DNA from: Ruminococcus champanellensis 18P13 = JCM 17042
Lineage (GTDB): Bacteria; Bacillota; Clostridia; Oscillospirales; Ruminococcaceae
Reading direction: 5' to 3'
Assembly (NCBI RefSeq): GCF_000210095.1
Contig: NC_021039.1
Span: forward strand, 466,297 to 530,296
DNA length: 64,000 nt
Shown here: one piece after another, positions 1 through 64,000 of the stretch
How positions within the stretch are numbered: the first letter of the stretch is position 1
Layout of the letters: each line of letters opens with the position of its first letter
The notes under the pieces: model-generated
Seen by the model: only the letters and a program-made list of their open reading frames with translations
Database searches by the model: none
What the model was told of the DNA's origin: nothing
Position numbers and translations under genes: made by a program

Positions 1-508
1 CAATGGCCTGCGCCCCAGCCTCCGCCATCCGGCAGGCAAATTCCACACAGTTCACCGTGTCCTCGCTCCAGCCCCGGCGGATCTTCACCGTTACCGGCAC
101 GTCCGACGCCATCCGGGCTGCTGCCACCAGGTCGGCGGCAGTGTTCAGATCCTGCATCAGCGCAGAGCCTGCCCCGGTATTCACCACCTTGGGCACGGGA
201 CAGCCCATGTTCAGATCGATCACATCCGGCTGAAAGGGCAGCAGCAGCTTCACCGCCTGCTGGATAAATTTCGGTTCACTGCCAAACAATTGCAGCGCCA
301 TGGGGCGCTCCTCCGGGGTGATGGTGCAAAGCTCTGCGGTTTTGCTGTCGTTGTAGCACATACCCTTGGCGGAGATCAGCTCGCTGGTGACCATGCATGC
401 GCCAAAGCTGCGGCACAACTGCCGGTAGGCACGATCCGCCACGGATGCCATGGGGGCAAGGGCGGCAGTCCGGGGCAGCTCCAGCCCGGCGATGGTGACC
501 CGGTTCAT
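1..508 (-). CDS. dusB: tRNA-dihydrouridine synthase (DusB family), 3' part cut off
   Basis: FMN-dependent reductase that converts uridines of the tRNA D-loop to dihydrouridine. The first 169 residues are in the window; the rest lies before base 1. The N-terminal LAPMASVAD motif (about residues 17-25) and DLNMGCPVPK (about 98-107, with the Cys that acts as general acid in Dus enzymes) are intact. Further on, GAGSALM and VTVKIRRGW fit the phosphate/FMN-binding part of the barrel. The ATG at 508 overlaps the stop of the upstream GtrA gene in an ATGA arrangement, so the two are translationally coupled. Assignment to DusB rather than another Dus clade rests on the typical Firmicute N-terminus. Confidence 0.9.
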   Translation of the reverse strand, partial: MNRVTIAGLELPRTAALAPMASVADRAYRQLCRSFGACMVTSELISAKGMCYNDSKTAELCTITPEERPMALQLFGSEPKFIQQAVKLLLPFQPDVIDLNMGCPVPKVVNTGAGSALMQDLNTAADLVAAARMASDVPVTVKIRRGWSEDTVNCVEFACRMAEAGAQAI

Positions 509-987
509 TCCGCCTCGCCCTTCTCTTTCTTCCGGAACACCAGCAGCTTGCTGAGCACATAGTTGGCAACAAAGATCAGCACCTGGCTGACAAAGGTGAT
601 GACGGTTTCGTTCCAGTGCATCAGATCGCAGCACAGCAGGAAGATGCCCTCCTCCAGCACGAAGGTCAGCAGCCGTGCCCCGTAGAAGGAGGCGAATACC
701 CGGAAAAATTCCTTTGCCCCCTTGGTCTGGTTCTTGAATACATAGGCTTTGTTGGTGAAGAAGGCGAAGGTCACTGCAAAGATCCAGGACAGGGTCACAG
801 CCAGGGTGGTGCGCCAGGGCTGCCCCTGATCCGGCACCAGGGCGAATACCGCCAGCTTGGTGACGATGGAGATCAGGGTGGTGAGTCCGCCGAAGAGTAC
901 ATAGAGTAGCTGCTCCTCATATTTGTGGTATAGCTCCTGCAGGGGCTTGGGCAGGAAGGACAGGATTTTTTCGATCAGCTTCAGCAT
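505..987 (-). CDS. GtrA family membrane protein
   Basis: A 160-residue integral membrane protein with four predicted hydrophobic segments (roughly residues 27-50, 61-80, 98-118 and 128-150). It has the GtrA-like pattern LLYVLFGGLTTLIS near the N-terminus and a basic KNQTKGAKEF loop in the middle. GtrA proteins are thought to help move polyprenyl-linked sugars across the membrane during cell-surface glycosylation. The C-terminus is charged (RKKEKGEAE). It is the first gene of a two-gene unit with dusB. It is preceded by an AAAGGA-type RBS and a leader that begins with a repeated GGCAACACC motif. No glycosyltransferase is adjacent, so the substrate cannot be named. Confidence 0.85.
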   Translation of the reverse strand: MLKLIEKILSFLPKPLQELYHKYEEQLLYVLFGGLTTLISIVTKLAVFALVPDQGQPWRTTLAVTLSWIFAVTFAFFTNKAYVFKNQTKGAKEFFRVFASFYGARLLTFVLEEGIFLLCCDLMHWNETVITFVSQVLIFVANYVLSKLLVFRKKEKGEAE

Positions 988-1026
988 AGTGGAGTCCTTT
1001 CTTTCGGCAAAGCCGCCAGGGTGCTC

Positions 1027-1040
1027 TGTGCGGTGTTGCC
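1027..1040 (-). repeat. Repeat-family end motif in the gtrA-dusB leader
   Basis: Read on the minus strand this is GGCAACACCGCACA, followed by GAGC. The same 14-mer occurs at 63294-63307 as the right end of a 171-bp inverted-repeat element. It lies about 20 nt downstream of the -10 box, inside the mRNA leader. No matching second end is visible before the start codon, so it may be a one-sided remnant. Confidence 0.6.
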
Positions 1041-1057
1041 TTTATAGTATCCCTTAT

Positions 1058-1086
1058 ATCATAGCATTTTACAGTCGTTTTTGCAA
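1058..1086 (-). promoter_or_regulatory. Promoter of gtrA-dusB
   Basis: On the minus strand TTGCAA (1086-1081), a 17-nt spacer and TATGAT (1063-1058) form a good sigma-A promoter. The intergenic stretch 988-1320 holds this promoter, the leader repeat and, on the plus strand, only a TATAAT at 1248-1253 with a poorly spaced -35 (TTGATT, 20 nt) that may serve the CNNM gene. Confidence 0.65.
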
Positions 1087-1320
1087 GCCCCACTTTTTAC
1101 GCCTTTCCGGCATCCTGTACAGAATCTTTCCACACTGCATAAATTCCTTGCATATTTTCTATGCAAAACGCTGAAATCCGCTTCTGAAGCCGGATTGCGC
1201 TCCTTTGGCAGGCGGTTCCCCTTGATTATTTTCCAAAGGTATGATATTATAATCATAGCCGCATGTCTCCACCGAACCGGAATGGAGTACTGCGAAAACA
1301 GAGAAAAACAGGAGATATAA

Positions 1321-2571
1321 ATGACAGAGATCATTATCATCGTGCTTTTGATTGCCATGTCCGCATTTTTTTCCGGCAGTGAAACCGCATTTTCCACCGT
1401 CAACAAGATCCGGCTGAAAAATTACGCCGCCCAGGGCAATAAACGGGCTGCCCGGGCACTGGAGGTTGCGGATCATTTTGACGCTGCCCTGACTGCCATT
1501 CTGATCGGCAACAACGTGGTCAACATTCTTTCCGCCTCCCTGGCAACGGTGGTGTTCACCCGGTACCTGGGGGCAAGCGCCGTCGGGGTATCCACGGCGG
1601 TGATGACCGTGCTGGTGCTGCTGTTCGGGGAGATCACCCCCAAGGCATACGCCAAGGCTCACGCCGAGTCCTGCGCTCTGCTGATGAACCGACCCATTCT
1701 GGCGCTGATGTGGATTTTCCGGCCCGTCAACTGGGTGTTCCAGAAGATCCGGGGACTGAAAAAATCCGGAGAGCAGGCGCCCAGCGTCACAGAAGATGAG
1801 CTGAAGGTCATCATCGACGAGATCGAGGAGCAGGGGGTTCTGGAGGAGCAGGAAAGCGACCTGGTGCGCTCCGCTCTGGAATTTGACGAGATCCAGGTTG
1901 CCCAGATTCTGATCCCCCGGGTGAATGTGGTGGCTGTGGAGCGCTGGGAGGATGTAACCCGGATCAAGGAGCTGTTCTTTACGGAAATGTACTCCCGGCT
2001 GCCGGTGTATGACAAAAGCATCGACAACATTGTGGGAGTCATCACCAGCAAGGACTTTTTCCGGATGCTGGATCAGGGCGGACAGGACATCGGCACCATT
2101 ATGCAGGATGTACTGCGGATCTCCGAATTCAAGCGCATCAGTGAAGTGCTGCGCAGTATGCAGCGTACCAAGCTGCACCTGGCGGTGGTGCTGGATCAGT
2201 ACGGAGGTACCGCCGGCATCGTCACCATGGAGGATATCATTGAGGAACTGGTGGGGGAGATCTACGACGAAAATGACGAGGTGGAATCCCCGGTGACGCA
2301 GATCGGGGAAAACACATACGAAGTGTCCGGGGAGCTAAGCACCAGCGACCTGTGCGAGAAGCTTTCCCTGCCGGAAAACGCCATTGAAAGCGCCAGCGTA
2401 TCCGTAGGGGGCTGGGCGATGGAGCTGTTCGGACACATGCCCCAGCCCGGCGAGCAGATCACCTCCGGCAGATTTGAACTGACTGTGCTGAAAATGACGG
2501 ATCAGAAGATCCAGAGCGTGCGGCTGCGCATTGCGCCGGAGCCGGCCGTCCGGGAGGATGAGGAAGCATGA
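1321..2571 (+). CDS. CNNM/CorC-HlyC family transporter with CBS pair
   Basis: A 416-residue membrane protein of the hemolysin C/CorC (CNNM) type, a family linked to Mg2+ or other divalent-cation export. The N-terminal DUF21 transmembrane domain spans about residues 1-190 and includes the conserved FFSGSETAFSTVN motif (about 16-28) and LLFGEITPKAYAK. Two CBS domains follow (about 200-320, including the VLDQYGGTAGIVTMEDIIEELVG stretch) and then a CorC_HlyC domain (about 335-405). Length and order are normal for the family. Its stop overlaps the next start (ATGA at 2568), so it leads an operon with the NfeD-like and flotillin genes. The older label hemolysin is misleading. Confidence 0.92.
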   Translation: MTEIIIIVLLIAMSAFFSGSETAFSTVNKIRLKNYAAQGNKRAARALEVADHFDAALTAILIGNNVVNILSASLATVVFTRYLGASAVGVSTAVMTVLVLLFGEITPKAYAKAHAESCALLMNRPILALMWIFRPVNWVFQKIRGLKKSGEQAPSVTEDELKVIIDEIEEQGVLEEQESDLVRSALEFDEIQVAQILIPRVNVVAVERWEDVTRIKELFFTEMYSRLPVYDKSIDNIVGVITSKDFFRMLDQGGQDIGTIMQDVLRISEFKRISEVLRSMQRTKLHLAVVLDQYGGTAGIVTMEDIIEELVGEIYDENDEVESPVTQIGENTYEVSGELSTSDLCEKLSLPENAIESASVSVGGWAMELFGHMPQPGEQITSGRFELTVLKMTDQKIQSVRLRIAPEPAVREDEEA

Positions 2572-3113
2572 CGACGGTTTTTGAGGTTTGCTTTTGGGTG
2601 GGCGTGTCCGTCACGGTCATCAACGCCCTGCTGGGTGCCTTCTTCGACATCATCGATTTCGGCATCGATTTTGACCTGGATTTTGATCTTGGGGGGCTGC
2701 ATCTGGATCCGGGGAATTTTCTGCCCCTGTCCCCCTCCCTGCTGTTCATGTTTCTGACCATCTTCGGGGGCACGGGCATGATCCTGCAGGGGCGCATCCC
2801 CTTATGGCTGGTGATCGTCCTGGGCATTGCCCTGGGTCTGCTGGTATCCTTCCTGGTGAACCGGTTCGTGGTGCGCCCCTTGAAGCGGATCTCCGAAAAG
2901 GAAAGCGGCGGCGAGGCGGACTTTATCGGTATGAACGCCACCGTGACGGAGCGGATCTTCCCCCAGGGCTTCGGCAGGATCTCCTTCGTGTATGAGGGCA
3001 ACAGCATTTCCGAGCCTGCCCGGTCGGAGGATGGGAAGGAGATCCCCACCGGCACCTCCGTTGTGGTGCTGGAGATCCGGGATAAGGTGTATATCGTACA
3101 GCCATTGCGGTAA
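2568..3113 (+). CDS. NfeD-like membrane protein
   Basis: A 181-residue protein with an N-terminal hydrophobic helix (about 1-22), two further membrane segments (about 52-70 and 75-97) and a C-terminal soluble beta-rich domain of about 65 residues. That is the short NfeD architecture with an OB-fold tail (IGMNATVTER...TSVVVLEIRDKVYIVQPL). NfeD proteins are the regular partners of flotillins, and the next gene is a flotillin 52 nt downstream. The start codon overlaps the stop of the CNNM gene. There is no N-terminal serine protease domain, so this is the partner-type NfeD1b form, inferred to act in membrane-domain organisation. Confidence 0.85.
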   Translation: MTTVFEVCFWVGVSVTVINALLGAFFDIIDFGIDFDLDFDLGGLHLDPGNFLPLSPSLLFMFLTIFGGTGMILQGRIPLWLVIVLGIALGLLVSFLVNRFVVRPLKRISEKESGGEADFIGMNATVTERIFPQGFGRISFVYEGNSISEPARSEDGKEIPTGTSVVVLEIRDKVYIVQPLR

Positions 3114-3164
3114 GCAAACACACAATTGTGTGCTGCATAGAAATGAAAAGTTGGAGGTTTTGGA

Positions 3165-4727
3165 ATGGAAGAGATTTGGAACAGCTTGGGGTCTACGGGT
3201 CACATTGTTGTGATCGTACTGCTGGTGATCGCATTGGTGGTCATCGGATTCCTCACCATGTGGAAAAAGGTGCCCCAGGACAAGGCAATGGTCATCACCG
3301 GTATGCGTAAGCGGGTCATCAGCGGCGGCGGCGGATTTGTAGTGCCCCTGCTGGAGCGTGCGGACTACATATCCCTGGAGAACATCAAGGTAGAGGTTCA
3401 GGTCAAGGACGCATTGTCCATGCTGGGCGTTGGCATCACCGCCAGCGGCGTTGCAGTCATCAAGGTGCGCAACGACCGGGAATCCATTCTGGCTGCGGTG
3501 GAGCAGTTCAACACCGGCAATCAGCAGAAAACCATCGTAAATATCAAGGATACCGGCTCCGACGTGCTGGAGGGTAAGCTCCGTGAGATCGTGTCCAAGC
3601 TGACCGTGGAGGAGATCTACCGGGATCGTGAAAAGTTTGCCTCCAAGGTACAGGAGGTGGCTGCCATTGATCTGGCGGAAATGGGTCTGGAAATGAAGGT
3701 ATTCACCATCCGGGACATCAGCGACCGGAACGGCTACCTGGAAGCACTGGGTGCGGAAAAGATCGCCCAGGTAAAGAAGGACGCCAACATCGCCAAGGCA
3801 GAGGCACAGATGGAATCCGACATCAAGACGGCGGAGGCTGTCCGGCTGGGTGAGGCGGCAAAGATCGAATCCCTGACCCGGATCGAGGAATGCAACAAGA
3901 ACAAGGAACTGAAGGTTCAGGAATACAAGAAGCAGAGCGAATCCGCAAAGGCGAATGCGGATCTGGCGTATCAGATCCAGGAGAACATCACCCAGAAGGA
4001 AGTCATCGAAACCGCTATGGCGGCAAAGATCCTGGAAAAGCAGCGGGAGAAGGAACTGGTTGACGAGCAGATGCGCATCGAGATCCTGAAAAAGCAGAAG
4101 GAAATCGAGCTGGCGGAAAATGAAGTGCTCAAGAAGGAAAAGGAGCTGGATGCCGGAGTCAAGAAACAGGCAGAGGCTGACAAGTTCCAGTCCGAGAAGC
4201 AGTCCGAAGCGGAAAAGTACCGGGAGATCGCCCAGGCAGAGGCTGCCGCTACTTCCATCGAGCTGGAGGCAAAAGCAAAGGCAGAGGCTGTCCGGATCCA
4301 GGGTCTTGCAGAGGCGGAGATCATCCGGGCAAAGGGTGCCGCAGAGATCGAGATCGTCAAGGCAAAGGGCGAGGCGGAAGCCAACGTCATGAAGGAAAAG
4401 GCACAGGCGTTCCGGCTGTACAACGACGCAGCAATGGCGCAGATGATCGTGGACAGAATGCCGGAGATCGCCCAGGCCATTGCAGCACCTCTGGCAAAGA
4501 CCGAGAAGATCGTCATTGTGGACAATGGCAGCACCAATGGGGAGGGCGCACGGGGCGCTTCCAAGGTGACCAATTATGTAACGGATATCATCGGGCAGCT
4601 GCCTGAGACGGTGGAGGCTCTGACGGGCTATAATCTGATGGATGTGTTCAAGAAGAAGGGGCAGAGCGCCCAGACGCCTGCCGCTGATACGGTGGAAGCA
4701 GCACAGGAAGCGGAACCGGCGGAGTAA
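3165..4727 (+). CDS. Flotillin family protein (FloT/YuaG-like)
   Basis: A 520-residue membrane-domain scaffold protein. An N-terminal hydrophobic segment (about residues 14-32) is followed by an SPFH/band-7 domain (about 35-200). A long Ala/Glu/Lys-rich coiled coil with repeated AEA and KAEAE motifs follows (about 200-400), then a C-terminal flotillin tail (about 400-490). Order and length fit FloT-type flotillins. It follows the NfeD-like gene, the standard pairing, and is preceded by a GGAGG RBS. Flotillins assemble oligomers that organise functional membrane microdomains and recruit signalling and secretion proteins. The dockerin membrane protein and the TadZ-like ATPase lie directly downstream. 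Confidence 0.93.
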   Translation: MEEIWNSLGSTGHIVVIVLLVIALVVIGFLTMWKKVPQDKAMVITGMRKRVISGGGGFVVPLLERADYISLENIKVEVQVKDALSMLGVGITASGVAVIKVRNDRESILAAVEQFNTGNQQKTIVNIKDTGSDVLEGKLREIVSKLTVEEIYRDREKFASKVQEVAAIDLAEMGLEMKVFTIRDISDRNGYLEALGAEKIAQVKKDANIAKAEAQMESDIKTAEAVRLGEAAKIESLTRIEECNKNKELKVQEYKKQSESAKANADLAYQIQENITQKEVIETAMAAKILEKQREKELVDEQMRIEILKKQKEIELAENEVLKKEKELDAGVKKQAEADKFQSEKQSEAEKYREIAQAEAAATSIELEAKAKAEAVRIQGLAEAEIIRAKGAAEIEIVKAKGEAEANVMKEKAQAFRLYNDAAMAQMIVDRMPEIAQAIAAPLAKTEKIVIVDNGSTNGEGARGASKVTNYVTDIIGQLPETVEALTGYNLMDVFKKKGQSAQTPAADTVEAAQEAEPAE

Positions 4728-4763
4728 TTTGTCCATGCTGCCCGCCGGAAGGAGGGGACGGCT

Positions 4764-5711
4764 ATGTATCTGATCAAACAGGCGAATATGCTCAAATGTA
4801 CCCTGGAGCCGGGGGATCGGCTCAGTGAGACCCAGCTGATGGAGATCACTTCCGGCGGGCACAGCAGTCTGCTCCCCTGCCAAAGGGCGCAGATCAACGG
4901 GGTCATGACCCTGGTGTATGATACCCACGCCTACAACACCATGGAGAGCAGCGCCGCCCACATGACCCCCCAGCAGATGCGGCAGACCATTCTGGAGCTG
5001 CTGCATGCCCTGCGACAGCTGGAGCGTCAGTCGGAGCTGAGCGGCCTGCGGATGGGAAACCTTTGCGTGGAATTTGACAAGGTCTATCTGAACGGAGAGA
5101 CCCTGCGTCCGGCGTTTGTGTATGTGCCCCTGGAAACTGCCAGGGAGTTCCCGGAGACGGAACTGCGGCACGAGATCATGGAGACCATCCAGTCCAACGA
5201 GTGCGTCCGGGATGAGGGGAACGAGATGCTCCTCCGGTATTTGCAGGATCCGGGCAACGACCTGTACGACCTGATCGACCGGATCCCGAAAATCGAGCAG
5301 GAGGCATCCCGTCCGGCGCCCGCACCGGAGCGTGGGGAAGCATTTCACCAGCTTCAGGCGGAAAACCGCCGGCTGCGGCAGAGAATGCTGCTGTTCGGAG
5401 GAGCGGCAGTGCTGCTGATCGTGATCGTGGTGCTGCTGGTACTGTTCAGCCGGGGGGATGAGGAACCGGTGGGGGCTGCCACGGAAGCGCCCACCACCCA
5501 GGCTGTGACCACGGAGGCGGCGCTGATGCCGGGGGATCTGAACGGAGACGGGAAGATCACCAGGGAGGATCGGGATCTTCTGATCGGTTCCGTCAACGGG
5601 GAAATTCTGCTGAGCCCTGCCCAGTGGAAGGCGGCGGATCTGAACGGAGACGGCAAGGTGGATATGGACGACTGTGCGGAGCTGACCATGCTGGAAAGAG
5701 AAGGTGAGTAG
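4764..5711 (+). CDS. Single-pass membrane protein: cytoplasmic DUF6382-like domain, extracellular type I dockerin
   Basis: 315 residues. The N-terminal 175 residues contain no signal peptide and resemble the DUF6382 domain that usually sits before FHA domains (SSLLPCQRAQING, then a helical region). One transmembrane helix follows at about 209-228, preceded by a basic NRRLRQR stretch, which predicts a cytoplasmic N-terminus. After an Ala/Thr-rich linker (about 234-254), residues 256-313 form a dockerin. It has two F-hand calcium repeats, DLNGDGKITREDRDLL (258-273) and DLNGDGKVDMDDC (292-304), each with D-x-N-x-D-x-K spacing. Dockerins bind cohesins on scaffoldins or the cell surface; a membrane-anchored dockerin is unusual. 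The assignment of the N-domain is from memory of the family and is less certain than the dockerin. Confidence 0.8.
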   Translation: MYLIKQANMLKCTLEPGDRLSETQLMEITSGGHSSLLPCQRAQINGVMTLVYDTHAYNTMESSAAHMTPQQMRQTILELLHALRQLERQSELSGLRMGNLCVEFDKVYLNGETLRPAFVYVPLETAREFPETELRHEIMETIQSNECVRDEGNEMLLRYLQDPGNDLYDLIDRIPKIEQEASRPAPAPERGEAFHQLQAENRRLRQRMLLFGGAAVLLIVIVVLLVLFSRGDEEPVGAATEAPTTQAVTTEAALMPGDLNGDGKITREDRDLLIGSVNGEILLSPAQWKAADLNGDGKVDMDDCAELTMLEREGE

Positions 5712-5713
5712 TC

Positions 5714-6781
5714 ATGATGCAGCTCGTATTGGCGGCATCCTCTGAGGATTATCTGATGCAGTTGCAAACCCTGCTGCTGGAGCAGTGCGGTCAGTTGAAT
5801 CTGGAAATCATTTCCGACTACAGCTACCTGGAATCCTATTTTCAGGAGGACAGAAAGCCGGATCTGCTGCTGATCTCGGAGGGATACTACAACCGGATGC
5901 GGAAAAACGGAACCCTGGGTGCTGCCGGGCGGTTGCCTGCCACCCGGGTATTCCTGCTGTCCAAGGAGGGTACCCGACCGGAGGGTCTGCCCTATGGGGT
6001 ACGGGTGCCCCGGGACTGCGCCGCCCATCTGCCTGCCCTGGTGCGGCAGTTGTATGCCACCAAGCCCAAGCCGGAGGCTGCCCGGCTTGCCACCCGGCTG
6101 ATCACTGTGCATTCCCCCCTGGGGCGCAGCGGCAAGACCACCGTGGCAATGGGACTGGCGTACACCCTGGCGGAAAAGGGGGCAAAGACCCTGTTCCTCA
6201 GCATGGACAGGCTCCAGAGCTGCAACTGGCTGCTGGGAGAGAGCCGGTATCTGCCGGACGATCACCTGCGCACCTTTACGCCGGACAATGCCGGTATTGC
6301 GGACGATCTGGAGAGCCTGGTGCGGCGGCATGGGTTTTACTATATCCCCCCCTTCTCCTCTCCGGGGCTGTCCCTGCGGATCCCCAAGGAGACCTATCTG
6401 CATATGGCAACCAAGCTGGTGGAGGCGCATGCCTATGACTGCATCGTCATGGACGCATCCTGCGAGTTCTCCTCCACCGTGTGCAAGCTGATGCAGGCAT
6501 CCCACAACAATGTGGTGATCGCTTTGCAGGACGCCAACTCCTCCTACAAGCTGAACCGGATGCTGGTGTGCCTGGAGGATCCATTCCAGGAGAAGTTTTC
6601 CTACCTGTGCAATCTGTACCGGGAGAATGTGGAGGATTCCCGCTCCACTCTGATGAAGAAAACCATCGGGGAGCGGATCATTCCCTATAATCCCCGGCTG
6701 GACGGAGAGCAGATCATCAAGGCGGCGGCGGATCCTGCCTTTGCCCATGTGATGCAGGAACTGACCGGAACAATGTATTAG
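5714..6781 (+). CDS. TadZ/CpaE-like MinD-superfamily ATPase
   Basis: 355 residues. The first 115 residues look like a degenerate receiver domain (LVLAASSEDYLMQLQTLL; acidic pocket not conserved). Residues from about 125 form a deviant Walker A P-loop ATPase (SPLGRSGKTT at about 134-143), with an IVMDAS-type Walker B around 240. This two-part layout is that of CpaE/TadZ, the localisation ATPases of Tad/type IVc pili and related secretion systems. No other tad gene is in the window. The gene starts 2 nt after the dockerin-protein stop, so the two form a unit, possibly including flotillin. Its substrate is inferred to be the neighbouring membrane protein or an assembly it nucleates. Confidence 0.75.
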   Translation: MMQLVLAASSEDYLMQLQTLLLEQCGQLNLEIISDYSYLESYFQEDRKPDLLLISEGYYNRMRKNGTLGAAGRLPATRVFLLSKEGTRPEGLPYGVRVPRDCAAHLPALVRQLYATKPKPEAARLATRLITVHSPLGRSGKTTVAMGLAYTLAEKGAKTLFLSMDRLQSCNWLLGESRYLPDDHLRTFTPDNAGIADDLESLVRRHGFYYIPPFSSPGLSLRIPKETYLHMATKLVEAHAYDCIVMDASCEFSSTVCKLMQASHNNVVIALQDANSSYKLNRMLVCLEDPFQEKFSYLCNLYRENVEDSRSTLMKKTIGERIIPYNPRLDGEQIIKAAADPAFAHVMQELTGTMY

Positions 6782-6784
6782 GTC

Positions 6785-6904
6785 GTGTTGACACGAAGCC
6801 TAACAACGCATCTTTTCGGCAAAATTTCACGCATTCTGCGTTAAAAAGTCTTGTCTGCGTAAAAATTATGCTCGAAAATCTGCATATGATCTTAGTGTCA
6901 ACAC
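6785..6904. repeat. 120-bp inverted-repeat element (MITE-like)
   Basis: The two ends are near-perfect terminal inverted repeats: GTGTTGACACGAAG at 6785-6798 and CTTAGTGTCAACAC at 6891-6904 (13 of 14 positions match on reversal). The interior is AT-richer than its surroundings and holds no ORF. It lies between the TadZ-like gene stop and the terminator of the convergent ABC operon. The ends differ from the GGCAACACC family elsewhere in the window, so it may be a second family. Confidence 0.55.
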
Positions 6905-6915
6905 TCCCCAAGACA

Positions 6916-6950
6916 AAAGGCTGTACGGATTACTCCGTACAGCCTTTTTT
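6916..6950 (-). terminator. Terminator of the gntR-ABC-CPBP operon (bidirectional)
   Basis: A 14-bp stem (AAAGGCTGTACGGA / TCCGTACAGCCTTT) with a 4-nt loop, and T-rich flanks on both sides. It abuts the stop codon of the CPBP gene and can also stop transcripts from the TadZ-like gene on the other strand. Confidence 0.8.
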
Positions 6951-7800
6951 ATTTGGTCGCATTTTGCCGCTTTGCATGCACCATCCGCAGCAGGCACACC
7001 AGCCCTGCCACATAGAGGGGAATCTGGCACAGTAGCTGTTGGGGAATGGTCAGAGCCTGCACCTTGCCGCTGAGCAGTTGTCCCGGCAGTACACCCCCAT
7101 TGTTGAACATGGCGTGGTAAATGGCGGCAGGATAGATGGAGTTGGTTTTCTTTGTGAGCCACATGAGAATGCTGCCGTTGGCGATGCATAACAGGCACAT
7201 AGCGCCGATGCCGACGTAGGGGAAGCCCGGATACTCCGTGCCGAAATTGTGCCCCTGCACCGTCAGCACTGCATGCCACAAGCCCCAAAGAATGCCCCCT
7301 GCAAGCACTGTGCCGGTGGTGCCAAGCAGGCATTCCAGCTTCTGGTTCATATATCCACGCCAGCCAAACTCCTCCCCAAAGGTGAGGAAGCCCAGCAGAG
7401 GCGCTGTAGCAAAGGTGCTCAGCAGGGCGGATGCAAGCTCCGTTCCGGTGAGACCATTCGTGCCCCAGTCCCCGCCGGAGATCAGCACCGCCAGCGCCCC
7501 GGAGGGAAGGCTGAGGACGCTGACCAGCAGCAGACTTGTCAGATAGTATTTCAGATTCCCCTTCAGTCGCAGACGCAGCAGGCTGTGCTCCCAGCCCTCG
7601 TGGGTCAGCTTCCGGGTCAGTACATTGGCAAGGGCAGGAGCGTACAGCACCGGCAGGGCGAACAGGGGCATCCGGTTGGTTTCAAACCATGCATGATATC
7701 CGAACACCCGGTTCAGGATCAGTGCCGGGATCCAGGCGATGCCGAACGCCAGCACCAGGAACAGCAGCAGCCGCTTTGCCGCCAGCTTTTTCTCAGTCAT
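6949..7800 (-). CDS. CPBP family intramembrane metalloprotease
   Basis: 283 residues with about seven to eight hydrophobic segments. The Abi/CPBP signature is complete: EEFGWRGY (143-150) gives the two glutamates and arginine of motif 1, LWGLWHA (171-177) gives the motif 2 histidine, and a later IYHAMFNN provides the motif 3 His and Asn. These residues form the metal-dependent glutamic protease site related to Rce1. In bacteria such proteins often process or protect against peptides such as bacteriocins. It is the last gene of the gntR-ABC operon and overlaps the permease gene by 8 nt, so it probably works with that transporter in peptide or envelope-stress handling (inference). Confidence 0.85.
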   Translation of the reverse strand: MTEKKLAAKRLLLFLVLAFGIAWIPALILNRVFGYHAWFETNRMPLFALPVLYAPALANVLTRKLTHEGWEHSLLRLRLKGNLKYYLTSLLLVSVLSLPSGALAVLISGGDWGTNGLTGTELASALLSTFATAPLLGFLTFGEEFGWRGYMNQKLECLLGTTGTVLAGGILWGLWHAVLTVQGHNFGTEYPGFPYVGIGAMCLLCIANGSILMWLTKKTNSIYPAAIYHAMFNNGGVLPGQLLSGKVQALTIPQQLLCQIPLYVAGLVCLLRMVHAKRQNATK

Positions 7801-9376
7801 ACCGGTTCACCCCCTTCAAAAACAGCTTACAGGACAGCTTGTAGGACAGGCAGTAGGCGGTCAGTGCACCCCAGGGGTACAGCCCCACAGCCAGCATCAT
7901 ACCAGTGGAAACCTGCCCGTGATACAGATCGATGGCTTTCTGGATCAGCCGATCCCGTATCGTCTCTGGTAAAACCATGGCGAATATCACGGTGAACAGG
8001 ATCGCCAGGGACAGCATGTAGATCAGCTTGATGATACTGCCCCTTTTTGCCCCGTACCGCACAATAAAAGGAATGTCCAGGGCACTGAGCAACAGCAGCA
8101 GGAAAAACACTGCCACATACAGACCCAGCAGGCTGGGGGCTTCCTCCCCCACTGCAAAATACCGCAGGGTGGCAAGGCAGCAGTCCGTCACATACCAGGC
8201 TGCCAGATACAGCACATTCATCAACGCCAGCAGCAGGTACTTGCTGTACATGGCGCCCCGGATCCCGGCAGGGGTGGATACCACAAAATAGCCCCACAGC
8301 TTCTTGTCGTCCCCCAGGAATACCCCGGTGAGCATTCCGCTGACGCAGAAGGCGGCAATGGCTGCTCCGATGCAGCGTACCAGAGAATTGGTCAGGATCG
8401 CAATCACCCCGTTTGACAGGGATTCGGGACTGGTCAGTTCCACAAAGAGCAGCATCAGCGTAATCAGCACCTGGAGCGCCGCCGGCAGCAGTACCACCAA
8501 CAGAATGCCCTGCCGGTTCTGCCGCAGCTCCTTGTAGAAAAAGCCGGTGAAATGCCCTTGAGTCTGGATGCTCCGATCCTCCGGTTTGGATGCCTTTGTC
8601 CGGCTGGAGCCAAGGGACGTTTCCTCCGCACACCGGAGCCGCCAGTACATGACCCCATAGTGACAGGCGATCAGCACCAGGGTCAGAGGCAGCAGCCACA
8701 GCAGCCGCCGGAGGGAAAACAACTGCATCAGATCTATGACGCCATCCGGATCCTGCCACCGGGACAGAAACCGCTCCCCACCGAATTTGTAGAACCACAG
8801 CGCCGCCAGCAGTCCCACTCCCGTCAGGGCAAGGCCGCTTTGGTTGGTGCGCTTTTTCAGCTGCTCCGGGCTTCTTGTCCCTAAGATGAAGCAGTCGTTC
8901 AATACGGTCATCAGCAGTACCAGTGCCACCACCGCCACCTGCATCACCACATAACCGGCTTCAAAGGGCCGATCTGCCAGGGCACAAAGCCCGACAATGT
9001 TCAGCAGGGAGAAAACCGTCCCGATCCCCGTTGCAACGGCGCTCCGGAGCATCCGGGCAAGCACCCGGTCCCGGGTGGTAATGGGCAGGGCGTAGGAATA
9101 CCGGAGCCAGCCGGATTCCAGATCCGATTTCAAGGTGAAATCCATGGACAGCCCCAGGCAGCCGCTCAGCAGCGCAAGCATCAGAGCGGAAAGCTGAATC
9201 ATCCACCGGAGGGTCATTGCCCGTTCCGCCGGATCCTCCAGGCTGTCCCCGTACATGTTGGAAAGGCATGCCGCCCACATCATGCCTGCATACAGCAGGG
9301 TCAGCAGCAGTTGCAGTAGCTGGGCTTTCCGGTTCAGCCGCCATTCCCGGAACAGCAGGGCTCGTAATTTTGCCAT
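7793..9376 (-). CDS. ABC transporter permease (YtrC/D-like)
   Basis: 527 residues with about a dozen hydrophobic segments arranged as two halves of six, separated by a charged region near residues 245-265 (SSRTKASKPEDRSIQTQG). This is an ABC-2-type permease encoded as one chain. The start is taken at the ATG at 9376, whose A is shared with the stop of the ATPase gene (TGATG), with a GGGAAAGGG upstream. In-frame GTG codons up to 9385 are alternatives. With the YtrB-like ATPase and YtrA-like regulator it forms an export system of the kind induced by cell-wall antibiotics; the substrate is unknown. Confidence 0.85.
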   Translation of the reverse strand: MAKLRALLFREWRLNRKAQLLQLLLTLLYAGMMWAACLSNMYGDSLEDPAERAMTLRWMIQLSALMLALLSGCLGLSMDFTLKSDLESGWLRYSYALPITTRDRVLARMLRSAVATGIGTVFSLLNIVGLCALADRPFEAGYVVMQVAVVALVLLMTVLNDCFILGTRSPEQLKKRTNQSGLALTGVGLLAALWFYKFGGERFLSRWQDPDGVIDLMQLFSLRRLLWLLPLTLVLIACHYGVMYWRLRCAEETSLGSSRTKASKPEDRSIQTQGHFTGFFYKELRQNRQGILLVVLLPAALQVLITLMLLFVELTSPESLSNGVIAILTNSLVRCIGAAIAAFCVSGMLTGVFLGDDKKLWGYFVVSTPAGIRGAMYSKYLLLALMNVLYLAAWYVTDCCLATLRYFAVGEEAPSLLGLYVAVFFLLLLLSALDIPFIVRYGAKRGSIIKLIYMLSLAILFTVIFAMVLPETIRDRLIQKAIDLYHGQVSTGMMLAVGLYPWGALTAYCLSYKLSCKLFLKGVNRYD

Positions 9377-10254
9377 CAGCACCACGCCCTTTCCCCTTTG
9401 TGTACATAAAACAGCATCACATCGTCAATGCTTGCCGGGTCTAAAATGGCGTTCCGATACTTGTACCGGGCGCTTTCCCGATCCGGCACCAGCACCTCCG
9501 CCCCGTATGCATTGGTGCGAACACTGATGATATCCGCCGGATCCATAGCGGCAGCCTCCTCCAGACTGCACTTGAGGATCCCGTGGGATTCCAGGATCTC
9601 GTCCTTGTACCCGGTCAGCAGGATCCTTCCGTTGTCAATGAAGGTCACGCAGTCAGCGATCTTTTCCAGGTCGCTGGTAATGTGGGAGGACATGAGGATG
9701 GAGCGCTCCCCGTCCCGGATATACTCCATAAACAGGTGCAGGATCTCGTCCCGCACCACCGGATCCAGCCCGGTGGTAGGCTCATCCATAATCAGCAGCT
9801 CCGCATTGTGGGACAGGGCGCAGGCGATTTGCAGCTTCATTTTCATGCCCTTGGAAAACTGCCCGATCTTCTTTTTCACCGGCAACTGGAACTGCTCCAG
9901 ATACCGGCTGTAGGCGGCATTGTCCCAGTCCGGATACAGCCCCGCAAAGATCCGTGCCATATCCTTCGGAGTCAGCACCCCGTGAAAGGGCAGTTCGTCA
10001 AACACCACTGCCAGCCGCTCCTTGATGGCTTGCTCCTGCCGGATGTGATCCATGCCCAGCAGCCGGATCTCCCCCTGGTCAATGCTTGTGATGTGCAGCA
10101 TGCTGCGGATGGTGGTGGTCTTTCCGGCACCGTTCTGCCCGATAAAGCCCATAATACTGCCCTTGGGCACGGTGAAGCTGATATGCTCCAGGGCGAACCG
10201 GTCATACCGCTTTCCCACGTCCTGCACCGAAATGGCATATTCGTACTCGGTCAT
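9376..10254 (-). CDS. ABC transporter ATP-binding protein (YtrB-like)
   Basis: 292 residues. Walker A is GQNGAGKTT (about 39-47), the signature motif is the variant FSKGMKMKL rather than LSGGQ (about 138-146), and Walker B is LLIMDEPTTGLDP (about 158-170). The H-loop SSHI is intact. The C-terminal 70 residues beyond the core resemble the extra domain of YtrB/EcsA-type ATPases. The start follows the gntR stop directly. The variant signature is common in this sub-family and does not imply inactivity. Confidence 0.92.
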   Translation of the reverse strand: MTEYEYAISVQDVGKRYDRFALEHISFTVPKGSIMGFIGQNGAGKTTTIRSMLHITSIDQGEIRLLGMDHIRQEQAIKERLAVVFDELPFHGVLTPKDMARIFAGLYPDWDNAAYSRYLEQFQLPVKKKIGQFSKGMKMKLQIACALSHNAELLIMDEPTTGLDPVVRDEILHLFMEYIRDGERSILMSSHITSDLEKIADCVTFIDNGRILLTGYKDEILESHGILKCSLEEAAAMDPADIISVRTNAYGAEVLVPDRESARYKYRNAILDPASIDDVMLFYVHKGERAWC

Positions 10255-10255
10255 G

Positions 10256-10630
10256 TTACTCTCCTCCGTTCACCAGATCCAGCAGTTCATGGAGCTCCTC
10301 CATGGTCACTCCGCACTGCTGTGCCTTTTGCCCCGCCTCTGCCAGCAGGGCTTCGATCTGTTTGAGCTGCTCCTCCCGGAACAGTTCCAGGTTCTGCGCC
10401 TTCACGAAGCTGCCCTTCCCGGTGTAGGATTCGATGAACCCCTGCCGTTCCAGTTCCTCGTAGGCTCGCTTGGTGGTCATAAAGCTGATCCGCAGTTCCA
10501 GCGCCAGGTTCCGCATGGAGGGGAGCATTTCCCCTGCCCGGAGCTTTCCCTCCAGGATCATGGTCTTGATCTGGCTTGCGATCTGTAGATAAATCGGCTC
10601 GCCGGACGCGTTGCTGATGTTGATGTTCAT
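10256..10630 (-). CDS. GntR family transcriptional regulator, YtrA subfamily
   Basis: 124 residues: a winged helix-turn-helix (about 10-75, including EPIYLQIASQIK, GEMLPSMRNLA and TTKRAYEELERQG) followed by a short two-helix C-terminal part without a ligand-binding domain. That is the YtrA class of GntR repressors. The start at 10630 is chosen because AGGGAG lies 8 nt upstream and homology begins there; a longer reading to 10738 would run through the promoter. It is the first gene of the ABC/CPBP operon and, from the operator overlapping its -10 box, most likely represses its own operon until a cell-envelope signal arrives. Confidence 0.9.
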   Translation of the reverse strand: MNINISNASGEPIYLQIASQIKTMILEGKLRAGEMLPSMRNLALELRISFMTTKRAYEELERQGFIESYTGKGSFVKAQNLELFREEQLKQIEALLAEAGQKAQQCGVTMEELHELLDLVNGGE

Positions 10631-10685
10631 GGCGTGTACACTCCCTGTAAGACTGATCCGCCTTCCGGATGGCGTGAAAAGTCTA

Positions 10686-10712
10686 AATTGTATAACTAGT
10701 ATGTATACAATT
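10686..10712. promoter_or_regulatory. YtrA-type operator
   Basis: A perfect inverted repeat of two 9-nt half sites, AATTGTATA and TATACAATT, separated by 9 nt. It overlaps the downstream edge of the -10 box of the gntR promoter, where a bound dimer would block transcription. It is inferred to be the autoregulatory site of the YtrA-like protein. Confidence 0.75.
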
Positions 10713-10738
10713 ATAACACTGTCAGTTCCTGCTGTCAA
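10710..10738 (-). promoter_or_regulatory. Promoter of the gntR-ABC-CPBP operon
   Basis: Consensus sigma-A promoter on the minus strand: TTGACA (10738-10733), 17 nt, TATAAT (10715-10710). Confidence 0.85.
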
Positions 10739-10743
10739 GGGGA

Positions 10744-10780
10744 AAATAAAAAAAGAGCGTATGCTTTTGCATACGCTCTC
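10744..10780 (-). terminator. Terminator of lysC
   Basis: Stem GAGCGTATGC / GCATACGCTC with a 4-nt loop (10755-10778), followed on the minus strand by a run of seven T. It lies 15 nt past the aspartokinase stop. Confidence 0.85.
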
Positions 10781-10794
10781 AATGGATTGCCGTA

Positions 10795-12120
10795 TTACTC
10801 CACAGAGTTGATGAACATATCGTAGATCCGCCGGGTGGCTTCCGCAAAGTCGCTTTCGCTGATGCCCACGATCACGTTCAGCTCGCTGGAGCCCTGGTCG
10901 ATCATCTTGATGTTGATCCGGGCATGTGCCAGCGCCGCAAAGATCCGTGCCGCCGTGCCCCGTGTGCGCCGCATGCCCCGGCCCACAACTGCCAGCAGGG
11001 CGATGCCGTGCTCCACCTCTATGTGATCCGGATTCACCGCCTTCCGGATCTGGGACAGCACCTGCTGCTCCTTGCCTTCCATGTCCGCCTCGCTGATGAT
11101 GATGCTCATGGTGTCGATGCCGGAGGGCATATGCTCAAAGTTGACGCCGTTGTCCTCCAGAACCCCCAGCACCTTCCGGCAGAAGCCCAGCTCACTGTTC
11201 ATCATGGCCTTCTGCATATTGATGGCGCAGAAGCCCTTCTTGCCGGCGATGCCGGTGATGGTGTAGCCGCTGACCTCGTCGTTGTCGTCGGAAACGATCA
11301 TGGTGCCCGGTGCATCCGGACAGTTGGTGTTCCGGATGTTGATGGGGATGCCTGCCGTCCGAACCGGGAAAATGGCGTCCTCATGCAGCACAGTGGCGCC
11401 CATGTAGGACAGCTCCCGCAGCTCCTCGTAGGTAATGGTGGAGATCACCTTCGGGTCATTGACCACTCTGGGATCGGCGATCAGGAAGCCGGATACATCC
11501 GTCCAGTTCTCGTAAATGTCCGCCTTGACCGCCCGGGCAAGGATGGAGCCGGTCACATCGGAGCCGCCCCGGGAGAAGGTGCGCACATGACCGTCAGCGG
11601 TTGCCCCGTAAAAGCCCGGCAGCACCACCCGATCCATGCCGGAAAGCCGCTGCCGCAGCAGGGCAATGGTTTCATCCAGCTGGAAGGCGCCGTTCTGGTC
11701 AAAGCGGATTACCTCTGCCGCATCCAGGAAGGCGTATCCCAGGTAATTTGCCAGCAGCATGCCGTTGAGGTATTCCCCCCGGCTTGCGGCATAGTCCCGG
11801 CTTGCCCCCTGCTTCAGATCCGCTGCGATTCTGGCAAAGGCATCATCCAGGGAGAACGCCAGCCCCGGGTCGTCGATGATCCCCTGGTACCGGCTGTGGA
11901 TCCGGTTCAGATCCTGGGAAAACTCCTGCCCTTTCTGGGCAAGCTCGTGGCAGGCGTAGAGCATGTCCGTCACCTTGGTGTCGGCGGAATTGCGTTTACC
12001 CGGTGCGGAGGGAACTACATAGCGCCGTGCGTCCTCTGCGTGAATAATTGCGGCAACCTTGCGGAACTGTGCTGCGTCCGCCAGGGAGCTGCCGCCGAAT
12101 TTTACAACCTTGTTTGCCAT
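10795..12120 (-). CDS. lysC: Aspartate kinase
   Basis: 441 residues. It phosphorylates aspartate, the first step toward lysine, threonine, methionine and diaminopimelate. The amino acid kinase domain starts with VKFGGSSLAD (5-14) and contains the FSRGGSDVTGSILA motif (about 187-200). Two ACT domains make up the last 140 residues and are the probable site of feedback inhibition. It is a single-gene unit: a promoter with a 61-nt leader lies upstream and a strong hairpin follows. Which amino acid inhibits it cannot be told from sequence. Confidence 0.93.
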   Translation of the reverse strand: MANKVVKFGGSSLADAAQFRKVAAIIHAEDARRYVVPSAPGKRNSADTKVTDMLYACHELAQKGQEFSQDLNRIHSRYQGIIDDPGLAFSLDDAFARIAADLKQGASRDYAASRGEYLNGMLLANYLGYAFLDAAEVIRFDQNGAFQLDETIALLRQRLSGMDRVVLPGFYGATADGHVRTFSRGGSDVTGSILARAVKADIYENWTDVSGFLIADPRVVNDPKVISTITYEELRELSYMGATVLHEDAIFPVRTAGIPINIRNTNCPDAPGTMIVSDDNDEVSGYTITGIAGKKGFCAINMQKAMMNSELGFCRKVLGVLEDNGVNFEHMPSGIDTMSIIISEADMEGKEQQVLSQIRKAVNPDHIEVEHGIALLAVVGRGMRRTRGTAARIFAALAHARINIKMIDQGSSELNVIVGISESDFAEATRRIYDMFINSVE

Positions 12121-12180
12121 TGGATGGCCTCCTGTTCTCTATACACATACGCTGAGCGTATCATAGACATGATACATATT

Positions 12181-12209
12181 ATTATAATTCATCCCGCAGA
12201 CAAAAGCAA
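12181..12209 (-). promoter_or_regulatory. Promoter of lysC
   Basis: Minus strand TTGCTT (12209-12204), 17 nt, TATAAT (12186-12181). The leader contains a small palindrome ATACGCtgaGCGTAT near 12147; it is too short for a lysine riboswitch, and none is visible. The gap 12121-12425 holds this promoter and the divergent rimP promoter. Confidence 0.6.
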
Positions 12210-12327
12210 TTGGTATCTGTGCCAAATATTCACCCGGGGAAGTTGTAGTTTTGGTGAATACGCTTGTATGCTCCGGGCGGACAGGCGAAAAAGCATGCCT
12301 TTGGCGCAAAATTTTTTGCAAAATTGC

Positions 12328-12356
12328 TTGCAAATATTGAAGGATTGTGATATAAT
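12328..12356 (+). promoter_or_regulatory. Promoter of the rimP-nusA-infB operon
   Basis: TTGCAA (12328-12333), 17 nt, TATAAT (12351-12356). The 65-nt leader contains a hairpin, AGACCGG / CCGGTCT, at about 12383-12402, not followed by a U-run. Confidence 0.75.
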
Positions 12357-12425
12357 ACCTAGTAGAAGTATAGAAGAAAGGAAGACCGGAGCAATCCGGT
12401 CTTTCACTTTGTTAGGAGAAATTGC

Positions 12426-12902
12426 ATGAAGCTGAAGAAAAACGGAGCCACGGAGCAGAAGGTCTATGCGCTTGCAGCGCCTCTGGCAGAATCCCTGGGT
12501 CTGGTGATCTGGGACGTGCGCTTTGAAAAGGAAGGCGCAAGCTGGTACCTGCGGGTGTTCATCGACAAGGATGAGGGTATCTCCATTGACGACTGTGAGG
12601 CTATGAGCCGGCCCCTCAGCGACCTGCTGGATGAGGCGGATCCCATCGACCAGCAGTATTTTCTGGAGGTAGGCTCCGCCGGACTGGAACGGGATCTGGT
12701 GCGGGAGTCCCATTTCGCCGCTTCCATCGGTGCGGTGGTGCGGATGCGGCTGATCCGGCCGGATGAAACAGGACAAAAGGAATATGTAGGGGCGCTGGAG
12801 TCCTTTGACAAGGAGCAGGTACGCCTTGTGCTGGAGGATGACACGACAGTGACAGCACCCTTTGCGAATATTGCGCATATAAAATGGCATGAAGATTTCT
12901 GA
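12426..12902 (+). CDS. rimP: Ribosome maturation factor RimP
   Basis: 158 residues, the usual length. RimP assists 30S subunit maturation. The N-terminal alpha/beta domain with LGLVIWDVRFEKEGASWYLRVFID (about 24-47) and the DDCEAMSRPLSDLLDE segment are characteristic, and a C-terminal Sm-like barrel follows (about 90-155). It is the first gene of the classical rimP-nusA-rnpM-L7Ae-infB operon. The ATG at 12426 has AGGAGA 5 nt upstream. Confidence 0.95.
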   Translation: MKLKKNGATEQKVYALAAPLAESLGLVIWDVRFEKEGASWYLRVFIDKDEGISIDDCEAMSRPLSDLLDEADPIDQQYFLEVGSAGLERDLVRESHFAASIGAVVRMRLIRPDETGQKEYVGALESFDKEQVRLVLEDDTTVTAPFANIAHIKWHEDF

Positions 12903-12929
12903 AATAGGATATAGGAGGAATGGATCAAA

Positions 12930-13991
12930 ATGAATAACGACTTTTTTGCAGCGCTTTCCTTGCTGGGGGCGGAAAACAGCGTGGAGACCGATCTGCTGGT
13001 GGAAAAGGTGAAGAGCGCCATGACAAAGGCCATACACCGGGCGTATCCGGACAGCGGCGACAACGTGCGGGTGGACATTGACCCGGTGACCAAGACCTTT
13101 GATCTGTGCATCATCAAGACCGTTGTGGACGATGAACCCCTGGATGACAACGAGATCAACATCGACCAGGCAAGACTCATCGACCCTTCCGCAGTGGTTG
13201 GAGGCACGGTGGAATGCAAGCTGGATACTGCATCCCTGAGCCGGAATGCGGCACAGTCTGCCAAGCAGTCCATCCGGGGGGATCTGAGAGAGATCAGCCG
13301 GGAGAATCTGCTGACCAAGTTCCAGGACAAGGAGAACGAGTGCATTACCGCTACCGTATCCCAGGTGGAGCCGGGCAGGGGCACCGTGACCCTGATCTAT
13401 GACAAGACGGAGCTGTATCTGTTCCGGAACGAGCAGATCCCCGGCGAGGTACTCAAGGAGGGGCAGTCCGTCAAGGTATACATCACCGGCATTGCCAACA
13501 AGCAGAAGAAGCCCATCATCAAAATCTCCCGTGCTCACCGGGATCTGGTCAAGCGGCTGTTTGAGCTGGAGGTTCCGGAGATCTATGATGGCACTGTGGA
13601 GGTCATGGCAATTTCCCGGGAGGCTGGTGCCCGTACCAAGATCGCCGTACAGTCCCATGATCCCAACGTGGACGCAGTGGGCGCATGCATCGGCCCGAAG
13701 CGCTCCAGAATCACAGCAGTGGTCAACGAGCTGAACGGGGAGAAGATCGACATCATCAACTACAGCGACAAGCCGGAGGAATTCATCGCAAAGGCACTGG
13801 CTCCCGCAGAGGTGCTCAGCGTGACCATTACGGATCCGGAAAACCGCAGTTGCACCGTGGTGGTGCCCAACAACCAGTTGTCCCTCGCCATCGGCAACCG
13901 GGGACAGAACGCAAAGCTTGCTGCAAAGCTCACCGGCTATAAGATCGACATCAAGCCGGAGTTTGAGAACCCCATTCAGGGGCTGGAGTAA
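12930..13991 (+). CDS. nusA: Transcription termination/antitermination protein NusA
   Basis: 353 residues, the compact Firmicute form without the C-terminal AR repeats of proteobacteria. An N-terminal RNA-polymerase-binding domain (1-125), an S1 domain (about 135-200, SVKVYITGI), and two KH domains (about 205-345, with [12 protein letters not shown] and the second KH loop [19 protein letters not shown]) are all present. It modulates pausing and termination. A strong TAGGAGGA RBS precedes the start. It is cotranscribed with rimP (27-nt gap). Confidence 0.96.
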
Positions 13992-14030
13992 TCAGGAAGG
14001 GAGACGGCTCTCAGGAGCCTGTGACGCAGG

Positions 14031-14330
14031 ATGAAACCGAAGAAAATACCCATGCGGCTCTGCCTGGGCTGCGGTGAAATGAAGCCCAAGCGGGAACTGA
14101 TCCGGGTGGTCAAGGCGCCGGACGGAGAGATCTCCCTGGATACCACCGGGAAAAAATCCGGCAGAGGGGCGTATATCTGCCCGGATCCCGGATGCCTGGA
14201 AAAGGCGCAGAAGGCAAGGCGACTGGAGAGATCCTTCTCCTGCCGGGTGGAAGGAGATGTGTATGATGCATTGCAGCAGCAGCTTGCAGCAGCTACTGGG
14301 TCTGGTGACCATCTGCCGGAAGGCGGGTAA
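14031..14330 (+). CDS. rnpM: YlxR family RNA-binding protein (RnpM)
   Basis: 99 residues. The family signature is clear: RLCLGCGEMKPKRELIRVV (about 9-27) and GRGAYICPDPGCLEKA (about 44-59). YlxR (RnpM) binds nucleic acid and modulates RNase P activity in Bacillus; here the role is taken from homology. Its 3' end overlaps the start of the L7Ae-like gene by about 68 nt in another frame, so translation of the two is tightly linked. The C-terminal 25 residues beyond the core fall within that overlap and are not conserved. Confidence 0.9.
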   Translation: MKPKKIPMRLCLGCGEMKPKRELIRVVKAPDGEISLDTTGKKSGRGAYICPDPGCLEKAQKARRLERSFSCRVEGDVYDALQQQLAAATGSGDHLPEGG

Positions 14331-14631
14331 GCTGATCTGCGGCTTTGATCCGGTGGGGGATGCTGTGAAAGCCGGCAAGGCGGCATGCGTGCTGCTGACC
14401 CGGGACGCCTCTCCCCGCACGGTGAAAGAAGCCCGGTTCCGGTGGGCGGAGCAGGTGTCTGTTCTGGATACGCCCTTGACCATGGAACAACTGGAGCAGT
14501 GCTTTCACCGGAAGGTGGCAGTGATGGCGGTGTGCGATGGGGGCTTTGCCCGGCGCTTTGCCCAGCTACTGGAGCCGGAGGAAAACAATCGTGAGCCTGG
14601 CTCACTTACTATAGATGATGTAAATCCGTAA
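14263..14631 (+). CDS. L7Ae family ribosomal-like protein (YlxQ)
   Basis: About 122 residues, member of the L7Ae/L30e/S12e/Gadd45 RNA-binding fold: [30 protein letters not shown] followed by [10 protein letters not shown] is typical of YlxQ, which binds kink-turn RNA. The ATG at 14263 is preferred because AAGGAG ends 6 nt upstream; the in-frame ATG at 14257 lies too close to the RBS and the one at 14266 is also possible. The gene begins inside the end of rnpM, and infB follows 22 nt after its stop. The exact function of YlxQ in the operon is not established. Confidence 0.85.
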
Positions 14632-14653
14632 GAATCATAAGGGGGTTTCGCCT

Positions 14654-17236
14654 ATGACGAAGAAAATAAAGCTGAGTGATCTTGCAAAGGATCTGAACGT
14701 ACCGAGTCAGGAGCTGATCGAAGCGCTGACCAAGCTGGATGAAACAAAGAAAAAGACCGGTTCCAGTCTGACGGACCAGGAGGTCAACTACCTGCTGGAG
14801 CGTTACAGCCAGGGAAATCAGGTGGAAAGCTTTGACGCATACTATGAGTCCCGGAACGACAAGCCGGCGGAGAAGCCTGCGCCCAAGCTGGAGGAAAAGC
14901 CTAAGCGTGCTGCAAAGAGCGAGCCGAAGAAGGCGGCAAAGCCGGCACCCAAGCCCGAAGCAAAGCCTGCTGCAAAGCAGGAGAGCAAGCCGGCACCTAA
15001 GTCCGAAGCAAAGCCTGCTGTAAAGCAGGAAAACAAGCCGGCACCCAAGTCCGAAGCAAAGCCTGCCGCAAAGCAGGAGAGCAAGCCGGCACAGAAGGCA
15101 AAGTCCGTGCCGGATGAAGCACGGTATGCGGCGGCAAAGGAAAAGACCATGTCCGAAGCCAAGCCCCAGAAGCAGCAGAAGCCCCAGAAGCTCCAGAAGT
15201 CCCAGCCCCAGCAGGGACAGAAGATCGGCTCCATGTCCAGCGAATCCGTCATCGAGAAGAAGCAGCGGACAGTGGATACCCGGGGCAGCTATGTGGAGCT
15301 TGACAAGTACAATGAGCGTTATGAACAGATCGCGCCCCAGAACAAGCACAAGGAAAACTACTCCACCAAGAAGCAGAAGATCAACCAGAAGTCCCAGCAG
15401 CGTCAGAAGCAGCAGTACTCCAACAAGCGGGAGACCGAGGCGGAGAAGCTGCGCCGTCTGGAGCTGGAGCGGGCAAGAAAGCAGCAGCTGAAGGTCATGA
15501 TCCCGGACAGCATCATGGTCAGCGAGCTGGCGACCCGGCTGAAGGTCACGGTAACAGATGTCATCAAGAAGCTGATGGGTCTGGGAGTTATGGCAACCAT
15601 CAACCAGGAGATCGATTTTGACACTGCAGCCCTGGTGGCAGAGGAACTGGGCGCAAAGGTGGAAAAGGAAGTCATTGTCACCATTGAGGAGCGTCTGATC
15701 GTAGACGATGAGGATGACGAAGGAGATCTGCAGGAGCGGAGCCCTGTGGTGGTTGTTATGGGGCATGTTGACCACGGCAAGACCTCCATTCTGGATCGGA
15801 TCCGCCATGCAAATGTCACCGCATCCGAGGCAGGAGGCATCACCCAGCACATCGGTGCATACCAGGTGAACCACGGCGGCAAGACCATTACCTTCCTGGA
15901 TACACCGGGTCATGAGGCATTTACTGCAATGCGTGCCCGTGGTGCAAATATTACGGATATTGCCATCCTGGTGGTGGCAGCGGACGACGGCATCATGCCC
16001 CAGACCGTAGAATCCATCAACCACGCCAAGGCGGCAGGGGTGTCCATCATCGTTGCCATCAACAAGATCGATAAGGAAGGCGCCGATCCGGAGCGGATCA
16101 AGCAGGAGCTGACCGAGCACGAGCTGGTCTGCGAGGAATGGGGCGGCGACGTTATTTGTGTGCCGGTTTCTGCAAAGACCGGACAGGGCATTGACGAGCT
16201 GCTGGAGAACATCCTGCTGGTAGCAGAGGTAAAGGAACTGAAGGCAAACCCCAACCGCCGGGCGAAGGGCACCGTCATCGAGGGCAGACTGGACAAGGGC
16301 AGAGGCCCCATCGCTACCCTGCTGGTGCAGAACGGTACCCTGCATACCGGGGACGTGATCATTGCAGGCACTGCTGTGGGCAGAGTCCGGGTCATGACCA
16401 ACTTCCGGGGCAAGGTAGTCAAGAGCGCAGGCCCCTCTGTGCCGGTGGAGATCACCGGTCTGGCAGAAGTGCCCAGCGCCGGGGATATCTTCAATGCGGT
16501 TGCGGATGAGCGGCTGGCAAGAGAGCTGGTAGAGCAGAGAAAGCATGCGGCAAAGGAAGAACAGTTCAAGGCATACCACAAGGTGACGCTCGACAGCCTG
16601 TTCAGCCAGATCGCCGAGGGCGAGATCAAGGAGCTGCCCATCATCGTCAAGGCGGACGTACAGGGCTCCGTGGAGGCTGTGAAGCAGTCCCTGGAGAAGC
16701 TGTCCAATGACGAGGTGCGGGTCAAGGTGATCCACGGTGCGGTTGGCGCCGTATCCGAGGGCGATGTGATGCTGGCAAGTGCATCCAACGCCATCATCGT
16801 TGGCTTTAACGTGCGGCCGGATCCGGTTGCGGCGGAATCTGCTGCCCGGGACGGTGTGGACATCCGGCTGTACCGGATCATCTACGATGCCATCGAGGAG
16901 ATCACCACTGCCATGAAGGGCATGCTGGCACCCAAGTTCCGGGAAGTGGAGCTGGGCCGTGCGGAAGTGCGCCAGGTTTACAAGATCTCCAACGTGGGTA
17001 CCGTTGCCGGATGCTATGTACTCAGCGGCAAGCTGACCCGGAACTGCGAGATCCGGGTTGTGCGGGACGGCATCATCGTGGCGGACGACAAGATCGGCTC
17101 TCTGAAGCGGTTCAAGGACGATGCCAAGGAGGTTACCAGCGGCTATGAGTGCGGCGTGACCCTGGAGAAGTTTGCAGACGTGAAGACCGGAGATATTTTT
17201 GAAGCGTTTACCATGGAAGAATATCGGGAAGACTGA
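14654..17236 (+). CDS. infB: Translation initiation factor IF-2
   Basis: 860 residues. GTPase that brings initiator fMet-tRNA to the 30S subunit. Layout: an N-terminal IF2_N helix domain (1-50), a long Lys/Ala/Pro-rich linker with tandem repeats (about 70-265), a second IF2_N domain (about 275-325), the G domain with GHVDHGKT (about 370-377), DTPGHEAF and NKID, then domains II, III and the fMet-tRNA-binding domain IV (about 760-860). All GTPase motifs are intact. RBS AAGGGGG precedes the ATG. The linker repeat is a local 48-bp tandem duplication, annotated separately. Confidence 0.97.
14941..15084 (+). repeat. 48-bp tandem repeat inside infB
   Basis: Three successive 48-bp units beginning GCCGGCACC (at 14941, 14989 and 15037), with the start of a fourth at 15085. 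Each codes for a 16-residue unit of the type [16 protein letters not shown]. The units differ by only a few bases, which suggests recent duplication and possible copy-number variation among strains. Confidence 0.9.
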
Positions 17237-17281
17237 TCGGGGCACAAATTCCCGATCAAAGCAGGAGAAGGAGGAATCCAT

Positions 17282-17518
17282 ATGGAAATCAGCCGTATGA
17301 GCAATAGTGACATGATCCAATACTGCAATGAAGCACTTGCATGGGAGGAATTGGGCCCGGTGGACATTCATTTCTTCGAGTCCGTCAAGCGGATCGTCAC
17401 CGGCGAGTGCAAGGTGGATGAGCCGGAGGATATTTTCGATGAGGAAGGCTTTTTCACCGAACAGAAGGGAACCGAAAATTATTACAATCCCGGCGGGGAG
17501 GACTTCATCCACGTCTGA
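17282..17518 (+). CDS. Small acidic protein of unknown function in the infB operon
   Basis: 78 residues, strongly acidic, with no membrane segment and no motif that I recognise. The ATG has a GAAGGAGGA RBS at the right distance, codon use matches the neighbours, and it sits between infB (45 nt upstream) and rbfA (about 68 nt downstream) on the same strand, so it is very probably expressed with them. The C-terminal part is rich in Asp/Glu/Gly/Asn (EPEDIFDEEGFFTEQKG). Neither a homologue nor a function can be named from sequence alone. Confidence 0.7.
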   Translation: MEISRMSNSDMIQYCNEALAWEELGPVDIHFFESVKRIVTGECKVDEPEDIFDEEGFFTEQKGTENYYNPGGEDFIHV

Positions 17519-17586
17519 GGCTCCCCTGCCGGATGTTCCGGAAAGGAGGCGTACTGCCGGCACAGCGCCGGGGTACTATTGATACT

Positions 17587-17928
17587 ATGGCTAGTTATAA
17601 ATCTGACCGGCTTGCAGAGGACGTAAAACGGGAGCTGACCGCCATTCTGCGGGAGCTGAAGGATCCCCGGATCGGACAGATGCTCAGCATCGTCCGGGTG
17701 GATCTGTCCAACGATCTGTCCCACTGCAAGGTGTATGTATCCAGCTTTGAGGGGCTGGCGGTGGCGCAGCAGTCCGTAGAGGGACTGCGCAGCGCCGAGG
17801 GCTTTATCCGGCGGGAGCTGTTCCACCGGCTGAAGATGCGCAAGGCGCCTGCCATGCATTTCGTGGCGGATGATTCCATCGCCCACGCTGCCGAGATCAA
17901 CCAGAAGCTGCGGGATCTGGAAGGATAA
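17587..17928 (+). CDS. rbfA: Ribosome-binding factor A
   Basis: About 113 residues. Cold-shock-type 30S maturation factor with a KH-like fold: SDRLAEDVKRELTAILRELKDPRI (about 4-27), then VDLSNDLSHCKVYVSSF and a C-terminal RHKxPAMHFVADDSIAHA-like segment. The ATG at 17587 begins where family homology begins, but it lacks a close RBS. A strong AAAGGAGG lies about 38 nt upstream, with a small GC hairpin in between. A longer start at 17533 would place that RBS inside the gene. The start is therefore uncertain, the identity is not. Confidence 0.9.
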   Translation: MASYKSDRLAEDVKRELTAILRELKDPRIGQMLSIVRVDLSNDLSHCKVYVSSFEGLAVAQQSVEGLRSAEGFIRRELFHRLKMRKAPAMHFVADDSIAHAAEINQKLRDLEG

Positions 17929-17947
17929 CCGGGAAAGGGAAACAGGT

Positions 17948-18901
17948 ATGCGGATAGAGATCGCCCAGGCGGCAGAATGCCTGAAACAGTGCGAGGATGT
18001 GTATATCCTCATTCATCAGAGTCCGGACGGGGACTGCGTGGGGGCAGGATTTGCCCTGATGCAGTTGCTGCATGCCATGGGCAAGCGGGCAAAGGTGCTG
18101 TGTCCCGAGCCGATTCCGGCACGGTACGGCTTCCTCACTGCCCCGGACAGCGGTGAATTCCCGGCAAAGTATGTGATCGGGGTGGATGTGGCGGATCTGC
18201 AGCTTCTGGGGAATCTGCGGAGCACCTATGAGGGGCATGTGGATCTTTGCATCGACCACCACATTTCCAATACGGACTATGCAGACCGGGTCTGTGTGGA
18301 TCCGGATGCTTCTGCTGCCTGCCAGGTGCTGTACGAGATCATCCAGGCACTGGGCATACCTCTGACCGATTCCATGGCAGCCTGCATCTACACCGGCATC
18401 GCCACGGATACGGGCTGCTTCAAGTACGAAAACGCCACTGCCCGTGCCCACGAGATCGTGGCAAAGCTCAAGCGGGAGCATGCGCTCCCCTACGCCCGGA
18501 TCAACCGGAATATGTTTGACGTCAAGAGCCTGGGCAGGCTGAAAATGGAGCGTGCGGTCATGGAGATCATGGAATTTTACCTGGACGGCCGCTGCACCAT
18601 GATCTGCGTCACCCAGGATATTCTCCGGCAGATGCAGGTGGAGGAGGCAGAGCTGGACGGCATTGCCGGACTCCCCCTCCAGGTAGAAGGCGTGGAGGTG
18701 GGCGTGACCCTCAAGGAAAAGGAGCCGGGCTTTTACAAGATCTCCATGCGCTCGGCGGATCGTGCCAACGTGTCCCGGATCTGTGGACAGTTGGGGGGCG
18801 GCGGTCATGTGAAGGCGGCAGGCTGCGCCCTCCGGGGTACTCTGTCCCAGGTGAAGGAGATCCTGGTGAGAGCCGTGGAGCAGGAGTTGGCACTGCTATG
18901 A
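17948..18901 (+). CDS. nrnA: Bifunctional oligoribonuclease / PAP phosphatase NrnA
   Basis: 317 residues of the DHH/DHHA1 phosphoesterase family. Motifs: HQSPDGDCVGAG (about 24-35, replacing the classical HxxPDxD site), VDVADLQ (about 80), the DHH motif IDHHISN (about 103-109) and a GGGGHVKAAGC DHHA1 motif near the C-terminus. NrnA removes 2- to 5-nt RNA and dephosphorylates pAp. The start at 17948 has GGGAAA upstream; in-frame codons before it have no RBS. The stop overlaps truB by 4 nt. Confidence 0.93.
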   Translation: MRIEIAQAAECLKQCEDVYILIHQSPDGDCVGAGFALMQLLHAMGKRAKVLCPEPIPARYGFLTAPDSGEFPAKYVIGVDVADLQLLGNLRSTYEGHVDLCIDHHISNTDYADRVCVDPDASAACQVLYEIIQALGIPLTDSMAACIYTGIATDTGCFKYENATARAHEIVAKLKREHALPYARINRNMFDVKSLGRLKMERAVMEIMEFYLDGRCTMICVTQDILRQMQVEEAELDGIAGLPLQVEGVEVGVTLKEKEPGFYKISMRSADRANVSRICGQLGGGGHVKAAGCALRGTLSQVKEILVRAVEQELALL

Positions 18902-19800
18902 ACGGGATATTATGCATGTACAAGCCGGAGGGGTTCACCTCCTTCGACGTGATCGCCAAGCTGCGGGGCATTCTGCAGATGCGGCGGCTGGGGCATGCGG
19001 GCACCCTGGATCCTATGGCAACCGGGGTGCTGCCGGTGTTTGTGGGCGGAGCGACCCGTGCCTGTGACATCCTCCCCAACCAGGAGAAAAGCTATCTTGC
19101 CCGGTTTGCCCTGGGCTATGAAACCGATACCCAGGACAGCACCGGCACCGTCACCAACCGATATGACCGGCAGGTGACAAGGCAGCAGTTGCTGGAGCTC
19201 CTGCCCCGGTTTACGGGTCGAATCAGTCAGATCCCTCCCATGTACTCCGCCGTATCCGTGGACGGGCGGCGGCTGTATGAGCTTGCTCGGCAGGGGGTGG
19301 AGGTGGAGCGGAAGCCCCGCACCGTTACCATGGATCGGCTGGAGCTGCGGCAGTTTGACGAAGCATCCCAGACCGGAACCCTGTTTCTTGCATGCTCCAA
19401 GGGCACCTATGTACGCACCATTCTTCACGATCTGGGCAGGGCGCTGGGCTGCGGTGGCGTTATGACCGGACTGGAGCGTCAGTCCTCCTGCGGTCTGACC
19501 CTGGAGGATTGCGTGACCTTTGCCCAGGTGGAGGCTGCCCGGGACGCAGGAACGCTTTCAGAGCTGCTGCTGCCCGTTGACCGGATGTTTGCGGCATACC
19601 CTGCCCTGCATCTGAATCCTGCCCAGAGCCGCATGTACCGGAACGGGGTCAAGCTGTCCCTGGATCGGCTCACCCTGCCGGAGCAGTCGGAGAAATACCG
19701 GATCTACGGGGATACGGGCTGCTTTTTCGGCATCGGCAGAACGGAGGAGGGCTTGCTCCGGGTGGACAAGAATCTGACCGCAGGAGAGGATGCATCGTGA
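18898..19800 (+). CDS. truB: tRNA pseudouridine(55) synthase TruB
   Basis: 300 residues. The N-terminal GILCMYKPEGFTSFDVI and the catalytic-Asp motif HAGTLDPMATGVLPV (Asp near residue 39) are intact, followed by the KxY motif (KSYLARFALGYETDTQD). It forms pseudouridine 55 in the T-loop of tRNA. The ATG overlaps the nrnA stop (ATGA) and its own stop overlaps the GTG start of ribF, so nrnA-truB-ribF are translationally coupled. Confidence 0.96.
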   Translation: MNGILCMYKPEGFTSFDVIAKLRGILQMRRLGHAGTLDPMATGVLPVFVGGATRACDILPNQEKSYLARFALGYETDTQDSTGTVTNRYDRQVTRQQLLELLPRFTGRISQIPPMYSAVSVDGRRLYELARQGVEVERKPRTVTMDRLELRQFDEASQTGTLFLACSKGTYVRTILHDLGRALGCGGVMTGLERQSSCGLTLEDCVTFAQVEAARDAGTLSELLLPVDRMFAAYPALHLNPAQSRMYRNGVKLSLDRLTLPEQSEKYRIYGDTGCFFGIGRTEEGLLRVDKNLTAGEDAS

Positions 19801-20726
19801 TCGTACTGACGCAGGGAAAAGCCCCCCGACCCACCGCTGTGGCACTGGGCTTGTTTGACGGGGTGCATCTGGGGCACCGGGCGGTGCTGCATGCCGCCGC
19901 CGCCCACAAGGCGGAGGGGCTTTTGCCGGCAGTGTTCACCTTTTCCGCCCCCTCCATATCCTACAAGCAGCATCGGCAGGTACAATTCCTGTATACGGAC
20001 GCCCAGAAGCAGCAGTTGCTGGCGGCACAGGGTATGGAGCTGATCTACAGTCCCCTGTTCCCGGAGATCGCCCCTCTGACGGGGGAGGATTTTTCCGCAC
20101 GGATCCTGCGGGATCTGCTCCGGGCGCAGGTGGTAGTCTGCGGAGAGGATTTCCGCTTCGGAAAAAATGCCGCCTGGGGCACCGGGGAGCTGATCCGCCT
20201 GGGACAGTCCCACGGCTACCGGGTGGAGTGCATCCCGCCGGTGCAGTTGGAGGGGGAACGGGTCTCCTCCCGGCGGATCCGGCAGCTTCTGGCTGACGGA
20301 CATCCGGAGGCGGCTGCCCGGCTTCTGGGAGGGGATTACCGGATCGGAGGCATTGTGGAGCATGGCAATCAGCTAGGCAGAACCATGGGCTTCCCCACCT
20401 TGAATCAGTTTTTTACCCCGGGGCAATGCACCCCCCGGTTCGGGGTCTATGCCTCGGTGGCATATCCGGAGGGCAGTCCCGTGCCGGCAGTGACCAATAT
20501 CGGCATGCGCCCCACCATCGGGGATACCAGCTGTCCCATCGGGGAAACCTATATTCTGGATTGGGAGGGCACCCTGTACGGCAGGGACATACCCGTAGCC
20601 CTGAAGGCATTTCTGCGGCCGGAGCAGCGCTTTGACGGCATCGCCGCCCTGTCCCGGCAGCTTGCCAGGGATATTGCCGCTGCCCGGGACTATGGGGCAA
20701 AACATCAACAGGAGGAACAGCAATGA
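19797..20726 (+). CDS. ribF: Bifunctional riboflavin kinase / FAD synthetase
   Basis: 309 residues. The N-terminal FAD synthetase domain has ALGLFDGVHLGHR (about 16-28) and CGEDFRFGKNA (about 117-127). The C-terminal flavokinase domain has GRTMGFPTLN (about 192-201) and TNIGMRPTIGD. It turns riboflavin into FMN and then FAD. It starts with GTG at 19797, forming a GTGA overlap with truB. Last residues overlap gltX by 4 nt. Confidence 0.95.
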   Translation: MIVLTQGKAPRPTAVALGLFDGVHLGHRAVLHAAAAHKAEGLLPAVFTFSAPSISYKQHRQVQFLYTDAQKQQLLAAQGMELIYSPLFPEIAPLTGEDFSARILRDLLRAQVVVCGEDFRFGKNAAWGTGELIRLGQSHGYRVECIPPVQLEGERVSSRRIRQLLADGHPEAAARLLGGDYRIGGIVEHGNQLGRTMGFPTLNQFFTPGQCTPRFGVYASVAYPEGSPVPAVTNIGMRPTIGDTSCPIGETYILDWEGTLYGRDIPVALKAFLRPEQRFDGIAALSRQLARDIAAARDYGAKHQQEEQQ

Positions 20727-22168
20727 GCAAACGTGTACGCACCCGGTTCGCACCCAGCCCCACGGGCTATATGCACATCGGCAACCTGCGGACGGCTTTA
20801 TACACTTACTTTATCGCAAGAAAGAACGGCGGAGATTTCATTCTCCGCATTGAGGATACAGACCAGGAGCGCTATGTGGAGGGTGCTGTAGACGTGATCT
20901 ACCGGACCCTGCGGATGGCGGGTATCACCTGGGACGAGGGCCCGGACATCGGCGGTCCGGTGGGGCCCTATGTGCAGTCGGAGCGGATGGGCATGTTCAA
21001 GGACTATGCGCTGAAGCTGGTGGAGCAGGGGGACGCCTACTACTGCTTCTGCGACAAGGAACGGCTTGCAAGCCTGCATGAGGCGGATGGCGTGGGTGCC
21101 ATGTATGACGGTCACTGCCGGAACCTGTCCCCGGAGGAGGTGCAGCAGAAGCTGGATGCGGGCGTGCCCTATGTGATCCGGCAGAAGATGCCCAAGGAGG
21201 GCACCACCACCTTCCACGATGAGATCTACGGGGATATTACCGTGGAGAACGCCTCCCTGGACGACCAGATCCTCATCAAGACCGACGGCATGCCCACCTA
21301 CAATTTTGCCAACGTGGTGGACGATCATACCATGGGCATCACCCATGTGGTACGGGGCAACGAGTATCTGTCCAGCACCCCCAAATACAATCTGCTGTAC
21401 CAGGCGTTCGGCTGGGAGGTGCCCCATTACATCCACTGCGCCCCGGTGATGAAGGATGCCCACAACAAGCTGTCCAAGCGGAACGGAGACGCTTCCTTCG
21501 AGGATCTGATCGCCAAGGGCTTTCTGCCGGAGGCGGTGGTCAATTACATCGCCCTGCTGGGCTGGGCGCCCAAGGGGGAAAACGAGATCTATACCCTGCC
21601 GGAGCTGATCGCTGAATTTGACCTGTCCGGCATTTCCAAGGCACCTGCCATTTTCGATCCGCTGAAGCTGAAGGCCATCAATGCGGAGCATATCCGCCGG
21701 ATGTCTCCGGCGCAGTTTGCGGAAAGCATCCGTCCCTATCTGGACAAGACCCTGACCCGCCGGGATTATGATCTTGCGGTGTTGGCGAAGGTGCTCCAGC
21801 CCCGGACGGAGCAGATGACGGACGTGATCGACCAGGTGGACTTTATCGACAGCCTGCCGGAGTACGACAACGCCATGTACTGCCACAAGAAGATGAAAAC
21901 CACCGAGGAAAGCGCATTGCAGGCGCTGCGGATGGTTCTGCCGGTGCTGGAGGCTCTGCCGGAATGGACGGAGTCCGCCATTCATGACGCACTGATGGGG
22001 CTGGCAGCGGAGCAGGGGGTCAAGAACGGCTGGCTGCTGTGGCCGGTGCGCACGGCAGTGTCCGGCAAGCAGGTATCCCCCGGCGGCGGCGTGGAGCTTT
22101 GCGCCATTCTGGGCAGGGAGGACACCCTTGCCCGGATCCGGAAGGGCATCGAAAAGCTGGGGGGCTAA
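20723..22168 (+). CDS. gltX: Glutamate--tRNA ligase
   Basis: 481 residues, class I synthetase. The HIGH-type motif is APSPTGYMHIGNLRTAL (about 9-25) and the KMSKS-type motif is NKLSKRNGD (about 248-256). A C-terminal helical anticodon-binding domain follows. In most Firmicutes this enzyme charges both tRNA-Glu and tRNA-Gln, the latter being corrected by GatCAB. It overlaps ribF by 4 nt, so the long rimP operon may run on to here. A short hairpin with TTTT follows. Confidence 0.96.
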   Translation: MSKRVRTRFAPSPTGYMHIGNLRTALYTYFIARKNGGDFILRIEDTDQERYVEGAVDVIYRTLRMAGITWDEGPDIGGPVGPYVQSERMGMFKDYALKLVEQGDAYYCFCDKERLASLHEADGVGAMYDGHCRNLSPEEVQQKLDAGVPYVIRQKMPKEGTTTFHDEIYGDITVENASLDDQILIKTDGMPTYNFANVVDDHTMGITHVVRGNEYLSSTPKYNLLYQAFGWEVPHYIHCAPVMKDAHNKLSKRNGDASFEDLIAKGFLPEAVVNYIALLGWAPKGENEIYTLPELIAEFDLSGISKAPAIFDPLKLKAINAEHIRRMSPAQFAESIRPYLDKTLTRRDYDLAVLAKVLQPRTEQMTDVIDQVDFIDSLPEYDNAMYCHKKMKTTEESALQALRMVLPVLEALPEWTESAIHDALMGLAAEQGVKNGWLLWPVRTAVSGKQVSPGGGVELCAILGREDTLARIRKGIEKLGG

Positions 22169-22186
22169 GGAAGCGCCTTAGTTTTC
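22165..22186 (+). terminator. Weak terminator after gltX
   Basis: Stem CTAAGG / CCTTAG with a 5-nt loop and then TTTT. The stem overlaps the gltX stop codon. It is short, so some readthrough into the Gld-type operon is likely. Two more GC-rich hairpins lie at 22213-22236 and about 22242-22262, before the next RBS. Confidence 0.5.
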
Positions 22187-22283
22187 GCTGGCTTATCATA
22201 GAACCATCACAATGCACCGCTATACTGAAACGGTGCGATGTATTGACCGGCATCTGCCGGTCAGGATCAGGAGGTAACATAAC

Positions 22284-23273
22284 ATGATTGAGGTGAAAAA
22301 CCTTACCAAGCGCTACGGAGACAAGCTGGCTGTCAACGACATCAGCTTTTCCGTAGAGGATGGGGAAATACTGGGCTTTCTGGGGCCAAACGGCGCAGGT
22401 AAATCCACCACCATGAACATGCTGACCGGGTATATTTCTTCCACCTCCGGCCAGGCGCTCATCAACGGGGTGGATATTCTGGAGGATCCCATCAAGGCAA
22501 AGGAAAACATCGGCTACCTGCCGGAGCTTCCGCCCCTGTACCAGGATATGACCGTCAAGGGCTATCTGAATTTCGTGTATGATCTGAAAAAATGCAAGCT
22601 GCCCCGGAAGGCGCATCTGCGGGACGTGTGCGATCTGTGCAAGGTCACGGATGTGCAGGATCGGATCATCAAGCATCTGTCCAAGGGCTACCGGCAGCGT
22701 GTAGGCATGGCGCAGGCACTGGTGGGCAACCCCAAGGTGCTGATCCTGGATGAGCCTACGGTTGGTCTGGATCCCAAGCAGATCCTGGAGATCCGGACGC
22801 TGATCAAAAAGCTGGGGAAGAACCATACCGTCATTCTTTCCTCCCACATCCTGCCGGAGATCCAGGCGGTGTGCGACCGGATCATCATCATCAACAAGGG
22901 CGTGGTGGTTGCCGACGATACCACAGACAATCTGTCCAGGAATATCACCACCGACCATCGGCTGACCCTGCGGGTGGAGGGCAAAAAGGACGAGATCGTC
23001 AAGGCGCTGCGGAATATCGAGGGCATCAAGTATGTCCGTGCGGATATGGAGCGGGAGCCGGGCGTGTTTGAATATGAGCTGGAGGCTGCTGCGGGTATGG
23101 ATATCCGCCGGGAGGTCAACCGGATCCTCCGGGAGCATGACTGGCCCATTCTCATGATGCGTGCAAGCGACATGACCCTGGAGGATATCTTCCTGAAGAT
23201 CACTATGGGGGATGCGGTTGCCATTCACACGAAACCGGCGGATGCCAAGACTTCTGAAGGGGGTGCCAGATAA
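22284..23273 (+). CDS. ABC transporter ATP-binding protein (GldA-like)
   Basis: 329 residues. Walker A is GPNGAGKSTT (about 36-45), the signature is LSKGYRQRV (about 132-140), and Walker B LILDEPTVGLDP follows (about 153-164). The C-terminal 100 residues are an extra domain as in GldA-type ATPases. The next three genes encode a permease, a GldG-like protein and a DUF4340 protein, the arrangement known from Gld-type ABC systems in non-gliding bacteria. The substrate is unknown. RBS AGGAGG precedes the ATG. Confidence 0.9.
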   Translation: MIEVKNLTKRYGDKLAVNDISFSVEDGEILGFLGPNGAGKSTTMNMLTGYISSTSGQALINGVDILEDPIKAKENIGYLPELPPLYQDMTVKGYLNFVYDLKKCKLPRKAHLRDVCDLCKVTDVQDRIIKHLSKGYRQRVGMAQALVGNPKVLILDEPTVGLDPKQILEIRTLIKKLGKNHTVILSSHILPEIQAVCDRIIIINKGVVVADDTTDNLSRNITTDHRLTLRVEGKKDEIVKALRNIEGIKYVRADMEREPGVFEYELEAAAGMDIRREVNRILREHDWPILMMRASDMTLEDIFLKITMGDAVAIHTKPADAKTSEGGAR

Positions 23274-23977
23274 TGGGCGCAATTTACAGACGTGAGATCG
23301 GAGCGTTCTTCTCCTCCGGTATCGCATATATCTTTCTGGCAGTGTTCTATCTGTTCGCCGGCTACTTCTTCTATGCAAGCAGCCTGTACAGTGCTACCAC
23401 CGATATGTCCGGCATGTTCTCCAGCCTGTTCATGGTCATCGTGTTCCTGATCCCGATTCTGACCATGCGGCTGTTCAGTGAGGAGCTGAAGCAGAAAACC
23501 GATCAGGGTCTGCTGACGGCACCGGTTTCCCTGCCGGGGATCGTGCTTGGCAAGTACTTTGCGGCACTGACCCTGTACACCATCGGCATTGCCATCGTGA
23601 TGCTGTACGGCATGATCCTCAGCTTCTTCGGAGAAGTGGCATGGGGCATCGTGTTCGCCAACTTCCTGGCGCTGTTCCTGCTGGGGGCTGCATTCATTGC
23701 GGTGGGTCTGTTCGTGTCTGCTCTGACGGAAAATCAGATCATCGCAGCGGTAGGCGGCTTTGTGGCACTGATGCTGCTGTACATGATCGATGTGGTTGCA
23801 AGCTATGTAAAGGTTGAGGCGGTTGCCCATGTGCTGACCTCCCTGTCCTTCTACACCAGATATTACGAATTCACCTGCGGTCTGTTCAATCTGCCCAGTG
23901 TGCTGTTTTACATCAGTACCGCAGTGATCTTCAATTTTCTGACCGTCCGCGTCTTTGAGCGCAGACGCTGGGCGTAA
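23273..23977 (+). CDS. ABC-2 type permease (GldF-like)
   Basis: 234 residues with six hydrophobic segments (around 14-37, 55-75, 98-122, 130-152, 157-180 and 205-225). The motif FSEELKQKTDQGLLTAPVS in the first cytoplasmic loop is typical of this permease class. Its start shares a base with the ATPase stop. The low number of extracellular loops suggests that the large ectodomain is provided by the GldG-like partner encoded next. Confidence 0.88.
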   Translation: MGAIYRREIGAFFSSGIAYIFLAVFYLFAGYFFYASSLYSATTDMSGMFSSLFMVIVFLIPILTMRLFSEELKQKTDQGLLTAPVSLPGIVLGKYFAALTLYTIGIAIVMLYGMILSFFGEVAWGIVFANFLALFLLGAAFIAVGLFVSALTENQIIAAVGGFVALMLLYMIDVVASYVKVEAVAHVLTSLSFYTRYYEFTCGLFNLPSVLFYISTAVIFNFLTVRVFERRRWA

Positions 23978-23992
23978 GGAGGGAATGCCGAA

Positions 23993-25672
23993 ATGAGTAA
24001 CGAGAAAAAGGATCTGGAGAAGCAGCAGGACACCAAGCCTGCAAAGGAATCCAAACAGGACGCCCCCAAGGATGCAAAGCCGGAACAGGCGAAAAAGCCT
24101 AAGAACCGGAAGAAGCTCAAGTATGGCGCCCTTGCCACCGGGATCACCGCCGTGTTCATTGCCGCAGTGGTGCTGGTGAACGTAGTGGTTTCCGTGGTTA
24201 TGGACAGATACCCCTTGAAGGTGGATCTGACCAGCTCCAAGCTGTACGAGATTTCCCAGGACAGCATCGACTATGTGAAGAACCTGTCCAAGGACGTGAA
24301 GATCCTGGTGCTGGCAGAGGAAAGCTATTTTACCACCAACAATTATATGAAGATCGTGCCGGAGACCCTGGACAAATACCGTCAGAACTCCAACGGGCAC
24401 ATTTCCGTGGAATTTTACAATATGGTCAACCATCCGGAGATCACCTCCGAGTACAAGCAGTACTACAGCGGTGAGTTCCAGGAGGGGGATGTGATCGTAG
24501 CCTGCGGAGACCGGGTGAAGGTGCTGGACTTCGGGGACATCATCCAGACCGAGCAGACCCCGGATTATACCACCTACACCTATAAGACCAGCTACACCTT
24601 TGTGGGGGAGCAGTCCCTGACCTCTGCGATTATGAGCGTGACCGACGCCAACCCCAAGAAGGTTGCGTTCGTCCAGACTGCCGGTACCAATTCCATCTAT
24701 GCGGACACCAACAAGTATTCCGTTGCCGCCCTGCATGACCTGCTGGACAAGAACGGCTACGACATTACCGACGTGGATCTGTTGAACGACAACATTCTGC
24801 CGGCGGATTACGACCTGGTGGTGCTGCCGGCACCCTACAATGACCTGACAGAAGCCATGGTCACAAAGCTCAGCGATTTCCTGTACAACGAGGGCGGCCT
24901 GAACAAGGATATGTTCTACATTGCGGACGTGAAGCAGGGGAATACCCCCAATCTGGACGCATTCCTGGCAGAATGGGGCGTTTCTGTGGGAGACGCCATC
25001 GTATATGAGGGCAACTCCTCCCAGGCACAGTACGTCAGCACCGCACTGGGTACGCTGACTGCGCCGAATGTGGTTATGGCGGAAAGCGACTACGGGGCAC
25101 AGTTGAGCAACACCTCCCGTCCCATTGTAGCGCCTCTGGCACGACCCATCCGGCTGTTGTTTGAATCCAATACCGACCGGCAGACCCTGGCGCTGCTGCA
25201 AACCTCTGAAACCGCATTCCTGTATCCGCTGAATACCAAGCAGGATACCGCTTCCGATTCTACGGATGTGCCCGCCGCCAGCCAGGAAGCCGCATCCACC
25301 ACTGCCACCTCCTTTGACATTGAAAATGCGGAAAAGGGTGTGCAGAATCTGATGACCATTACCACCAAGTCCAACGCAGTCAACGAAGACGTGAACTCCA
25401 GCCAGCTGATGGTCATGTCCTCCTGTTCCATGCTGGACTACTATGTGGCACAGAGCGCATCCTATAACAATGCGGAATATGTGGTTTCCGCCATCAATGT
25501 GATGGTAGGCAAGGAGAACGGCATTGTCATCGCCAACAAGGCACTGGAGCAGACCAATATCACCATTACCGAGGGACAGCTCAGCGGTCTGCGGACGCTG
25601 GTGATCGTGGTGATCCCGCTGATCGTGGTGGTCATCGGACTGGTTGTATTTGTAAGGAGAAGAAATCGATGA
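23993..25672 (+). CDS. GldG-like ABC transporter auxiliary protein
   Basis: 559 residues. A charged Lys-rich cytoplasmic N-terminus (1-42) leads to a transmembrane helix (about 45-70). A large extracellular region follows that matches the GldG/ABC_transp_aux layout (VDLTSSKLYEISQDSIDYVKNL, near 80-101, is the typical opening). A second membrane helix is at about 531-553, ending RRRNR. The region around 410-440 is Ser/Thr/Ala-rich. It overlaps the DUF4340 gene by 4 nt. Confidence 0.85.
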   Translation: MSNEKKDLEKQQDTKPAKESKQDAPKDAKPEQAKKPKNRKKLKYGALATGITAVFIAAVVLVNVVVSVVMDRYPLKVDLTSSKLYEISQDSIDYVKNLSKDVKILVLAEESYFTTNNYMKIVPETLDKYRQNSNGHISVEFYNMVNHPEITSEYKQYYSGEFQEGDVIVACGDRVKVLDFGDIIQTEQTPDYTTYTYKTSYTFVGEQSLTSAIMSVTDANPKKVAFVQTAGTNSIYADTNKYSVAALHDLLDKNGYDITDVDLLNDNILPADYDLVVLPAPYNDLTEAMVTKLSDFLYNEGGLNKDMFYIADVKQGNTPNLDAFLAEWGVSVGDAIVYEGNSSQAQYVSTALGTLTAPNVVMAESDYGAQLSNTSRPIVAPLARPIRLLFESNTDRQTLALLQTSETAFLYPLNTKQDTASDSTDVPAASQEAASTTATSFDIENAEKGVQNLMTITTKSNAVNEDVNSSQLMVMSSCSMLDYYVAQSASYNNAEYVVSAINVMVGKENGIVIANKALEQTNITITEGQLSGLRTLVIVVIPLIVVVIGLVVFVRRRNR

Positions 25673-27147
25673 ACAAAACTGCCAAGGGCATTCTCATCGG
25701 CGCCGGAGTTCTGGTGCTGCTGTCCGGCGCATTGGTTGCGCTGAAGCTGACTGAGCCGGATTCCGGTACCGCTTCCGGCAGCAGTCTCAGCTCCCAGGAG
25801 GATCATTCCACCCTGTTGTGGGAGCTGGACGAAAAGGATATCAAAAGCGTTGCCGTAACCTTCGGCACCGACAGCTATACGATCCTGCCAGAGGCTCCTA
25901 CCCAGGACGACGATGGGAATACAGTGTACAACTACACCCTGGAAAATACCGCAGGGCTGAACGTGGACACAGTGCTGCTGCGGACGGTGGCGTCCCGGGC
26001 GGTTGCCGTCACTGCCGTGAATACGGTGGAGGAGCATACCTCCGATCTTGCCCAGTACGGGCTTGATAATCCCCGTGCCACGGTGACGCTGACCATGCAG
26101 GACGGCACGGTGAAGGCATGCTCCATTGGCAATGCTTCTCCGCTGAGCAGCCAGACCTATTTTGCCCTCAAGGGGGAGGATACGGTGTATACGGTGGCAA
26201 GCGATAAGCTGTCACCCTTCCTGAAGGGCGAGGGAGAGTATCTGAGCAAGGAGATCGTGCCGGAGCGTGCGGAGGATGATAACACCATTCTGGAGGAGAT
26301 TCTGATCCAGCGCAAGGATCTGGACTATGACATCCGGCTGAAATACGACAGCTTCTACGCAAACGTAGAAAACGGCGGCACCACCGCCACCCACATTATG
26401 ACCCAGCCGGTTCCCTGCAACGTGAACCCGGACAGAGGCTCTAAGATTACCGTGGGCATGTACGGGCTGACTGCCAGCGGCGTGGTGAAGGTGCATCCGA
26501 CCCAGGCGGATCTGGAAGCCTACGGGCTGGAGGATCCCTTCTGCACCATGACTGTCACCACGGATGCCGGTGTGATCCAGACACTGAAGATCGGCAAGTC
26601 CTTTCAGCTTGAAGGGGACGATACCGTATATTATTACGGTTATTATGACGGGGTGGACGTGGCATACAGCTTTACCACAGAAACTGCGCCCTGTATTTCC
26701 GTACAGCCCCGTGACATTTCCTCCGGGCTGGTGTTCACCACTTATGTATGGGATATCGGCAAGCTGACGGTAACGGCAAAGGATCGGGAAACCATGACCT
26801 TCACCGGCTCCGGTACCTCCAAGGATGATTACCAGGTACAGCTGAACGGCAAGGAGGCAGATCCGGAGCGTTTCCGGAAGTTCTATGTATTCCTGCTGAA
26901 AACCGCCGCAGAGGATCTTTGCCTCAACGGAGAAACGGTGCAGGGAGCTCCTCTGGCAACCATCACCCTGGAGCGGCAGGACGGGAAAAAGACCCAGACC
27001 GTTTCCTTCTACGAAGCGGAGGGCAGAAAGGTCTACATTGAGGTGGACGGGGTATGCGCCTTTATGTGCCGCCGGAGCTTTGTGGACACACTGTTCAAGA
27101 ACATGGATCTGTACGATACGGATCAAGATTTTATTCTCAACTGGTAA
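25669..27147 (+). CDS. DUF4340 domain protein
   Basis: 492 residues. One N-terminal membrane helix (about 7-27), then an extracellular beta-rich region with the repeated pattern of DUF4340 (LAQYGLDNPRATVTLTMQDG near residues 126-145 and a second copy, LEAYGLEDPFCTMTVTTDAG, near 280-299). The two similar segments indicate an internal duplication of the domain. DUF4340 proteins accompany GldG-type ABC systems. Together with the preceding three genes it probably forms one envelope complex. Confidence 0.85.
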   Translation: MNKTAKGILIGAGVLVLLSGALVALKLTEPDSGTASGSSLSSQEDHSTLLWELDEKDIKSVAVTFGTDSYTILPEAPTQDDDGNTVYNYTLENTAGLNVDTVLLRTVASRAVAVTAVNTVEEHTSDLAQYGLDNPRATVTLTMQDGTVKACSIGNASPLSSQTYFALKGEDTVYTVASDKLSPFLKGEGEYLSKEIVPERAEDDNTILEEILIQRKDLDYDIRLKYDSFYANVENGGTTATHIMTQPVPCNVNPDRGSKITVGMYGLTASGVVKVHPTQADLEAYGLEDPFCTMTVTTDAGVIQTLKIGKSFQLEGDDTVYYYGYYDGVDVAYSFTTETAPCISVQPRDISSGLVFTTYVWDIGKLTVTAKDRETMTFTGSGTSKDDYQVQLNGKEADPERFRKFYVFLLKTAAEDLCLNGETVQGAPLATITLERQDGKKTQTVSFYEAEGRKVYIEVDGVCAFMCRRSFVDTLFKNMDLYDTDQDFILNW

Positions 27148-27232
27148 GGGATCCGACAGATTTCGCAGCACTGCTGTGGTATCCTGGAAGATGCCGCATG
27201 ACCGGTATTGAAACAACGAGGGGGCAAGTGTT

Positions 27233-27514
27233 ATGAGTTTTTTCACCTACAAGGGCTATCCGCTGGTGCGCAAGGACAAGGAACTGTACTTCGGGAATAT
27301 GTACGATGAGTACGTGGTCTGGATGCAGATCCAGGAAACCCGGAAGCTGCAGGATCTGGACGTGGCGTCCAAGATCAAAATCTATCTGATGCGCACGGAT
27401 GAAAAGCTGAATCCTATGGAGGCTATTGTAAAAACCGGGGAACGGGAGAGCCTGTACGATGCACTGGATCTGGCAAAGGCATGGCTGGATCGGGCAGAGC
27501 GGGAAACAGCTTGA
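27233..27514 (+). CDS. Conserved-looking small protein of unknown function
   Basis: 93 residues, soluble, mixed charge; no motif I can place. The N-terminal FFTYKGYPLVRKDKELYFGN reads as a beta hairpin, and the C-terminal half is helical (MEAIVKTGERESLYDALDLAKAWLDRA). The GAGGGGG RBS and codon use support expression. It follows the Gld-type operon by 85 nt and is closed by a strong terminator, so it may be the last gene of that unit. Confidence 0.65.
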   Translation: MSFFTYKGYPLVRKDKELYFGNMYDEYVVWMQIQETRKLQDLDVASKIKIYLMRTDEKLNPMEAIVKTGERESLYDALDLAKAWLDRAERETA

Positions 27515-27553
27515 TAAAAGCCGCTCTGCACAGACTGCGGAGGGCTGCCGATG

Positions 27554-27584
27554 AAGCCGCAGGGCGAATCCTGCGGCTTTTTTG
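27554..27584 (+). terminator. Terminator after the 93-aa gene
   Basis: Ten-bp stem AAGCCGCAGG / CCTGCGGCTT, 6-nt loop, followed by a T-run. It closes the Gld-type operon before the ppdK promoter. Confidence 0.85.
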
Positions 27585-27633
27585 GGAGAGGGGAAATTTT
27601 TTCGGAAAACCCCTAGCATTTTTGGAATGGGTA

Positions 27634-27642
27634 TGGTATAAT
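27634..27642 (+). promoter_or_regulatory. Extended -10 promoter of ppdK
   Basis: TGGTATAAT (TGn plus TATAAT at 27637-27642). No good -35 box is present at 17 nt, so the extended -10 is probably what matters. The leader to the ppdK start is about 80 nt. Confidence 0.5.
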
Positions 27643-27729
27643 AGTTATAAGTCCGGACAGCTGTGCTCTGCATATGGGTCCGGGGAATAGATGCCGGAAG
27701 GCATCAAAAAAGTATGGAGGTATTTACCA

Positions 27730-30360
27730 ATGGCAAACAAATGGGTCTACATGTTTAGCGAAGGCGACATGACCATGCGCAACCTGCTCGGCGGCAAGGG
27801 TGCAAACCTGGCTGAGATGACCAGCATCGGTCTTCCGGTACCGCAGGGCTTCACTATCACAACTGAGGCTTGTACACAGTATTACGAAGACGGACGCAAG
27901 ATCAACGACGAGATCATGGCACAGGCTATGGAAGGCGTCAAGAAGATGGAAGAGATCAACGGCAAGAAGTTCGGCGATCTGAAGAATCCGCTTCTGGTTT
28001 CCGTTCGTTCCGGCGCGCGTGCATCCATGCCCGGCATGATGGACACCATCCTGAACCTGGGTCTGAACGACGACGTTGTTGACGCTATGATCAAGGGCAA
28101 CCCGGATCCGGCGTTTGAGCGTTTTGTATATGACTCCTACAGACGTTTCATCCAGATGTTCTCCGACGTTGTTATGGAAGTCGGCAAGAAGTACTTCGAG
28201 CAGCTCATCGACAAGATGAAGGCTGAAAAGGGCGTTCAGTTCGACGTAGATCTGACCGCACAGGATCTCAAGACCCTGGCTGAGCAGTTCAAGGCAGAGT
28301 ACAAGCAGCAACTGGGTACTGACTTCCCCTCTGACCCGGTTGAGCAACTGAAGCTCGCAATCGAGGCTGTATTCCGTTCCTGGGACAACCCGAGAGCAAA
28401 CGTATACCGTCGTGACAACGATATCCCCTACTCCTGGGGTACTGCAGTAAACGTAATGCCCATGGTATTCGGCAACCTGAACAACGAGTCCGGTACCGGC
28501 GTTGCATTTACCCGTGATCCTGCAACCGGCGAAAAGAAGCTGATGGGCGAGTTCCTCATCAACGCACAGGGCGAGGACGTTGTAGCCGGCGTTCGTACTC
28601 CTATGCCTATCGCAAAGATGGAGCAGGAGTTCCCGGAGGCTTACGCTGAATTCATCAAGGTTTGCGAAACCCTGGAAGATCACTACCGTGACATGCAGGA
28701 TATGGAGTTCACCGTTGAGAACAAGAAGCTGTACATGCTCCAGTGCCGGAACGGTAAGAGAACTGCACAGGCTGCTCTGAAGATCGCTTGCGACCTGGTT
28801 GACGAGGGTATGATCGATGAGAAGAAGGCTGTTCTGATGATCGATCCCAGAAACCTGGATACCCTGCTGCACCCCCAGTTCGATGCAAAGGCTCTGAAGG
28901 CTGCTACGCCTATCGGCAAGGGTCTGGGCGCATCCCCCGGTGCTGCTTGCGGTAAGGTTGTATTTACTGCTGACGACGCTGAGGCTTGGAACGCAAAGGG
29001 TGAAAAGGTGGTTCTGGTTCGTCTGGAGACCTCTCCTGAGGATATCACCGGTATGAAGGCTTCCCAGGGCATCCTGACCGTTCGTGGCGGTATGACCTCT
29101 CACGCAGCCGTAGTTGCTCGTGGTATGGGTACCTGCTGTGTATCCGGCTGCGGCGACATCAAGATGGATGAAGAGAACAAGAAGTTCGAGCTGGCTGGCA
29201 AGACCTTCAAGGAAGGCGACTTTATCTCCATCGACGGCTCCACCGGTAACATCTACGACGGCATCATCCCCACTGTGGACGCTACCATCGCTGGTGAGTT
29301 CGGCAGAATCATGGGCTGGGCTGATAAGTACAGAGTGCTGAAGGTTCGCACCAATGCGGATACTCCTACAGACGCAAAGAAGGCAAGAGAGCTGGGCGCT
29401 GAGGGTATCGGTCTGTGCCGTACTGAGCACATGTTCTTTGAGCCTTCCAGAATCGCTGCATTCCGTGAAATGATCTGCTCCGACACTGTTGAGGAGAGAG
29501 AAGCTGCTCTGGCTAAGATCGAGCCCATGCAGCAGGCTGACTTCGAGGCTCTGTACGAGGCTCTGGAGGGCAACCCGGTTACCATTCGTTTCCTGGATCC
29601 TCCGCTTCACGAATTCGTACCCACCGACGAAGCTGACATCAAGGCACTGGCTGACGCACAGGGCAAGTCCGTTGAGACCATCAAGGCTATCATCGCTTCC
29701 CTGCACGAGTTCAACCCCATGATGGGTCACCGTGGCTGCCGTCTGGCTGTAACCTATCCGGAGATTGCAAAGATGCAGACAAGAGCTGTCATCAAGGCTG
29801 CAATCAACGTGAAGAAGGCTCATCCGGACTGGACTATCGTTCCGGAGATCATGATCCCGCTGGTTGGCGAGGTGAAGGAGCTCAAGTTTGTAAAGGATAT
29901 CGTGGTTGCAGTTGCTGACGAGGAGATCGCAAAGGCTGGCGCTGACCTGAAGTACGAGGTTGGTACCATGATCGAGATCCCGAGAGCTGCTCTGACTGCT
30001 GATGAGATCGCAAAGGAAGCTGAGTTCTTCTGCTTCGGTACAAACGATTTGACCCAGATGACCTACGGCTTCTCCAGAGACGATGCAGGCAAGTTCCTGA
30101 ACGCTTACTACGACGCTAAGATCTTCGAGAACGATCCCTTTGCAAAGCTGGATCAGGTTGGCGTTGGCAAGCTGATGGAAATGGCTATCAAGCTGGGCAA
30201 GCAGACCCGTCCCGACATGCACGTTGGTATCTGCGGCGAGCACGGCGGCGATCCCACATCTGTTGAGTTCTGCCACAAGCTGGGTCTGACCTACGTATCC
30301 TGCTCTCCGTTCCGTGTTCCGATTGCTAGACTGGCTGCTGCACAGGCTGCACTGCGCTAA
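27730..30360 (+). CDS. ppdK: Pyruvate, phosphate dikinase
   Basis: 876 residues. Interconverts pyruvate + ATP + Pi and PEP + AMP + PPi; in gut anaerobes it usually works as a PPi-using glycolytic enzyme. Features include the nucleotide-binding N-domain with MRNLLGGKGANLAEM (about 17-31), the phosphohistidine motif GGMTSHAAVVARGMG (about 453-467, His central), and the PEP/pyruvate-binding C-domain with a Cys in GICGEHGGDP (about 833-842). The ATG at 27730 has TATGGAGG upstream; reading back to 27691 adds no homology. Codon use differs from the neighbours (many GCT, GTT, CGT, GGT), as expected for a very highly expressed gene. Confidence 0.97.
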   Translation: MANKWVYMFSEGDMTMRNLLGGKGANLAEMTSIGLPVPQGFTITTEACTQYYEDGRKINDEIMAQAMEGVKKMEEINGKKFGDLKNPLLVSVRSGARASMPGMMDTILNLGLNDDVVDAMIKGNPDPAFERFVYDSYRRFIQMFSDVVMEVGKKYFEQLIDKMKAEKGVQFDVDLTAQDLKTLAEQFKAEYKQQLGTDFPSDPVEQLKLAIEAVFRSWDNPRANVYRRDNDIPYSWGTAVNVMPMVFGNLNNESGTGVAFTRDPATGEKKLMGEFLINAQGEDVVAGVRTPMPIAKMEQEFPEAYAEFIKVCETLEDHYRDMQDMEFTVENKKLYMLQCRNGKRTAQAALKIACDLVDEGMIDEKKAVLMIDPRNLDTLLHPQFDAKALKAATPIGKGLGASPGAACGKVVFTADDAEAWNAKGEKVVLVRLETSPEDITGMKASQGILTVRGGMTSHAAVVARGMGTCCVSGCGDIKMDEENKKFELAGKTFKEGDFISIDGSTGNIYDGIIPTVDATIAGEFGRIMGWADKYRVLKVRTNADTPTDAKKARELGAEGIGLCRTEHMFFEPSRIAAFREMICSDTVEEREAALAKIEPMQQADFEALYEALEGNPVTIRFLDPPLHEFVPTDEADIKALADAQGKSVETIKAIIASLHEFNPMMGHRGCRLAVTYPEIAKMQTRAVIKAAINVKKAHPDWTIVPEIMIPLVGEVKELKFVKDIVVAVADEEIAKAGADLKYEVGTMIEIPRAALTADEIAKEAEFFCFGTNDLTQMTYGFSRDDAGKFLNAYYDAKIFENDPFAKLDQVGVGKLMEMAIKLGKQTRPDMHVGICGEHGGDPTSVEFCHKLGLTYVSCSPFRVPIARLAAAQAALR

Positions 30361-30406
30361 GTCACAGTAGCTTTGCATTAAGCTTGGAACACCTCTAAAA
30401 ACATCA

Positions 30407-30447
30407 AACGGTCACATTCCCCATCGGGAGTGTGACCGTTATTTTTG
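30407..30447 (+). terminator. Terminator of ppdK
   Basis: Long stem AACGGTCACA / TGTGACCGTT, extended inward by TCCC / GGGA, then ATTTTTG. About 45 nt past the ppdK stop. The remainder up to 30586 holds no gene. Confidence 0.88.
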
Positions 30448-30586
30448 CCCAGTTCAAGCTAAATTCATCGTAAATCAAGTCGCTGGTTACACTATGAAAT
30501 GGAACCATACGCAATCGCTTGGGCGGGATAAACCGAAAAGAACGTCCGTTTATATTCCGATCACTCTCCAGCCTTCCCGATTCCAT

Positions 30587-31225
30587 TCAAATCCCCCTGT
30601 ATCCTTCCAGAGCGAAGATGATTTCCTGCAAGCCTTGCAAAAACCGCCCCGCATGCGCACCGTCCATCTGGGTGTGGTGGAACTGAAACGACAGCTTCAG
30701 CGTCGTCCGGAAAAGCCCCCTGTGATATTTGCCCCAGATGATGAACGGGTTGTTGAAAATGCCGCTGTTCATGCCGACAGCCCCGTCGATTTCGGTATCC
30801 ACAATGGCGGATGTACCGATCACCATGCTGTCTGTCAGATCGTGATTTTCGCAGCGTTCCGCCACCTGGCATGTCAGGCGCAGATAGTCAACGTTGAACC
30901 CGGCAAGACTGTCCGAGAAGGGCACATCGCAGGAGCTGACCTGACCGGTCTTGTTTTTCACAATGGTATTGACCGCAATGCTGTCATATTGCAGCAGTTC
31001 GCATCCCACCGGGAGCAGATAAAACTCTCTGACCTGGCTTGCTGCCTTGCCGATGCACCAACAAAGGAGCATATTGAACTTATAGCCCCGTTTGCGACTG
31101 AGCCGGATCAGCGGCGTAACATCCATCGTCTTGAAAAAAGTCACCATAGGGTTCGGTGCATGCATCCAGAGGTCAAATGCTGATGCACGGGTGGTTAATT
31201 TCGGATCGATCACAGTGGGTTTCAT
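30587..31225 (-). CDS. CatA-like (type A chloramphenicol acetyltransferase family) O-acetyltransferase
   Basis: 212 residues, close to the 215-220 of the family. The catalytic motif [13 protein letters not shown] (near 185-197) matches HHxxxDGxHxxxF, with the general-base histidine present. The N-terminal [21 protein letters not shown] is the family's typical opening. Members transfer acetyl from acetyl-CoA to chloramphenicol or related hydroxyls; divergent ones such as this may have another substrate, so resistance is only inferred. The start overlaps the stop of the Vat-like gene (ATGA), so the two are coupled. Confidence 0.82.
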
Positions 31226-31851
31226 TCTGCACGCTCCAAAGCTGCAAGATCTCCCGATTGAATCGCAGAGATATTACGCTTTATTTTTTTCTCGTTCCAA
31301 TCCCACCAGCGCAGGGCTTCCAGCTTCTCGATGGTTGCATCGTCAAATCGCTTGCGGATGGGCTTTGCGGGAACGCCACCCACAATGGTGTAGGGTGGCA
31401 CATCCTTTGTTACTACAGCATGCGTACCGATGATTGCACCGTCACCGATTTTTACGCCCGGCATGATGACTGCCTCATAGCCGATCCACACATCGTTGCC
31501 GATTATAGTGTCGCCCTTGTTGTCCCATGCGGCACAGATGTTTTTCGCATCCAGATCCCACTCGTCAAAGAAAATGGGGAAAGTGTAGGTAGACAGGGAC
31601 TGCATGGAATGGTTTCCGCTGGTAAACAGAAATTTTGCGCCGCAGGCGATGGAGCAGAATTTTCCGATTTTCAGTTTATCCCCGTTGACAGGGTAGTGAT
31701 ACAGCACATTGTTCTTCTCAAAATCACAGGGATCGTGGACGAAATCGTTGTAGATCGTATAGTCGCCGACTTCGATATTTGGCTTTGTGATCACGTCCTT
31801 CAGATACACGATCTGCTTATCGTGGGGACGGGGGTAGACTTTGTTTTTCAT
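31222..31851 (-). CDS. Vat-type xenobiotic acetyltransferase (hexapeptide-repeat family)
   Basis: 209 residues. Left-handed beta-helix acetyltransferase of the XAT class that includes streptogramin A acetyltransferases (Vat) and CatB. Seen: [32 protein letters not shown] (about 62-83; the His of GNH is the catalytic base), and hexapeptide rungs [37 protein letters not shown]. The C-terminal WWDW is common to the class. It sits between a GNAT and a CatA-like gene under a TetR regulator, which suggests a detoxification role. The drug substrate cannot be told from sequence. Confidence 0.88.
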
Positions 31852-31867
31852 TTTGCGCGCCTCCTGT

Positions 31868-32494
31868 TCAGAACAATTGCCCCGGCAGCGTCAGCTTTTC
31901 CTTCTTCGGAAATGTGGCTTCAAACTGTTCAAAGGCTTCCGGATTTTTCTCACAGACAAAATAGCCCTCCGGATCCTTGTAGGTGCCGGAAATGCCCTCC
32001 AGAAATCCCGGGGTCAGCTCCTTGATGAGAAAATAATCTGCCTCCGGGTCATCGGCATAGCGCACGCCCTTGGTTTTAGCCGGCACGAAGCCGGACTTGC
32101 CGTAAAACAAAATGTTACCGGTAATAGCCAGGGCACCTGCGCCCATTTCCCGAGCCTTTTCCATGGAATAGTCCAGTAGCTGCTTTCCGAAGCCCTGCCG
32201 CTTGTATGCAGGCGCAATGCCAATGGGGCCGAAGGTCATGATCGGCACCTTTCGCCCGTCGTCGCAATCAATTTCCGATCGCACATAGATGATCTGTCCG
32301 ATCAGTTCGCCGTCCAGCTCCATCACAAAGTCCAGCTCCGGCACAAACGCCGGGTCATTCCGATAGCAGTGCAGCACGTAGTGCTCCATGCAGCCGGGGC
32401 GGTAGACATTCCAAAATGCCTCACGGGTCAGGTTCTCAACGGCTTTGTAATCGCCTTCGGTTTCCAGACAAATGGTAATATTCTTTTGTGACAT
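31868..32494 (-). CDS. GNAT family N-acetyltransferase
   Basis: 208 residues. The acetyl-CoA-binding motif is [29 protein letters not shown] (motif A, with the Q/R-x-x-G-x-G/A pattern RQGFGK near 98-103), followed by [21 protein letters not shown]-terminal 60-residue extension follows the core. It is the gene directly after the first TetR regulator and precedes the Vat-like gene by 16 nt. The substrate is unknown. Confidence 0.85.
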
Positions 32495-32570
32495 GACTGA
32501 TCTCCTTATTTCTGATTCCTATTTTTCGTTTGAAAATTCTGTGCTTGAGCAGAAGCGCCGTTTCTCCGGC

Positions 32571-33212
32571 TTACACGCTCCTCTGTGAACCGCCGCCATG
32601 CACCATACGAAAAAAGAGGCGAACATGGCTTTGAAGCATCTCCAAACATTCCGGTTCTCTTTCCGGCTGGCGGTCGCAGACGCCGATGAGCGTAATGACC
32701 GGGGCTACATACATCATGGCAAGTGCATCCGGATCTTCTGCCGCAATTTCGCCGGTTGCGATCAGAGCACGGAAAATACCGGCGTGATAGTGCAGGATGC
32801 GCTCCACATATCGTTTGGAGTAGAGTGCTGCCAACTCCGGCGAGCGGAATTGCTCAATGGTCATCATACGGCGAAAGCGGCTGATGGTATCATTGTGGAG
32901 AGAATACTCGAAGATTTGCCGCACCTTTTCAAACAGTGCATCCTCGGTGATCTCCGTGAAAACCGGAATATCCCTTTGCACATTCTGCACATGGATGTGA
33001 ATCTTATCGGTATCTGCTTCATACTGCGCCGCCGTGGATTTCACAATGGCGTCAAAAATAGCCTGCTTACTTGGGAAGTGGTTATAAAGCGAGGGCGCTT
33101 TGATGCCCACCGCTTTTGCAATTTCTCCTACGCTGACGGAATCGTATCCCTGCGTAGAGAACAGTTCCAAAGCCTTATCCCAAATTCTCTGGGTTGTATC
33201 CTCCTGTTTCAT
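32571..33212 (-). CDS. TetR family transcriptional regulator (controls the acetyltransferase cluster)
   Basis: 213 residues. N-terminal helix-turn-helix (about 8-55: IWDKALELFSTQGYDSVSVGEIAKAVGIKAPSLYNHFPSKQ is the classical TetR signature, split here only for description). The C-terminal ligand domain is not specific. The ATG at 33212 has GAGG upstream; a TTG two codons earlier is less likely. An inverted repeat at 33227-33244 lies between the promoter and the start codon, so it probably represses itself and the three downstream acetyltransferases. Confidence 0.9.
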   Translation of the reverse strand: MKQEDTTQRIWDKALELFSTQGYDSVSVGEIAKAVGIKAPSLYNHFPSKQAIFDAIVKSTAAQYEADTDKIHIHVQNVQRDIPVFTEITEDALFEKVRQIFEYSLHNDTISRFRRMMTIEQFRSPELAALYSKRYVERILHYHAGIFRALIATGEIAAEDPDALAMMYVAPVITLIGVCDRQPEREPECLEMLQSHVRLFFRMVHGGGSQRSV

Positions 33213-33226
33213 GACCAAACCTCGCT

Positions 33227-33244
33227 AACTAATATTCGTTAGTT
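33227..33244. promoter_or_regulatory. TetR-type operator
   Basis: Inverted repeat AACTAA-tattcg-TTAGTT, just downstream of the -10 box of the regulator's own promoter and 15 nt before its start codon. Confidence 0.7.
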
Positions 33245-33246
33245 TT

Positions 33247-33274
33247 ATTATAGTCATTTTTGGCGAAATGTCAA
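33247..33274 (-). promoter_or_regulatory. Promoter of the TetR-acetyltransferase operon
   Basis: Minus strand TTGACA (33274-33269), 16 nt, TATAAT (33252-33247). Confidence 0.8.
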
Positions 33275-33388
33275 GCGGATACGCTTACATGATTTCCTGC
33301 ACCGCAGCATGGCTATGGCTTGCGGCGGAAGCTGCACCTGTCCATCGGGACGGATCAACGAGTGGCATGAGAACATGCTCCTTCCTCC

Positions 33389-33799
33389 TCAGAGGATGAT
33401 CCGTGCGATTTCCATGGTCACGATTTTCAGCATCGCACCGCCGGACATGACATAGAACCAGACCTGGCGTGCCTGCTGCGTCTTTGCAATGGGCGTGGCA
33501 ATGGCGGCAACGATAATCAGAAATGCGCCAATGCAGCCCACGATGGTAGGAATGCTGATGAGGGGGAACAGTCCCGGTGCGCAGCTGCCATCGATGGCGT
33601 GCTGTATGGTCTTGTCCAGACCGTCCCGTGCCGATGCAAAGCAGCAGATCACAAGACCGAATACCAGCAGGATAACGCTCCGGCGTCCCCAATACTGTAT
33701 ATTTACACGGTGGAAGATGGAATAGCCGATAAATCCCAGCAGTGCCAGAATCATAAGCGTGGTCGCTGTTGTGACAGCATTTCCAAAATAAAGCTTCAT
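33389..33799 (-). CDS. Four-helix integral membrane protein of unknown function
   Basis: 136 residues with four hydrophobic segments (around 8-28, 40-58, 78-103 and 113-134). There is no enzymatic motif. It overlaps the stop of the zinc-ribbon-like gene by 4 nt (ATGA), so it is the third gene of the second TetR operon. It may be a small envelope or export component; no function can be assigned. Confidence 0.7.
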   Translation of the reverse strand: MKLYFGNAVTTATTLMILALLGFIGYSIFHRVNIQYWGRRSVILLVFGLVICCFASARDGLDKTIQHAIDGSCAPGLFPLISIPTIVGCIGAFLIIVAAIATPIAKTQQARQVWFYVMSGGAMLKIVTMEIARIIL

Positions 33800-34032
33800 A
33801 GTTCCTCAGCCTCCTTTCTGTATTGCAGAATGACCACTCTGCATGCATCGCAGCAGCAGGCAGGGACGCTGGTTCGTCCCCCCACCTTCAGCCCGGTGAG
33901 CTTCACAAAGCCTTCTGCATGCTTGGCATTTTCCAAGGCACCCGGCACTTCATTTGCAAAGCTGAACGCACCGTCCTTGCTGCTGAACAAATAGCCCTTT
34001 CTCATTTCTTTTCCGCATTTCGGACACAGCAT
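33796..34032 (-). CDS. Small CxxC zinc-ribbon-like protein (DUF6487-like)
   Basis: 78 residues. The N-terminal MLCPKCGKEMRKGYLFSSKDG and a later CCCDACRVVILQY give two cysteine pairs, consistent with a zinc-binding fold. This opening (CPxCGKxMxxG) is that of the DUF6487 family, as far as I recall it. The start at 34032 is chosen for its GGAGGG RBS; upstream in-frame codons lie in the TetR gene. It is the middle gene of the TetR - DUF6487 - membrane protein unit. Confidence 0.75.
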   Translation of the reverse strand: MLCPKCGKEMRKGYLFSSKDGAFSFANEVPGALENAKHAEGFVKLTGLKVGGRTSVPACCCDACRVVILQYRKEAEEL

Positions 34033-34115
34033 AATAAATCCCTCCAATTCTGATTGCAGTGTGCTGTATATCCAGTACGGTATTTGCGTTTCCGTCTGCC
34101 CGTCATTGTGAAGCA

Positions 34116-34748
34116 TCATGCTCCTTCGGCGTGGGGCTTTCTGTAGCCGGATTCAATCTTGGCGATAAAGCGGTCAATATGTGCACACAGCATCGGCGCA
34201 ACGCTTTCTTTTTCGTTTGCTCCATCGTAAACACTGTAAAGCAGGAACATGGGACCATAGAATTCCAGCGCCAGCTGCATAGCGGCATCATCGGAATCCG
34301 TCAGCTTTCGGAAAATCGCCGCCATGTACTTGGTGGGCCCGGTTGCCAGATAATCGTGATAAAGCTGTGCGAGCTTTGGATCCCGGTATTGCTCCAGGGT
34401 CAGCATCTTGCGAAAATTCGAGGAGAACGGTTCTTTCGTCCAATGGTCAAACTGTGCCATGCTGTATGTTCGGATCTTTGCAATCGGCGTGTGCAGATAA
34501 GCCTCCGCAAAGCCGTCCGGCTCTGTTTCTGGCATTTCATATGCTTCGGCACGTTCATAGTCCATTTTATTCATCCGTTCCACAATGCTGTCCAAAATCT
34601 CCTGCTTGCTTGCGTAGTGCTTATACAAAGCGCCTTTGGTGATCCCCAGTTCCTTGGCAATGTCATGCATAGATGTTCCCAGATAACCGCTCTGCGCAAA
34701 TAATGCAAGGGCGGTTTCCAGGATGCGTTCCTTTGTATCTCCTGCCAT
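34116..34748 (-). CDS. TetR family transcriptional regulator (second, upstream)
   Basis: 210 residues. HTH region about 5-52 (ERILETALALFAQSGYLGTS, then MHDIAKELGITKGALYKHY). The C-terminal domain contains MAQFDHWTKEPFSSNFRKMLTLEQYRDP, a pattern also seen in the first TetR (RMMTIEQFRSPEL), so the two regulators belong to the same sub-family. Two near-identical palindromes flank its -10 box, strongly suggesting autorepression. It is the first gene of a unit with the zinc-ribbon-like and membrane protein genes. Confidence 0.9.
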   Translation of the reverse strand: MAGDTKERILETALALFAQSGYLGTSMHDIAKELGITKGALYKHYASKQEILDSIVERMNKMDYERAEAYEMPETEPDGFAEAYLHTPIAKIRTYSMAQFDHWTKEPFSSNFRKMLTLEQYRDPKLAQLYHDYLATGPTKYMAAIFRKLTDSDDAAMQLALEFYGPMFLLYSVYDGANEKESVAPMLCAHIDRFIAKIESGYRKPHAEGA

Positions 34749-34769
34749 GATCTCACTCCTTGATCTATA

Positions 34770-34785
34770 GTAACCGTTCGGTTAC
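34770..34785. promoter_or_regulatory. TetR operator 1
   Basis: Perfect palindrome GTAACCGTTCGGTTAC, directly downstream of the -10 box of the TetR gene. Confidence 0.8.
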
Positions 34786-34789
34786 TTAT

Positions 34790-34818
34790 ATTATAGCAAC
34801 CGAACGGTTACTTGTCAA
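34790..34818 (-). promoter_or_regulatory. Promoter of the second TetR operon
   Basis: Minus strand TTGACA (34818-34813), 17 nt, TATAAT (34795-34790). Operator 2 fills the spacer. Confidence 0.88.
34796..34811. promoter_or_regulatory. TetR operator 2
   Basis: GCAACCGAACGGTTAC (one mismatch from a perfect palindrome), lying in the spacer between -35 and -10. It has the same half-site (GTAACCG) as operator 1. Confidence 0.8.
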
Positions 34819-34865
34819 GGGGCTTTTAAAAATTTCGGATATTTTTGCGCAACATTTTTTCTATG

Positions 34866-34903
34866 GAAAACAGAAAAGGAGAGGTGCACATGCTCCTCTC
34901 CTT
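34866..34903 (-). terminator. Terminator of the pilus operon
   Basis: Stem AAGGAGAGG / CCTCTCCTT (34876-34903) followed on the minus strand by TTCTGTTTTCC. It lies 4 nt after the stop codon of the last pilus gene. Confidence 0.75.
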
Positions 34904-34907
34904 GTTT

Positions 34908-35555
34908 TTATATCGTATCGCCCCAGGGCGTCACCCGACAAAGCAGGCTGCACCGGACGGTGACCCGGCTTTTGCCTCCCAGCGTGCAGGTGAACAGGGT
35001 CATGTCCCACTGACCGGCAAACATTTCTTCCATATCATAGCCGTCAATGATCTGGGTCTGGTCCACCTGGTAGATATATACTCTGCCGGACAGGTCGATG
35101 AACCGGATGATATCATCGCTGACCAGTTGCCCGATCCTGCCGAAGTGCCGGGAATAGTTGTGGGCGGCGATCAGCAGATCCCGGCTTTCCGCCGATCCCT
35201 TATACCGGCAGGGGGTCTTTTTCAATCCCTGCTTGCTCAGTTCCTGCCGCACCGGCAGTTCCACCCCCAGCGCCGGGATCTGCAGGACTCCGATGTATCG
35301 CTCCCCATCAATGACCAGGGATGCCTCCTCCTGTGCAGGATAGATTTCCATGGGCTCTGCCGGCTCCGTCACGCCGGATACCGGCTCTTCCAGAGCAGGC
35401 AGGCTACAGGAGGTGCGCAGCTGCGCCAGCACCTGTTCCGACTGTTCCTCCGCTGCCTGATCCGTATACAGGTTATACCCGGTGAGCCCTGCCCCCAGCA
35501 GGATGCACAGTGCTCCTGCCAGCATGCAGAGCCGTCCGGCTCGTTTGTGTTTCAT
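34908..35555 (-). CDS. Sortase, class D-like
   Basis: 215 residues. An N-terminal signal anchor (about 8-27) is followed by the sortase barrel: catalytic His in IAAHNYS (H132), Cys in LFTCTLGG (C190) and Arg in VTVRC (R201). The spacing fits sortases, and the IPALGVELPV opening is that of class D/housekeeping-like enzymes. The ATG at 35555 has a weak RBS. It is the last gene of the pilus operon; the likely role is anchoring the finished pilus or the LPQTG protein to peptidoglycan, while sortase C polymerises (inference). Confidence 0.85.
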   Translation of the reverse strand: MKHKRAGRLCMLAGALCILLGAGLTGYNLYTDQAAEEQSEQVLAQLRTSCSLPALEEPVSGVTEPAEPMEIYPAQEEASLVIDGERYIGVLQIPALGVELPVRQELSKQGLKKTPCRYKGSAESRDLLIAAHNYSRHFGRIGQLVSDDIIRFIDLSGRVYIYQVDQTQIIDGYDMEEMFAGQWDMTLFTCTLGGKSRVTVRCSLLCRVTPWGDTI

Positions 35556-35575
35556 GCTTGCTCCTATCCATATAT

Positions 35576-35614
35576 GGCAACGCCCCACAAAGCCTTGCTC
35601 CGTGGGGTGTTGAT
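35576..35614. repeat. Minimal copy of the GGCAACACC repeat family (hairpin)
   Basis: GGCAACGCCCCACAAAG on the left matches the left end of the 43.5-kb element at 15 of 17 positions. The right end (CTCCGTGGGGTGTTGAT) is its inverted partner. With only about 5 nt between the ends it makes a tight hairpin. It sits between the minor pilin stop (35618) and the sortase start (35555), where it would fold in the mRNA and could lower downstream expression. Confidence 0.6.
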
Positions 35615-35617
35615 GCA

Positions 35618-36592
35618 TTACGATCGCTTCTTCCGGGTGATCCGCCAGCCCAGTGCCAACAGTCCCGATCCTCCCAGCACCAGCAGGGGAATGGGCCACC
35701 AGAGCTGTCCGGTCTGGGGCAGCTTGCCCGTGTTGTTGGAGCCGGTGTTCCGACTGGTGGTCACTACCGTTGTACTGCCGGTGTTGGTGACGGTGAATGC
35801 CTCTTTGTATGTCTTGCCGGATTTGACCTGCTGCTGAGTATAGCTGACGGTGCAATCCCCCGGCACCTGTTCCTCGATCACTGTCCAGCGGCTGGTGTTG
35901 TCCAGCTTGCTCCAGGTATATTCCCAGTTGTTTGCATCGTTCAGGGTCTGGGTGTCATACAGTGTGCCGCCCCGGTACAGCCGCACCCGGATCTCCGGCG
36001 TCTTGTCCGCATTTACCCAGATTTTCTGCACGGTACGATCCGTTTGACTGTGATATTCCGCACCACTGATGAGCCGGATCTTCGGCACAATGGTTCTGTC
36101 CAGACTCCAGTCCGGATTGTCATACTGCCCGCCGTCTGCAATGCAAAGCAGTGTGGGTACGGACAGGTACATGCCGTTTTCATCCTTCAGCGGTTCCCCC
36201 AGCACCAGGTAATACCCGGTCTCCAGGTTTTCGGCAGTAACCGTGCCGTCGGAGGATGCAACAGCGGAAAAATCCGGTGTAATGCCATAAGCCACTGCGT
36301 ATGCTTCCAGGGTGGAGGCGGCAGTGCGGGCTCCATCCTCCGTGCTGAGATCCGGCTTCACCGGCAGTCCGGCAAAAGCACCGGTCAACTCCAGAGTATC
36401 CCCCTTGGGCACATCCGCCACCCGGAACACCTGCCAGTACATGTCCGTAACGGGAATGTTTGCAGATTTACTGTCAATGGTCAGTCGGCCCTTTGCTGCT
36501 GCATGCACCCCGGTCATCTCGGCACACAGGAGCACCAGACTGCATAGCAGGGTAAATATCACCGCTGTCCGGATGGGTTTGATTCGTGTCAT
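35618..36592 (-). CDS. Minor pilin / LPXTG surface protein with Cna-B-like domain
   Basis: 324 residues from the ATG at 36592. Signal peptide (about 8-32, ending VHAAAK), a pilin-type N-domain, then a Cna-B-like segment (VQKIWVNADKTPEIRVRLYRGG, with EYTWSKLDN). A Thr/Ser/Asn linker precedes the sorting signal LPQTG, a hydrophobic helix and the RITRKKRS tail. The start region overlaps the 3' end of the sortase C gene by 119 nt. A GTG at 36601 is an alternative start. Its position between two sortases suggests the pilus base or an ancillary subunit. Confidence 0.85.
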   Translation of the reverse strand: MTRIKPIRTAVIFTLLCSLVLLCAEMTGVHAAAKGRLTIDSKSANIPVTDMYWQVFRVADVPKGDTLELTGAFAGLPVKPDLSTEDGARTAASTLEAYAVAYGITPDFSAVASSDGTVTAENLETGYYLVLGEPLKDENGMYLSVPTLLCIADGGQYDNPDWSLDRTIVPKIRLISGAEYHSQTDRTVQKIWVNADKTPEIRVRLYRGGTLYDTQTLNDANNWEYTWSKLDNTSRWTVIEEQVPGDCTVSYTQQQVKSGKTYKEAFTVTNTGSTTVVTTSRNTGSNNTGKLPQTGQLWWPIPLLVLGGSGLLALGWRITRKKRS

Positions 36593-37505
36593 GCTTCTCA
36601 CCAGCCTTTAGTTCTGTTTCCAGGCGCTGCTTCTGCGCTCTGGTTTTCTTTTCGTGTGCTTGCTGCAAGGTGCTGCTCAGCATGGAGCCGACAAACAGCA
36701 GCAGCATCAATGCGCCCCCCAGAATAGCAGCGATCATCCCCGGCTCCAGCTGCACTGCGTCAGCGGATACCCGGACGTTCAGCTCCGGTGCGGCGTTTTC
36801 GATCCGTCTGCCCCGCACCAATAGTCGGTGGGTATTCACTCCGTAGGGGGTGCAGGTCAGCAGGGTGATGTAATCCTCCCCTTCCTGGATGGCAAGCCGG
36901 TTCACCGCCTGTGGCTCTACGATCTCGATTTTGTCCACCTGATAGGTCAGCACCTGGTTCAGAATGGTGACCGTAAACACATCCCCCACCACCAGCTTGT
37001 CCAGGTCGCTGAACAGCTTGGCTGAGGGCAGCCCCCGATGGGCGGATAGAATGGCGTGGGTGGATCTGCCCCCGATGGGCAGCGTGGTGCCTTCCAGATG
37101 TCCCACCGCCACGTTCAGCACCTCCTCGCTGGTGCCGTGGTAAATGGGCAACTGCACCTGGATCTGGGGGATGGTGATATACCCCATGATCCCGGAACCG
37201 GCAATGTTCAGCGCATCCGCATAGCCGGGTACATCCTGGTAGCTGTTCAGGGGAGCACCGGTGGCCTTGAGCCGCTGGTTGTAATCCTCTGCGGCCTGGA
37301 ACATGGCGCTGTAATCCTCCTGGGACATGCTGTTCATGGTTTCGTCGTACCGGGCAATGGCGTAGCTTTGATGCTTGGTGTTCAAGTAATCGCTGACAGT
37401 CGGATAGAGCATCACGGAGAGTCCCACAAGAAAAAACAGGATGAGAATGAGCGTGGCGATCCAGCCGTGCTTTTTCTTTTTTGCTGTCTTCAACTTATGG
37501 AACAC
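36474..37505 (-). CDS. Class C (pilus-polymerising) sortase
   Basis: 343 residues. N-terminal membrane helix (about 14-33), sortase barrel with His in ILSAHRGLP (H156), Cys in ITLLTCTPYG (C218) and Arg in NTHRLLV (R227), then a second membrane helix (about 256-275). Two membrane helices and the TLxTCTPYGxNTHR motif are the marks of class C. The usual lid DPW/F motif is not evident before the barrel. The last 45 or so residues run in an alternative frame over the start of the minor pilin gene and are not conserved; the protein may have been lengthened by loss of an earlier stop. Confidence 0.92.
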   Translation of the reverse strand: MFHKLKTAKKKKHGWIATLILILFFLVGLSVMLYPTVSDYLNTKHQSYAIARYDETMNSMSQEDYSAMFQAAEDYNQRLKATGAPLNSYQDVPGYADALNIAGSGIMGYITIPQIQVQLPIYHGTSEEVLNVAVGHLEGTTLPIGGRSTHAILSAHRGLPSAKLFSDLDKLVVGDVFTVTILNQVLTYQVDKIEIVEPQAVNRLAIQEGEDYITLLTCTPYGVNTHRLLVRGRRIENAAPELNVRVSADAVQLEPGMIAAILGGALMLLLFVGSMLSSTLQQAHEKKTRAQKQRLETELKAGEKHDTNQTHPDSGDIYPAMQSGAPVCRDDRGACSSKGPTDH

Positions 37506-37518
37506 TCCCTAATGCTCA

Positions 37519-37539
37519 CCCGCAGGGGATTCCTGCGGG
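37519..37539. promoter_or_regulatory. Intercistronic hairpin between major pilin and sortase C
   Basis: Stem CCCGCAGG / CCTGCGGG with a 5-nt loop and no U-run. In the minus-strand transcript it lies 50 nt after the major pilin stop and just before the sortase RBS, so it may stabilise the pilin mRNA end or partly stop transcription so that pilin is made in excess. Confidence 0.5.
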
Positions 37540-37589
37540 CAAGCTTAGATTTTCACGGAGCAGCCTGACGCTGCGCCGGGTGGGTCGGA

Positions 37590-39149
37590 TTATTCTTCGT
37601 CCTTCTTCATTCTCTTCTTGGTAATCAGTGCCACGCCGGAGCCGAGCACCAGAACGCCGCCCAGACCGTAGAAGATGGTGGTACCGATACCGCCGGTGGA
37701 GGGCAGTGTGGAGCCTTCCTTGTTGACGATATCGTTGTCCATATTCTTGCTGCCGGTCAGTGCCAGGTTGGCTGCTGTGCCGGATGCGCTCTCATTGTGG
37801 GCTGCCGCAATCACAATCTGCACATCAGCGCAGGTGTTGTAGCCGGTGGGTGTGGTGGTCTCACGGAGGGTGTATGTACCGGCATCCAGACCGATGATGT
37901 TAAATTTACCGTCAGCGGCGGACTTCATTTCCGCAGCGGCTTCGCCGGACTTGATGGGACGGTATGCATTCTTTGTTGTGTCAAAGATCAGACCGATTTC
38001 GGTGGTGCCTGCTGCATCGTAGAGCCGGAATCCGGCATTCTGCAGTTCATTGCCGGCGAGCGCTTCATTCTTGTACTTGGTGTTGTCCACGCCGTAGGTG
38101 AATGCCCAAACGTAATCCTCCGGTGTTTTACCGGTCTGGCTTGTGCCAGTGCCAGTGGAATCCGGGTTGTTGGAGTATTCCAGGTATACCTTGTTGTTGT
38201 TGACATGATCCTTGTCTCCGTCGGTAACATCACTCTTGGAAACGATAGCGTTTTCGTTCAAGTGTGCGTTATACACAACCTCGACCACGATTTCCTGTTC
38301 GCCCCAGGTGATGCTGGAGGGAACCAAGGGCTTTACATCGTTAATGGTCAATTCCCAGGACAGACCTGCCTTATCGGCAGCGCCAGTAGCGGTTTCTGTA
38401 TAAGCCGTAACGGGGTTGCCTGCAACGGTTACGCTGGCAATGCTGTCAAAGGTAACGCCTGCGCTCATGCTGTCGTGGAACACCAGTTTATATGCATCAT
38501 ATGCTTTGATCTGGTCATTTGCCGGAATTTTCGCAGTCAGCTTGAACTGGAACTGCTCGTTGATGGCATGATCCGCAGTTTCGCCCCAACCCTCTGCATC
38601 TGTGCTGTTGGTGTCCTTGTCTGCGGCTTCGTCCTGGATCTGCTTGTCCACTGTGGGTTTTGCAGTCTTGACGGCAACGTGTGCTTCTCCGGCAACCTGT
38701 ACGATCCAAGCGGAGTTGGCATCATCTTTGTCGTCCAGGTTGGTGACGTCCTTCACAACGTAGTAGCCGTCCTCCAGCCCGTCGATTGTCAGATTGGGGC
38801 TGCTCGAAGAAACAGTTTTGCATGCGGTACCCAGCGTGATCATGCTGACAATGCTTCTTGCATCTGTACCGCTCATTGCGGATACAATGGCGTCGTCCAC
38901 CTTTGCACCGGCTGTAACTGCTGCGCTGTTATATGCGGTAATGCCATCAGCCCAAACCAGATTGCTGAGCTTGCCGTTTACAAGATCGCCCTTGAAAATC
39001 TGGTATATTTCAAAATCATGCTGCTCCGCGCCGATGCCGGTGATTTCAATGGATGCGGCGGATGCGGTAAAGGGGACTGCTACCATAGCCATGGGAGCTA
39101 CCATGCATGCTGCAAGTGCGATGGCTGCAAATTTACTGGACTTTTTCAT
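37590..39149 (-). CDS. Major pilin subunit (SpaA-type, LPXTG)
   Basis: 519 residues. Signal peptide ending TASAAS (about 1-32); N-domain; a segment VAVKTAKPTVDKQ (about 157-170) that could supply the polymerisation lysine; a middle isopeptide domain; a Cna-B/SpaA domain with the E-box YTLRETTTPTGY (about 425-436). Sorting signal LPSTG (about 482-486), membrane helix, and KKRMKKDEE tail. These are the parts of a backbone pilin polymerised by sortase C, whose gene follows. RBS GGAATTG... is moderate (AAAGGAATTGATC), with a 61-nt gap to the tip gene. Confidence 0.9.
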   Translation of the reverse strand: MKKSSKFAAIALAACMVAPMAMVAVPFTASAASIEITGIGAEQHDFEIYQIFKGDLVNGKLSNLVWADGITAYNSAAVTAGAKVDDAIVSAMSGTDARSIVSMITLGTACKTVSSSSPNLTIDGLEDGYYVVKDVTNLDDKDDANSAWIVQVAGEAHVAVKTAKPTVDKQIQDEAADKDTNSTDAEGWGETADHAINEQFQFKLTAKIPANDQIKAYDAYKLVFHDSMSAGVTFDSIASVTVAGNPVTAYTETATGAADKAGLSWELTINDVKPLVPSSITWGEQEIVVEVVYNAHLNENAIVSKSDVTDGDKDHVNNNKVYLEYSNNPDSTGTGTSQTGKTPEDYVWAFTYGVDNTKYKNEALAGNELQNAGFRLYDAAGTTEIGLIFDTTKNAYRPIKSGEAAAEMKSAADGKFNIIGLDAGTYTLRETTTPTGYNTCADVQIVIAAAHNESASGTAANLALTGSKNMDNDIVNKEGSTLPSTGGIGTTIFYGLGGVLVLGSGVALITKKRMKKDEE

Positions 39150-39210
39150 AAGATCAATTCCTTTCTGAATTTGAATGTTTTGTTTGGATATGCTTGTTTA
39201 TTCAATGCCC

Positions 39211-41709
39211 TTAGGCTGAGGAACGGAACTGTTTTTGCCTTCGCAGAACGAAGAGGCCTGCGGCGGCGGTCATCAGGGAAATGCCGATGAGCCGATGGGC
39301 GAAGGTGCCGGAGCCGCCGGTGGAGGGCATCACAACGCCGGTGGTTTTGCTTGGGGTATTGCACACAGTGATGCTGCCGTCCTTGCCGGTGATGTACTTG
39401 TCGCCCGGACTGTTCTCGTACAGATAGCTTGCGTCATAACCGCTGAAGTCCTTTTCCACCGCCCAATAGTAGTAGGGATTTCCGTCTGCATCTGTTGCGG
39501 GCAGGTTTTCAGCCGTTGCCGTCCAGCCGGTGTCTTTCCGGATCTCCAGATTCTGCACCCAGGTGGGGGAGGAGGATCCGTTTGCCGCCGCCAGAACCGG
39601 TTTAATGCTGTCCATGCCCTGTTGGGAAGTGGTGTTGAAGTATAGGAACACACTTTCCAATGTGCCAGTACCGTTATACCGATATATTATGAGTTTTGAA
39701 CTAGTTGGCGGTGTCAGCTTTATATGGATCAATCCATCCGACTCCGCATCTGCAAACTGATATGATTTATAATTCGGGTGGATGTGAACCTGTCCATCTC
39801 CGCCGCTTGCAAGATCACTGATCTTCAAAGCGATTTCCGTGATGTTGGTGTAGTCAAATGCGGAAAGGTCAATTTCAGTACCGAATACTACATTGTCCAA
39901 CTGAACGGTGTTCCCGCTTGGCGGACTCTTTCCGGTGGTGGTTACCGTTGCAGTGGTTGTTGTGGTGACTGCCATGGTGGTGATTTTTTCCTGGTTTGGC
40001 ACGTCCGCCGGATTGGTGGAACGGTGGATCTCCACCACTACGGTGTCACTGTCATGGCTGTTGGTGGCATGATCCGACCAGACCTTATGTATTCCGATCC
40101 GGATGCCCTGGGTGGTGGTTGCAGCCGCCGTGGTAGTGGTAGCCGGTGCGGTGGTAGTAGTGGTCTGCACGGTTGTGGTGGTAGTGGTTTCTGTAGTTGT
40201 GGTGGTTTGTGTGGTTGTGGTGGATTCGTCCGATGCAGTTGTGGTGGTAGCAGCTGTACCAGTGCCGGTTGTGGTTGTGACGACTGTCGTGTTGTTGGTG
40301 TTGGAAATCACAATCATACCGATGGTACTCAAACCGTTGCCGCTGTAGGATACGGTGTATCCATCCGGAACATCAAGCTCCTTGACGTAGTAGAAGTATC
40401 CCTTTTCTACATTTTCCCACTTATATGCCCAGTTGTTGGTGCTGTTTAAGGTAATAGGTTCGCCGCTCTTTTGTGCGTCCGTCAACTGGGACAGATCCTC
40501 CACGGCATCCTGGCTCTTGTAAAGCTGAACCCGGACATTGTCTCCCTCGTGGGATGTTCCCTCCGGATCACCTACCCACTGCTTTTCCACGGATACATCC
40601 ATGGGCTTGGTGGATTTGAGCCCGTAGTAGGAATAGAAGTGAGCCTCGCCGCCGGTAAAGGCGTTCCTGGCAATGACATTGCCCTCAAAGTTACCGCCGG
40701 TGACGATGGAGCCATCCTCACGGCAATTGATTTGTACCGTTGCATTCGGAGCCACCAGATGCCCTGTTAGATGTTTAACGCTTACATCCGTTGCATCCGG
40801 GAAATTCCAGATCAGATTGGCACCGTCCAGGTTTGCCTCTCCTCCGTGGATCGCACCTGAAAGACCTTTAAACATATTAGAGGATTGCTGTTCGTTGACG
40901 GTAACGAATTTGTCGACATTGGAGTATTCAAAGGTGAAATAAGTGTCTGTCACATCGGGGATTGTAATTGTATAACCGTTTCTGGCCATTCCATCAACTA
41001 TTTTTTCTGTTGTTGCACCGGTACTGCTCGTGAAGTTGATTAATCCGATCTGGTCGTAAATGTTTTTCGGGATTATGATATCCGTAGCCGTGACCGTGCT
41101 CACATCAATATCCAATTTCTTGCCAGACGTGTGATTATATGTCTGCGTCAGATCGGATGCCTGTACGACCCATACATGGGAGCCGGTTTCCGTTGCTTTC
41201 GCCTGTGACCACGCCCGGATGTTCTGAAAGGCTTGCGCAAAATCTATGTACGGATCAGTGACCTGCACATAGTTTGTTCCGAGGAATACATTGTCTTCCT
41301 TGGTTTGATAATAGAATGCAAGGTTCTCTTTGTCCGCCTCATCCAGATATGCGCCGCAGCTGTAATTATAAGCTTCTATAATATTCTTTGCGTAAGAGGG
41401 TGCCTTTGCGGCATCACCGCTGGCACTTTTACCGGTATAATCGTTTCCTACAGCCATCGCACCTACAACGTGGTTGTGGGTAGTCAGGTCGTTTTCTATA
41501 AACAGATTATAACTGGACAGAATGTTTTCGATGGTATATGCTTTGTCGTATTTGGGGTCTCCCCCTGTCATACTCACCGCCGGCATCATCAGCGCCGAGC
41601 AGACAAAAGAGATCACCAGCGCAGAGAGCATCAGGAATACGGCAAAGTAGCGTGCCTGATTCCGGTGCGTATGCAGGATCTCTGTGACCTGCTGCGATTG
41701 TTTGCGCAT
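39211..41709 (-). CDS. Pilus tip/ancillary protein: choice-of-anchor A domain, Cna-B repeats, Thr-rich linker, MPSTG
   Basis: 832 residues from the ATG at 41709 (GGGAGGTG RBS). A membrane-spanning signal segment (about 20-45) leads to a choice-of-anchor A domain (about 55-360: SYNLFIENDLTTHNHVVGAMAVG, later NFEGNVIARNAFTGGEAHFYSYYG). A first Cna-B domain (VSVEKQWVGDPEG..., about 370-470), a Thr-rich linker (about 470-545), and a second Cna-B-like region (IRIGIHKVWSDHATNSHDS) follow. The sorting signal MPSTG (about 794) is a variant of LPXTG. The long exposed stalk fits an adhesin at the pilus tip. Confidence 0.85.
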   Translation of the reverse strand: MRKQSQQVTEILHTHRNQARYFAVFLMLSALVISFVCSALMMPAVSMTGGDPKYDKAYTIENILSSYNLFIENDLTTHNHVVGAMAVGNDYTGKSASGDAAKAPSYAKNIIEAYNYSCGAYLDEADKENLAFYYQTKEDNVFLGTNYVQVTDPYIDFAQAFQNIRAWSQAKATETGSHVWVVQASDLTQTYNHTSGKKLDIDVSTVTATDIIIPKNIYDQIGLINFTSSTGATTEKIVDGMARNGYTITIPDVTDTYFTFEYSNVDKFVTVNEQQSSNMFKGLSGAIHGGEANLDGANLIWNFPDATDVSVKHLTGHLVAPNATVQINCREDGSIVTGGNFEGNVIARNAFTGGEAHFYSYYGLKSTKPMDVSVEKQWVGDPEGTSHEGDNVRVQLYKSQDAVEDLSQLTDAQKSGEPITLNSTNNWAYKWENVEKGYFYYVKELDVPDGYTVSYSGNGLSTIGMIVISNTNNTTVVTTTTGTGTAATTTTASDESTTTTQTTTTTETTTTTTVQTTTTTAPATTTTAAATTTQGIRIGIHKVWSDHATNSHDSDTVVVEIHRSTNPADVPNQEKITTMAVTTTTTATVTTTGKSPPSGNTVQLDNVVFGTEIDLSAFDYTNITEIALKISDLASGGDGQVHIHPNYKSYQFADAESDGLIHIKLTPPTSSKLIIYRYNGTGTLESVFLYFNTTSQQGMDSIKPVLAAANGSSSPTWVQNLEIRKDTGWTATAENLPATDADGNPYYYWAVEKDFSGYDASYLYENSPGDKYITGKDGSITVCNTPSKTTGVVMPSTGGSGTFAHRLIGISLMTAAAGLFVLRRQKQFRSSA
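40110..40295 (-). repeat. Thr-rich low-complexity tract in the tip pilin gene
   Basis: ACC/ACT/ACA repeats on the minus strand encode a Thr-rich linker broken by TAATTT and PATTTT blocks. Probably O-glycosylated in vivo and prone to length change. Confidence 0.8.
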
Positions 41710-41724
41710 TCCTGTCACCTCCCT

Positions 41725-42309
41725 TTAATCCAGGAAACCCAGTCGCTCCAGGGGCCAGACCCGTAAAAATACCTTTCCGATCACATACTCGTCCGCAATG
41801 CAGCCAACCGCTGTGGTGCGGCTGTCCACCGAGGTTTCCCGGTTGTCCCCCATCACGAAGATCCGGTTGTCCGGCACTTGATAGGGGAAGTCGATGTCGC
41901 ACTGCCCCAGTTTTTTTTTCGTGATGTAAGGCTCGTCCAACTGACTGCCGTTGACGAATACGTTGCCGCTGTCGTCGATTTCAATGGTGTCCCCGGCTGT
42001 GCCGATGACCCGCTTCAGCAGCACCTTGTTGTTGTAGTAAAATGCCACCAGATCCCCGGACTGAAACCGGCTGCTTTTGAGGCATACCACGATCTCCTTT
42101 GGCTGCAGTGTTGGCTCCATGCTGGAGCCGGTGACCCGGAAGATGGGGAAGAACAGCATGGCTGCCAGCACCGCCACCGCCGCCACTACCAGCAGGGAGA
42201 AAACCGTCTGCCGGAAGATGCGCCGGCTGTTCTGCTTACGTCGCAGCCGTTTCAGTTCTCCTTCAATCTGCCGGACAGTGAAGCCCCGGGCTTCATTCTG
42301 TTCCTGCAT
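41725..42309 (-). CDS. Signal peptidase I in the pilus operon
   Basis: 194 residues from the ATG at 42309 (GGGAG 9 nt upstream; an ATG at 42318 is too close to the RBS). One membrane helix (about 34-56), then the S26 motifs GSSMEPTL (catalytic Ser63), LLKRVIG (catalytic Lys99) and VMGDNRETSVDSR. The N-terminal 30 residues are basic and cytoplasmic. Dedicated signal peptidases are common in pilus operons and may process the unusual signal segment of the tip protein. Confidence 0.93.
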   Translation of the reverse strand: MQEQNEARGFTVRQIEGELKRLRRKQNSRRIFRQTVFSLLVVAAVAVLAAMLFFPIFRVTGSSMEPTLQPKEIVVCLKSSRFQSGDLVAFYYNNKVLLKRVIGTAGDTIEIDDSGNVFVNGSQLDEPYITKKKLGQCDIDFPYQVPDNRIFVMGDNRETSVDSRTTAVGCIADEYVIGKVFLRVWPLERLGFLD

Positions 42310-42583
42310 CGGTATCATCTCCCGCCTTTGGCACCTGTGGGTGTTCTGCCTGGATACTGTTCAGGTAATCCTCCGCCGCCTGCTGGGCAGCCTCAAACAC
42401 CTTGTTCAGCTTCAGGGCGGCTTCTGCAATGCTGCCCGTCTGCTCCAGGGTGATCCGCCGATCCAGAAGCTTTTGGTTCAGTTCCTGGTTCTCCTGCCGG
42501 AGCTGGTCGATCTCCTCCTGCATTTGCAGCATCAGCTCCAGAAGTTCTGTGCGCCGGAGCTTTCTGAGTTCCTTTTGTTTCAT
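42293..42583 (-). CDS. Small coiled-coil protein, first gene of the pilus operon
   Basis: 96 residues from the ATG at 42583 (GGAG 6 nt upstream). It has no signal peptide; about residues 5-45 form a coiled coil with regular Leu spacing (LRKLRRTELLELMLQMQEE), followed by a second helix and an acidic tail. It overlaps the signal peptidase start by 17 nt. Function unknown; as the first gene downstream of the pilus promoter it may be a cytoplasmic assembly or regulatory partner. Confidence 0.75.
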   Translation of the reverse strand: MKQKELRKLRRTELLELMLQMQEEIDQLRQENQELNQKLLDRRITLEQTGSIAEAALKLNKVFEAAQQAAEDYLNSIQAEHPQVPKAGDDTDAGTE

Positions 42584-42663
42584 GCTTGACTCCAATAAAT
42601 CTACTGTAAGTATATTGTAATTGTTTTTCGCATGGACAAGAGCATTTCCTTTATTGTGTTTTC

Positions 42664-42692
42664 ATTATAGCACCGTGCATCAAAAAATGCAA
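42664..42692 (-). promoter_or_regulatory. Promoter of the pilus operon
   Basis: Minus strand TTGCAT (42692-42687), 17 nt, TATAAT (42669-42664). The 343-nt gap 42584-42927 contains this promoter, the divergent GNAT promoter and two copies of TTGCACAA (around 42725-42745). Confidence 0.65.
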
Positions 42693-42858
42693 TAGCTCTG
42701 ACTGCACTCAAGAAAGTTTGTAGGATTGCACAAAAGTTGCACAAGGCAGATATACAGGTTTACTGTGTCCTCTGCTTTTTATTAATGCTTTTTTTGTAAT
42801 ACCGAAAAAGCATACAACAAATAGTAATTTCCTTGCGAAATATGATCGGTGTTTTCGG

Positions 42859-42887
42859 TTGACAGAAACCAGCCGGAGTGTTATCAT
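42859..42887 (+). promoter_or_regulatory. Promoter of the GNAT gene
   Basis: TTGACA (42859-42864), 17 nt, TATCAT (42882-42887). Confidence 0.7.
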
Positions 42888-42927
42888 GGAGAAAACCCGG
42901 CATGCGCCGGAGTAAGGAGGCTTGTAC

Positions 42928-43344
42928 ATGCACCACTGGACAGTACAGTACAATACATTGACGGCGGCGGAGTTTATCCGGCTCTGGGAAAGCGTGTGGG
43001 ACGGCGCCCCCACCCGGGAGCAGGTGCAGCTTGCCCTGGCGCACACGTTATTCCGTGTGGCAGTGTATGATGGGGAACAGGTTATTGGCATGGCACGGAT
43101 GCTGGGAGATCTGGGCATGAACTACTATATCAAGGATGTGGTGGTATTGCCCGCTTATCAGCGCCAGGGGGTGGGCAGACTGCTTCTGGAGGAACTGATG
43201 AAATATATCCGGGAAAACGGCGTGCCGGGGACGGATATTTTCGTGGAGCTGTGCGCCGTGCCGGACAAGATTCCCTTTTATGAACGGTTCGGCTTTACTT
43301 ATAATGAAGCCAAGCGGCTCATGCGTATGTGCCATGTGGACTGA
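42928..43344 (+). CDS. GNAT family N-acetyltransferase
   Basis: 138 residues. Acetyl-CoA-binding motif A is clear: IKDVVVLPAYQRQGVGRLLLEELMKYI (RQGVGR near 75-80), and the C-terminal FYERFGFTYNEA is the usual motif B end. RBS AAGGAGG lies 7 nt before the ATG. A single-gene unit with its own promoter and terminator. The substrate is unknown. Confidence 0.88.
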   Translation: MHHWTVQYNTLTAAEFIRLWESVWDGAPTREQVQLALAHTLFRVAVYDGEQVIGMARMLGDLGMNYYIKDVVVLPAYQRQGVGRLLLEELMKYIRENGVPGTDIFVELCAVPDKIPFYERFGFTYNEAKRLMRMCHVD

Positions 43345-43353
43345 CCGAACAGA

Positions 43354-43398
43354 AAAACACTGCCCAGAGCCGGAACGATGCTCTGGGCAGTGTTTTCT
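43354..43398. terminator. Bidirectional terminator between GNAT and the 18-aa peptide gene
   Basis: Long stem AACACTGCCCAGAGC / GCTCTGGGCAGTGTT with A-rich left and T-rich right flanks, so it can end transcripts from both sides. On the minus strand it follows the peptide gene, with a smaller hairpin (GCTGCCCGG / CCGGGCGGC) in between. Confidence 0.88.
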
Positions 43399-43441
43399 TA
43401 TGTAAGCCGCCCGGTACACCGGGCAGCAGCTGTTTTACAGA

Positions 43442-43498
43442 TTAGCCGCAAAAGGACTTGAGCAGCTCACACAGCTTTGTGAAAAACGCATTACACAT
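43442..43498 (-). CDS. 18-residue three-cysteine peptide, previously unrecognised small gene
   Basis: The product reads MCNAFFTKLCELLKSFCG. AAGGAG lies 9 nt before the ATG; a TTGCAC-17-TATACT promoter is 120 nt upstream; two hairpins, the second a strong terminator, follow the TAA. Thus all signals of an independent gene are present. The sequence plots as an amphipathic helix (F5, F6, L9, L12, L13, F16 on one face) with cysteines at 2, 10 and 17. No family is recognised. Options are a membrane-active or type I toxin-like peptide, a signalling peptide, or a leader peptide; the sequence does not decide. Confidence 0.6.
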   Translation of the reverse strand: MCNAFFTKLCELLKSFCG

Positions 43499-43542
43499 GA
43501 TTTCGCTCTCCTTGATTTATTTCCCCTGGGGGATTGAGTTGA

Positions 43543-43613
43543 GGCAACACCCCGCAAAGCATGCCCGGCGGCTGTGCGCAGCTTCTGCCGTACAAGCCTT
43601 GTGAGGTGTTGTC
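43543..43613. repeat. 71-bp GGCAACACC-family element forming the peptide-gene leader
   Basis: Left end GGCAACACCCCGCAAAG (43543-43559) and inverted right end CCTTGTGAGGTGTTGTC (43597-43613), 13 of 17 pairs matching. The left 55 bp align with the left part of the 63.1-kb element at about 75 percent by eye. On the minus strand it lies immediately after the -10 box and becomes the 5' leader of the peptide gene. Confidence 0.7.
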
Positions 43614-43616
43614 TAT

Positions 43617-43645
43617 AGTATATCATATCGGTAGGAATTGTGCAA
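43617..43645 (-). promoter_or_regulatory. Promoter of the 18-aa peptide gene
   Basis: Minus strand TTGCAC (43645-43640), 17 nt, TATACT (43622-43617). The predicted transcript begins at or just inside the repeat element. Confidence 0.7.
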
Positions 43646-43693
43646 TGCAAAGCTTCTGGCAGGGATCCTGCCGTTCATTGGATCCATGCCGGA

Positions 43694-43724
43694 AACAAAA
43701 AGGGCGGACAGAAACCTGTCCGCC
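43694..43724 (-). terminator. Terminator after the DUF2238-like gene
   Basis: Stem GGCGGACAG / CTGTCCGCC, then TTTTTG on the minus strand, 12 nt past the stop. Confidence 0.85.
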
Positions 43725-43735
43725 GTGGGTGCGCT

Positions 43736-44305
43736 TTATTGCTTTTCCTGTTGCCGCTTGTGCATCAGCGTATGGATGCCGAACCAGGTCAGTGCCCCCA
43801 GGGTGCCGGAGATGATGTCTCCCATGGTGTTGGTGTTGTCCCCCTGCATGTTGATGCCCAACAGGTTGTCGGCAGTGAACTCGTAGATCTCCCAGATGCC
43901 GGCACCGGCGATGGCGAAGAACATGGAGAACAGTCGGCACAGCAACGGTTCTGCCGGAGTATGCCGCCTCCCGGCAAGGGCGTGGATGAGAATCAGTCCT
44001 CCCTCCGCCAGGACGATGCCGCTGGTGTAGTGAACGAACTTATCGTAAAACCCCAGGTAATGGTACAGGTTCAGTGCCGATCCCAGCACCGCCGCCAGCA
44101 CCTCAAAGCCGAATGCCATGCAGTAGAACCGGAAGGGGAATCGCCATACCACTCCGGTCAGCAAAAAGACGGCGGCAAAGGAGCCGATGAGCTTTGCGCT
44201 GGTGGTTTCCAGCCCGGTGAGCCGGGTGATGATCGCTGCCAGAACCGTCAGCGCCAATACGATCAGAGAAACGGTCAGTTTTTTTCCGGTGTCCTGCTTT
44301 TGCAT
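43736..44305 (-). CDS. Integral membrane protein, DUF2238/YjdF-like
   Basis: 189 residues with five to six hydrophobic segments. The pattern YDKFVHYTSGIVLAEGG (about 87-103), then GAGIWEIYEFTAD and DNTNTMGDIISGTLGAL, with conserved His, Glu and Asp inside membrane segments, is that of the DUF2238 (YjdF) family as I recall it. Function is unknown. It starts 24 nt after the pyrB stop and is closed by its own terminator, so it is probably the last gene of the asnB-HD-pyrB unit. Confidence 0.7.
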   Translation of the reverse strand: MQKQDTGKKLTVSLIVLALTVLAAIITRLTGLETTSAKLIGSFAAVFLLTGVVWRFPFRFYCMAFGFEVLAAVLGSALNLYHYLGFYDKFVHYTSGIVLAEGGLILIHALAGRRHTPAEPLLCRLFSMFFAIAGAGIWEIYEFTADNLLGINMQGDNTNTMGDIISGTLGALTWFGIHTLMHKRQQEKQ

Positions 44306-44328
44306 CAGATGCCTCCTGTTCTCTGGCG

Positions 44329-45411
44329 TCAGTGCTCCAGCAGCAGGCGCTCGTCACAGTATTCACATTCCAGTGTAGTGCCCTCGCCCCGGAAGCTCTT
44401 GGGCAGATAGTGTTCCTGCTGGGTGATACAGCTGGGATTCTTGCAGCATACGCCCTTGTGTACCTTGCCCTTGAGGAGTCGGGAGGGATTCTGGTTTTCC
44501 AGCATGGTCATGATCAGCGCCATGCGCACATACATGCCGTAGTGTGCCTGCTTGAAGTACATGGCACGGGGATCCTGATCCACCTCTACGGTGATCTCGT
44601 CCACCCGGGGCAGGGGATGCAGCACGATCATATCCGGACGGGCACGGCTCATTTTCTTGGCATCCAGCACATATGTATCCTTCTGGGCAAGGTATGCTTC
44701 CTCGCTGGTGAAGCGCTCCTGCTGGATCCGGGTCATGTACAGCACGTCCAGAGAGCCGATCACCTGGTCCAGGGAGCTGACCTCGGTAAAGGTGCCGCCG
44801 TTTGCCTTGATGATGTCCTTAACATAGAAGGGGAGCCGCAGCTCCGGGGTGGAGATCAGCACAAAGTGGTTGTTTTTGTAGCAGCTCAGCGCCTTGCACA
44901 GGGAGTGCACGGTTCTGCCGTTGAGCAGATCTCCGCACAGCCCCACGGTAAGTCCATCCAGTCTGCCCTTTTCCACCCGGAGAGTCAGCAGATCCGTCAG
45001 AGTCTGGGTGGGGTGGAGATGCCCCCCGTCACCGGCGTTGATGACCGGGCAGTCTGTGGTGAGAGCTGCTGCCTTTGCCGCTCCTGCCATAGGGTGGCGG
45101 ATGATGAGAATATCCGCATAGTTGCTGACGATCTTGGTGGTATCCTTCAGGCTTTCCCCTTTGGATACAGAGGAGGTGGCCGGATTGTCAAAGCCGATGA
45201 TGCTGCCTCCCAGCCGGATCATGGCAGCCTGGAAGGACATCTGGGTTCGGGTGGAGGGCTCGTAGAACAGGGTTGCCATGACCTTTCCCACACAGGCATG
45301 GGTGTACCGCTGGGGATGCTCCTTGATATCCGCTCCCAGTGCCACGATCTGGTTCCACCAGGAAACCGGGTAATCGTTCAGGTCGATCAGATGCTGATAG
45401 CTTGCTTCCAT
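44329..45411 (-). CDS. pyrB: Aspartate carbamoyltransferase with C-terminal PyrI-type zinc domain
   Basis: 360 residues. Makes carbamoyl-aspartate in pyrimidine synthesis. The catalytic part has the carbamoyl-phosphate motif FYEPSTRTQMSF (about 49-60), HPTQTLTDLL (about 135-144) and HPLPRVDEI. After about residue 310 it continues with a zinc-ribbon like the C-terminal half of the regulatory chain PyrI: C323-x4-C328 followed by C349-x2-C352 (CKNPSCI and CEYCDE). The allosteric nucleotide-binding half of PyrI is missing. The ATG at 45411 has GAGGAA upstream. No separate pyrI is in the window. Confidence 0.93.
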   Translation of the reverse strand: MEASYQHLIDLNDYPVSWWNQIVALGADIKEHPQRYTHACVGKVMATLFYEPSTRTQMSFQAAMIRLGGSIIGFDNPATSSVSKGESLKDTTKIVSNYADILIIRHPMAGAAKAAALTTDCPVINAGDGGHLHPTQTLTDLLTLRVEKGRLDGLTVGLCGDLLNGRTVHSLCKALSCYKNNHFVLISTPELRLPFYVKDIIKANGGTFTEVSSLDQVIGSLDVLYMTRIQQERFTSEEAYLAQKDTYVLDAKKMSRARPDMIVLHPLPRVDEITVEVDQDPRAMYFKQAHYGMYVRMALIMTMLENQNPSRLLKGKVHKGVCCKNPSCITQQEHYLPKSFRGEGTTLECEYCDERLLLEH

Positions 45412-45462
45412 AGGGATTCCTCTTTTCCATTCCCGCCGTACCTCCGGCACAGCAAATTTTAT

Positions 45463-46131
45463 CTACAGGACGCTTGTCCCGTTGACCAGCATTGAAAAGC
45501 GCACATTCAGAAAGGTGCATGCACGCTTGCACAGGAGCATCCGCTCCAGGAAGATCTCGAAGTATTCCAGCACCGAGGACAGCTTGGTGTCGATTTGTAG
45601 ATCCAGCAGCAGGGTGGATTTATCCGGGGAGAAGGTCAGGTCTGCATGCTCTACGGCGTAATTCACCCGGTCGTGGATATCAAAGGTGAGCAGATCTGCA
45701 TTCCGCACCCGGCTCCGGCGCACGTCGGTTTTGTCTGCAATGATCAGCGCCGCAGAAATGGGGTCCAGGGGCTGGGCGGTGGCTTCATCGTGGTTGCCGA
45801 TGGCGGATACAATGGAGCAGATCTCCTCCGCCGGCATACTCAGCTTATCCAGCAGACGGAACGCCATGACGGCACCGCTCTGGGCATGATCCGTCCGGTT
45901 GATCACGTTGCCGATATCATGCATGATCCCGGCGATCCGGGCAAGCTCCGCCGTCCGCTGGTCATAGCCCAGCTCTGTCAGAATCATGGCGGCAACCTCC
46001 GCCACCTTTTCCACATGGGGGAAGGAATGCTCCGTAAACCCCAGGCTTGCCAGAGCCTGATCCGCCCGGCGGATGTAGGTCATAATGTCCGGTTTTTGCT
46101 TGATGTATTTGTATGTGACAACGGTTGCCAT
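45463..46131 (-). CDS. HD domain phosphohydrolase
   Basis: 222 residues. The HD motif is GIMHDIGNVINRTDHAQSG (about 68-86; HD at 71-72), preceded by HSFPHVEKVAEVA with the first metal-binding His, and followed by ISAIGNHDEAT and an IIADKTDVRRSR motif (Asp near 133) that completes the metal site. Such stand-alone HD proteins hydrolyse nucleotides or act as phosphatases; the substrate is unknown. It begins 3 nt after the asnB stop and ends about 50 nt before pyrB, so it lies in that unit. Confidence 0.85.
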   Translation of the reverse strand: MATVVTYKYIKQKPDIMTYIRRADQALASLGFTEHSFPHVEKVAEVAAMILTELGYDQRTAELARIAGIMHDIGNVINRTDHAQSGAVMAFRLLDKLSMPAEEICSIVSAIGNHDEATAQPLDPISAALIIADKTDVRRSRVRNADLLTFDIHDRVNYAVEHADLTFSPDKSTLLLDLQIDTKLSSVLEYFEIFLERMLLCKRACTFLNVRFSMLVNGTSVL

Positions 46132-46133
46132 GC

Positions 46134-48008
46134 TTACTCCTTCACGCCGTTTTCAAAGTATACCCCGTACCATACCAGGAACATGAACACCGTCCAGATC
46201 TTCCGGCTGTTGTCCGCCTTTCCGGCACGGTGATCCTCCAGCAGGGATACCAGCTTTTCTGTGTGGAAGAACTGCTCCGCCGCAGGGCTTGTAAAGCGAT
46301 CCTTAACCAGATTGAAATAGGTATCCTCCTTGAGCCATACCCGGATGGGTACCGGGAAGCCCAGCTTCTTCTTGGCTGCGGTTTTGGCAGTCTGGGGAGG
46401 CGTATCCCGCTTTGCTGCCAGCCGCATCGCATACTTGGTGATATAGGGGGTGTGGGCGTCGGTGGATTCCGTGCGGGTCACCCGGTACCGGGTGGGGATC
46501 CGCTCTGCTACCCCCATGACCTCCTTATCCAGGAAGGGAACACGCAGCTCCAGGGAGTTTGCCATACTCATTTTGTCCGCCTTCAGCAGGATATCCCCGG
46601 TCATCCACAGGTGCAGATCCAGGTACTGCATCTTGGTCACATCGTCCTGATCCTTTACCTTGTCATAGAAGGGCTTGGTGATGACGGTGGGATCCGGTGC
46701 CTTTCCGGGCGCCTTCAGCAAAGCGCTCCGCTCTGCCGGGGTGAACATGTAGGCGTTGCCGATGAACCGCTCCTCCAGATCCTTGCCCTTGCGCACGAAG
46801 AAGTTGACCCCCCGCTTTGCAGGCAGCTTCCCGGCAATGGTGCCGATGCCCCGGCGCAGCCCTCTGGGCAGCTTGTCGTAGGCGGTGGAATTTGGCTCGC
46901 TGTATACGTTGTAGCCTCCGAAGATCTCATCCGCCCCTTCTCCGGACAGCACTACCTTCAACTGTCTGGATGCCAGTTCGCATACAAAATACAGTGCGAT
47001 GGCTGCCGGATCCGCCAGGGGTTCATCCATATGGTACTGGATCTTGGGCAGCTTTGCCCAGTATTCCTCCGGAGTGATGACCTTGCTGTAGTTTTCCTTG
47101 CCGATGGCTTTGGAAAAATTCTTTGCCCAGCCGATCTCGTTGTAGCGTTCATCCTCCCCAAACCCAACGGTAAAGGTTTTGTCCACGTCCGCAATGGCTG
47201 CTACATAGCTGGAATCCACGCCGGAAGACAGGAAGCTGCCCACCTCCACGTCTGCGATTTTATGCGCCTGGACGGAATTGTGGAAAATGTCGGAGATCTC
47301 GTTTACCCAGTCCTCCAGTTGGGGTTTGTTGTCCGCATCGAACTTGACCTCCCAGTAGCGCCTGGTGGTCAGCTTGCCGTTGGCGTAAGTAAAATAATGG
47401 GCAGCCGGCAATTTGTATACGTTCTTGAAAAAAGTCTCCTCTGTGGGGGAATACTGAAATGTCAGATAATTTTCGAGGGCTGTTTCGTTCAGCTCCTTTT
47501 TGAAGTGGGGATGCACCAGAAAGCTCTTGATTTCCGAGCCGAACAGGAAGCTTTCCCCCATGACAGCATAGTACAGGGGCTTGATGCCGAAAAAGTCCCG
47601 TGCCCCGAACAGTTCCTTTTTCACCGTGTCCCAGATCACGAAGCTGAACATGCCCCGCAGCCTGGGCAGCAGCTCCGGCCCGTATTCTTCGTAGCCGTGA
47701 ATCAGAACCTCGGAATCGGTCTGGGTGCGGAACACATGCCCTGCCGCCAGCAGATCCTTCCGGATGTCCTGGTAGTTGTAGATCTCCCCGTTGAACACCA
47801 GCACCTTGGTGCGGTCCTCGTTGTAGATGGGCTGATCCCCCTGCTCGGTAATGTCGATGATGCTCAGCCGCCGGTGCCCCAGTGCAATGTCCCCATCCAC
47901 ATAGCGCCCTGCCGCATCCGGCCCCCGGTGACGGATCTGATCCATCATATCCTCAATGACCCGGTTGGAATTGTCAATGTGATTGGTAAACCCGGTGTAT
48001 CCGCACAT
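46134..48008 (-). CDS. asnB: Asparagine synthase (glutamine-hydrolysing)
   Basis: 624 residues. The mature protein begins MCGYTGF with the catalytic Cys2 of the class II glutamine amidotransferase domain (1-210). The synthetase domain (about 215-600) has the PP-motif LSSGVDSSYVAAI (about 250-262). The ATG at 48008 gives the required N-terminal Cys; a longer reading to 48053 would block it. AGGAGG precedes it by 7 nt. The leader contains a terminator-like hairpin, annotated separately. Makes asparagine from aspartate with glutamine and ATP. Confidence 0.95.
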   Translation of the reverse strand: MCGYTGFTNHIDNSNRVIEDMMDQIRHRGPDAAGRYVDGDIALGHRRLSIIDITEQGDQPIYNEDRTKVLVFNGEIYNYQDIRKDLLAAGHVFRTQTDSEVLIHGYEEYGPELLPRLRGMFSFVIWDTVKKELFGARDFFGIKPLYYAVMGESFLFGSEIKSFLVHPHFKKELNETALENYLTFQYSPTEETFFKNVYKLPAAHYFTYANGKLTTRRYWEVKFDADNKPQLEDWVNEISDIFHNSVQAHKIADVEVGSFLSSGVDSSYVAAIADVDKTFTVGFGEDERYNEIGWAKNFSKAIGKENYSKVITPEEYWAKLPKIQYHMDEPLADPAAIALYFVCELASRQLKVVLSGEGADEIFGGYNVYSEPNSTAYDKLPRGLRRGIGTIAGKLPAKRGVNFFVRKGKDLEERFIGNAYMFTPAERSALLKAPGKAPDPTVITKPFYDKVKDQDDVTKMQYLDLHLWMTGDILLKADKMSMANSLELRVPFLDKEVMGVAERIPTRYRVTRTESTDAHTPYITKYAMRLAAKRDTPPQTAKTAAKKKLGFPVPIRVWLKEDTYFNLVKDRFTSPAAEQFFHTEKLVSLLEDHRAGKADNSRKIWTVFMFLVWYGVYFENGVKE

Positions 48009-48029
48009 AGTTCGGCCTCCTAGCATCTG

Positions 48030-48051
48030 AAAAAACGCGGGAAATCCCCGC
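48030..48051 (-). promoter_or_regulatory. Terminator-like hairpin in the asnB leader (possible attenuator)
   Basis: Minus strand GCGGG-gattt-CCCGC followed by GTTTTTT, 22 nt before the asnB start. A second hairpin, ATGCCG / CGGCAT, lies at about 48071-48089. Together they could form a regulated leader; no T-box signature is visible. Confidence 0.55.
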
Positions 48052-48095
48052 ATGGCTTGTTTTTGTTGGAATGCCGTCTTTGCGGCATCGTCTTT

Positions 48096-48124
48096 ATTAT
48101 ACTATAATTAAGCGGCAATTGCAA
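48096..48124 (-). promoter_or_regulatory. Promoter of asnB
   Basis: Minus strand TTGCAA (48124-48119), 17 nt, TATAAT (48101-48096). Confidence 0.75.
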
Positions 48125-48142
48125 GATTTATTCCGAAAACCC

Positions 48143-48171
48143 TTGCAAAATCCGACGGATTCCAGTATAAT
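48143..48171 (+). promoter_or_regulatory. Promoter of the SGNH hydrolase gene
   Basis: TTGCAA (48143-48148), 17 nt, TATAAT (48166-48171). The leader to 48348 is about 170 nt long and contains a stretch similar to the interior of the 63-kb repeat. Confidence 0.75.
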
Positions 48172-48196
48172 GAGAAGGATGAGGATCAGAAATGGG

Positions 48197-48265
48197 GTTG
48201 TGCATAGTATGCACGGATGATTTTCGTCAGATTGCACAGAAATATCGTGAAAATACCCAGTATCT
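48197..48265 (-). repeat. Diverged copy of the 63-kb element's interior in the SGNH leader
   Basis: The 16-mer TTTTCGTCAGATTGCA at 48221-48236 recurs exactly, on the opposite strand, at 63250-63265, and similarity extends about 25 nt on either side (roughly 65-70 percent by eye). The terminal GGCAACACC ends are not recognisable here. Confidence 0.45.
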
Positions 48266-48347
48266 TTTTCTGGATTCTGTGCAGTTTCACAAGAATTTGG
48301 GGACAACCTCTTGTGTAGAATGAATCGATCGGGAGAAGGAATCAGGT

Positions 48348-49274
48348 ATGGAAGGTTCGGGCAGAACGCCTCGGCGCCGGGGCAAGGAAACAGAGCATAC
48401 GATCCACAATCGGAAGCGCAGGCCAAGGCTCCGGTTCCGGTTCGGGGTGATCGTGTTTATCTGGGTGGTGGTGTTTGCGTCCTGCTTCGGGCTGTATATG
48501 TTTGCCTGCAACCTGTTCGGAATGGATCCGGACCAGGAAAGCTCCGCCGACACCACCGAAGCCGCTTCGGACACCACCGAGTCTGCGCCGGAAACCACGG
48601 AGCCGGTCGCAACAGAGCCGGAAGCCACCGAGACGGAGCCTCCTGCCACCACTGCGCCGGCGGAGAACGTAAATCCCCTGCCGGAGCGGGACGCCAAGTC
48701 CGCCGACTACTTCGACGACTGCATCTTCGTGGGTGACTCCATTACCGTGGGTCTGTCCACCTATCAGTTTGTACCGGCGACCCGGGTCTATGCAACCATC
48801 GGACTGAATATTACCCGTGTGATGACGGAAACCGTGGCAACGGAATACGGCAAGATCCCGATCCTGGAGGGCATTGAACAGGCACAGCCCAAGTATGTGT
48901 ATGTGATGCTGGGCAGCAACGGCATTGCATGGCTCTCCAACGAAACCATGCTCAAGCAGTACCACGAATTCACCTCCGCTGTACAGGAGGTTTCCCCGGA
49001 TACGGAGATCGTCGTCATGTCCATTCCGCCGGTGACGGCAGGACGGGAGAATGCGTCCGAATCTCCCATCCAGAACTCGGACATCAACACCTATAACTCG
49101 GAGCTGCTGAAAATGGCGAACGAGTATGGGTATCACTATCTGGATATCAACACTGCCCTGAAGGGCAACGACGGCAAGCTGCCCGAGGCGGATGCCAGCA
49201 AGGACGGCATGCACTTCAACAAGGCGACCTACGAGGTTCTGGTAGACTATCTGTTGCGCCACACGCCTCTGTAG
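48348..49274 (+). CDS. Membrane-anchored SGNH/GDSL hydrolase
   Basis: 308 residues. Basic N-terminus (1-28), a signal anchor (about 32-55), a Thr/Glu/Pro-rich stalk (about 62-105), then an SGNH domain: block I FVGDSITVGL (Ser near 128), block III MLGSNGI and block V DGMHFN with the catalytic Asp/His near 290. An extracellular esterase acting on cell-wall or polysaccharide acetyl groups is the usual role. It precedes a DUF4358 lipoprotein, a pairing I know from acetylation gene sets in Clostridia. Confidence 0.87.
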   Translation: MEGSGRTPRRRGKETEHTIHNRKRRPRLRFRFGVIVFIWVVVFASCFGLYMFACNLFGMDPDQESSADTTEAASDTTESAPETTEPVATEPEATETEPPATTAPAENVNPLPERDAKSADYFDDCIFVGDSITVGLSTYQFVPATRVYATIGLNITRVMTETVATEYGKIPILEGIEQAQPKYVYVMLGSNGIAWLSNETMLKQYHEFTSAVQEVSPDTEIVVMSIPPVTAGRENASESPIQNSDINTYNSELLKMANEYGYHYLDINTALKGNDGKLPEADASKDGMHFNKATYEVLVDYLLRHTPL

Positions 49275-49329
49275 CACACAGACAGCGCCCGGCGGGTGCT
49301 GTGACAACTAGAAACAAGGAGAATGGATT

Positions 49330-49842
49330 ATGTTATCAAAGAAAAAATGGATCGTACTCATCTGCGCAGCGGCACTGACCCTGTCTGCATGCACCGCATG
49401 CGGCGGCAGCGCCTCCTCCGGGGGCGGAAACAATACCTCCTCCACCGCACAGGCAAGCAAGACCCCAGCCCAGATCAGCAAGGAGGTCATGGACAGCGGC
49501 ATTGAATTTCCCGAAATGATTGAGGTCAATGCGGATAATCTGAAGCTCCAGTACTCTCTGGAGGATGGAGATTTCCAGGAATTCGGCGTGTACTGGTCCG
49601 GCAATGCGGCATATGCGGATGAGGTCTGCGTGATCCTGGCAGCGGACGGCAAAGCTGACAAGGTGAAGGATGCGGTCAATCAGCGTCTGGAATCCCAGAA
49701 GACTGCCTTCAAGGATTATGTAAAGGAAGAATACGACCGGCTCTGCACCACCAGCGTCAGCACCAAGGGCAACTATGTGTACTGGGTGTGCACCAAGGAC
49801 AACGCCAAGGCAAACGATATCATCACCAAGGCCATCGGCTGA
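49330..49842 (+). CDS. DUF4358 family lipoprotein
   Basis: 170 residues. Lipoprotein signal peptide with a lipobox LSAC (Cys21), then a Ser/Gly-rich linker and a DUF4358-type domain (PAQISKEVMDSG... LYGVYW-like segment FGVYWSGNAAYADEVCVILA). It is transcribed with the SGNH hydrolase (55-nt gap) and closed by a terminator. Function unknown; association with the hydrolase suggests a role at the cell surface. Confidence 0.82.
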   Translation: MLSKKKWIVLICAAALTLSACTACGGSASSGGGNNTSSTAQASKTPAQISKEVMDSGIEFPEMIEVNADNLKLQYSLEDGDFQEFGVYWSGNAAYADEVCVILAADGKADKVKDAVNQRLESQKTAFKDYVKEEYDRLCTTSVSTKGNYVYWVCTKDNAKANDIITKAIG

Positions 49843-49857
49843 TCCCCAAGGCAAACG

Positions 49858-49894
49858 AAAGCGGCATCTCAGAACGTCTGAGATGCCGCTTTTA
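49858..49894 (+). terminator. Terminator of the SGNH-DUF4358 unit
   Basis: Sixteen-bp stem AAAGCGGCATCTCAGA / TCTGAGATGCCGCTTT with a 3-nt loop and a final TTTT. Confidence 0.88.
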
Positions 49895-49912
49895 GCATAG
49901 CGCCAACACGAG

Positions 49913-50932
49913 CTAGTTCATCATATCCCTGAGGTAGCTGCACTCCTCGTTTTCATGACGGCTGGGGCGGGACATGAGCTTGCCCAGGGCATCCCGCACG
50001 TCACTGCCCTCAAAGAGCACATGGTATAGCTGCTCGGTGATGGGCATATCCACACCCATTTGCTGCGCCAGCTTGTATGCCACATGACAGCAGAAATAGC
50101 CCTCTACAGTGCCCACCTGCTTGACCGCATCCTCCGGCTTGACGCCCTCTCCGATGAGGATGCCTGCCCGGCGGTTCCGGCTGTGCATGCTGGTGCAGGT
50201 AACGATCAGATCTCCGATGCCTGCCAGGCCGGAGAAGGTGGCAGCTCTCGCCCCCATAGCCACTCCCAGCCGGGCGATCTCGTGGATGCCCCGGGTCATC
50301 AGGGCAGCCTTGGTGTTGTCCCCGTAGCCCAGACCATCGCAGATGCCGGCGCACAGGGCAATGATGTTTTTCAGAGCGCCTCCCAGCTCACAGCCTACGA
50401 TATCGTCGTTTTCGTAGATCCGGAAGCACTGGTTGGACAGGGTCTCCTGCACATAAGCGGCGGCAGCGGCGCTTTTGGATGCTGCCACCACGGCGGTGGA
50501 AATGCACCGTCCCACTTCCTCGGCGTGGGAGGGGCCGGTCAGCACCACAATGGCTGCCTGGGGGATCTCCTCCGTGAGCACCTCGCTGAGCAGCTTCATG
50601 CTGCCCTCCTCCAGACCCTTGCCCGTGTTCACCACCACCATATCCGAGGTGATGTAGGGGGAAGCCTCCCGTGCCACGCTGCGCACAAAGGAGGAGGGAA
50701 TGCCAAACAGCACCAGATCGCTGCCCCGGATGCATTCCAGGGAGGCGGACAGACCGATCTCCGGTGGGATCACCACTCCCGGCAGCTTCTGCACCTGTTC
50801 CCCGTTTTTGCGGATGTCATCCAGTTCCTTCTGGAACTTGGACCAGACCGTGATATGATGCCCGTGCTTGTGGAGCATGACAGCCAGACCGATGCCAAAG
50901 CCGCCGGATCCTAAAATCGTAATGTTAGCCAT
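49913..50932 (-). CDS. gpsA: Glycerol-3-phosphate dehydrogenase [NAD(P)+]
   Basis: 339 residues. Reduces dihydroxyacetone phosphate to sn-glycerol 3-phosphate for phospholipid synthesis. The N-terminal Rossmann motif is ILGSGGFGIGLAVML (6-20), and the substrate-binding motif is GALKNIIALCAGICDGLGYGDNTKAALMTRG (about 189-219, catalytic Lys). It follows plsY by 12 nt, so the two enzymes that make and use G3P are coexpressed, as in many Firmicutes. Confidence 0.96.
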   Translation of the reverse strand: MANITILGSGGFGIGLAVMLHKHGHHITVWSKFQKELDDIRKNGEQVQKLPGVVIPPEIGLSASLECIRGSDLVLFGIPSSFVRSVAREASPYITSDMVVVNTGKGLEEGSMKLLSEVLTEEIPQAAIVVLTGPSHAEEVGRCISTAVVAASKSAAAAAYVQETLSNQCFRIYENDDIVGCELGGALKNIIALCAGICDGLGYGDNTKAALMTRGIHEIARLGVAMGARAATFSGLAGIGDLIVTCTSMHSRNRRAGILIGEGVKPEDAVKQVGTVEGYFCCHVAYKLAQQMGVDMPITEQLYHVLFEGSDVRDALGKLMSRPSRHENEECSYLRDMMN

Positions 50933-50944
50933 GCGTGTTCCCTC

Positions 50945-51625
50945 CTATGCTTTTTTACTGCGGAATGAAAACCGGTTTTCCGTGCCGTTGCGGAGCCGCT
51001 CAATGTTGCTGCGGTGCATGAAAATGACCTGGGCGGACATGATCGCCGACAGTACTACATACAGCACTGTATGTATCACAGAGGTGTGATAGACGAACAG
51101 GTGCAGCAGGCAGGTCACCACCGGGCAGAAGCTGGTGGCGATGATGGAACCGAGAGAAACGTATTTGCTGCGCCACAGCACCAGGGAAAAGATGCCGATC
51201 AGCACAGCAAATACGACGGGATCCACCACCAGAAAGATGGACACCCCTACCAGAACGCCCTTGCCGCCCCGGAAGCCGTAATACAGGGGGCGCACATGCC
51301 CCAGAATGGCGAAGATGCCGGCAATGTAGCCGATATAGGTGGTGTCAGCCCCGCTGGGGAAGGGGAGTCCTGCGCCCATCAGGCTGCACATGAGCCGGGC
51401 AAGCAGCACGGCGGCTACGCCCTTGAGCAGATCCCCTGCCAGTACCAGTCCTGCCATGCCCTTGCCGAAGCACCGGAGGGTATTGGTAAGCCCGGCGTTG
51501 TGACTGCCCAGCTCCCGGATATCCTGCCCCTTGATGAGCTTGGAAAAGAGAATGGCACTGTTGCAGCTACCCAGCAGATACGCCAGCAGGGCAGCCAGAA
51601 AGGTTGCCAGAATAAAGTGTCCCAT
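50945..51625 (-). CDS. plsY: Glycerol-3-phosphate acyltransferase PlsY
   Basis: 226 residues, polytopic. Uses acyl-phosphate to acylate G3P. Motif 1 is LLGSCNSAILFSKLIKGQDIRELGSHNAGLTNTLR (about 17-51); the usual GSGNPGATN appears here as GSHNAGLTN, a variant seen in parts of the Clostridia. Motif 3 GFRGGKGVLVG (about 118-128) is intact. Between der and gpsA on the same strand. Confidence 0.92.
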   Translation of the reverse strand: MGHFILATFLAALLAYLLGSCNSAILFSKLIKGQDIRELGSHNAGLTNTLRCFGKGMAGLVLAGDLLKGVAAVLLARLMCSLMGAGLPFPSGADTTYIGYIAGIFAILGHVRPLYYGFRGGKGVLVGVSIFLVVDPVVFAVLIGIFSLVLWRSKYVSLGSIIATSFCPVVTCLLHLFVYHTSVIHTVLYVVLSAIMSAQVIFMHRSNIERLRNGTENRFSFRSKKA

Positions 51626-51684
51626 GGTTATGATCGCTCCTCATCTGAAGGCGGTTCTGCATCGGTTTGCAGTGCCGCCGGAAA

Positions 51685-53013
51685 TCACTGGTCTCCGCCG
51701 CCCCGTTCCCGGATCACGAACCGGATGGGTGTGCCGGTCAGCCCGAAGGTGGTGCGGATCTGGTTCTCGATATACCGCTGGTAGGAGAAGTGGAACAGAT
51801 CCGCCCGGTTGACGAAGGTCACAAAGGTGGGGGGCTTGGTGGAGACCTGGGTCATATAGTAGATCTTCAGCCGTCTGCCCTTGTCGGAGGGAGGCTGCAC
51901 CCGGGTGGTAGCATATGCCAGCACATCGTTCAAAGTGCCGGTGGAGATCCGGATGGCGTTCTGATTTGCCACAAAGTGGATCATTTCAAACAGCTTGTTG
52001 ACCCGCTGCCCGGTCTTGGCGGAAATGAACACAAAGGGCACATAGGACATGAAGCTGAAATCCTTCTCCAGCTTTTCCTGGAATTCCTTCATGGTGTTGG
52101 TGTCCTTTTCGATCAGATCCCACTTGTTTACGGCGATGATGGACGCCTTGCCCTGTTCGTGGGCGTAGCCAGCCACCTTGGAGTCCTGCTCGGTAAAGCC
52201 GGTCTGGGCGTCGATCATGATGATGCATACGTCCGCCCGATCCACTGCCATATAGGCACGGAGCACGCTGAAATGCTCCACCCGCTCGGTGATCCGGGAC
52301 TTTTTCCGGATGCCGGCAGTGTCGATGAACACGAACTTGCCCTGCTCATTTTCCACCACCGTGTCCGTAGCGTCCCGGGTGGTGCCTGCGATATCGGACA
52401 CGATCACCCGTTCCTCCCCGGCGATTTTGTTGATGAGGGAGGATTTCCCGGCATTGGGCTTGCCGATGACCGCCACCTTGATGCAGTCTTCATCGTAGTC
52501 CTCTGCGTCGGTTTCGGGCAGGTATTTCAGGATCTCGTCCAGCATATCTCCGGTGCCGTGGCCGTGCTGAGAGGAGATGGGGAATGGCTCTCCGATGCCC
52601 AGATTGTAGAATTCATACAGCTCCAGGGGGGGCTCGCCGATGGTGTCGCATTTGTTCACCGCCAGCACCACGGGCTTACCGCTTTTCTGGAGCATATCCG
52701 CAACCGCATAGTCGTTGGCGGTGACGCCGCAGCGCACGTCCGTTACCAGCACGATCACGTCTGCCCGGTGGATGGCGACCTCAGCCTGTCGGCGCATCTG
52801 CGCCAGGATCACGTCGTCCGTGTCCGGCTCGATACCGCCGGTATCCACTACCATAAATTCTCGCCCCCGCCACTCGCACTTGCTGTAGATCCGGTCACGG
52901 GTGACCCCCGGGGTGTCCTCCACGATGGAGAGCCGCTGCCCGATGAGCTTGTTGAACAGGGTGGATTTGCCCACATTGGGGCGCCCTACTACTGCAACGA
53001 TCGGCAATGCCAT
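51685..53013 (-). CDS. der: Ribosome-associated GTPase Der (EngA)
   Basis: 442 residues. Two tandem G domains: first P-loop GRPNVGKST (about 9-17) with DTGGIE and NKCD; second P-loop GKPNAGKSS (about 182-190) with DTAGIR and NKWD. A C-terminal KH-like domain follows (about 350-440). Needed for 50S subunit assembly. The ATG at 53013 with AAAGGAG upstream is chosen; eight codons more upstream are unlikely. It heads der-plsY-gpsA. Confidence 0.97.
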   Translation of the reverse strand: MALPIVAVVGRPNVGKSTLFNKLIGQRLSIVEDTPGVTRDRIYSKCEWRGREFMVVDTGGIEPDTDDVILAQMRRQAEVAIHRADVIVLVTDVRCGVTANDYAVADMLQKSGKPVVLAVNKCDTIGEPPLELYEFYNLGIGEPFPISSQHGHGTGDMLDEILKYLPETDAEDYDEDCIKVAVIGKPNAGKSSLINKIAGEERVIVSDIAGTTRDATDTVVENEQGKFVFIDTAGIRKKSRITERVEHFSVLRAYMAVDRADVCIIMIDAQTGFTEQDSKVAGYAHEQGKASIIAVNKWDLIEKDTNTMKEFQEKLEKDFSFMSYVPFVFISAKTGQRVNKLFEMIHFVANQNAIRISTGTLNDVLAYATTRVQPPSDKGRRLKIYYMTQVSTKPPTFVTFVNRADLFHFSYQRYIENQIRTTFGLTGTPIRFVIRERGGGDQ

Positions 53014-53071
53014 GCTTGATTCTCCTTTCTTTTTCACGATCCGGCGTGCATCGCAAACCGGTCATACACAC

Positions 53072-53104
53072 AAAAAGGAGAAAAGGATCGCTCCTCTCCT
53101 CCTC
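53072..53104 (-). terminator. Terminator after rpmF
   Basis: Eleven-bp purine/pyrimidine stem with two G-U pairs, 4-nt loop, then TTTTTG on the minus strand. It separates DUF177-rpmF from der, probably with some readthrough. Confidence 0.65.
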
Positions 53105-53120
53105 ATCGCTTTGCTGGGTT

Positions 53121-53306
53121 TTAGTCAGCGTTCAGCTTCAGAACCTCAACGCCCTTGTAGAATCCGCAAGCCTTGCAAACCTTGTGCGGAGCCTTCAGTG
53201 CGCCGCAGTTTGTGCACTTGCTCATTGCAGGAGCATCGAGCTTCCATACTGCGGAACGTCTCTTGTTCCGTCTCGCCTTGGAGACTTTATTCTTCGGTAC
53301 TGCCAT
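53121..53306 (-). CDS. rpmF: 50S ribosomal protein L32
   Basis: 61 residues. MAVPKNKVSKARRNKRRS is the standard opening. Two CxxC pairs (CTNCG and CKACG) form the zinc site, so this is the zinc-binding C+ form. Preceded by AAGGAGG and by the DUF177 gene, the usual order in bacteria. Confidence 0.97.
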   Translation of the reverse strand: MAVPKNKVSKARRNKRRSAVWKLDAPAMSKCTNCGALKAPHKVCKACGFYKGVEVLKLNAD

Positions 53307-53360
53307 TTTGGCACCTCCTTACATTACTCCCGGAAAGAGTCTTATTTTGGGACGATGGCT

Positions 53361-53816
53361 TTACGCCAAACCGCCCTGGCAATCGCAGGAAGATGTGTTC
53401 AAGTTGCAGCCGCAGTGCATGCAAAGCCCCTTGCAGTCTTCTCTGCAAAGCAGCTTTGTAGGCAGCTGCAGCAGCAGATCGGTCACAGCGACCTCATCCA
53501 CATCCAACTGCGCATCCTGTGCAACAATGTATTCATCGTTATCACGATTGACGGACAAAACAACCGTATGGGTAAAGGAAAACGAATACGGCCGGACAAA
53601 CAACTCCAGACAACGGTCGCATTCCGCCGTCAGGACACAGTCCACTGTCAGATCCAGTGTGACGATCCCTGCCCGGTTCCGGAAGGTTCCGGTTACATGA
53701 ACCGGCTGGTCAAAGCGATAACCCCGGATCTGAGAAAGCGCCTGAGGCGGGATCTCATAATCCACCGGCAGTGTATCGCCTTCCCGGTGAAACAGTTGTT
53801 TGAGTTGAAATGTCAT
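53361..53816 (-). CDS. DUF177 (YceD) family protein
   Basis: 151 residues from the ATG at 53816 (AAAGGACGGAG upstream). Characteristic segment LTAECDRCLELF (about 73-84), with further Cys near the C-terminus (LCREDCKGLCMHCGCNLNTSSCDC). The Cys-rich end suggests metal binding. YceD/DUF177 proteins are linked to 23S rRNA processing and are nearly always next to rpmF, as here. Confidence 0.92.
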   Translation of the reverse strand: MTFQLKQLFHREGDTLPVDYEIPPQALSQIRGYRFDQPVHVTGTFRNRAGIVTLDLTVDCVLTAECDRCLELFVRPYSFSFTHTVVLSVNRDNDEYIVAQDAQLDVDEVAVTDLLLQLPTKLLCREDCKGLCMHCGCNLNTSSCDCQGGLA

Positions 53817-53850
53817 GATGCTCCGTCCTTTTTTGTGCATCACAATCTAT

Positions 53851-53879
53851 ATTATATAGAATTGCGCACAGCTTGTCAA
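53851..53879 (-). promoter_or_regulatory. Promoter of DUF177-rpmF
   Basis: Minus strand TTGACA (53879-53874), 17 nt, TATAAT (53856-53851): a perfect consensus promoter. Confidence 0.88.
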
Positions 53880-53899
53880 TAGGATTTTTTAAAAAAGTA

Positions 53900-54304
53900 T
53901 CACACAAACTGCATAACGCTCTCCGGCAGCTCATTGTTGTCTGCGGAGATGGTGAAAATGATCTGGGTATCGTTGCCGGAAAGAATGTTGAGCTTCTCCA
54001 GCATCTTGCCCAGCTCGTTGAAGTCCGGGCCACCGATTTTCAGAATGCCGTCGATGAAGATCTCCTTGATGTCGTAGTTGCCTGCGAACATGCCTGCGAT
54101 AAAGCCATAGAATGCCTCATAGCCCTCGATGGCGAACCGGTCAGAGTCAACCAGACGAACCTTGTAGCTGATGTCGTAGGTGAGCTTTGCGCCCTTTTCG
54201 ATGCAGATCAGGTCGCCGTTGGTGTCCTTGACTGCGTTGTTGATCATATCAACCAGGATCTTTGTTTTGCCTGTGCCCTTTTTACCTGTAATCAGTTTAA
54301 TCAT
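53900..54304 (-). CDS. Small P-loop NTPase-like protein of unknown function
   Basis: 134 residues. It opens with a Walker A motif, ITGKKGTGKTKIL (5-17), and has a Walker-B-like hydrophobic-acidic stretch, KEIFIDGIL (about 79-87). It is much shorter than most P-loop ATPases and lacks other motifs, so it could be a minimal ATP-binding regulator. RBS AAAGGAG precedes the ATG. It lies 68 nt downstream of pgi on the same strand and may be cotranscribed with it. Confidence 0.75.
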   Translation of the reverse strand: MIKLITGKKGTGKTKILVDMINNAVKDTNGDLICIEKGAKLTYDISYKVRLVDSDRFAIEGYEAFYGFIAGMFAGNYDIKEIFIDGILKIGGPDFNELGKMLEKLNILSGNDTQIIFTISADNNELPESVMQFV

Positions 54305-54372
54305 TTTATACTCCTTTCGCCGCCCTGCGGACAGCTCGTGTTTTTTATCAGACCGCCCCTGGCGGAAGTGGA

Positions 54373-55707
54373 TCAGTTGAGCTTTGCCTCCAGTGCAGCC
54401 TTCTGGGATTCATACCCGGGCTTGCCCAGCAGAGCAAACATGTTCTTCTTGTAGCTTTCTACGCCGGGCTGGTTGAAGGGGTTTACCCCCAGCATGTAGC
54501 CGGAAACAGCGCATGCCTTTTCAAAGAAGTAGACCATATAACCGAAGCTTTCTTCCTTGGTGTCGTCCAGCTCCAGCACGATGTTGGGAACGCCGCCCTC
54601 GGTATGAGCCAGGATGGTGCCCTCCAGTGCCTTCCGGTTTACCACGCTCATATTCTGACCGGTCAGGAAGTTCAGACCGTCCAGGTTCTCGGCATCGTCC
54701 TCCAGGTACAGATCCTGCTTGGGCTGCTTGATGTCTACCACGGTCTCGAACATGAGTCTGGAGCCTTCCTGGATGTACTGGCCCATGGAGTGGAGATCCG
54801 TAGAGAAGATCACGCTTGCAGGGAACAGCCCCTTGTTGTCCTTGCCTTCGCTTTCGCCGAACAGCTGCTTGTACCATTCGTTCATCATGGCAAAGGAGGG
54901 ATCGTAGGAAACCATCAGCTCTACGCTCTTGCCCTTGCGGTAGAGGATGTTGCGGATGGCAGCGTACTGGTAGCAGTCATTTTCAGCAAAGGGAGCAGCG
55001 AAATCCTCCCGTGCCTTCTGTGCGCCCTGCATGATGGCAGCAATGTCGCAGCCTGCAACGGCGATGGGCAGCAGACCAACTGCGGTCAGCACGGAGAACC
55101 GGCCTCCGATGTCGTCTGCGATCACGAAGGTCTCGTAGCCCTCGGTATCAGCCAGGCTCTTGAGGGTGCCTCTCTTGGCATCAGTGGTGCAGAAGATCCG
55201 GGACTTTGCGCCCTCCTTGCCGTACTTCTTTTCCACCAGGTTCTTGAAGATCCGGAACGCCAGTGCCGGCTCTGTAGTGGTGCCGGACTTGGAGATCACG
55301 TTGACTGCGATGTCCTTGCCCTCACAGATGGAAAGCACCTCATTCAGGTAAGTGGGGTTGATGTTGTTGCCCACATAGTAGATGTCCGGGGTATCCTTCT
55401 TCATATTGTTATAGAAGGGGGACTTGAGCAGCTCGATGGCTGCCCGGGCGCCAAGATAGGAGCCGCCGATGCCGATGACGATCAGGATGTCCGCAGTTTC
55501 CTGGATCCGCTTGGCAGCAGCCTGGATCCGTGCGAATTCCTCCTTGTCGTAGTTGACGGGCAGATCTACCCAGCCCAGAAAGTCGCTGCCCAGTCCGGAC
55601 TTGTCCTGCAGGGTTTTTGCAGCAAGCTCAACCTGGGGTGCAATGCCGGTCATTTCGTCCGGATTGATGAACCCTTCCAGATATTTTTTGTTCAGCTTCA
55701 GTGCCAT
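54373..55707 (-). CDS. pgi: Glucose-6-phosphate isomerase
   Basis: 444 residues, the short Firmicute form. [16 protein letters not shown] (about 79-94), [16 protein letters not shown] (about 138-153) and the catalytic segment [14 protein letters not shown] (about 200-213) are intact, and the late [16 protein letters not shown] carries the active-site Lys. Interconverts glucose 6-phosphate and fructose 6-phosphate. GGAGGA lies 8 nt before the ATG. A TTGCAA-17-TAAACT promoter is possible around 55835-55865. Confidence 0.96.
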
Positions 55708-55910
55708 GATGATTGTCTCCTCCAGATCAGAAAAAGAAAGTCTTTTTCAACATTTACGAGCCTTGCCGGAGGATTCCCCGGCGTATGGACAATGCCCTGC
55801 ACAGGACAGAGAACTGCCGACAGTTTCGTATAGTACTAGTTTACTATATTTTGCACCCGATTGCAAGCGGTTCGACTGATTCTTGTGCAGACAGCATAAA
55901 AAACCATGAT

Positions 55911-57041
55911 CTATTTTAACATATTATCCAAAAGACGCAGAAATGCCCGGGAAAAAGTCAGCCTTGGCACGGAGGATGCCGCCGTAAGAGGCACTTCGTA
56001 CAGGTAAATATCTCCTTGGTAAAAGGCTGCCGTACCTAGCTGCTGTCCCTTGCTGACAGGGGCTTCCACATACTCCGGCAGTACCAGTACCGTTTGCAGC
56101 CCGGCATTCCCCTTGGGCACGGTGATGCCGGTCAGCCCCTGCGCCTCCACCTCCACAGCGGTATCCGTGCCGTGGAGCACCTGCAAAGGCTTGAGAAATT
56201 CTCCGGAAAAGGCGGGAGTGGTGACCTGGTAGCTGCCGAAGCCCTTGCTCAGCAGGGTCTTGGCGATGCTGAACCGGTCTGCATCCTCCTGACAGCCCAG
56301 CACCACCGCCACATAGATCCCGTCCCCCCGCTGGGCTGCCGCCGCCAGGGTATAGCCGGTGCGTTCCCCGTGTCCTGCCTTCATGCCCAGCAGCCCGTCA
56401 TAGCTGCGCACCAGGGTGTTTTCGTTCACAAGCTCTGTCTGCTCCCCCCGGAGAAAGGTGCGCCAGGTGGTCATATAGGGGGTCAGCACCGGGTACTCCG
56501 TCAGCTTGCAGCAGAGCCTGCCCAGGTCGGCGGCGGTGGTGACCTGTCCCTCTTCCGAAAGACCGGAGGCGCAGGTGAATACGGTGCTGCGAAGCCCCAG
56601 CTCAAAGCCCCGGGCGTTCATGTCCATGACAAACTGCTCCTCCGTGCCGGATACCGCCTCCGCCAGGGCAACCGCTGCGTCGTTGGCGTTGCCGATGATC
56701 ATGCCCCGGAGCAGATCCCCCACCGTCATCTTTTCTCCGGGCATCAGCCAGATGGAGGCACCCTTCTGGGCATTCGCCGCCGGGGAGGCAGTCACTGCCG
56801 TATTCTCTGACAAAGCGCCGGATTCCAGGGCTTCTGCGGTCAGCAGCATGGTCATCAGCTTTGCCATGGTGCCCATGGGCAGGCTTTCACTGCTGTTTTC
56901 CTCCAGCAGTAGCTGTCCCGTTCGTGCCTCCAGCAGAGCATAGGCACGACAGGGCTTTCCGGCAGCGGCACCCGGCTCCGGCAGGTACAGCAGCACCAGA
57001 GCAAGGACGGTGACAAGGGCAGTCAGGGCACGTTTTTGCAT
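55911..57041 (-). CDS. D-Ala-D-Ala carboxypeptidase (DacF/S11) family protein with altered catalytic motifs
   Basis: 376 residues. Signal peptide (about 5-27), S11 peptidase domain, then the C-terminal beta domain of PBP5-like enzymes and a hydrophobic-amphipathic end (FLRLLDNMLK) for membrane attachment. Alignment by eye with DacF shows all three active-site motifs changed: S-x-x-K is T58-M-A-K61, S-x-N is N118-A-N120, and K-T-G is K221-A-G223. The fold is otherwise well kept (KLMTMLLTAEALESG, NDAAVALAEAVSG). It may be a catalytically dead, regulatory or structural paralogue, or a threonine-dependent enzyme. Start 57041 has GGGAGG upstream. Confidence 0.85.
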   Translation of the reverse strand: MQKRALTALVTVLALVLLYLPEPGAAAGKPCRAYALLEARTGQLLLEENSSESLPMGTMAKLMTMLLTAEALESGALSENTAVTASPAANAQKGASIWLMPGEKMTVGDLLRGMIIGNANDAAVALAEAVSGTEEQFVMDMNARGFELGLRSTVFTCASGLSEEGQVTTAADLGRLCCKLTEYPVLTPYMTTWRTFLRGEQTELVNENTLVRSYDGLLGMKAGHGERTGYTLAAAAQRGDGIYVAVVLGCQEDADRFSIAKTLLSKGFGSYQVTTPAFSGEFLKPLQVLHGTDTAVEVEAQGLTGITVPKGNAGLQTVLVLPEYVEAPVSKGQQLGTAAFYQGDIYLYEVPLTAASSVPRLTFSRAFLRLLDNMLK

Positions 57042-57094
57042 GATCGGATCCCTCCCGGTTGTGATTGACGTTATGCCAGTGTATGCGGAAGGAA

Positions 57095-57123
57095 CAAAAA
57101 AAAGACGGCACATTGTGCCGTCC
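57095..57123 (-). terminator. Terminator of the HPr-like gene
   Basis: Stem GACGGCAC / GTGCCGTC with a 3-nt loop and eight T on the minus strand, 14 nt after the stop. Confidence 0.85.
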
Positions 57124-57136
57124 GGGGTGTGCAGAA

Positions 57137-57367
57137 TTACTTGACGATGAACTTGTCGATGGCGTCCAGGAATTCCTTTGCGTTATCGGTATGCGCATGC
57201 AGCTCGATCGGCTTGGAAAGATCCAGACTGAAGATACCCATGATGGACTTTGCATCGATGGCATATCTGCCGGAAACCAGATCTACGTCAAAATCAAAAC
57301 GCATTACGATGTTTACGAATTCCTTTACGTCGTTGATCGCCTGCAGGGAAATGGTTACTGTTGTCAT
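57137..57367 (-). CDS. HPr-like protein lacking the phospho-histidine
   Basis: 76 residues of the PTS HPr fold. The regulatory-serine motif KSIMGIFSLDL (Ser41, equivalent to Ser46) is intact, but the region of the active-site GxHARP motif reads INDVKEFV, with no histidine. It therefore cannot take part in PTS phosphotransfer in the usual way. Crh of Bacillus is a comparable HPr relative that works only in regulation. RBS GGGAGG precedes the ATG at 57367. A monocistronic unit closed by a hairpin. Confidence 0.82.
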   Translation of the reverse strand: MTTVTISLQAINDVKEFVNIVMRFDFDVDLVSGRYAIDAKSIMGIFSLDLSKPIELHAHTDNAKEFLDAIDKFIVK

Positions 57368-57540
57368 AAAAATACCTCCCATATGCTGTTGTAGTGTGCA
57401 AAGCCTGTTCCGCTTTGCCTGCCTTTATCATAGCACCTTCCCCTATTATTGTCAAGCTGTTTGCATTCGATTCGTGAATCTAGTATAATGGATACGAAAA
57501 GAAAAAACTGCATTTGTGCAAATGTGGAAAGGAATGCTGC

Positions 57541-58863
57541 ATGACTGCTTATTATCTCAGCTTTGGCTGCAAGGTCAACCAATATGAAACCAATGCGCTG
57601 CGGGGCATGCTTTCCCGGGAGGGCATTCAGCCGGTGGAGCAGCCGGAGGATGCGGATCTGATCCTGGTGAACTCCTGCACTGTGACCGCCTCCAGCGACC
57701 GGAAGGTGCGGCATGCGCTGCGGAGCCTGCGAAGCCGTTGTCCGGCGGCAAAGATCGTCCTGACCGGCTGTCTGCCCCAGGCGCATCCGGATGCGGCGCA
57801 GTTGTGCCCGGAGGCGGATCTCATAACCGGCACGAAGGACCGTGCCGCTCTGATCCAAAGGATCCGGCAGTTGATGGAAAGCGCCGTTCCCTGGGATGGG
57901 GTGACACCTTATACGCCCGGAGAGGGGTATGAGCTACTGCCCCCGGCGGAGAATGCAGACAGAACCCGGGCGTTCATCAAGATCCAGGACGGCTGCAACC
58001 AGTTCTGCTCCTACTGCATCATACCCTACGCCAGAGGGCGCTGTCGCTCCAAGCCCAGGGAGGCGCTGGCACAGGAGGCGGCACAGATGGCGCAGGCAGG
58101 CTGCCGGGAGGCGGTGCTCATCGGCATCAACCTTGCCTTTTACGGCATGGAGTGGCAGGGAGATCTGGGGGATGCGGTGGACATCTGCTGTGCTGTACCG
58201 GGCATCGATCGGGTGCGGCTTGGCTCTCTGGAGCCGGAAAAGCTCAGCGACGATCTGCTGCGCCGTCTGGCTGCGCATCCCCAGTTCTGCCCCCAGTTCC
58301 ATCTGTCCCTGCAAAGCGGCTGTGACCGTACCCTCCGTGCCATGAACCGGCATTATACCACGGCGGAATACGCAGACCTGGCGGCACGGATCCGGCGGAT
58401 CTTTCCGGATGCCGCTCTGACCACGGACGTAATGGTGGGCTTTCCCGGAGAAACGGAGGCGGATTTTGCCTGCTCCCTGGAATTTGTCCGGGAGATGGGC
58501 TTTGCCAAGGTGCATGTGTTCCCTTATTCTCCCAGAGAGGGCACAGTCGCTGCCCGGATGCCGGAGCAGATCCCCTCACCGGAAAAACGTCGCCGGGCGG
58601 CGCTGATGGGGGAAACGGCGGCAGCCTGCCGGAGGGCATTCCTCCGGAGCCAGGTGGGAAAGGTGATGCCGGTGCTGTTTGAGCGGTCGGCGGATCCGGC
58701 GTGGCACCGGGGCTATACCCCCAATTACACCCCCGTAAAAATTTCCGCAAAAAAAGGAGAAAAAAGTTTGCGCAAATCGGTTTTCCGTGTTATAATAAAA
58801 TCGAGTGAGCCGGATTGCTGCATCGGCACGTTGCTGCCGGAAGCGTCCGCCCAGAATGATTGA
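57541..58863 (+). CDS. mtaB: tRNA t6A37 methylthiotransferase MtaB
   Basis: 440 residues, radical SAM. The N-terminal UPF0004 domain has SFGCKVNQYETNALRG (about 6-21) with further Cys at VNSCTV and TGCLPQ for the auxiliary cluster. The radical SAM motif is QDGCNQFCSYCIIPYARG (about 142-159, CxxxCxxC), and the C-terminal TRAM domain ends CCIGTLLPE. GYTPNYTPVKI places it in the MtaB rather than MiaB clade. It adds a methylthio group to t6A37. A promoter for purL lies inside its last 25 codons. Start at 57541 with AAAGG upstream. Confidence 0.92.
   Translation: MTAYYLSFGCKVNQYETNALRGMLSREGIQPVEQPEDADLILVNSCTVTASSDRKVRHALRSLRSRCPAAKIVLTGCLPQAHPDAAQLCPEADLITGTKDRAALIQRIRQLMESAVPWDGVTPYTPGEGYELLPPAENADRTRAFIKIQDGCNQFCSYCIIPYARGRCRSKPREALAQEAAQMAQAGCREAVLIGINLAFYGMEWQGDLGDAVDICCAVPGIDRVRLGSLEPEKLSDDLLRRLAAHPQFCPQFHLSLQSGCDRTLRAMNRHYTTAEYADLAARIRRIFPDAALTTDVMVGFPGETEADFACSLEFVREMGFAKVHVFPYSPREGTVAARMPEQIPSPEKRRRAALMGETAAACRRAFLRSQVGKVMPVLFERSADPAWHRGYTPNYTPVKISAKKGEKSLRKSVFRVIIKSSEPDCCIGTLLPEASAQND
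58768..58796 (+). promoter_or_regulatory. Promoter of purL inside mtaB
   Basis: TTGCGC (58768-58773), 17 nt, TATAAT (58791-58796), entirely within the coding sequence for the MtaB TRAM domain. Confidence 0.7.
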
Positions 58864-58899
58864 AAGGAGCGTGGATTTCTCCCTCCGGAGAGATCACAA

Positions 58900-61800
58900 G
58901 TGAAGCCTATGTCCGTTTTTCGTATCTATGTGGAGAAAAAACCGGAGTTTGCCGTAGAGGCACAGTCCCTGCTTAGTGATATCCGCACCGCCCTGCGGCT
59001 GGACATCACCTCCATCCGGGTCATCAACCGCTATGACGCCGACAAGATCACCAAGGAGGATTTCCAGCTTTCTGTCAGCACTGTATTTTCAGAGCCTGCG
59101 GTGGACGTGACCTATGACACCCTGCCCCGCCTTGCCAATACGGAGCGGATTTTTGCGGTGGAGTATCTGCCGGGTCAGTTTGACCAGCGTGCGGATTCCT
59201 GTGAGCAGTGCATCCAGATTCTGACCCAGAAGGATCGCTGCCGGGTGCAGAATGCCCGGGTATACATCATTGCCGGCAATCTGACCGACCAGGAATTTGA
59301 CCGGCTCAAGGCGTACATCATCAACCCGGTGGAGAGCCGGGAGGCTTCGCTGAACCTGGTGTCCAGCCTGGACAGCAACTACGAGATCCCCACCACCGTG
59401 GAGACCCTCAAGGGCTTCTGCGAGCTGAGCGAGGCAGGACTGGCGGACTTTATCAAGCAATACGGTCTTGCCATGGATCTGGACGACATCAAGTTCTGCC
59501 AGGCATATTTCAAGGATACAGAGCGGCGGGATCCCACCATTACCGAGATCCGCATGATCGACACCTACTGGTCCGATCACTGCCGTCACACCACCTTCTC
59601 CACCAACATCCAGGACGTACAGATCCTTGCCCCCTACATCCAGGATACCTACGATGAATACCTGCGGATCCGCCGGGAACTGGGCAGAGCGGAAAAGCCC
59701 CTGACGCTGATGGATATGGCGACCCTGGCAGTGCGGAAGCTGAAGGCGGACGGAAAGCTGCCGGATCTGGACGAGAGCGAGGAGATCAACGCATGCTCCG
59801 TGAAAATCAAGGTGGACACCGAAAATGGGGATGAGGACTGGATCCTCATGTTCAAGAACGAGACCCACAACCACCCCACCGAGATCGAGCCCTTCGGCGG
59901 TGCGGCAACCTGTCTGGGAGGCGCCATCCGGGATCCTCTGTCCGGCCGTTCCTATGTATACCAGGCAATGCGTGTCACCGGTGCGGCAAATCCCCTGGTG
60001 CCGGTGGAGGATACCATCACCGGCAAGCTGCCCCAGCGGAAGATCACCGTGGGGGCAGCCAACGGCTACAGCTCCTACGGCAACCAGATCGGTCTTGCCA
60101 CCGGTCATGTGGCGGAGATTTACCACCCGGGCTATGTGGCAAAGCGCATGGAAATCGGCGCAGTCATCGGCGCTGCACCGGCGGAGAATATCCGCAGAGA
60201 AGCACCCGTGCCCGGCGATGTGGTGATCCTGCTGGGCGGCAAAACCGGACGGGACGGCTGCGGCGGCGCAACCGGATCCTCCAAGTCCCACACCCTGGAA
60301 TCCCTGGAGCACTGCGGCGCAGAGGTGCAGAAGGGCAATCCGCCGGTAGAGCGGAAGCTCCAGCGCCTGTTCCGGAATCCGGAGGTCACCCGGATGATCA
60401 AGCGCTGCAACGACTTCGGCGCAGGCGGCGTATCCGTTGCCATCGGAGAGCTGACCGACGGGCTGCTCATCAATCTGAACGCAGTGCCCAAGAAGTATGA
60501 CGGACTGGACGGCACGGAAATTGCCATCAGTGAATCCCAGGAGCGTATGGCAGTGGTCATCGCCAAGGAGGATCTGTCCAGGTTCCTGGCGGAGGCACGC
60601 CGGGAGAATCTGGAGGCTACCATGGTTGCGGACGTGACCGACAACCGGCGGCTGGAAATGGTCTGGAACGGCAAGACCATTGTGAACCTGTCCCGGGACT
60701 TCCTCAACTCCAACGGTGCTCCCAAGTATACCGACATTGAGGTGCCGGATCCGGCAACGGAGATCCCCAATATGCTGGAGGATACCCCGGACGGCTGGGA
60801 AGCCCTCATGTCCAATCTGAACGTATGCTCCCAGAAGGGGCTTGTAGAAAAGTTCGACTCCACCATCGGCGCCGGCACCGTGCTGATGCCCTTCGGCGGC
60901 AAGTATCAGCTGACCCCCAACCAGGCTATGGCGGCAAAGATCCCGGTGCTCAAGGGGGAGACCAATACCTGTTCCCTGATGGGCTGGGGCTTCAACCCGG
61001 TCATCAGCGAAAAGAGCCCCTACCACGGGGCAATGATGGCGGTGGTCGAGTCCATTGCCAAGATCGTGGCAGCCGGCGGCACCTACCACAAGTGCTGGCT
61101 CACCTTCCAGGAATACTTCGAGCGCACCCAGAACAACCCGGTTCGCTGGGGCAAGCCCTTTGCAGCACTGCTGGGCGCATTCCGGGCGCAGCTGGAAATG
61201 GGCTGTGCAGCCATCGGCGGCAAGGACTCCATGTCCGGTACCTTTGAAAACATCGACGTGCCCCCCACGCTGGTTTCCTTTGCAGTCTGCACCGCCGACA
61301 GCCGGAAGGTGATCTCTCCGGAATTCAAGGCAGCAGGTCATACGGTCATTCGCATTGCGCCGGAGTATGACGGCAACGGGCTGCCCGTATTCGACAGCGT
61401 GAAGCAGTGCTTCGACCAGATCGAATCCATGATCGACAGCGGCAGAGCCTGCGCCGTATGGAGCGTGGCAGGGGGCGGCGTTGCCGAGGGCATTGCGAAA
61501 ATGTGCTTTGGCAACCACATCGGTTTTGAATTTTCCCGGAAGCTGTCCGACACCATCCTGTTCAAGCCCTGGTACGGTTCCTTTATCGTAGAGCTGACCG
61601 GCGAGGCTGGCTACGGGGAGGAGATCATCGGCAGAACCATGCCGGATTACCGGATCTACGGCGAGGGCTACACCATGCAGGCGGAGGCACTGCAAAAGGC
61701 GTGGGAAAGCAAGCTGGAGTCCGTGTTCCCCTGCCGGATCAAGACCGAGTTTGCCACCATCGAGTCCTACAGCTATGCAACCAAGTCCCGGAAGGGCCCT

Positions 61801-62613
61801 GCAATCAAGGCGGCACGTCCCCGGGTTCTGATTCCCGTATTTCCGGGCACCAACTGCGAATACGACACTGCAAGAGTCTTTGAGCGTGCCGGTGCGGATG
61901 TGAACGTGATGGTCATCCGGAACCTGAGCGCATCGGACATTGAAGCATCCGTTGCAGCGGTGGCAGCACAGATGAAGCAGTCCCAGATCGTGATGCTGCC
62001 CGGCGGCTTCAGCGGCGGCGATGAGCCGGACGGCAGCGGCAAGTTCATTACCGCATTCTTCCGAAACCCCCGGATCAAGAATGAAGTGCATGCTCTGCTG
62101 CAGCAGCGGGATGGTCTGATGCTGGGTATCTGCAACGGCTTCCAGGCGCTCATTAAGCTGGGTCTGGTGCCCTTCGGCGAGATCGTAGATATGACCGAGG
62201 ATTCCCCCACCCTGACCTTCAACACCATTGCACGGCACCAGTCCATGATGGTCACCACCCGGATCGCATCCGACAAGTCCCCCTGGCTGGCAGGCTGCAA
62301 GGTGGGGGATCTGCACACGGTTGCCATTTCCCACGGGGAGGGCAGATTTGTTGCTTCTGACGCTCTGATCCGCCGGATGGCGAACAACGGTCAGATTGCC
62401 ACCCAGTATGTAGACGAGTACGGCAAGCCAACTATGGACATCCGCTACAATCCCAACACCTCCATTGACGCCATCGAGGGGATCACCTCGCCGGACGGCA
62501 GAGTCCTGGGCAAGATGGGGCACAGCGAGCGGATCGGCAGAGATATCTGCAAGAACGTATGCGGCAACAAGGATCAGCTGATCTTCCAGAGCGGCGTAAA
62601 CTATTTTAAATAA
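58900..62613 (+). CDS. purL: Phosphoribosylformylglycinamidine synthase (PurL-PurQ fusion)
   Basis: 1237 residues, the long single-chain FGAM synthase. A PurS-like N-domain (1-150), a linker, and two AIR-synthase-like halves (about 200-960, with NETHNHPTEIEPFGGAATCLGG near 317 and DFGAGGVSVAIGEL near 510). A C-terminal class I glutamine amidotransferase domain follows (about 975-1237): LIPVFPGTNCEYDT, LGICNGFQA (nucleophile Cys) and GHSERIGRD. Fourth step of purine synthesis. The GTG at 58900 is 9 nt after GGAG; an ATG three codons on is possible. Confidence 0.95.
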   Translation: MKPMSVFRIYVEKKPEFAVEAQSLLSDIRTALRLDITSIRVINRYDADKITKEDFQLSVSTVFSEPAVDVTYDTLPRLANTERIFAVEYLPGQFDQRADSCEQCIQILTQKDRCRVQNARVYIIAGNLTDQEFDRLKAYIINPVESREASLNLVSSLDSNYEIPTTVETLKGFCELSEAGLADFIKQYGLAMDLDDIKFCQAYFKDTERRDPTITEIRMIDTYWSDHCRHTTFSTNIQDVQILAPYIQDTYDEYLRIRRELGRAEKPLTLMDMATLAVRKLKADGKLPDLDESEEINACSVKIKVDTENGDEDWILMFKNETHNHPTEIEPFGGAATCLGGAIRDPLSGRSYVYQAMRVTGAANPLVPVEDTITGKLPQRKITVGAANGYSSYGNQIGLATGHVAEIYHPGYVAKRMEIGAVIGAAPAENIRREAPVPGDVVILLGGKTGRDGCGGATGSSKSHTLESLEHCGAEVQKGNPPVERKLQRLFRNPEVTRMIKRCNDFGAGGVSVAIGELTDGLLINLNAVPKKYDGLDGTEIAISESQERMAVVIAKEDLSRFLAEARRENLEATMVADVTDNRRLEMVWNGKTIVNLSRDFLNSNGAPKYTDIEVPDPATEIPNMLEDTPDGWEALMSNLNVCSQKGLVEKFDSTIGAGTVLMPFGGKYQLTPNQAMAAKIPVLKGETNTCSLMGWGFNPVISEKSPYHGAMMAVVESIAKIVAAGGTYHKCWLTFQEYFERTQNNPVRWGKPFAALLGAFRAQLEMGCAAIGGKDSMSGTFENIDVPPTLVSFAVCTADSRKVISPEFKAAGHTVIRIAPEYDGNGLPVFDSVKQCFDQIESMIDSGRACAVWSVAGGGVAEGIAKMCFGNHIGFEFSRKLSDTILFKPWYGSFIVELTGEAGYGEEIIGRTMPDYRIYGEGYTMQAEALQKAWESKLESVFPCRIKTEFATIESYSYATKSRKGPAIKAARPRVLIPVFPGTNCEYDTARVFERAGADVNVMVIRNLSASDIEASVAAVAAQMKQSQIVMLPGGFSGGDEPDGSGKFITAFFRNPRIKNEVHALLQQRDGLMLGICNGFQALIKLGLVPFGEIVDMTEDSPTLTFNTIARHQSMMVTTRIASDKSPWLAGCKVGDLHTVAISHGEGRFVASDALIRRMANNGQIATQYVDEYGKPTMDIRYNPNTSIDAIEGITSPDGRVLGKMGHSERIGRDICKNVCGNKDQLIFQSGVNYFK

Positions 62614-62632
62614 AAGAGCTACAGTTACAATG

Positions 62633-62658
62633 GGGCAGTGCAGATGCACTGCCCTTTT
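62633..62658. terminator. Terminator of purL
   Basis: Stem GGGCAGTGC / GCACTGCCC, 4-nt loop, then TTTTA. It also lies at the end of the convergent BofC-like gene. Confidence 0.82.
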
Positions 62659-63004
62659 ATTCGCGCAGATCCTCCAGCAGGCTTTGCAGCTCTGCATCGT
62701 CCCGGGCAGGGATTCCCTCCTCCAGTAGCTGCCGATCCAGCTCCGGCAGCAGGGACAGCTCCACATCCAGGTACCGGTAGGGCAGGCTCTCTCCCGTCCG
62801 GAACACTCCGATTCTGCCGTTGTGGAGCCGCACCGTATACCCGGCGGGCATGGTGGTTTCCACCGCCCGGGTGGGGATGGTGCTTTCAAAGGCGAGGGAA
62901 TCCGCTGCTGCACGCTCCCAGCGTACCATCTGGGACAGGGTGGCGATCAGCACCACCGCTGAAAAGGTCATGGAGCCAAGGATCATATAACCGGTTGCTT
63001 TCAT
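62657..63004 (-). CDS. BofC C-terminal-domain-like exported protein
   Basis: 115 residues from the ATG at 63004 (AAGGAGG 7 nt upstream). One N-terminal membrane/signal segment (about 5-25), then a short extracellular domain with YTVRLHNGRIGVF, a middle TGESLPYRYLDVELSLLP and a C-terminal LLEEGIPARDDAELQSLLEDL. The order of these elements matches the C-terminal domain of BofC, a forespore regulator of sigma-K in Bacillus. Stand-alone forms like this occur in many Clostridia, and a sporulation role is not proven here. Confidence 0.7.
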   Translation of the reverse strand: MKATGYMILGSMTFSAVVLIATLSQMVRWERAAADSLAFESTIPTRAVETTMPAGYTVRLHNGRIGVFRTGESLPYRYLDVELSLLPELDRQLLEEGIPARDDAELQSLLEDLRE

Positions 63005-63093
63005 TGTTCCGCCTCCTTCTGGCTTCTTTATCAACAGGAGTCTGCCCCGGATCAGAAAAAATATGCGTTTGCCGAGATTTTTTTCAAATCCCC

Positions 63094-63122
63094 TTAACAA
63101 ATCGGGCACGCTGTGGTATAAT
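63094..63122 (+). promoter_or_regulatory. Promoter of the PBP1 gene
   Basis: TTAACA (63094-63099), 17 nt, TATAAT (63117-63122). The gap 63005-63344 holds this promoter and the 171-bp repeat, which forms nearly the whole leader. Confidence 0.75.
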
Positions 63123-63136
63123 ACAAATATATATAA

Positions 63137-63307
63137 GGCAACACTGCGCAAAGCCTGCCTGTCGGCTTTACGCAGCATTTGCAGACGAATTTTCCGTCAT
63201 ATCAAACAGAAGCTTCTTGCAATACGCCAGTATTCCTGCGTCGTTTCTATGCAATCTGACGAAAAATCTGTTGCACATCTACCACACAATCTTTGTGCGG
63301 TGTTGCC
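63137..63307. repeat. 171-bp GGCAACACC-family inverted-repeat element (MITE-like)
   Basis: Left end GGCAACACTGCGCAAAG (63137-63153) and right end CTTTGTGCGGTGTTGCC (63291-63307) match as inverted repeats at 15 of 17 positions. Both sides are flanked by ATAA (63133-63136 and 63308-63311), a candidate 4-bp target duplication. The interior codes for nothing recognisable. It is the longest copy of the family in the window and separates the promoter from the PBP1 start. Confidence 0.75.
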
Positions 63308-63344
63308 ATAACTCTTTCGCCCGAAAGAAAGGAGTTTCACACTT

Positions 63345-64000
63345 ATGACCGAACCGAAAAAGCCGGCAAATAAAACAAAGCGTCCGGCAGGGAATACACA
63401 GCGCCCCAAGCGAAAGCGTCCCGCAGAGCATGCTGCGCCGGCAGGGGCAAAGACCAGGCGCACGGCACCGAAGCATACGGCTCCGGCAGCGCCCAGAAAG
63501 CCCAGAAAGCAGCGTCCTGCCTGGCAGAGGGGTCTGCAGAGAGCCGGCTCCATTCTGCTGACCACCACCCTGTCCTTTCTGCTGATCCTGGTGATTACCT
63601 GCACCATTGTGGGTACCACCCTGGTGGTGTATGTGCTGGGCTTTATGGAGGGTACCAGCGAGGTCAGCATCAAGGAAATGGAAATGAGCTACTCCACCTT
63701 TATTTATGCGGAGGACAAGGACGGGGAGATCGTCACCCTGCACCAGGTGCCCAGCTCCATCAAGCGGATCCCCATTGAAGCCTCCGAGATTCCCCAGCAT
63801 GTGCGGGATGCCTTTACCTATGCAGAGGATGAGCGCTTCTACGAGCATGAGGGCGTGGACTACAAGCGTACCGCTGCGGCAATGGCAAACATGGTGCTGC
63901 ATTTCTGGTCGGCAAACCAGGGCGGTTCCACCATTACCCAGCAGTTGGTGAAGAACATCACCGGAGACAATGCCACCAATGCAGAGCGGAAGATCCGGGA
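63345..64000 (+). CDS. Class A penicillin-binding protein (transglycosylase part), cut by the window end
   Basis: The first 218 residues are visible. A very basic, Pro/Lys/Arg/Ala-rich cytoplasmic tail (1-62), a membrane helix (about 70-98), then the start of a GT51 transglycosylase domain: FTYAEDERFYEHEGVDYKR (about 157-175, catalytic Glu in EDE) and QGGSTITQQLVKNI (about 192-205). The transpeptidase domain would follow beyond base 64000. Makes peptidoglycan strands. RBS AAAGGAG precedes the ATG. Confidence 0.93.
   Translation, partial: MTEPKKPANKTKRPAGNTQRPKRKRPAEHAAPAGAKTRRTAPKHTAPAAPRKPRKQRPAWQRGLQRAGSILLTTTLSFLLILVITCTIVGTTLVVYVLGFMEGTSEVSIKEMEMSYSTFIYAEDKDGEIVTLHQVPSSIKRIPIEASEIPQHVRDAFTYAEDERFYEHEGVDYKRTAAAMANMVLHFWSANQGGSTITQQLVKNITGDNATNAERKIR

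What the first reader, a model, noticed from the sequence alone, without database searches (positions are those of the whole stretch)
43442..43645. An 18-aa three-cysteine peptide gene with its own promoter, structured leader and terminator
TTGCAC-17-TATACT, a leader made of a GGCAACACC-family element, AAGGAG at 9 nt, an 18-codon ORF (MCNAFFTKLCELLKSFCG) and two hairpins form a complete gene too short for usual annotation. The peptide is amphipathic with Cys at 2, 10 and 17. A structured leader plus a tiny amphipathic peptide is how several type I toxins and signalling or leader peptides look.
Basis: partly seen in the sequence, partly recalled or inferred. Interest (0 to 1): 0.72.

Follow-up and report, generated by a model that had tools for sequence, protein, structure and literature searches.

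The report
Widespread tiny cysteine-rich peptide gene
The 18-residue peptide is very probably a real gene and one member of a family of tiny cysteine-rich helical peptides that Ruminococcus-type gut and rumen bacteria encode behind a conserved promoter; what the peptide does is not known.

Summary
It is not chance: the same gene recurs in Ruminococcaceae. A promoter-plus-ATGTGY scan of a genome collection gave 108 stretches; 70 open a 14-26-residue Cys-rich peptide behind an RBS. A leader+ORF model not trained on the window finds it at E = 5.7e-10. One part is wrong: the GGCAACACC 'leader' is a dispersed inverted repeat lying between the -10 box and the conserved leader hairpin TCCC-loop-GGGA. 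Attenuation is disfavoured (terminator after the stop at 51 of 69 loci, no consistent downstream gene). A cis-antisense type I toxin gets no support (antisense promoter-like sites at chance). Best reading: a patchily distributed, signal-less, Cys-rich amphipathic microprotein that probably acts at the membrane, like phenol-soluble modulins in build only. The mechanism is inferred. Relatives tested match no family in Pfam, NCBIfam, PHROGs or PADLOC; no Rfam match.

The parts
43652..43661 (-). Upstream promoter box TGCCAGAAGC; family consensus T[TG]CCANNAT[TC], immediately 5' of TTTGCATTG; the window departs at one position
   Evidence: in 65 aligned relatives T61, C55, C60, A62, A51, T55, T49 at its fixed positions; the box was not part of the search pattern
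43643..43651 (-). TTTGCATTG, conserved element overlapping the -35 (TTGCAC, 43640-43645)
   Evidence: exact N20 spacing to the -10 box (imposed by the scan in the 70 loci; first seen in the relatives)
43617..43625 (-). Extended -10: TG-A-TATACT
   Evidence: T in 50 of 65 and G in 58 of 65 relatives at the TG positions
43543..43613 (-).
43522..43533 (-). Conserved leader hairpin TCCC-CCAG-GGGA, followed by AATA
   Evidence: common family form ATCCC-loop-GGGAAATA
43508..43513 (-). Shine-Dalgarno AAGGAG, 9 nt before ATG
   Evidence: relatives mostly GGAGG
43442..43498 (-). 18-codon ORF plus stop, MCNAFFTKLCELLKSFCG
43406..43429 (-). Hairpin CTGCTGCCCGGTGTACCGGGCGGC between stop and terminator, without a T run
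43353..43395 (-). Intrinsic terminator, facing the convergent GNAT gene on the + strand

Best explanation
A microprotein gene with its own conserved promoter (T[TG]CCANNATY-TTTGCATTGA-N19-TATAMT). The predicted mRNA is short: in relatives usually 34-64 nt from -10 box to ATG, one ORF of 16-27 codons (sometimes two or three in tandem), then a terminator; about 0.26 kb in the window because of the inserted repeat. A small hairpin near the 5' end and a strong Shine-Dalgarno precede the ORF. The product has no signal peptide: a short, mostly neutral to mildly positive amphipathic helix with Cys at residue 2 and another Cys within four residues of the C end. It probably works by lying on or in the membrane through its Phe/Trp/Leu face, with the terminal cysteines making disulfide, metal or other contacts. 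Shown by computation: family, conserved parts, coding selection, helical periodicity, patchy presence. Inferred: transcription and translation, membrane action, role of the cysteines, any dedicated regulator.
For: 70 of 108 pattern hits encode the peptide behind an RBS; their records are labelled Ruminococcus, Oscillospiraceae, Clostridia/Clostridiales, Anaerotruncus or Bacillota. Purifying selection: pN/pS 0.16 in 24 non-overlapping pairs, 0.19 in 104 pairs; 1.6 and 1.3 in the other two frames. Hydrophobic moment peaks at 100 degrees (0.39; 0.19 or less at the six other angles), mean z 2.1 against shuffles; Cys 24%, net charge -1 to +2, for 59 distinct peptides. A leader+ORF model not trained on the window finds it at 39.3 bits, E 5.7e-10. 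A promoter+leader model without ORF information (R1) reached G322 and G168, not met before, and G191 and G371, met before through an MC-based profile; all four open MC peptides. The last Cys is within four residues of the C end in 66 of 66 distinct peptides, which no DNA pattern imposed. Terminators at 51 of 69 loci.
Against: No expression, localisation or activity data. Helical periodicity fits soluble coiled coils or protein binding as well as membranes. The middle Cys tends to the polar side (mean cosine -0.28); 24% Cys is unusual for a purely membrane-active peptide. Cys at residue 2 was imposed by the main scan. R1 by itself does not lift the window above background (22.6 bits, E 1.6e-4, promoter part only), and 3 of its 19 hits of 30 bits or more show no such peptide (G291, G338, G392). 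Its E <= 0.1 list (391 of 396 genomes) is mostly background. In the window's own genus the two other genomes held gave no convincing match.
Confidence: 0.45

Rival explanations
1. Cytosolic thiol peptide: the terminal Cys clusters bind a metal ion or Fe-S cluster, or buffer redox, and the amphipathic face drives self-assembly or docking on a partner.
For: 3-6 Cys per peptide, at both ends; convergent with an rnfB-like Fe-S gene in 14 of 70 loci.
Against: Cys number and spacing vary between members; the rnfB neighbourhood occurs in a minority of loci and may be plain synteny.
Confidence: 0.22
2. Exported leaderless peptide (signal, bacteriocin or surfactant-like).
For: Tandem copies in 8 of 70 loci and in G371 and G329, sometimes of different peptides (L121, L145, G329); patchy presence.
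Against: No exporter, immunity or sensor gene stood out as a recurrent neighbour within 3.5 kb in most loci (an ABC-2-type protein is downstream in 5 loci); genomes at large not examined.
Confidence: 0.15
3. Type I toxin with antisense RNA control.
For: Tiny ORF, structured transcript, tandem copies, patchy presence.
Against: Antisense promoter-like sites at chance (17 of 69, 17.3 expected); amphipathic rather than a continuous hydrophobic span. A trans-encoded antitoxin RNA was not tested.
Confidence: 0.08
4. Dual-function small RNA in which the RNA, not the peptide, is the main product.
For: Short RNA with 5' hairpin and terminator.
Against: Besides the small hairpin and the RBS the untranslated parts look poorly conserved (by eye), while the ORF is conserved at the protein level.
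Confidence: 0.06
5. Cys-codon leader peptide of an attenuator.
For: Early Cys codons; terminator downstream.
Against: The next gene is convergent or unrelated in different clades; tandem copies keep RBS and ORF.
Confidence: 0.02

Closest known systems
Phenol-soluble modulins / delta-toxin of staphylococci (recalled)
   Same: About 20-26 residues, no leader, amphipathic helix, tandem genes, easily missed by annotation, own regulated promoter
   Different: Here Cys-rich (24%) with Cys at both ends; no sequence relation tested directly; no Pmt-like exporter recognised among the recurrent neighbours
SpoVM-type amphipathic membrane microproteins (recalled)
   Same: About 26-residue amphipathic helix without signal peptide
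   Different: No Cys in SpoVM (recalled); here presence is patchy and copies occur in tandem
Type I toxins such as Ibs, TisB, Fst (recalled)
   Same: Tiny ORF on a structured transcript, tandem copies
   Different: No antisense promoter signal; not a continuous hydrophobic span
Cys-rich upstream ORFs of cysteine-responsive attenuators (recalled)
   Same: Short Cys-rich ORF
   Different: Terminator after the ORF and no consistent downstream gene

Membership tests
The Cys-peptide family defined here | Leader hairpin, RBS and MC...C ORF fit a model built without the window | tested here: met
   R2: 39.3 bits, E 5.7e-10
The Cys-peptide family defined here | Promoter T[TG]CCANNATY-TTTGCATTG-N20-TATAMT | tested here: met
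   TTTGCATTG-N20-TATACT exact; upstream box TGCCAGAAGC departs at one position. The promoter+leader model R1 alone scores the window only at background level (22.6 bits) because the leader is displaced
The Cys-peptide family defined here | Reading frame under purifying selection | tested here: met
   For the family: pN/pS 0.16-0.19; other frames 1.3 or more. The window's copy is not among the 24 non-overlapping pairs
Type I toxin | cis-antisense RNA | tested here: inconclusive
   Promoter-like sites on the antisense strand at chance level, 17 of 69 against 17.3; a sequence scan cannot show absence of an RNA
Type I toxin | Toxic when overproduced | not testable with these tools
   Needs induced expression in a laboratory strain
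Phenol-soluble modulin | Short leaderless amphipathic helix | tested here: met
   Moment peak at 100 degrees, mean z 2.1; no room for a leader in 16-27 residues
Phenol-soluble modulin | Sequence homology to staphylococcal PSMs | tested here: inconclusive
   No Pfam or NCBIfam family passes its cutoff for the 6 relatives of 21-27 residues scanned; direct comparison with PSMs not made; the 18-residue window peptide is below the tool's minimum
Phenol-soluble modulin | Dedicated exporter and secretion | tested here: inconclusive
   No exporter recurs beside most loci within 3.5 kb; the rest of the genomes was not examined
Attenuator leader peptide | Regulated gene downstream in the same transcript | tested here: not met
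   Terminator after the stop at 51 of 69 loci; downstream genes not consistent
Known RNA family (Rfam 15) | Match at gathering score | tested here: not met
   None in the window or in the 10 loci of relatives given

The most novel reading that the evidence does not exclude
A new class of bacterial microprotein: methionine removal would expose an N-terminal Cys, and the amphipathic helix, with thiols at both ends, acts at the membrane as a metal- or redox-dependent effector, or is released as a leaderless signal. Its strongly conserved promoter box would be read by a regulator with few other targets.
Probability: 0.17. Interest if true: 0.82.

Novelty: new variant of a known kind. Interest (0 to 1): 0.62.

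Why it matters
A conserved protein family with its own promoter may have gone unnoticed in fibre-degrading bacteria of rumen and gut because its genes have only 16-27 codons (whether any copy is annotated was not checked). The conserved promoter and leader, and presence or absence next to tspO in genomes of one genus, make deletion and expression tests easy to design. It also shows that a conserved promoter plus a two-codon start can collect a fast-changing microprotein family that a protein search in one step mostly missed.

Tried and rejected
Rejected: the GGCAACACC element as functional leader. Disfavoured: attenuator. Not supported: cis-antisense toxin. Phage origin: one viral contig matched the pattern; it opens a 22-residue MC ORF behind an RBS, but with 2 Cys, the second five residues from the C end, and I saw no leader hairpin, so I do not count it as a member. 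Known families: none in Rfam, NCBIfam, PADLOC; in Pfam and PHROGs only weak matches for one relative (E 0.06-0.23, below Pfam's cutoffs); best solved-structure match amoebapore A, E 1.5. Regulon: TTCCANNATNTTTGCATTGA with up to 3 mismatches in 11 genomes (list truncated). In G294, G119, G379 and G021 the best listed site (0-1 mismatch) is at this gene and all other listed sites have 2-3. In G304, however, the gene's own site has 3 mismatches and three other sites have 2, and in G371 and G329 no listed site is at the gene. A one-target regulator is therefore only a suggestion; after this check I lowered the novel case from 0.20 to 0.17. Similar promoters precede a secreted protein (G338) and a MecA-like gene (G404). 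Leader covariation: stem paired in 87.5% of cells, not above shuffles. Promoter pattern alone (107 of 396 family genomes) is not specific: 29 of the 30 loci read were not this gene. First protein search: 15 of 148 genomes at E <= 10, of which I accept the window, G113 and G119. Among the 38 pattern hits not accepted, L148 and L155 open Cys-containing ORFs of 20 and 23 residues without a recognised RBS. Literature: eight searches; listings and abstract starts only, three of them empty; no paper opened. Not done: structure prediction (peptides below the 30-residue minimum); a check of existing annotation; a direct comparison with PSMs.

Full report
WHAT IS THERE. The upstream gene (43736-44305, minus) encodes a membrane protein weakly like DUF2238 (22.9 bits, below Pfam's cutoff of 26.4). 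The window lies in a single-contig genome of 2,573,208 bp; that this is Ruminococcus champanellensis is my recollection of the genome size, not a result.

THE 'LEADER ELEMENT' IS A DISPERSED REPEAT. The stretch 43543-43613 begins GACAACACC and ends GGTGTTGCC. One search gave 12 further matches in the genome to the whole 261-bp region, 10 of them overlapping this stretch, the best 82% identical over 77 bp. The end sequence RACAACACCNCACAA with up to one mismatch occurs 54 times, own copy included, against 0 for the reversed pattern. In most relatives the hairpin stem starts about 7 nt after the -10 box; here the repeat lies between them. I read it as a MITE-like insertion; no target-site duplication was recognised.

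THE GENE IS CONSERVED. A search with the 18 residues in 148 genomes of the same family gave 15 genomes at E up to 10; besides the window I accept two, each with its own promoter, leader and RBS: MCNFFASICEILKNFCGLY and MCSIFASLCEILKSICFYC. A three-row profile in 396 genomes gave 209 at E up to 10, mostly chance, but its top hits added members, among them a triple tandem copy. From these I read a common promoter, TTTGCATTG-N20-TATAMT, and scanned the collection genome contigs for it followed by ATGTGY: 108 stretches. In 70 of them the ATG follows an RBS and opens a peptide of 14-26 residues with at least three Cys (the 14-residue one, L170, runs off its contig). The 70 records bear Ruminococcus, Oscillospiraceae, Clostridia/Clostridiales, Anaerotruncus or Bacillota labels. 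The other 38, in Staphylococcus, Flavobacterium, Paenibacillus and so on as well as in some Clostridia, show no such peptide behind a recognised RBS; L148 and L155 open Cys-containing ORFs of 20 and 23 residues without one. Features that were not in the search pattern are also conserved in 65 aligned members: a box T[TG]CCANNAT[TC] directly upstream and an extended -10 TG, GGAGG, and in most a leader hairpin ATCCC-loop-GGGAAATA. The window shows all of them, the upstream box with one departure.

INDEPENDENT CHECKS. (1) A model of promoter plus leader only (R1, 52 sequences, no coding sequence) in 396 family genomes: at E up to 0.1 nearly every genome has background hits (391 of 396), but 19 hits reach 30 bits, and 16 of these carry the peptide; G291, G338 and G392 do not show it. 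Part of the 16 are training loci under another name. G322 and G168 were met first through R1, and G191 and G371 lay outside the ATGTGY scan though met in the MC-based profile search; all four open MC peptides. G329 (26.5 bits) was picked out by its ORF. The window itself scores only 22.6 bits with R1, within the background, because the repeat displaces the leader. (2) A leader+ORF model (R2, 60 sequences, window not among them) finds the window at 39.3 bits, E = 5.7e-10; 19 of 327 genomes hit at E up to 1e-5, 18 of them with an MC ORF (that of G250 has an uncertain start), G025 without. R2 includes the start codons, so its hits say nothing free about Cys 2. (3) Codon analysis: pN/pS 0.16 over 24 non-overlapping pairs and 0.19 over 104 pairs, against 1.6 and 1.3 in the two other frames. 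(4) In 315 genomes drawn from the order (the family included), R1 at E up to 1e-6 hit three: a known member (G021) and two in another family, G404 (a MecA-like gene) and G608 (no such peptide seen).

THE PEPTIDES. 66 distinct peptides were compared: Cys at residue 2 in 66 of 66 (mostly imposed by the pattern), last Cys within four residues of the C end in 66 of 66 (not imposed), Cys as last residue in 37. For 59 of them: Cys 24%, Val 0.1%, no Pro, net charge -1 to +2 (34 of 59 at +1), and a hydrophobic moment that peaks at 100 degrees per residue (mean z 2.1 against shuffles; z above 1 in 85%). They look like short amphipathic helices with thiols at both ends. The cysteines are not all on one face: those at residue 3 lean to the hydrophobic side, the middle ones to the polar side. 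That Met is removed before Cys, leaving an N-terminal Cys, follows from the general rule for methionine aminopeptidase (recalled) and was not tested.

TRANSCRIPT AND CONTEXT. A terminator-like hairpin follows at 51 of 69 loci, median 11 nt after the stop (1-6 in five shuffled sets; one locus too short to test); antisense promoter-like sites are at chance, 17 of 69 against 17.3, while the sense promoter is seen in 64 of 69. In 27 of 70 loci a tspO-like gene lies nearby (Pfam PF03073 for one of them); for the 24 recognised by a motif it ends 82-120 nt before the peptide's ATG on the same strand. In 14 an rnfB-like Fe-S gene lies convergent, 91-808 nt downstream (the name is my reading). Several other loci have unrelated neighbours. 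Three genomes of genus g20 (that of R. flavefaciens ND2009) without an R1 hit of 30 bits (G206, G259, G345) keep tspO with no such peptide in the next 400 nt: the gene is accessory. Tandem copies are seen in 8 of the 70 loci and in G371 and G329, identical or different; in G371 the second and third copies repeat the leader hairpin. The hairpin's stem is paired in 87.5% of cells, but its covariation does not exceed shuffles, so it rests on conserved sequence and on stems kept across different loop lengths.

HOW IT PROBABLY WORKS. A conserved promoter makes a short mRNA for one microprotein. The amphipathic periodicity and lack of a signal peptide suggest action at the membrane surface from inside, or release without a leader; the terminal cysteines suggest disulfide, metal or cluster contacts. 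Membrane action is my first choice (0.45), a cytosolic metal or redox peptide second (0.22), an exported peptide third (0.15). Nothing here decides between them. Whether the promoter box is the site of a regulator is open: in four genomes with listed matches it is the closest site to the consensus, in G304 it is not, and in G371 and G329 the gene has no listed site (list truncated). The partial 11-bp direct repeat in it (CCANNAT / GCATTGA) is compatible with a response regulator but was not tested.

NOVELTY. Six relatives of 21-27 residues match no NCBIfam family and no Pfam family above cutoff; three match nothing in PADLOC and four nothing convincing in PHROGs; there is no Rfam match. Eight literature searches (listings only) showed no description, within an open-access library. 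The kind, a leaderless amphipathic microprotein, is known; this Cys-ended family appears to be a new variant of it.

Noticed in passing
43543-43613, and e.g. 63293-63307: Dispersed inverted-repeat element with ends like GGCAACACCGCACAA, 54 end matches in the genome; looks like a MITE family.
   Followed up: partly
L248 (G338), about 1511 minus strand: Exact copy of the promoter box TTCCATTATTTTTGCATTGA with TATAAT before a gene for a protein with a signal-peptide-like start; it may share a regulator.
   Followed up: partly
L294 (G404), about 1511 minus strand: Similar promoter (TTTCCATATTTTTTGCATTG) before a gene that I recognise as MecA-like, in another family of the order.
   Followed up: no
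37590-42318: Two large minus-strand ORFs ending in LPSTGG/MPSTGG-type sorting signals and a signal-peptidase-like ORF; looks like a sortase pilus locus.
   Followed up: no
L066 / L245 (G191), leader of the peptide gene: The leader between ATCCC and GGGAAATA is much longer than in relatives (of the order of 100 nt), yet both flanks are kept.
   Followed up: no
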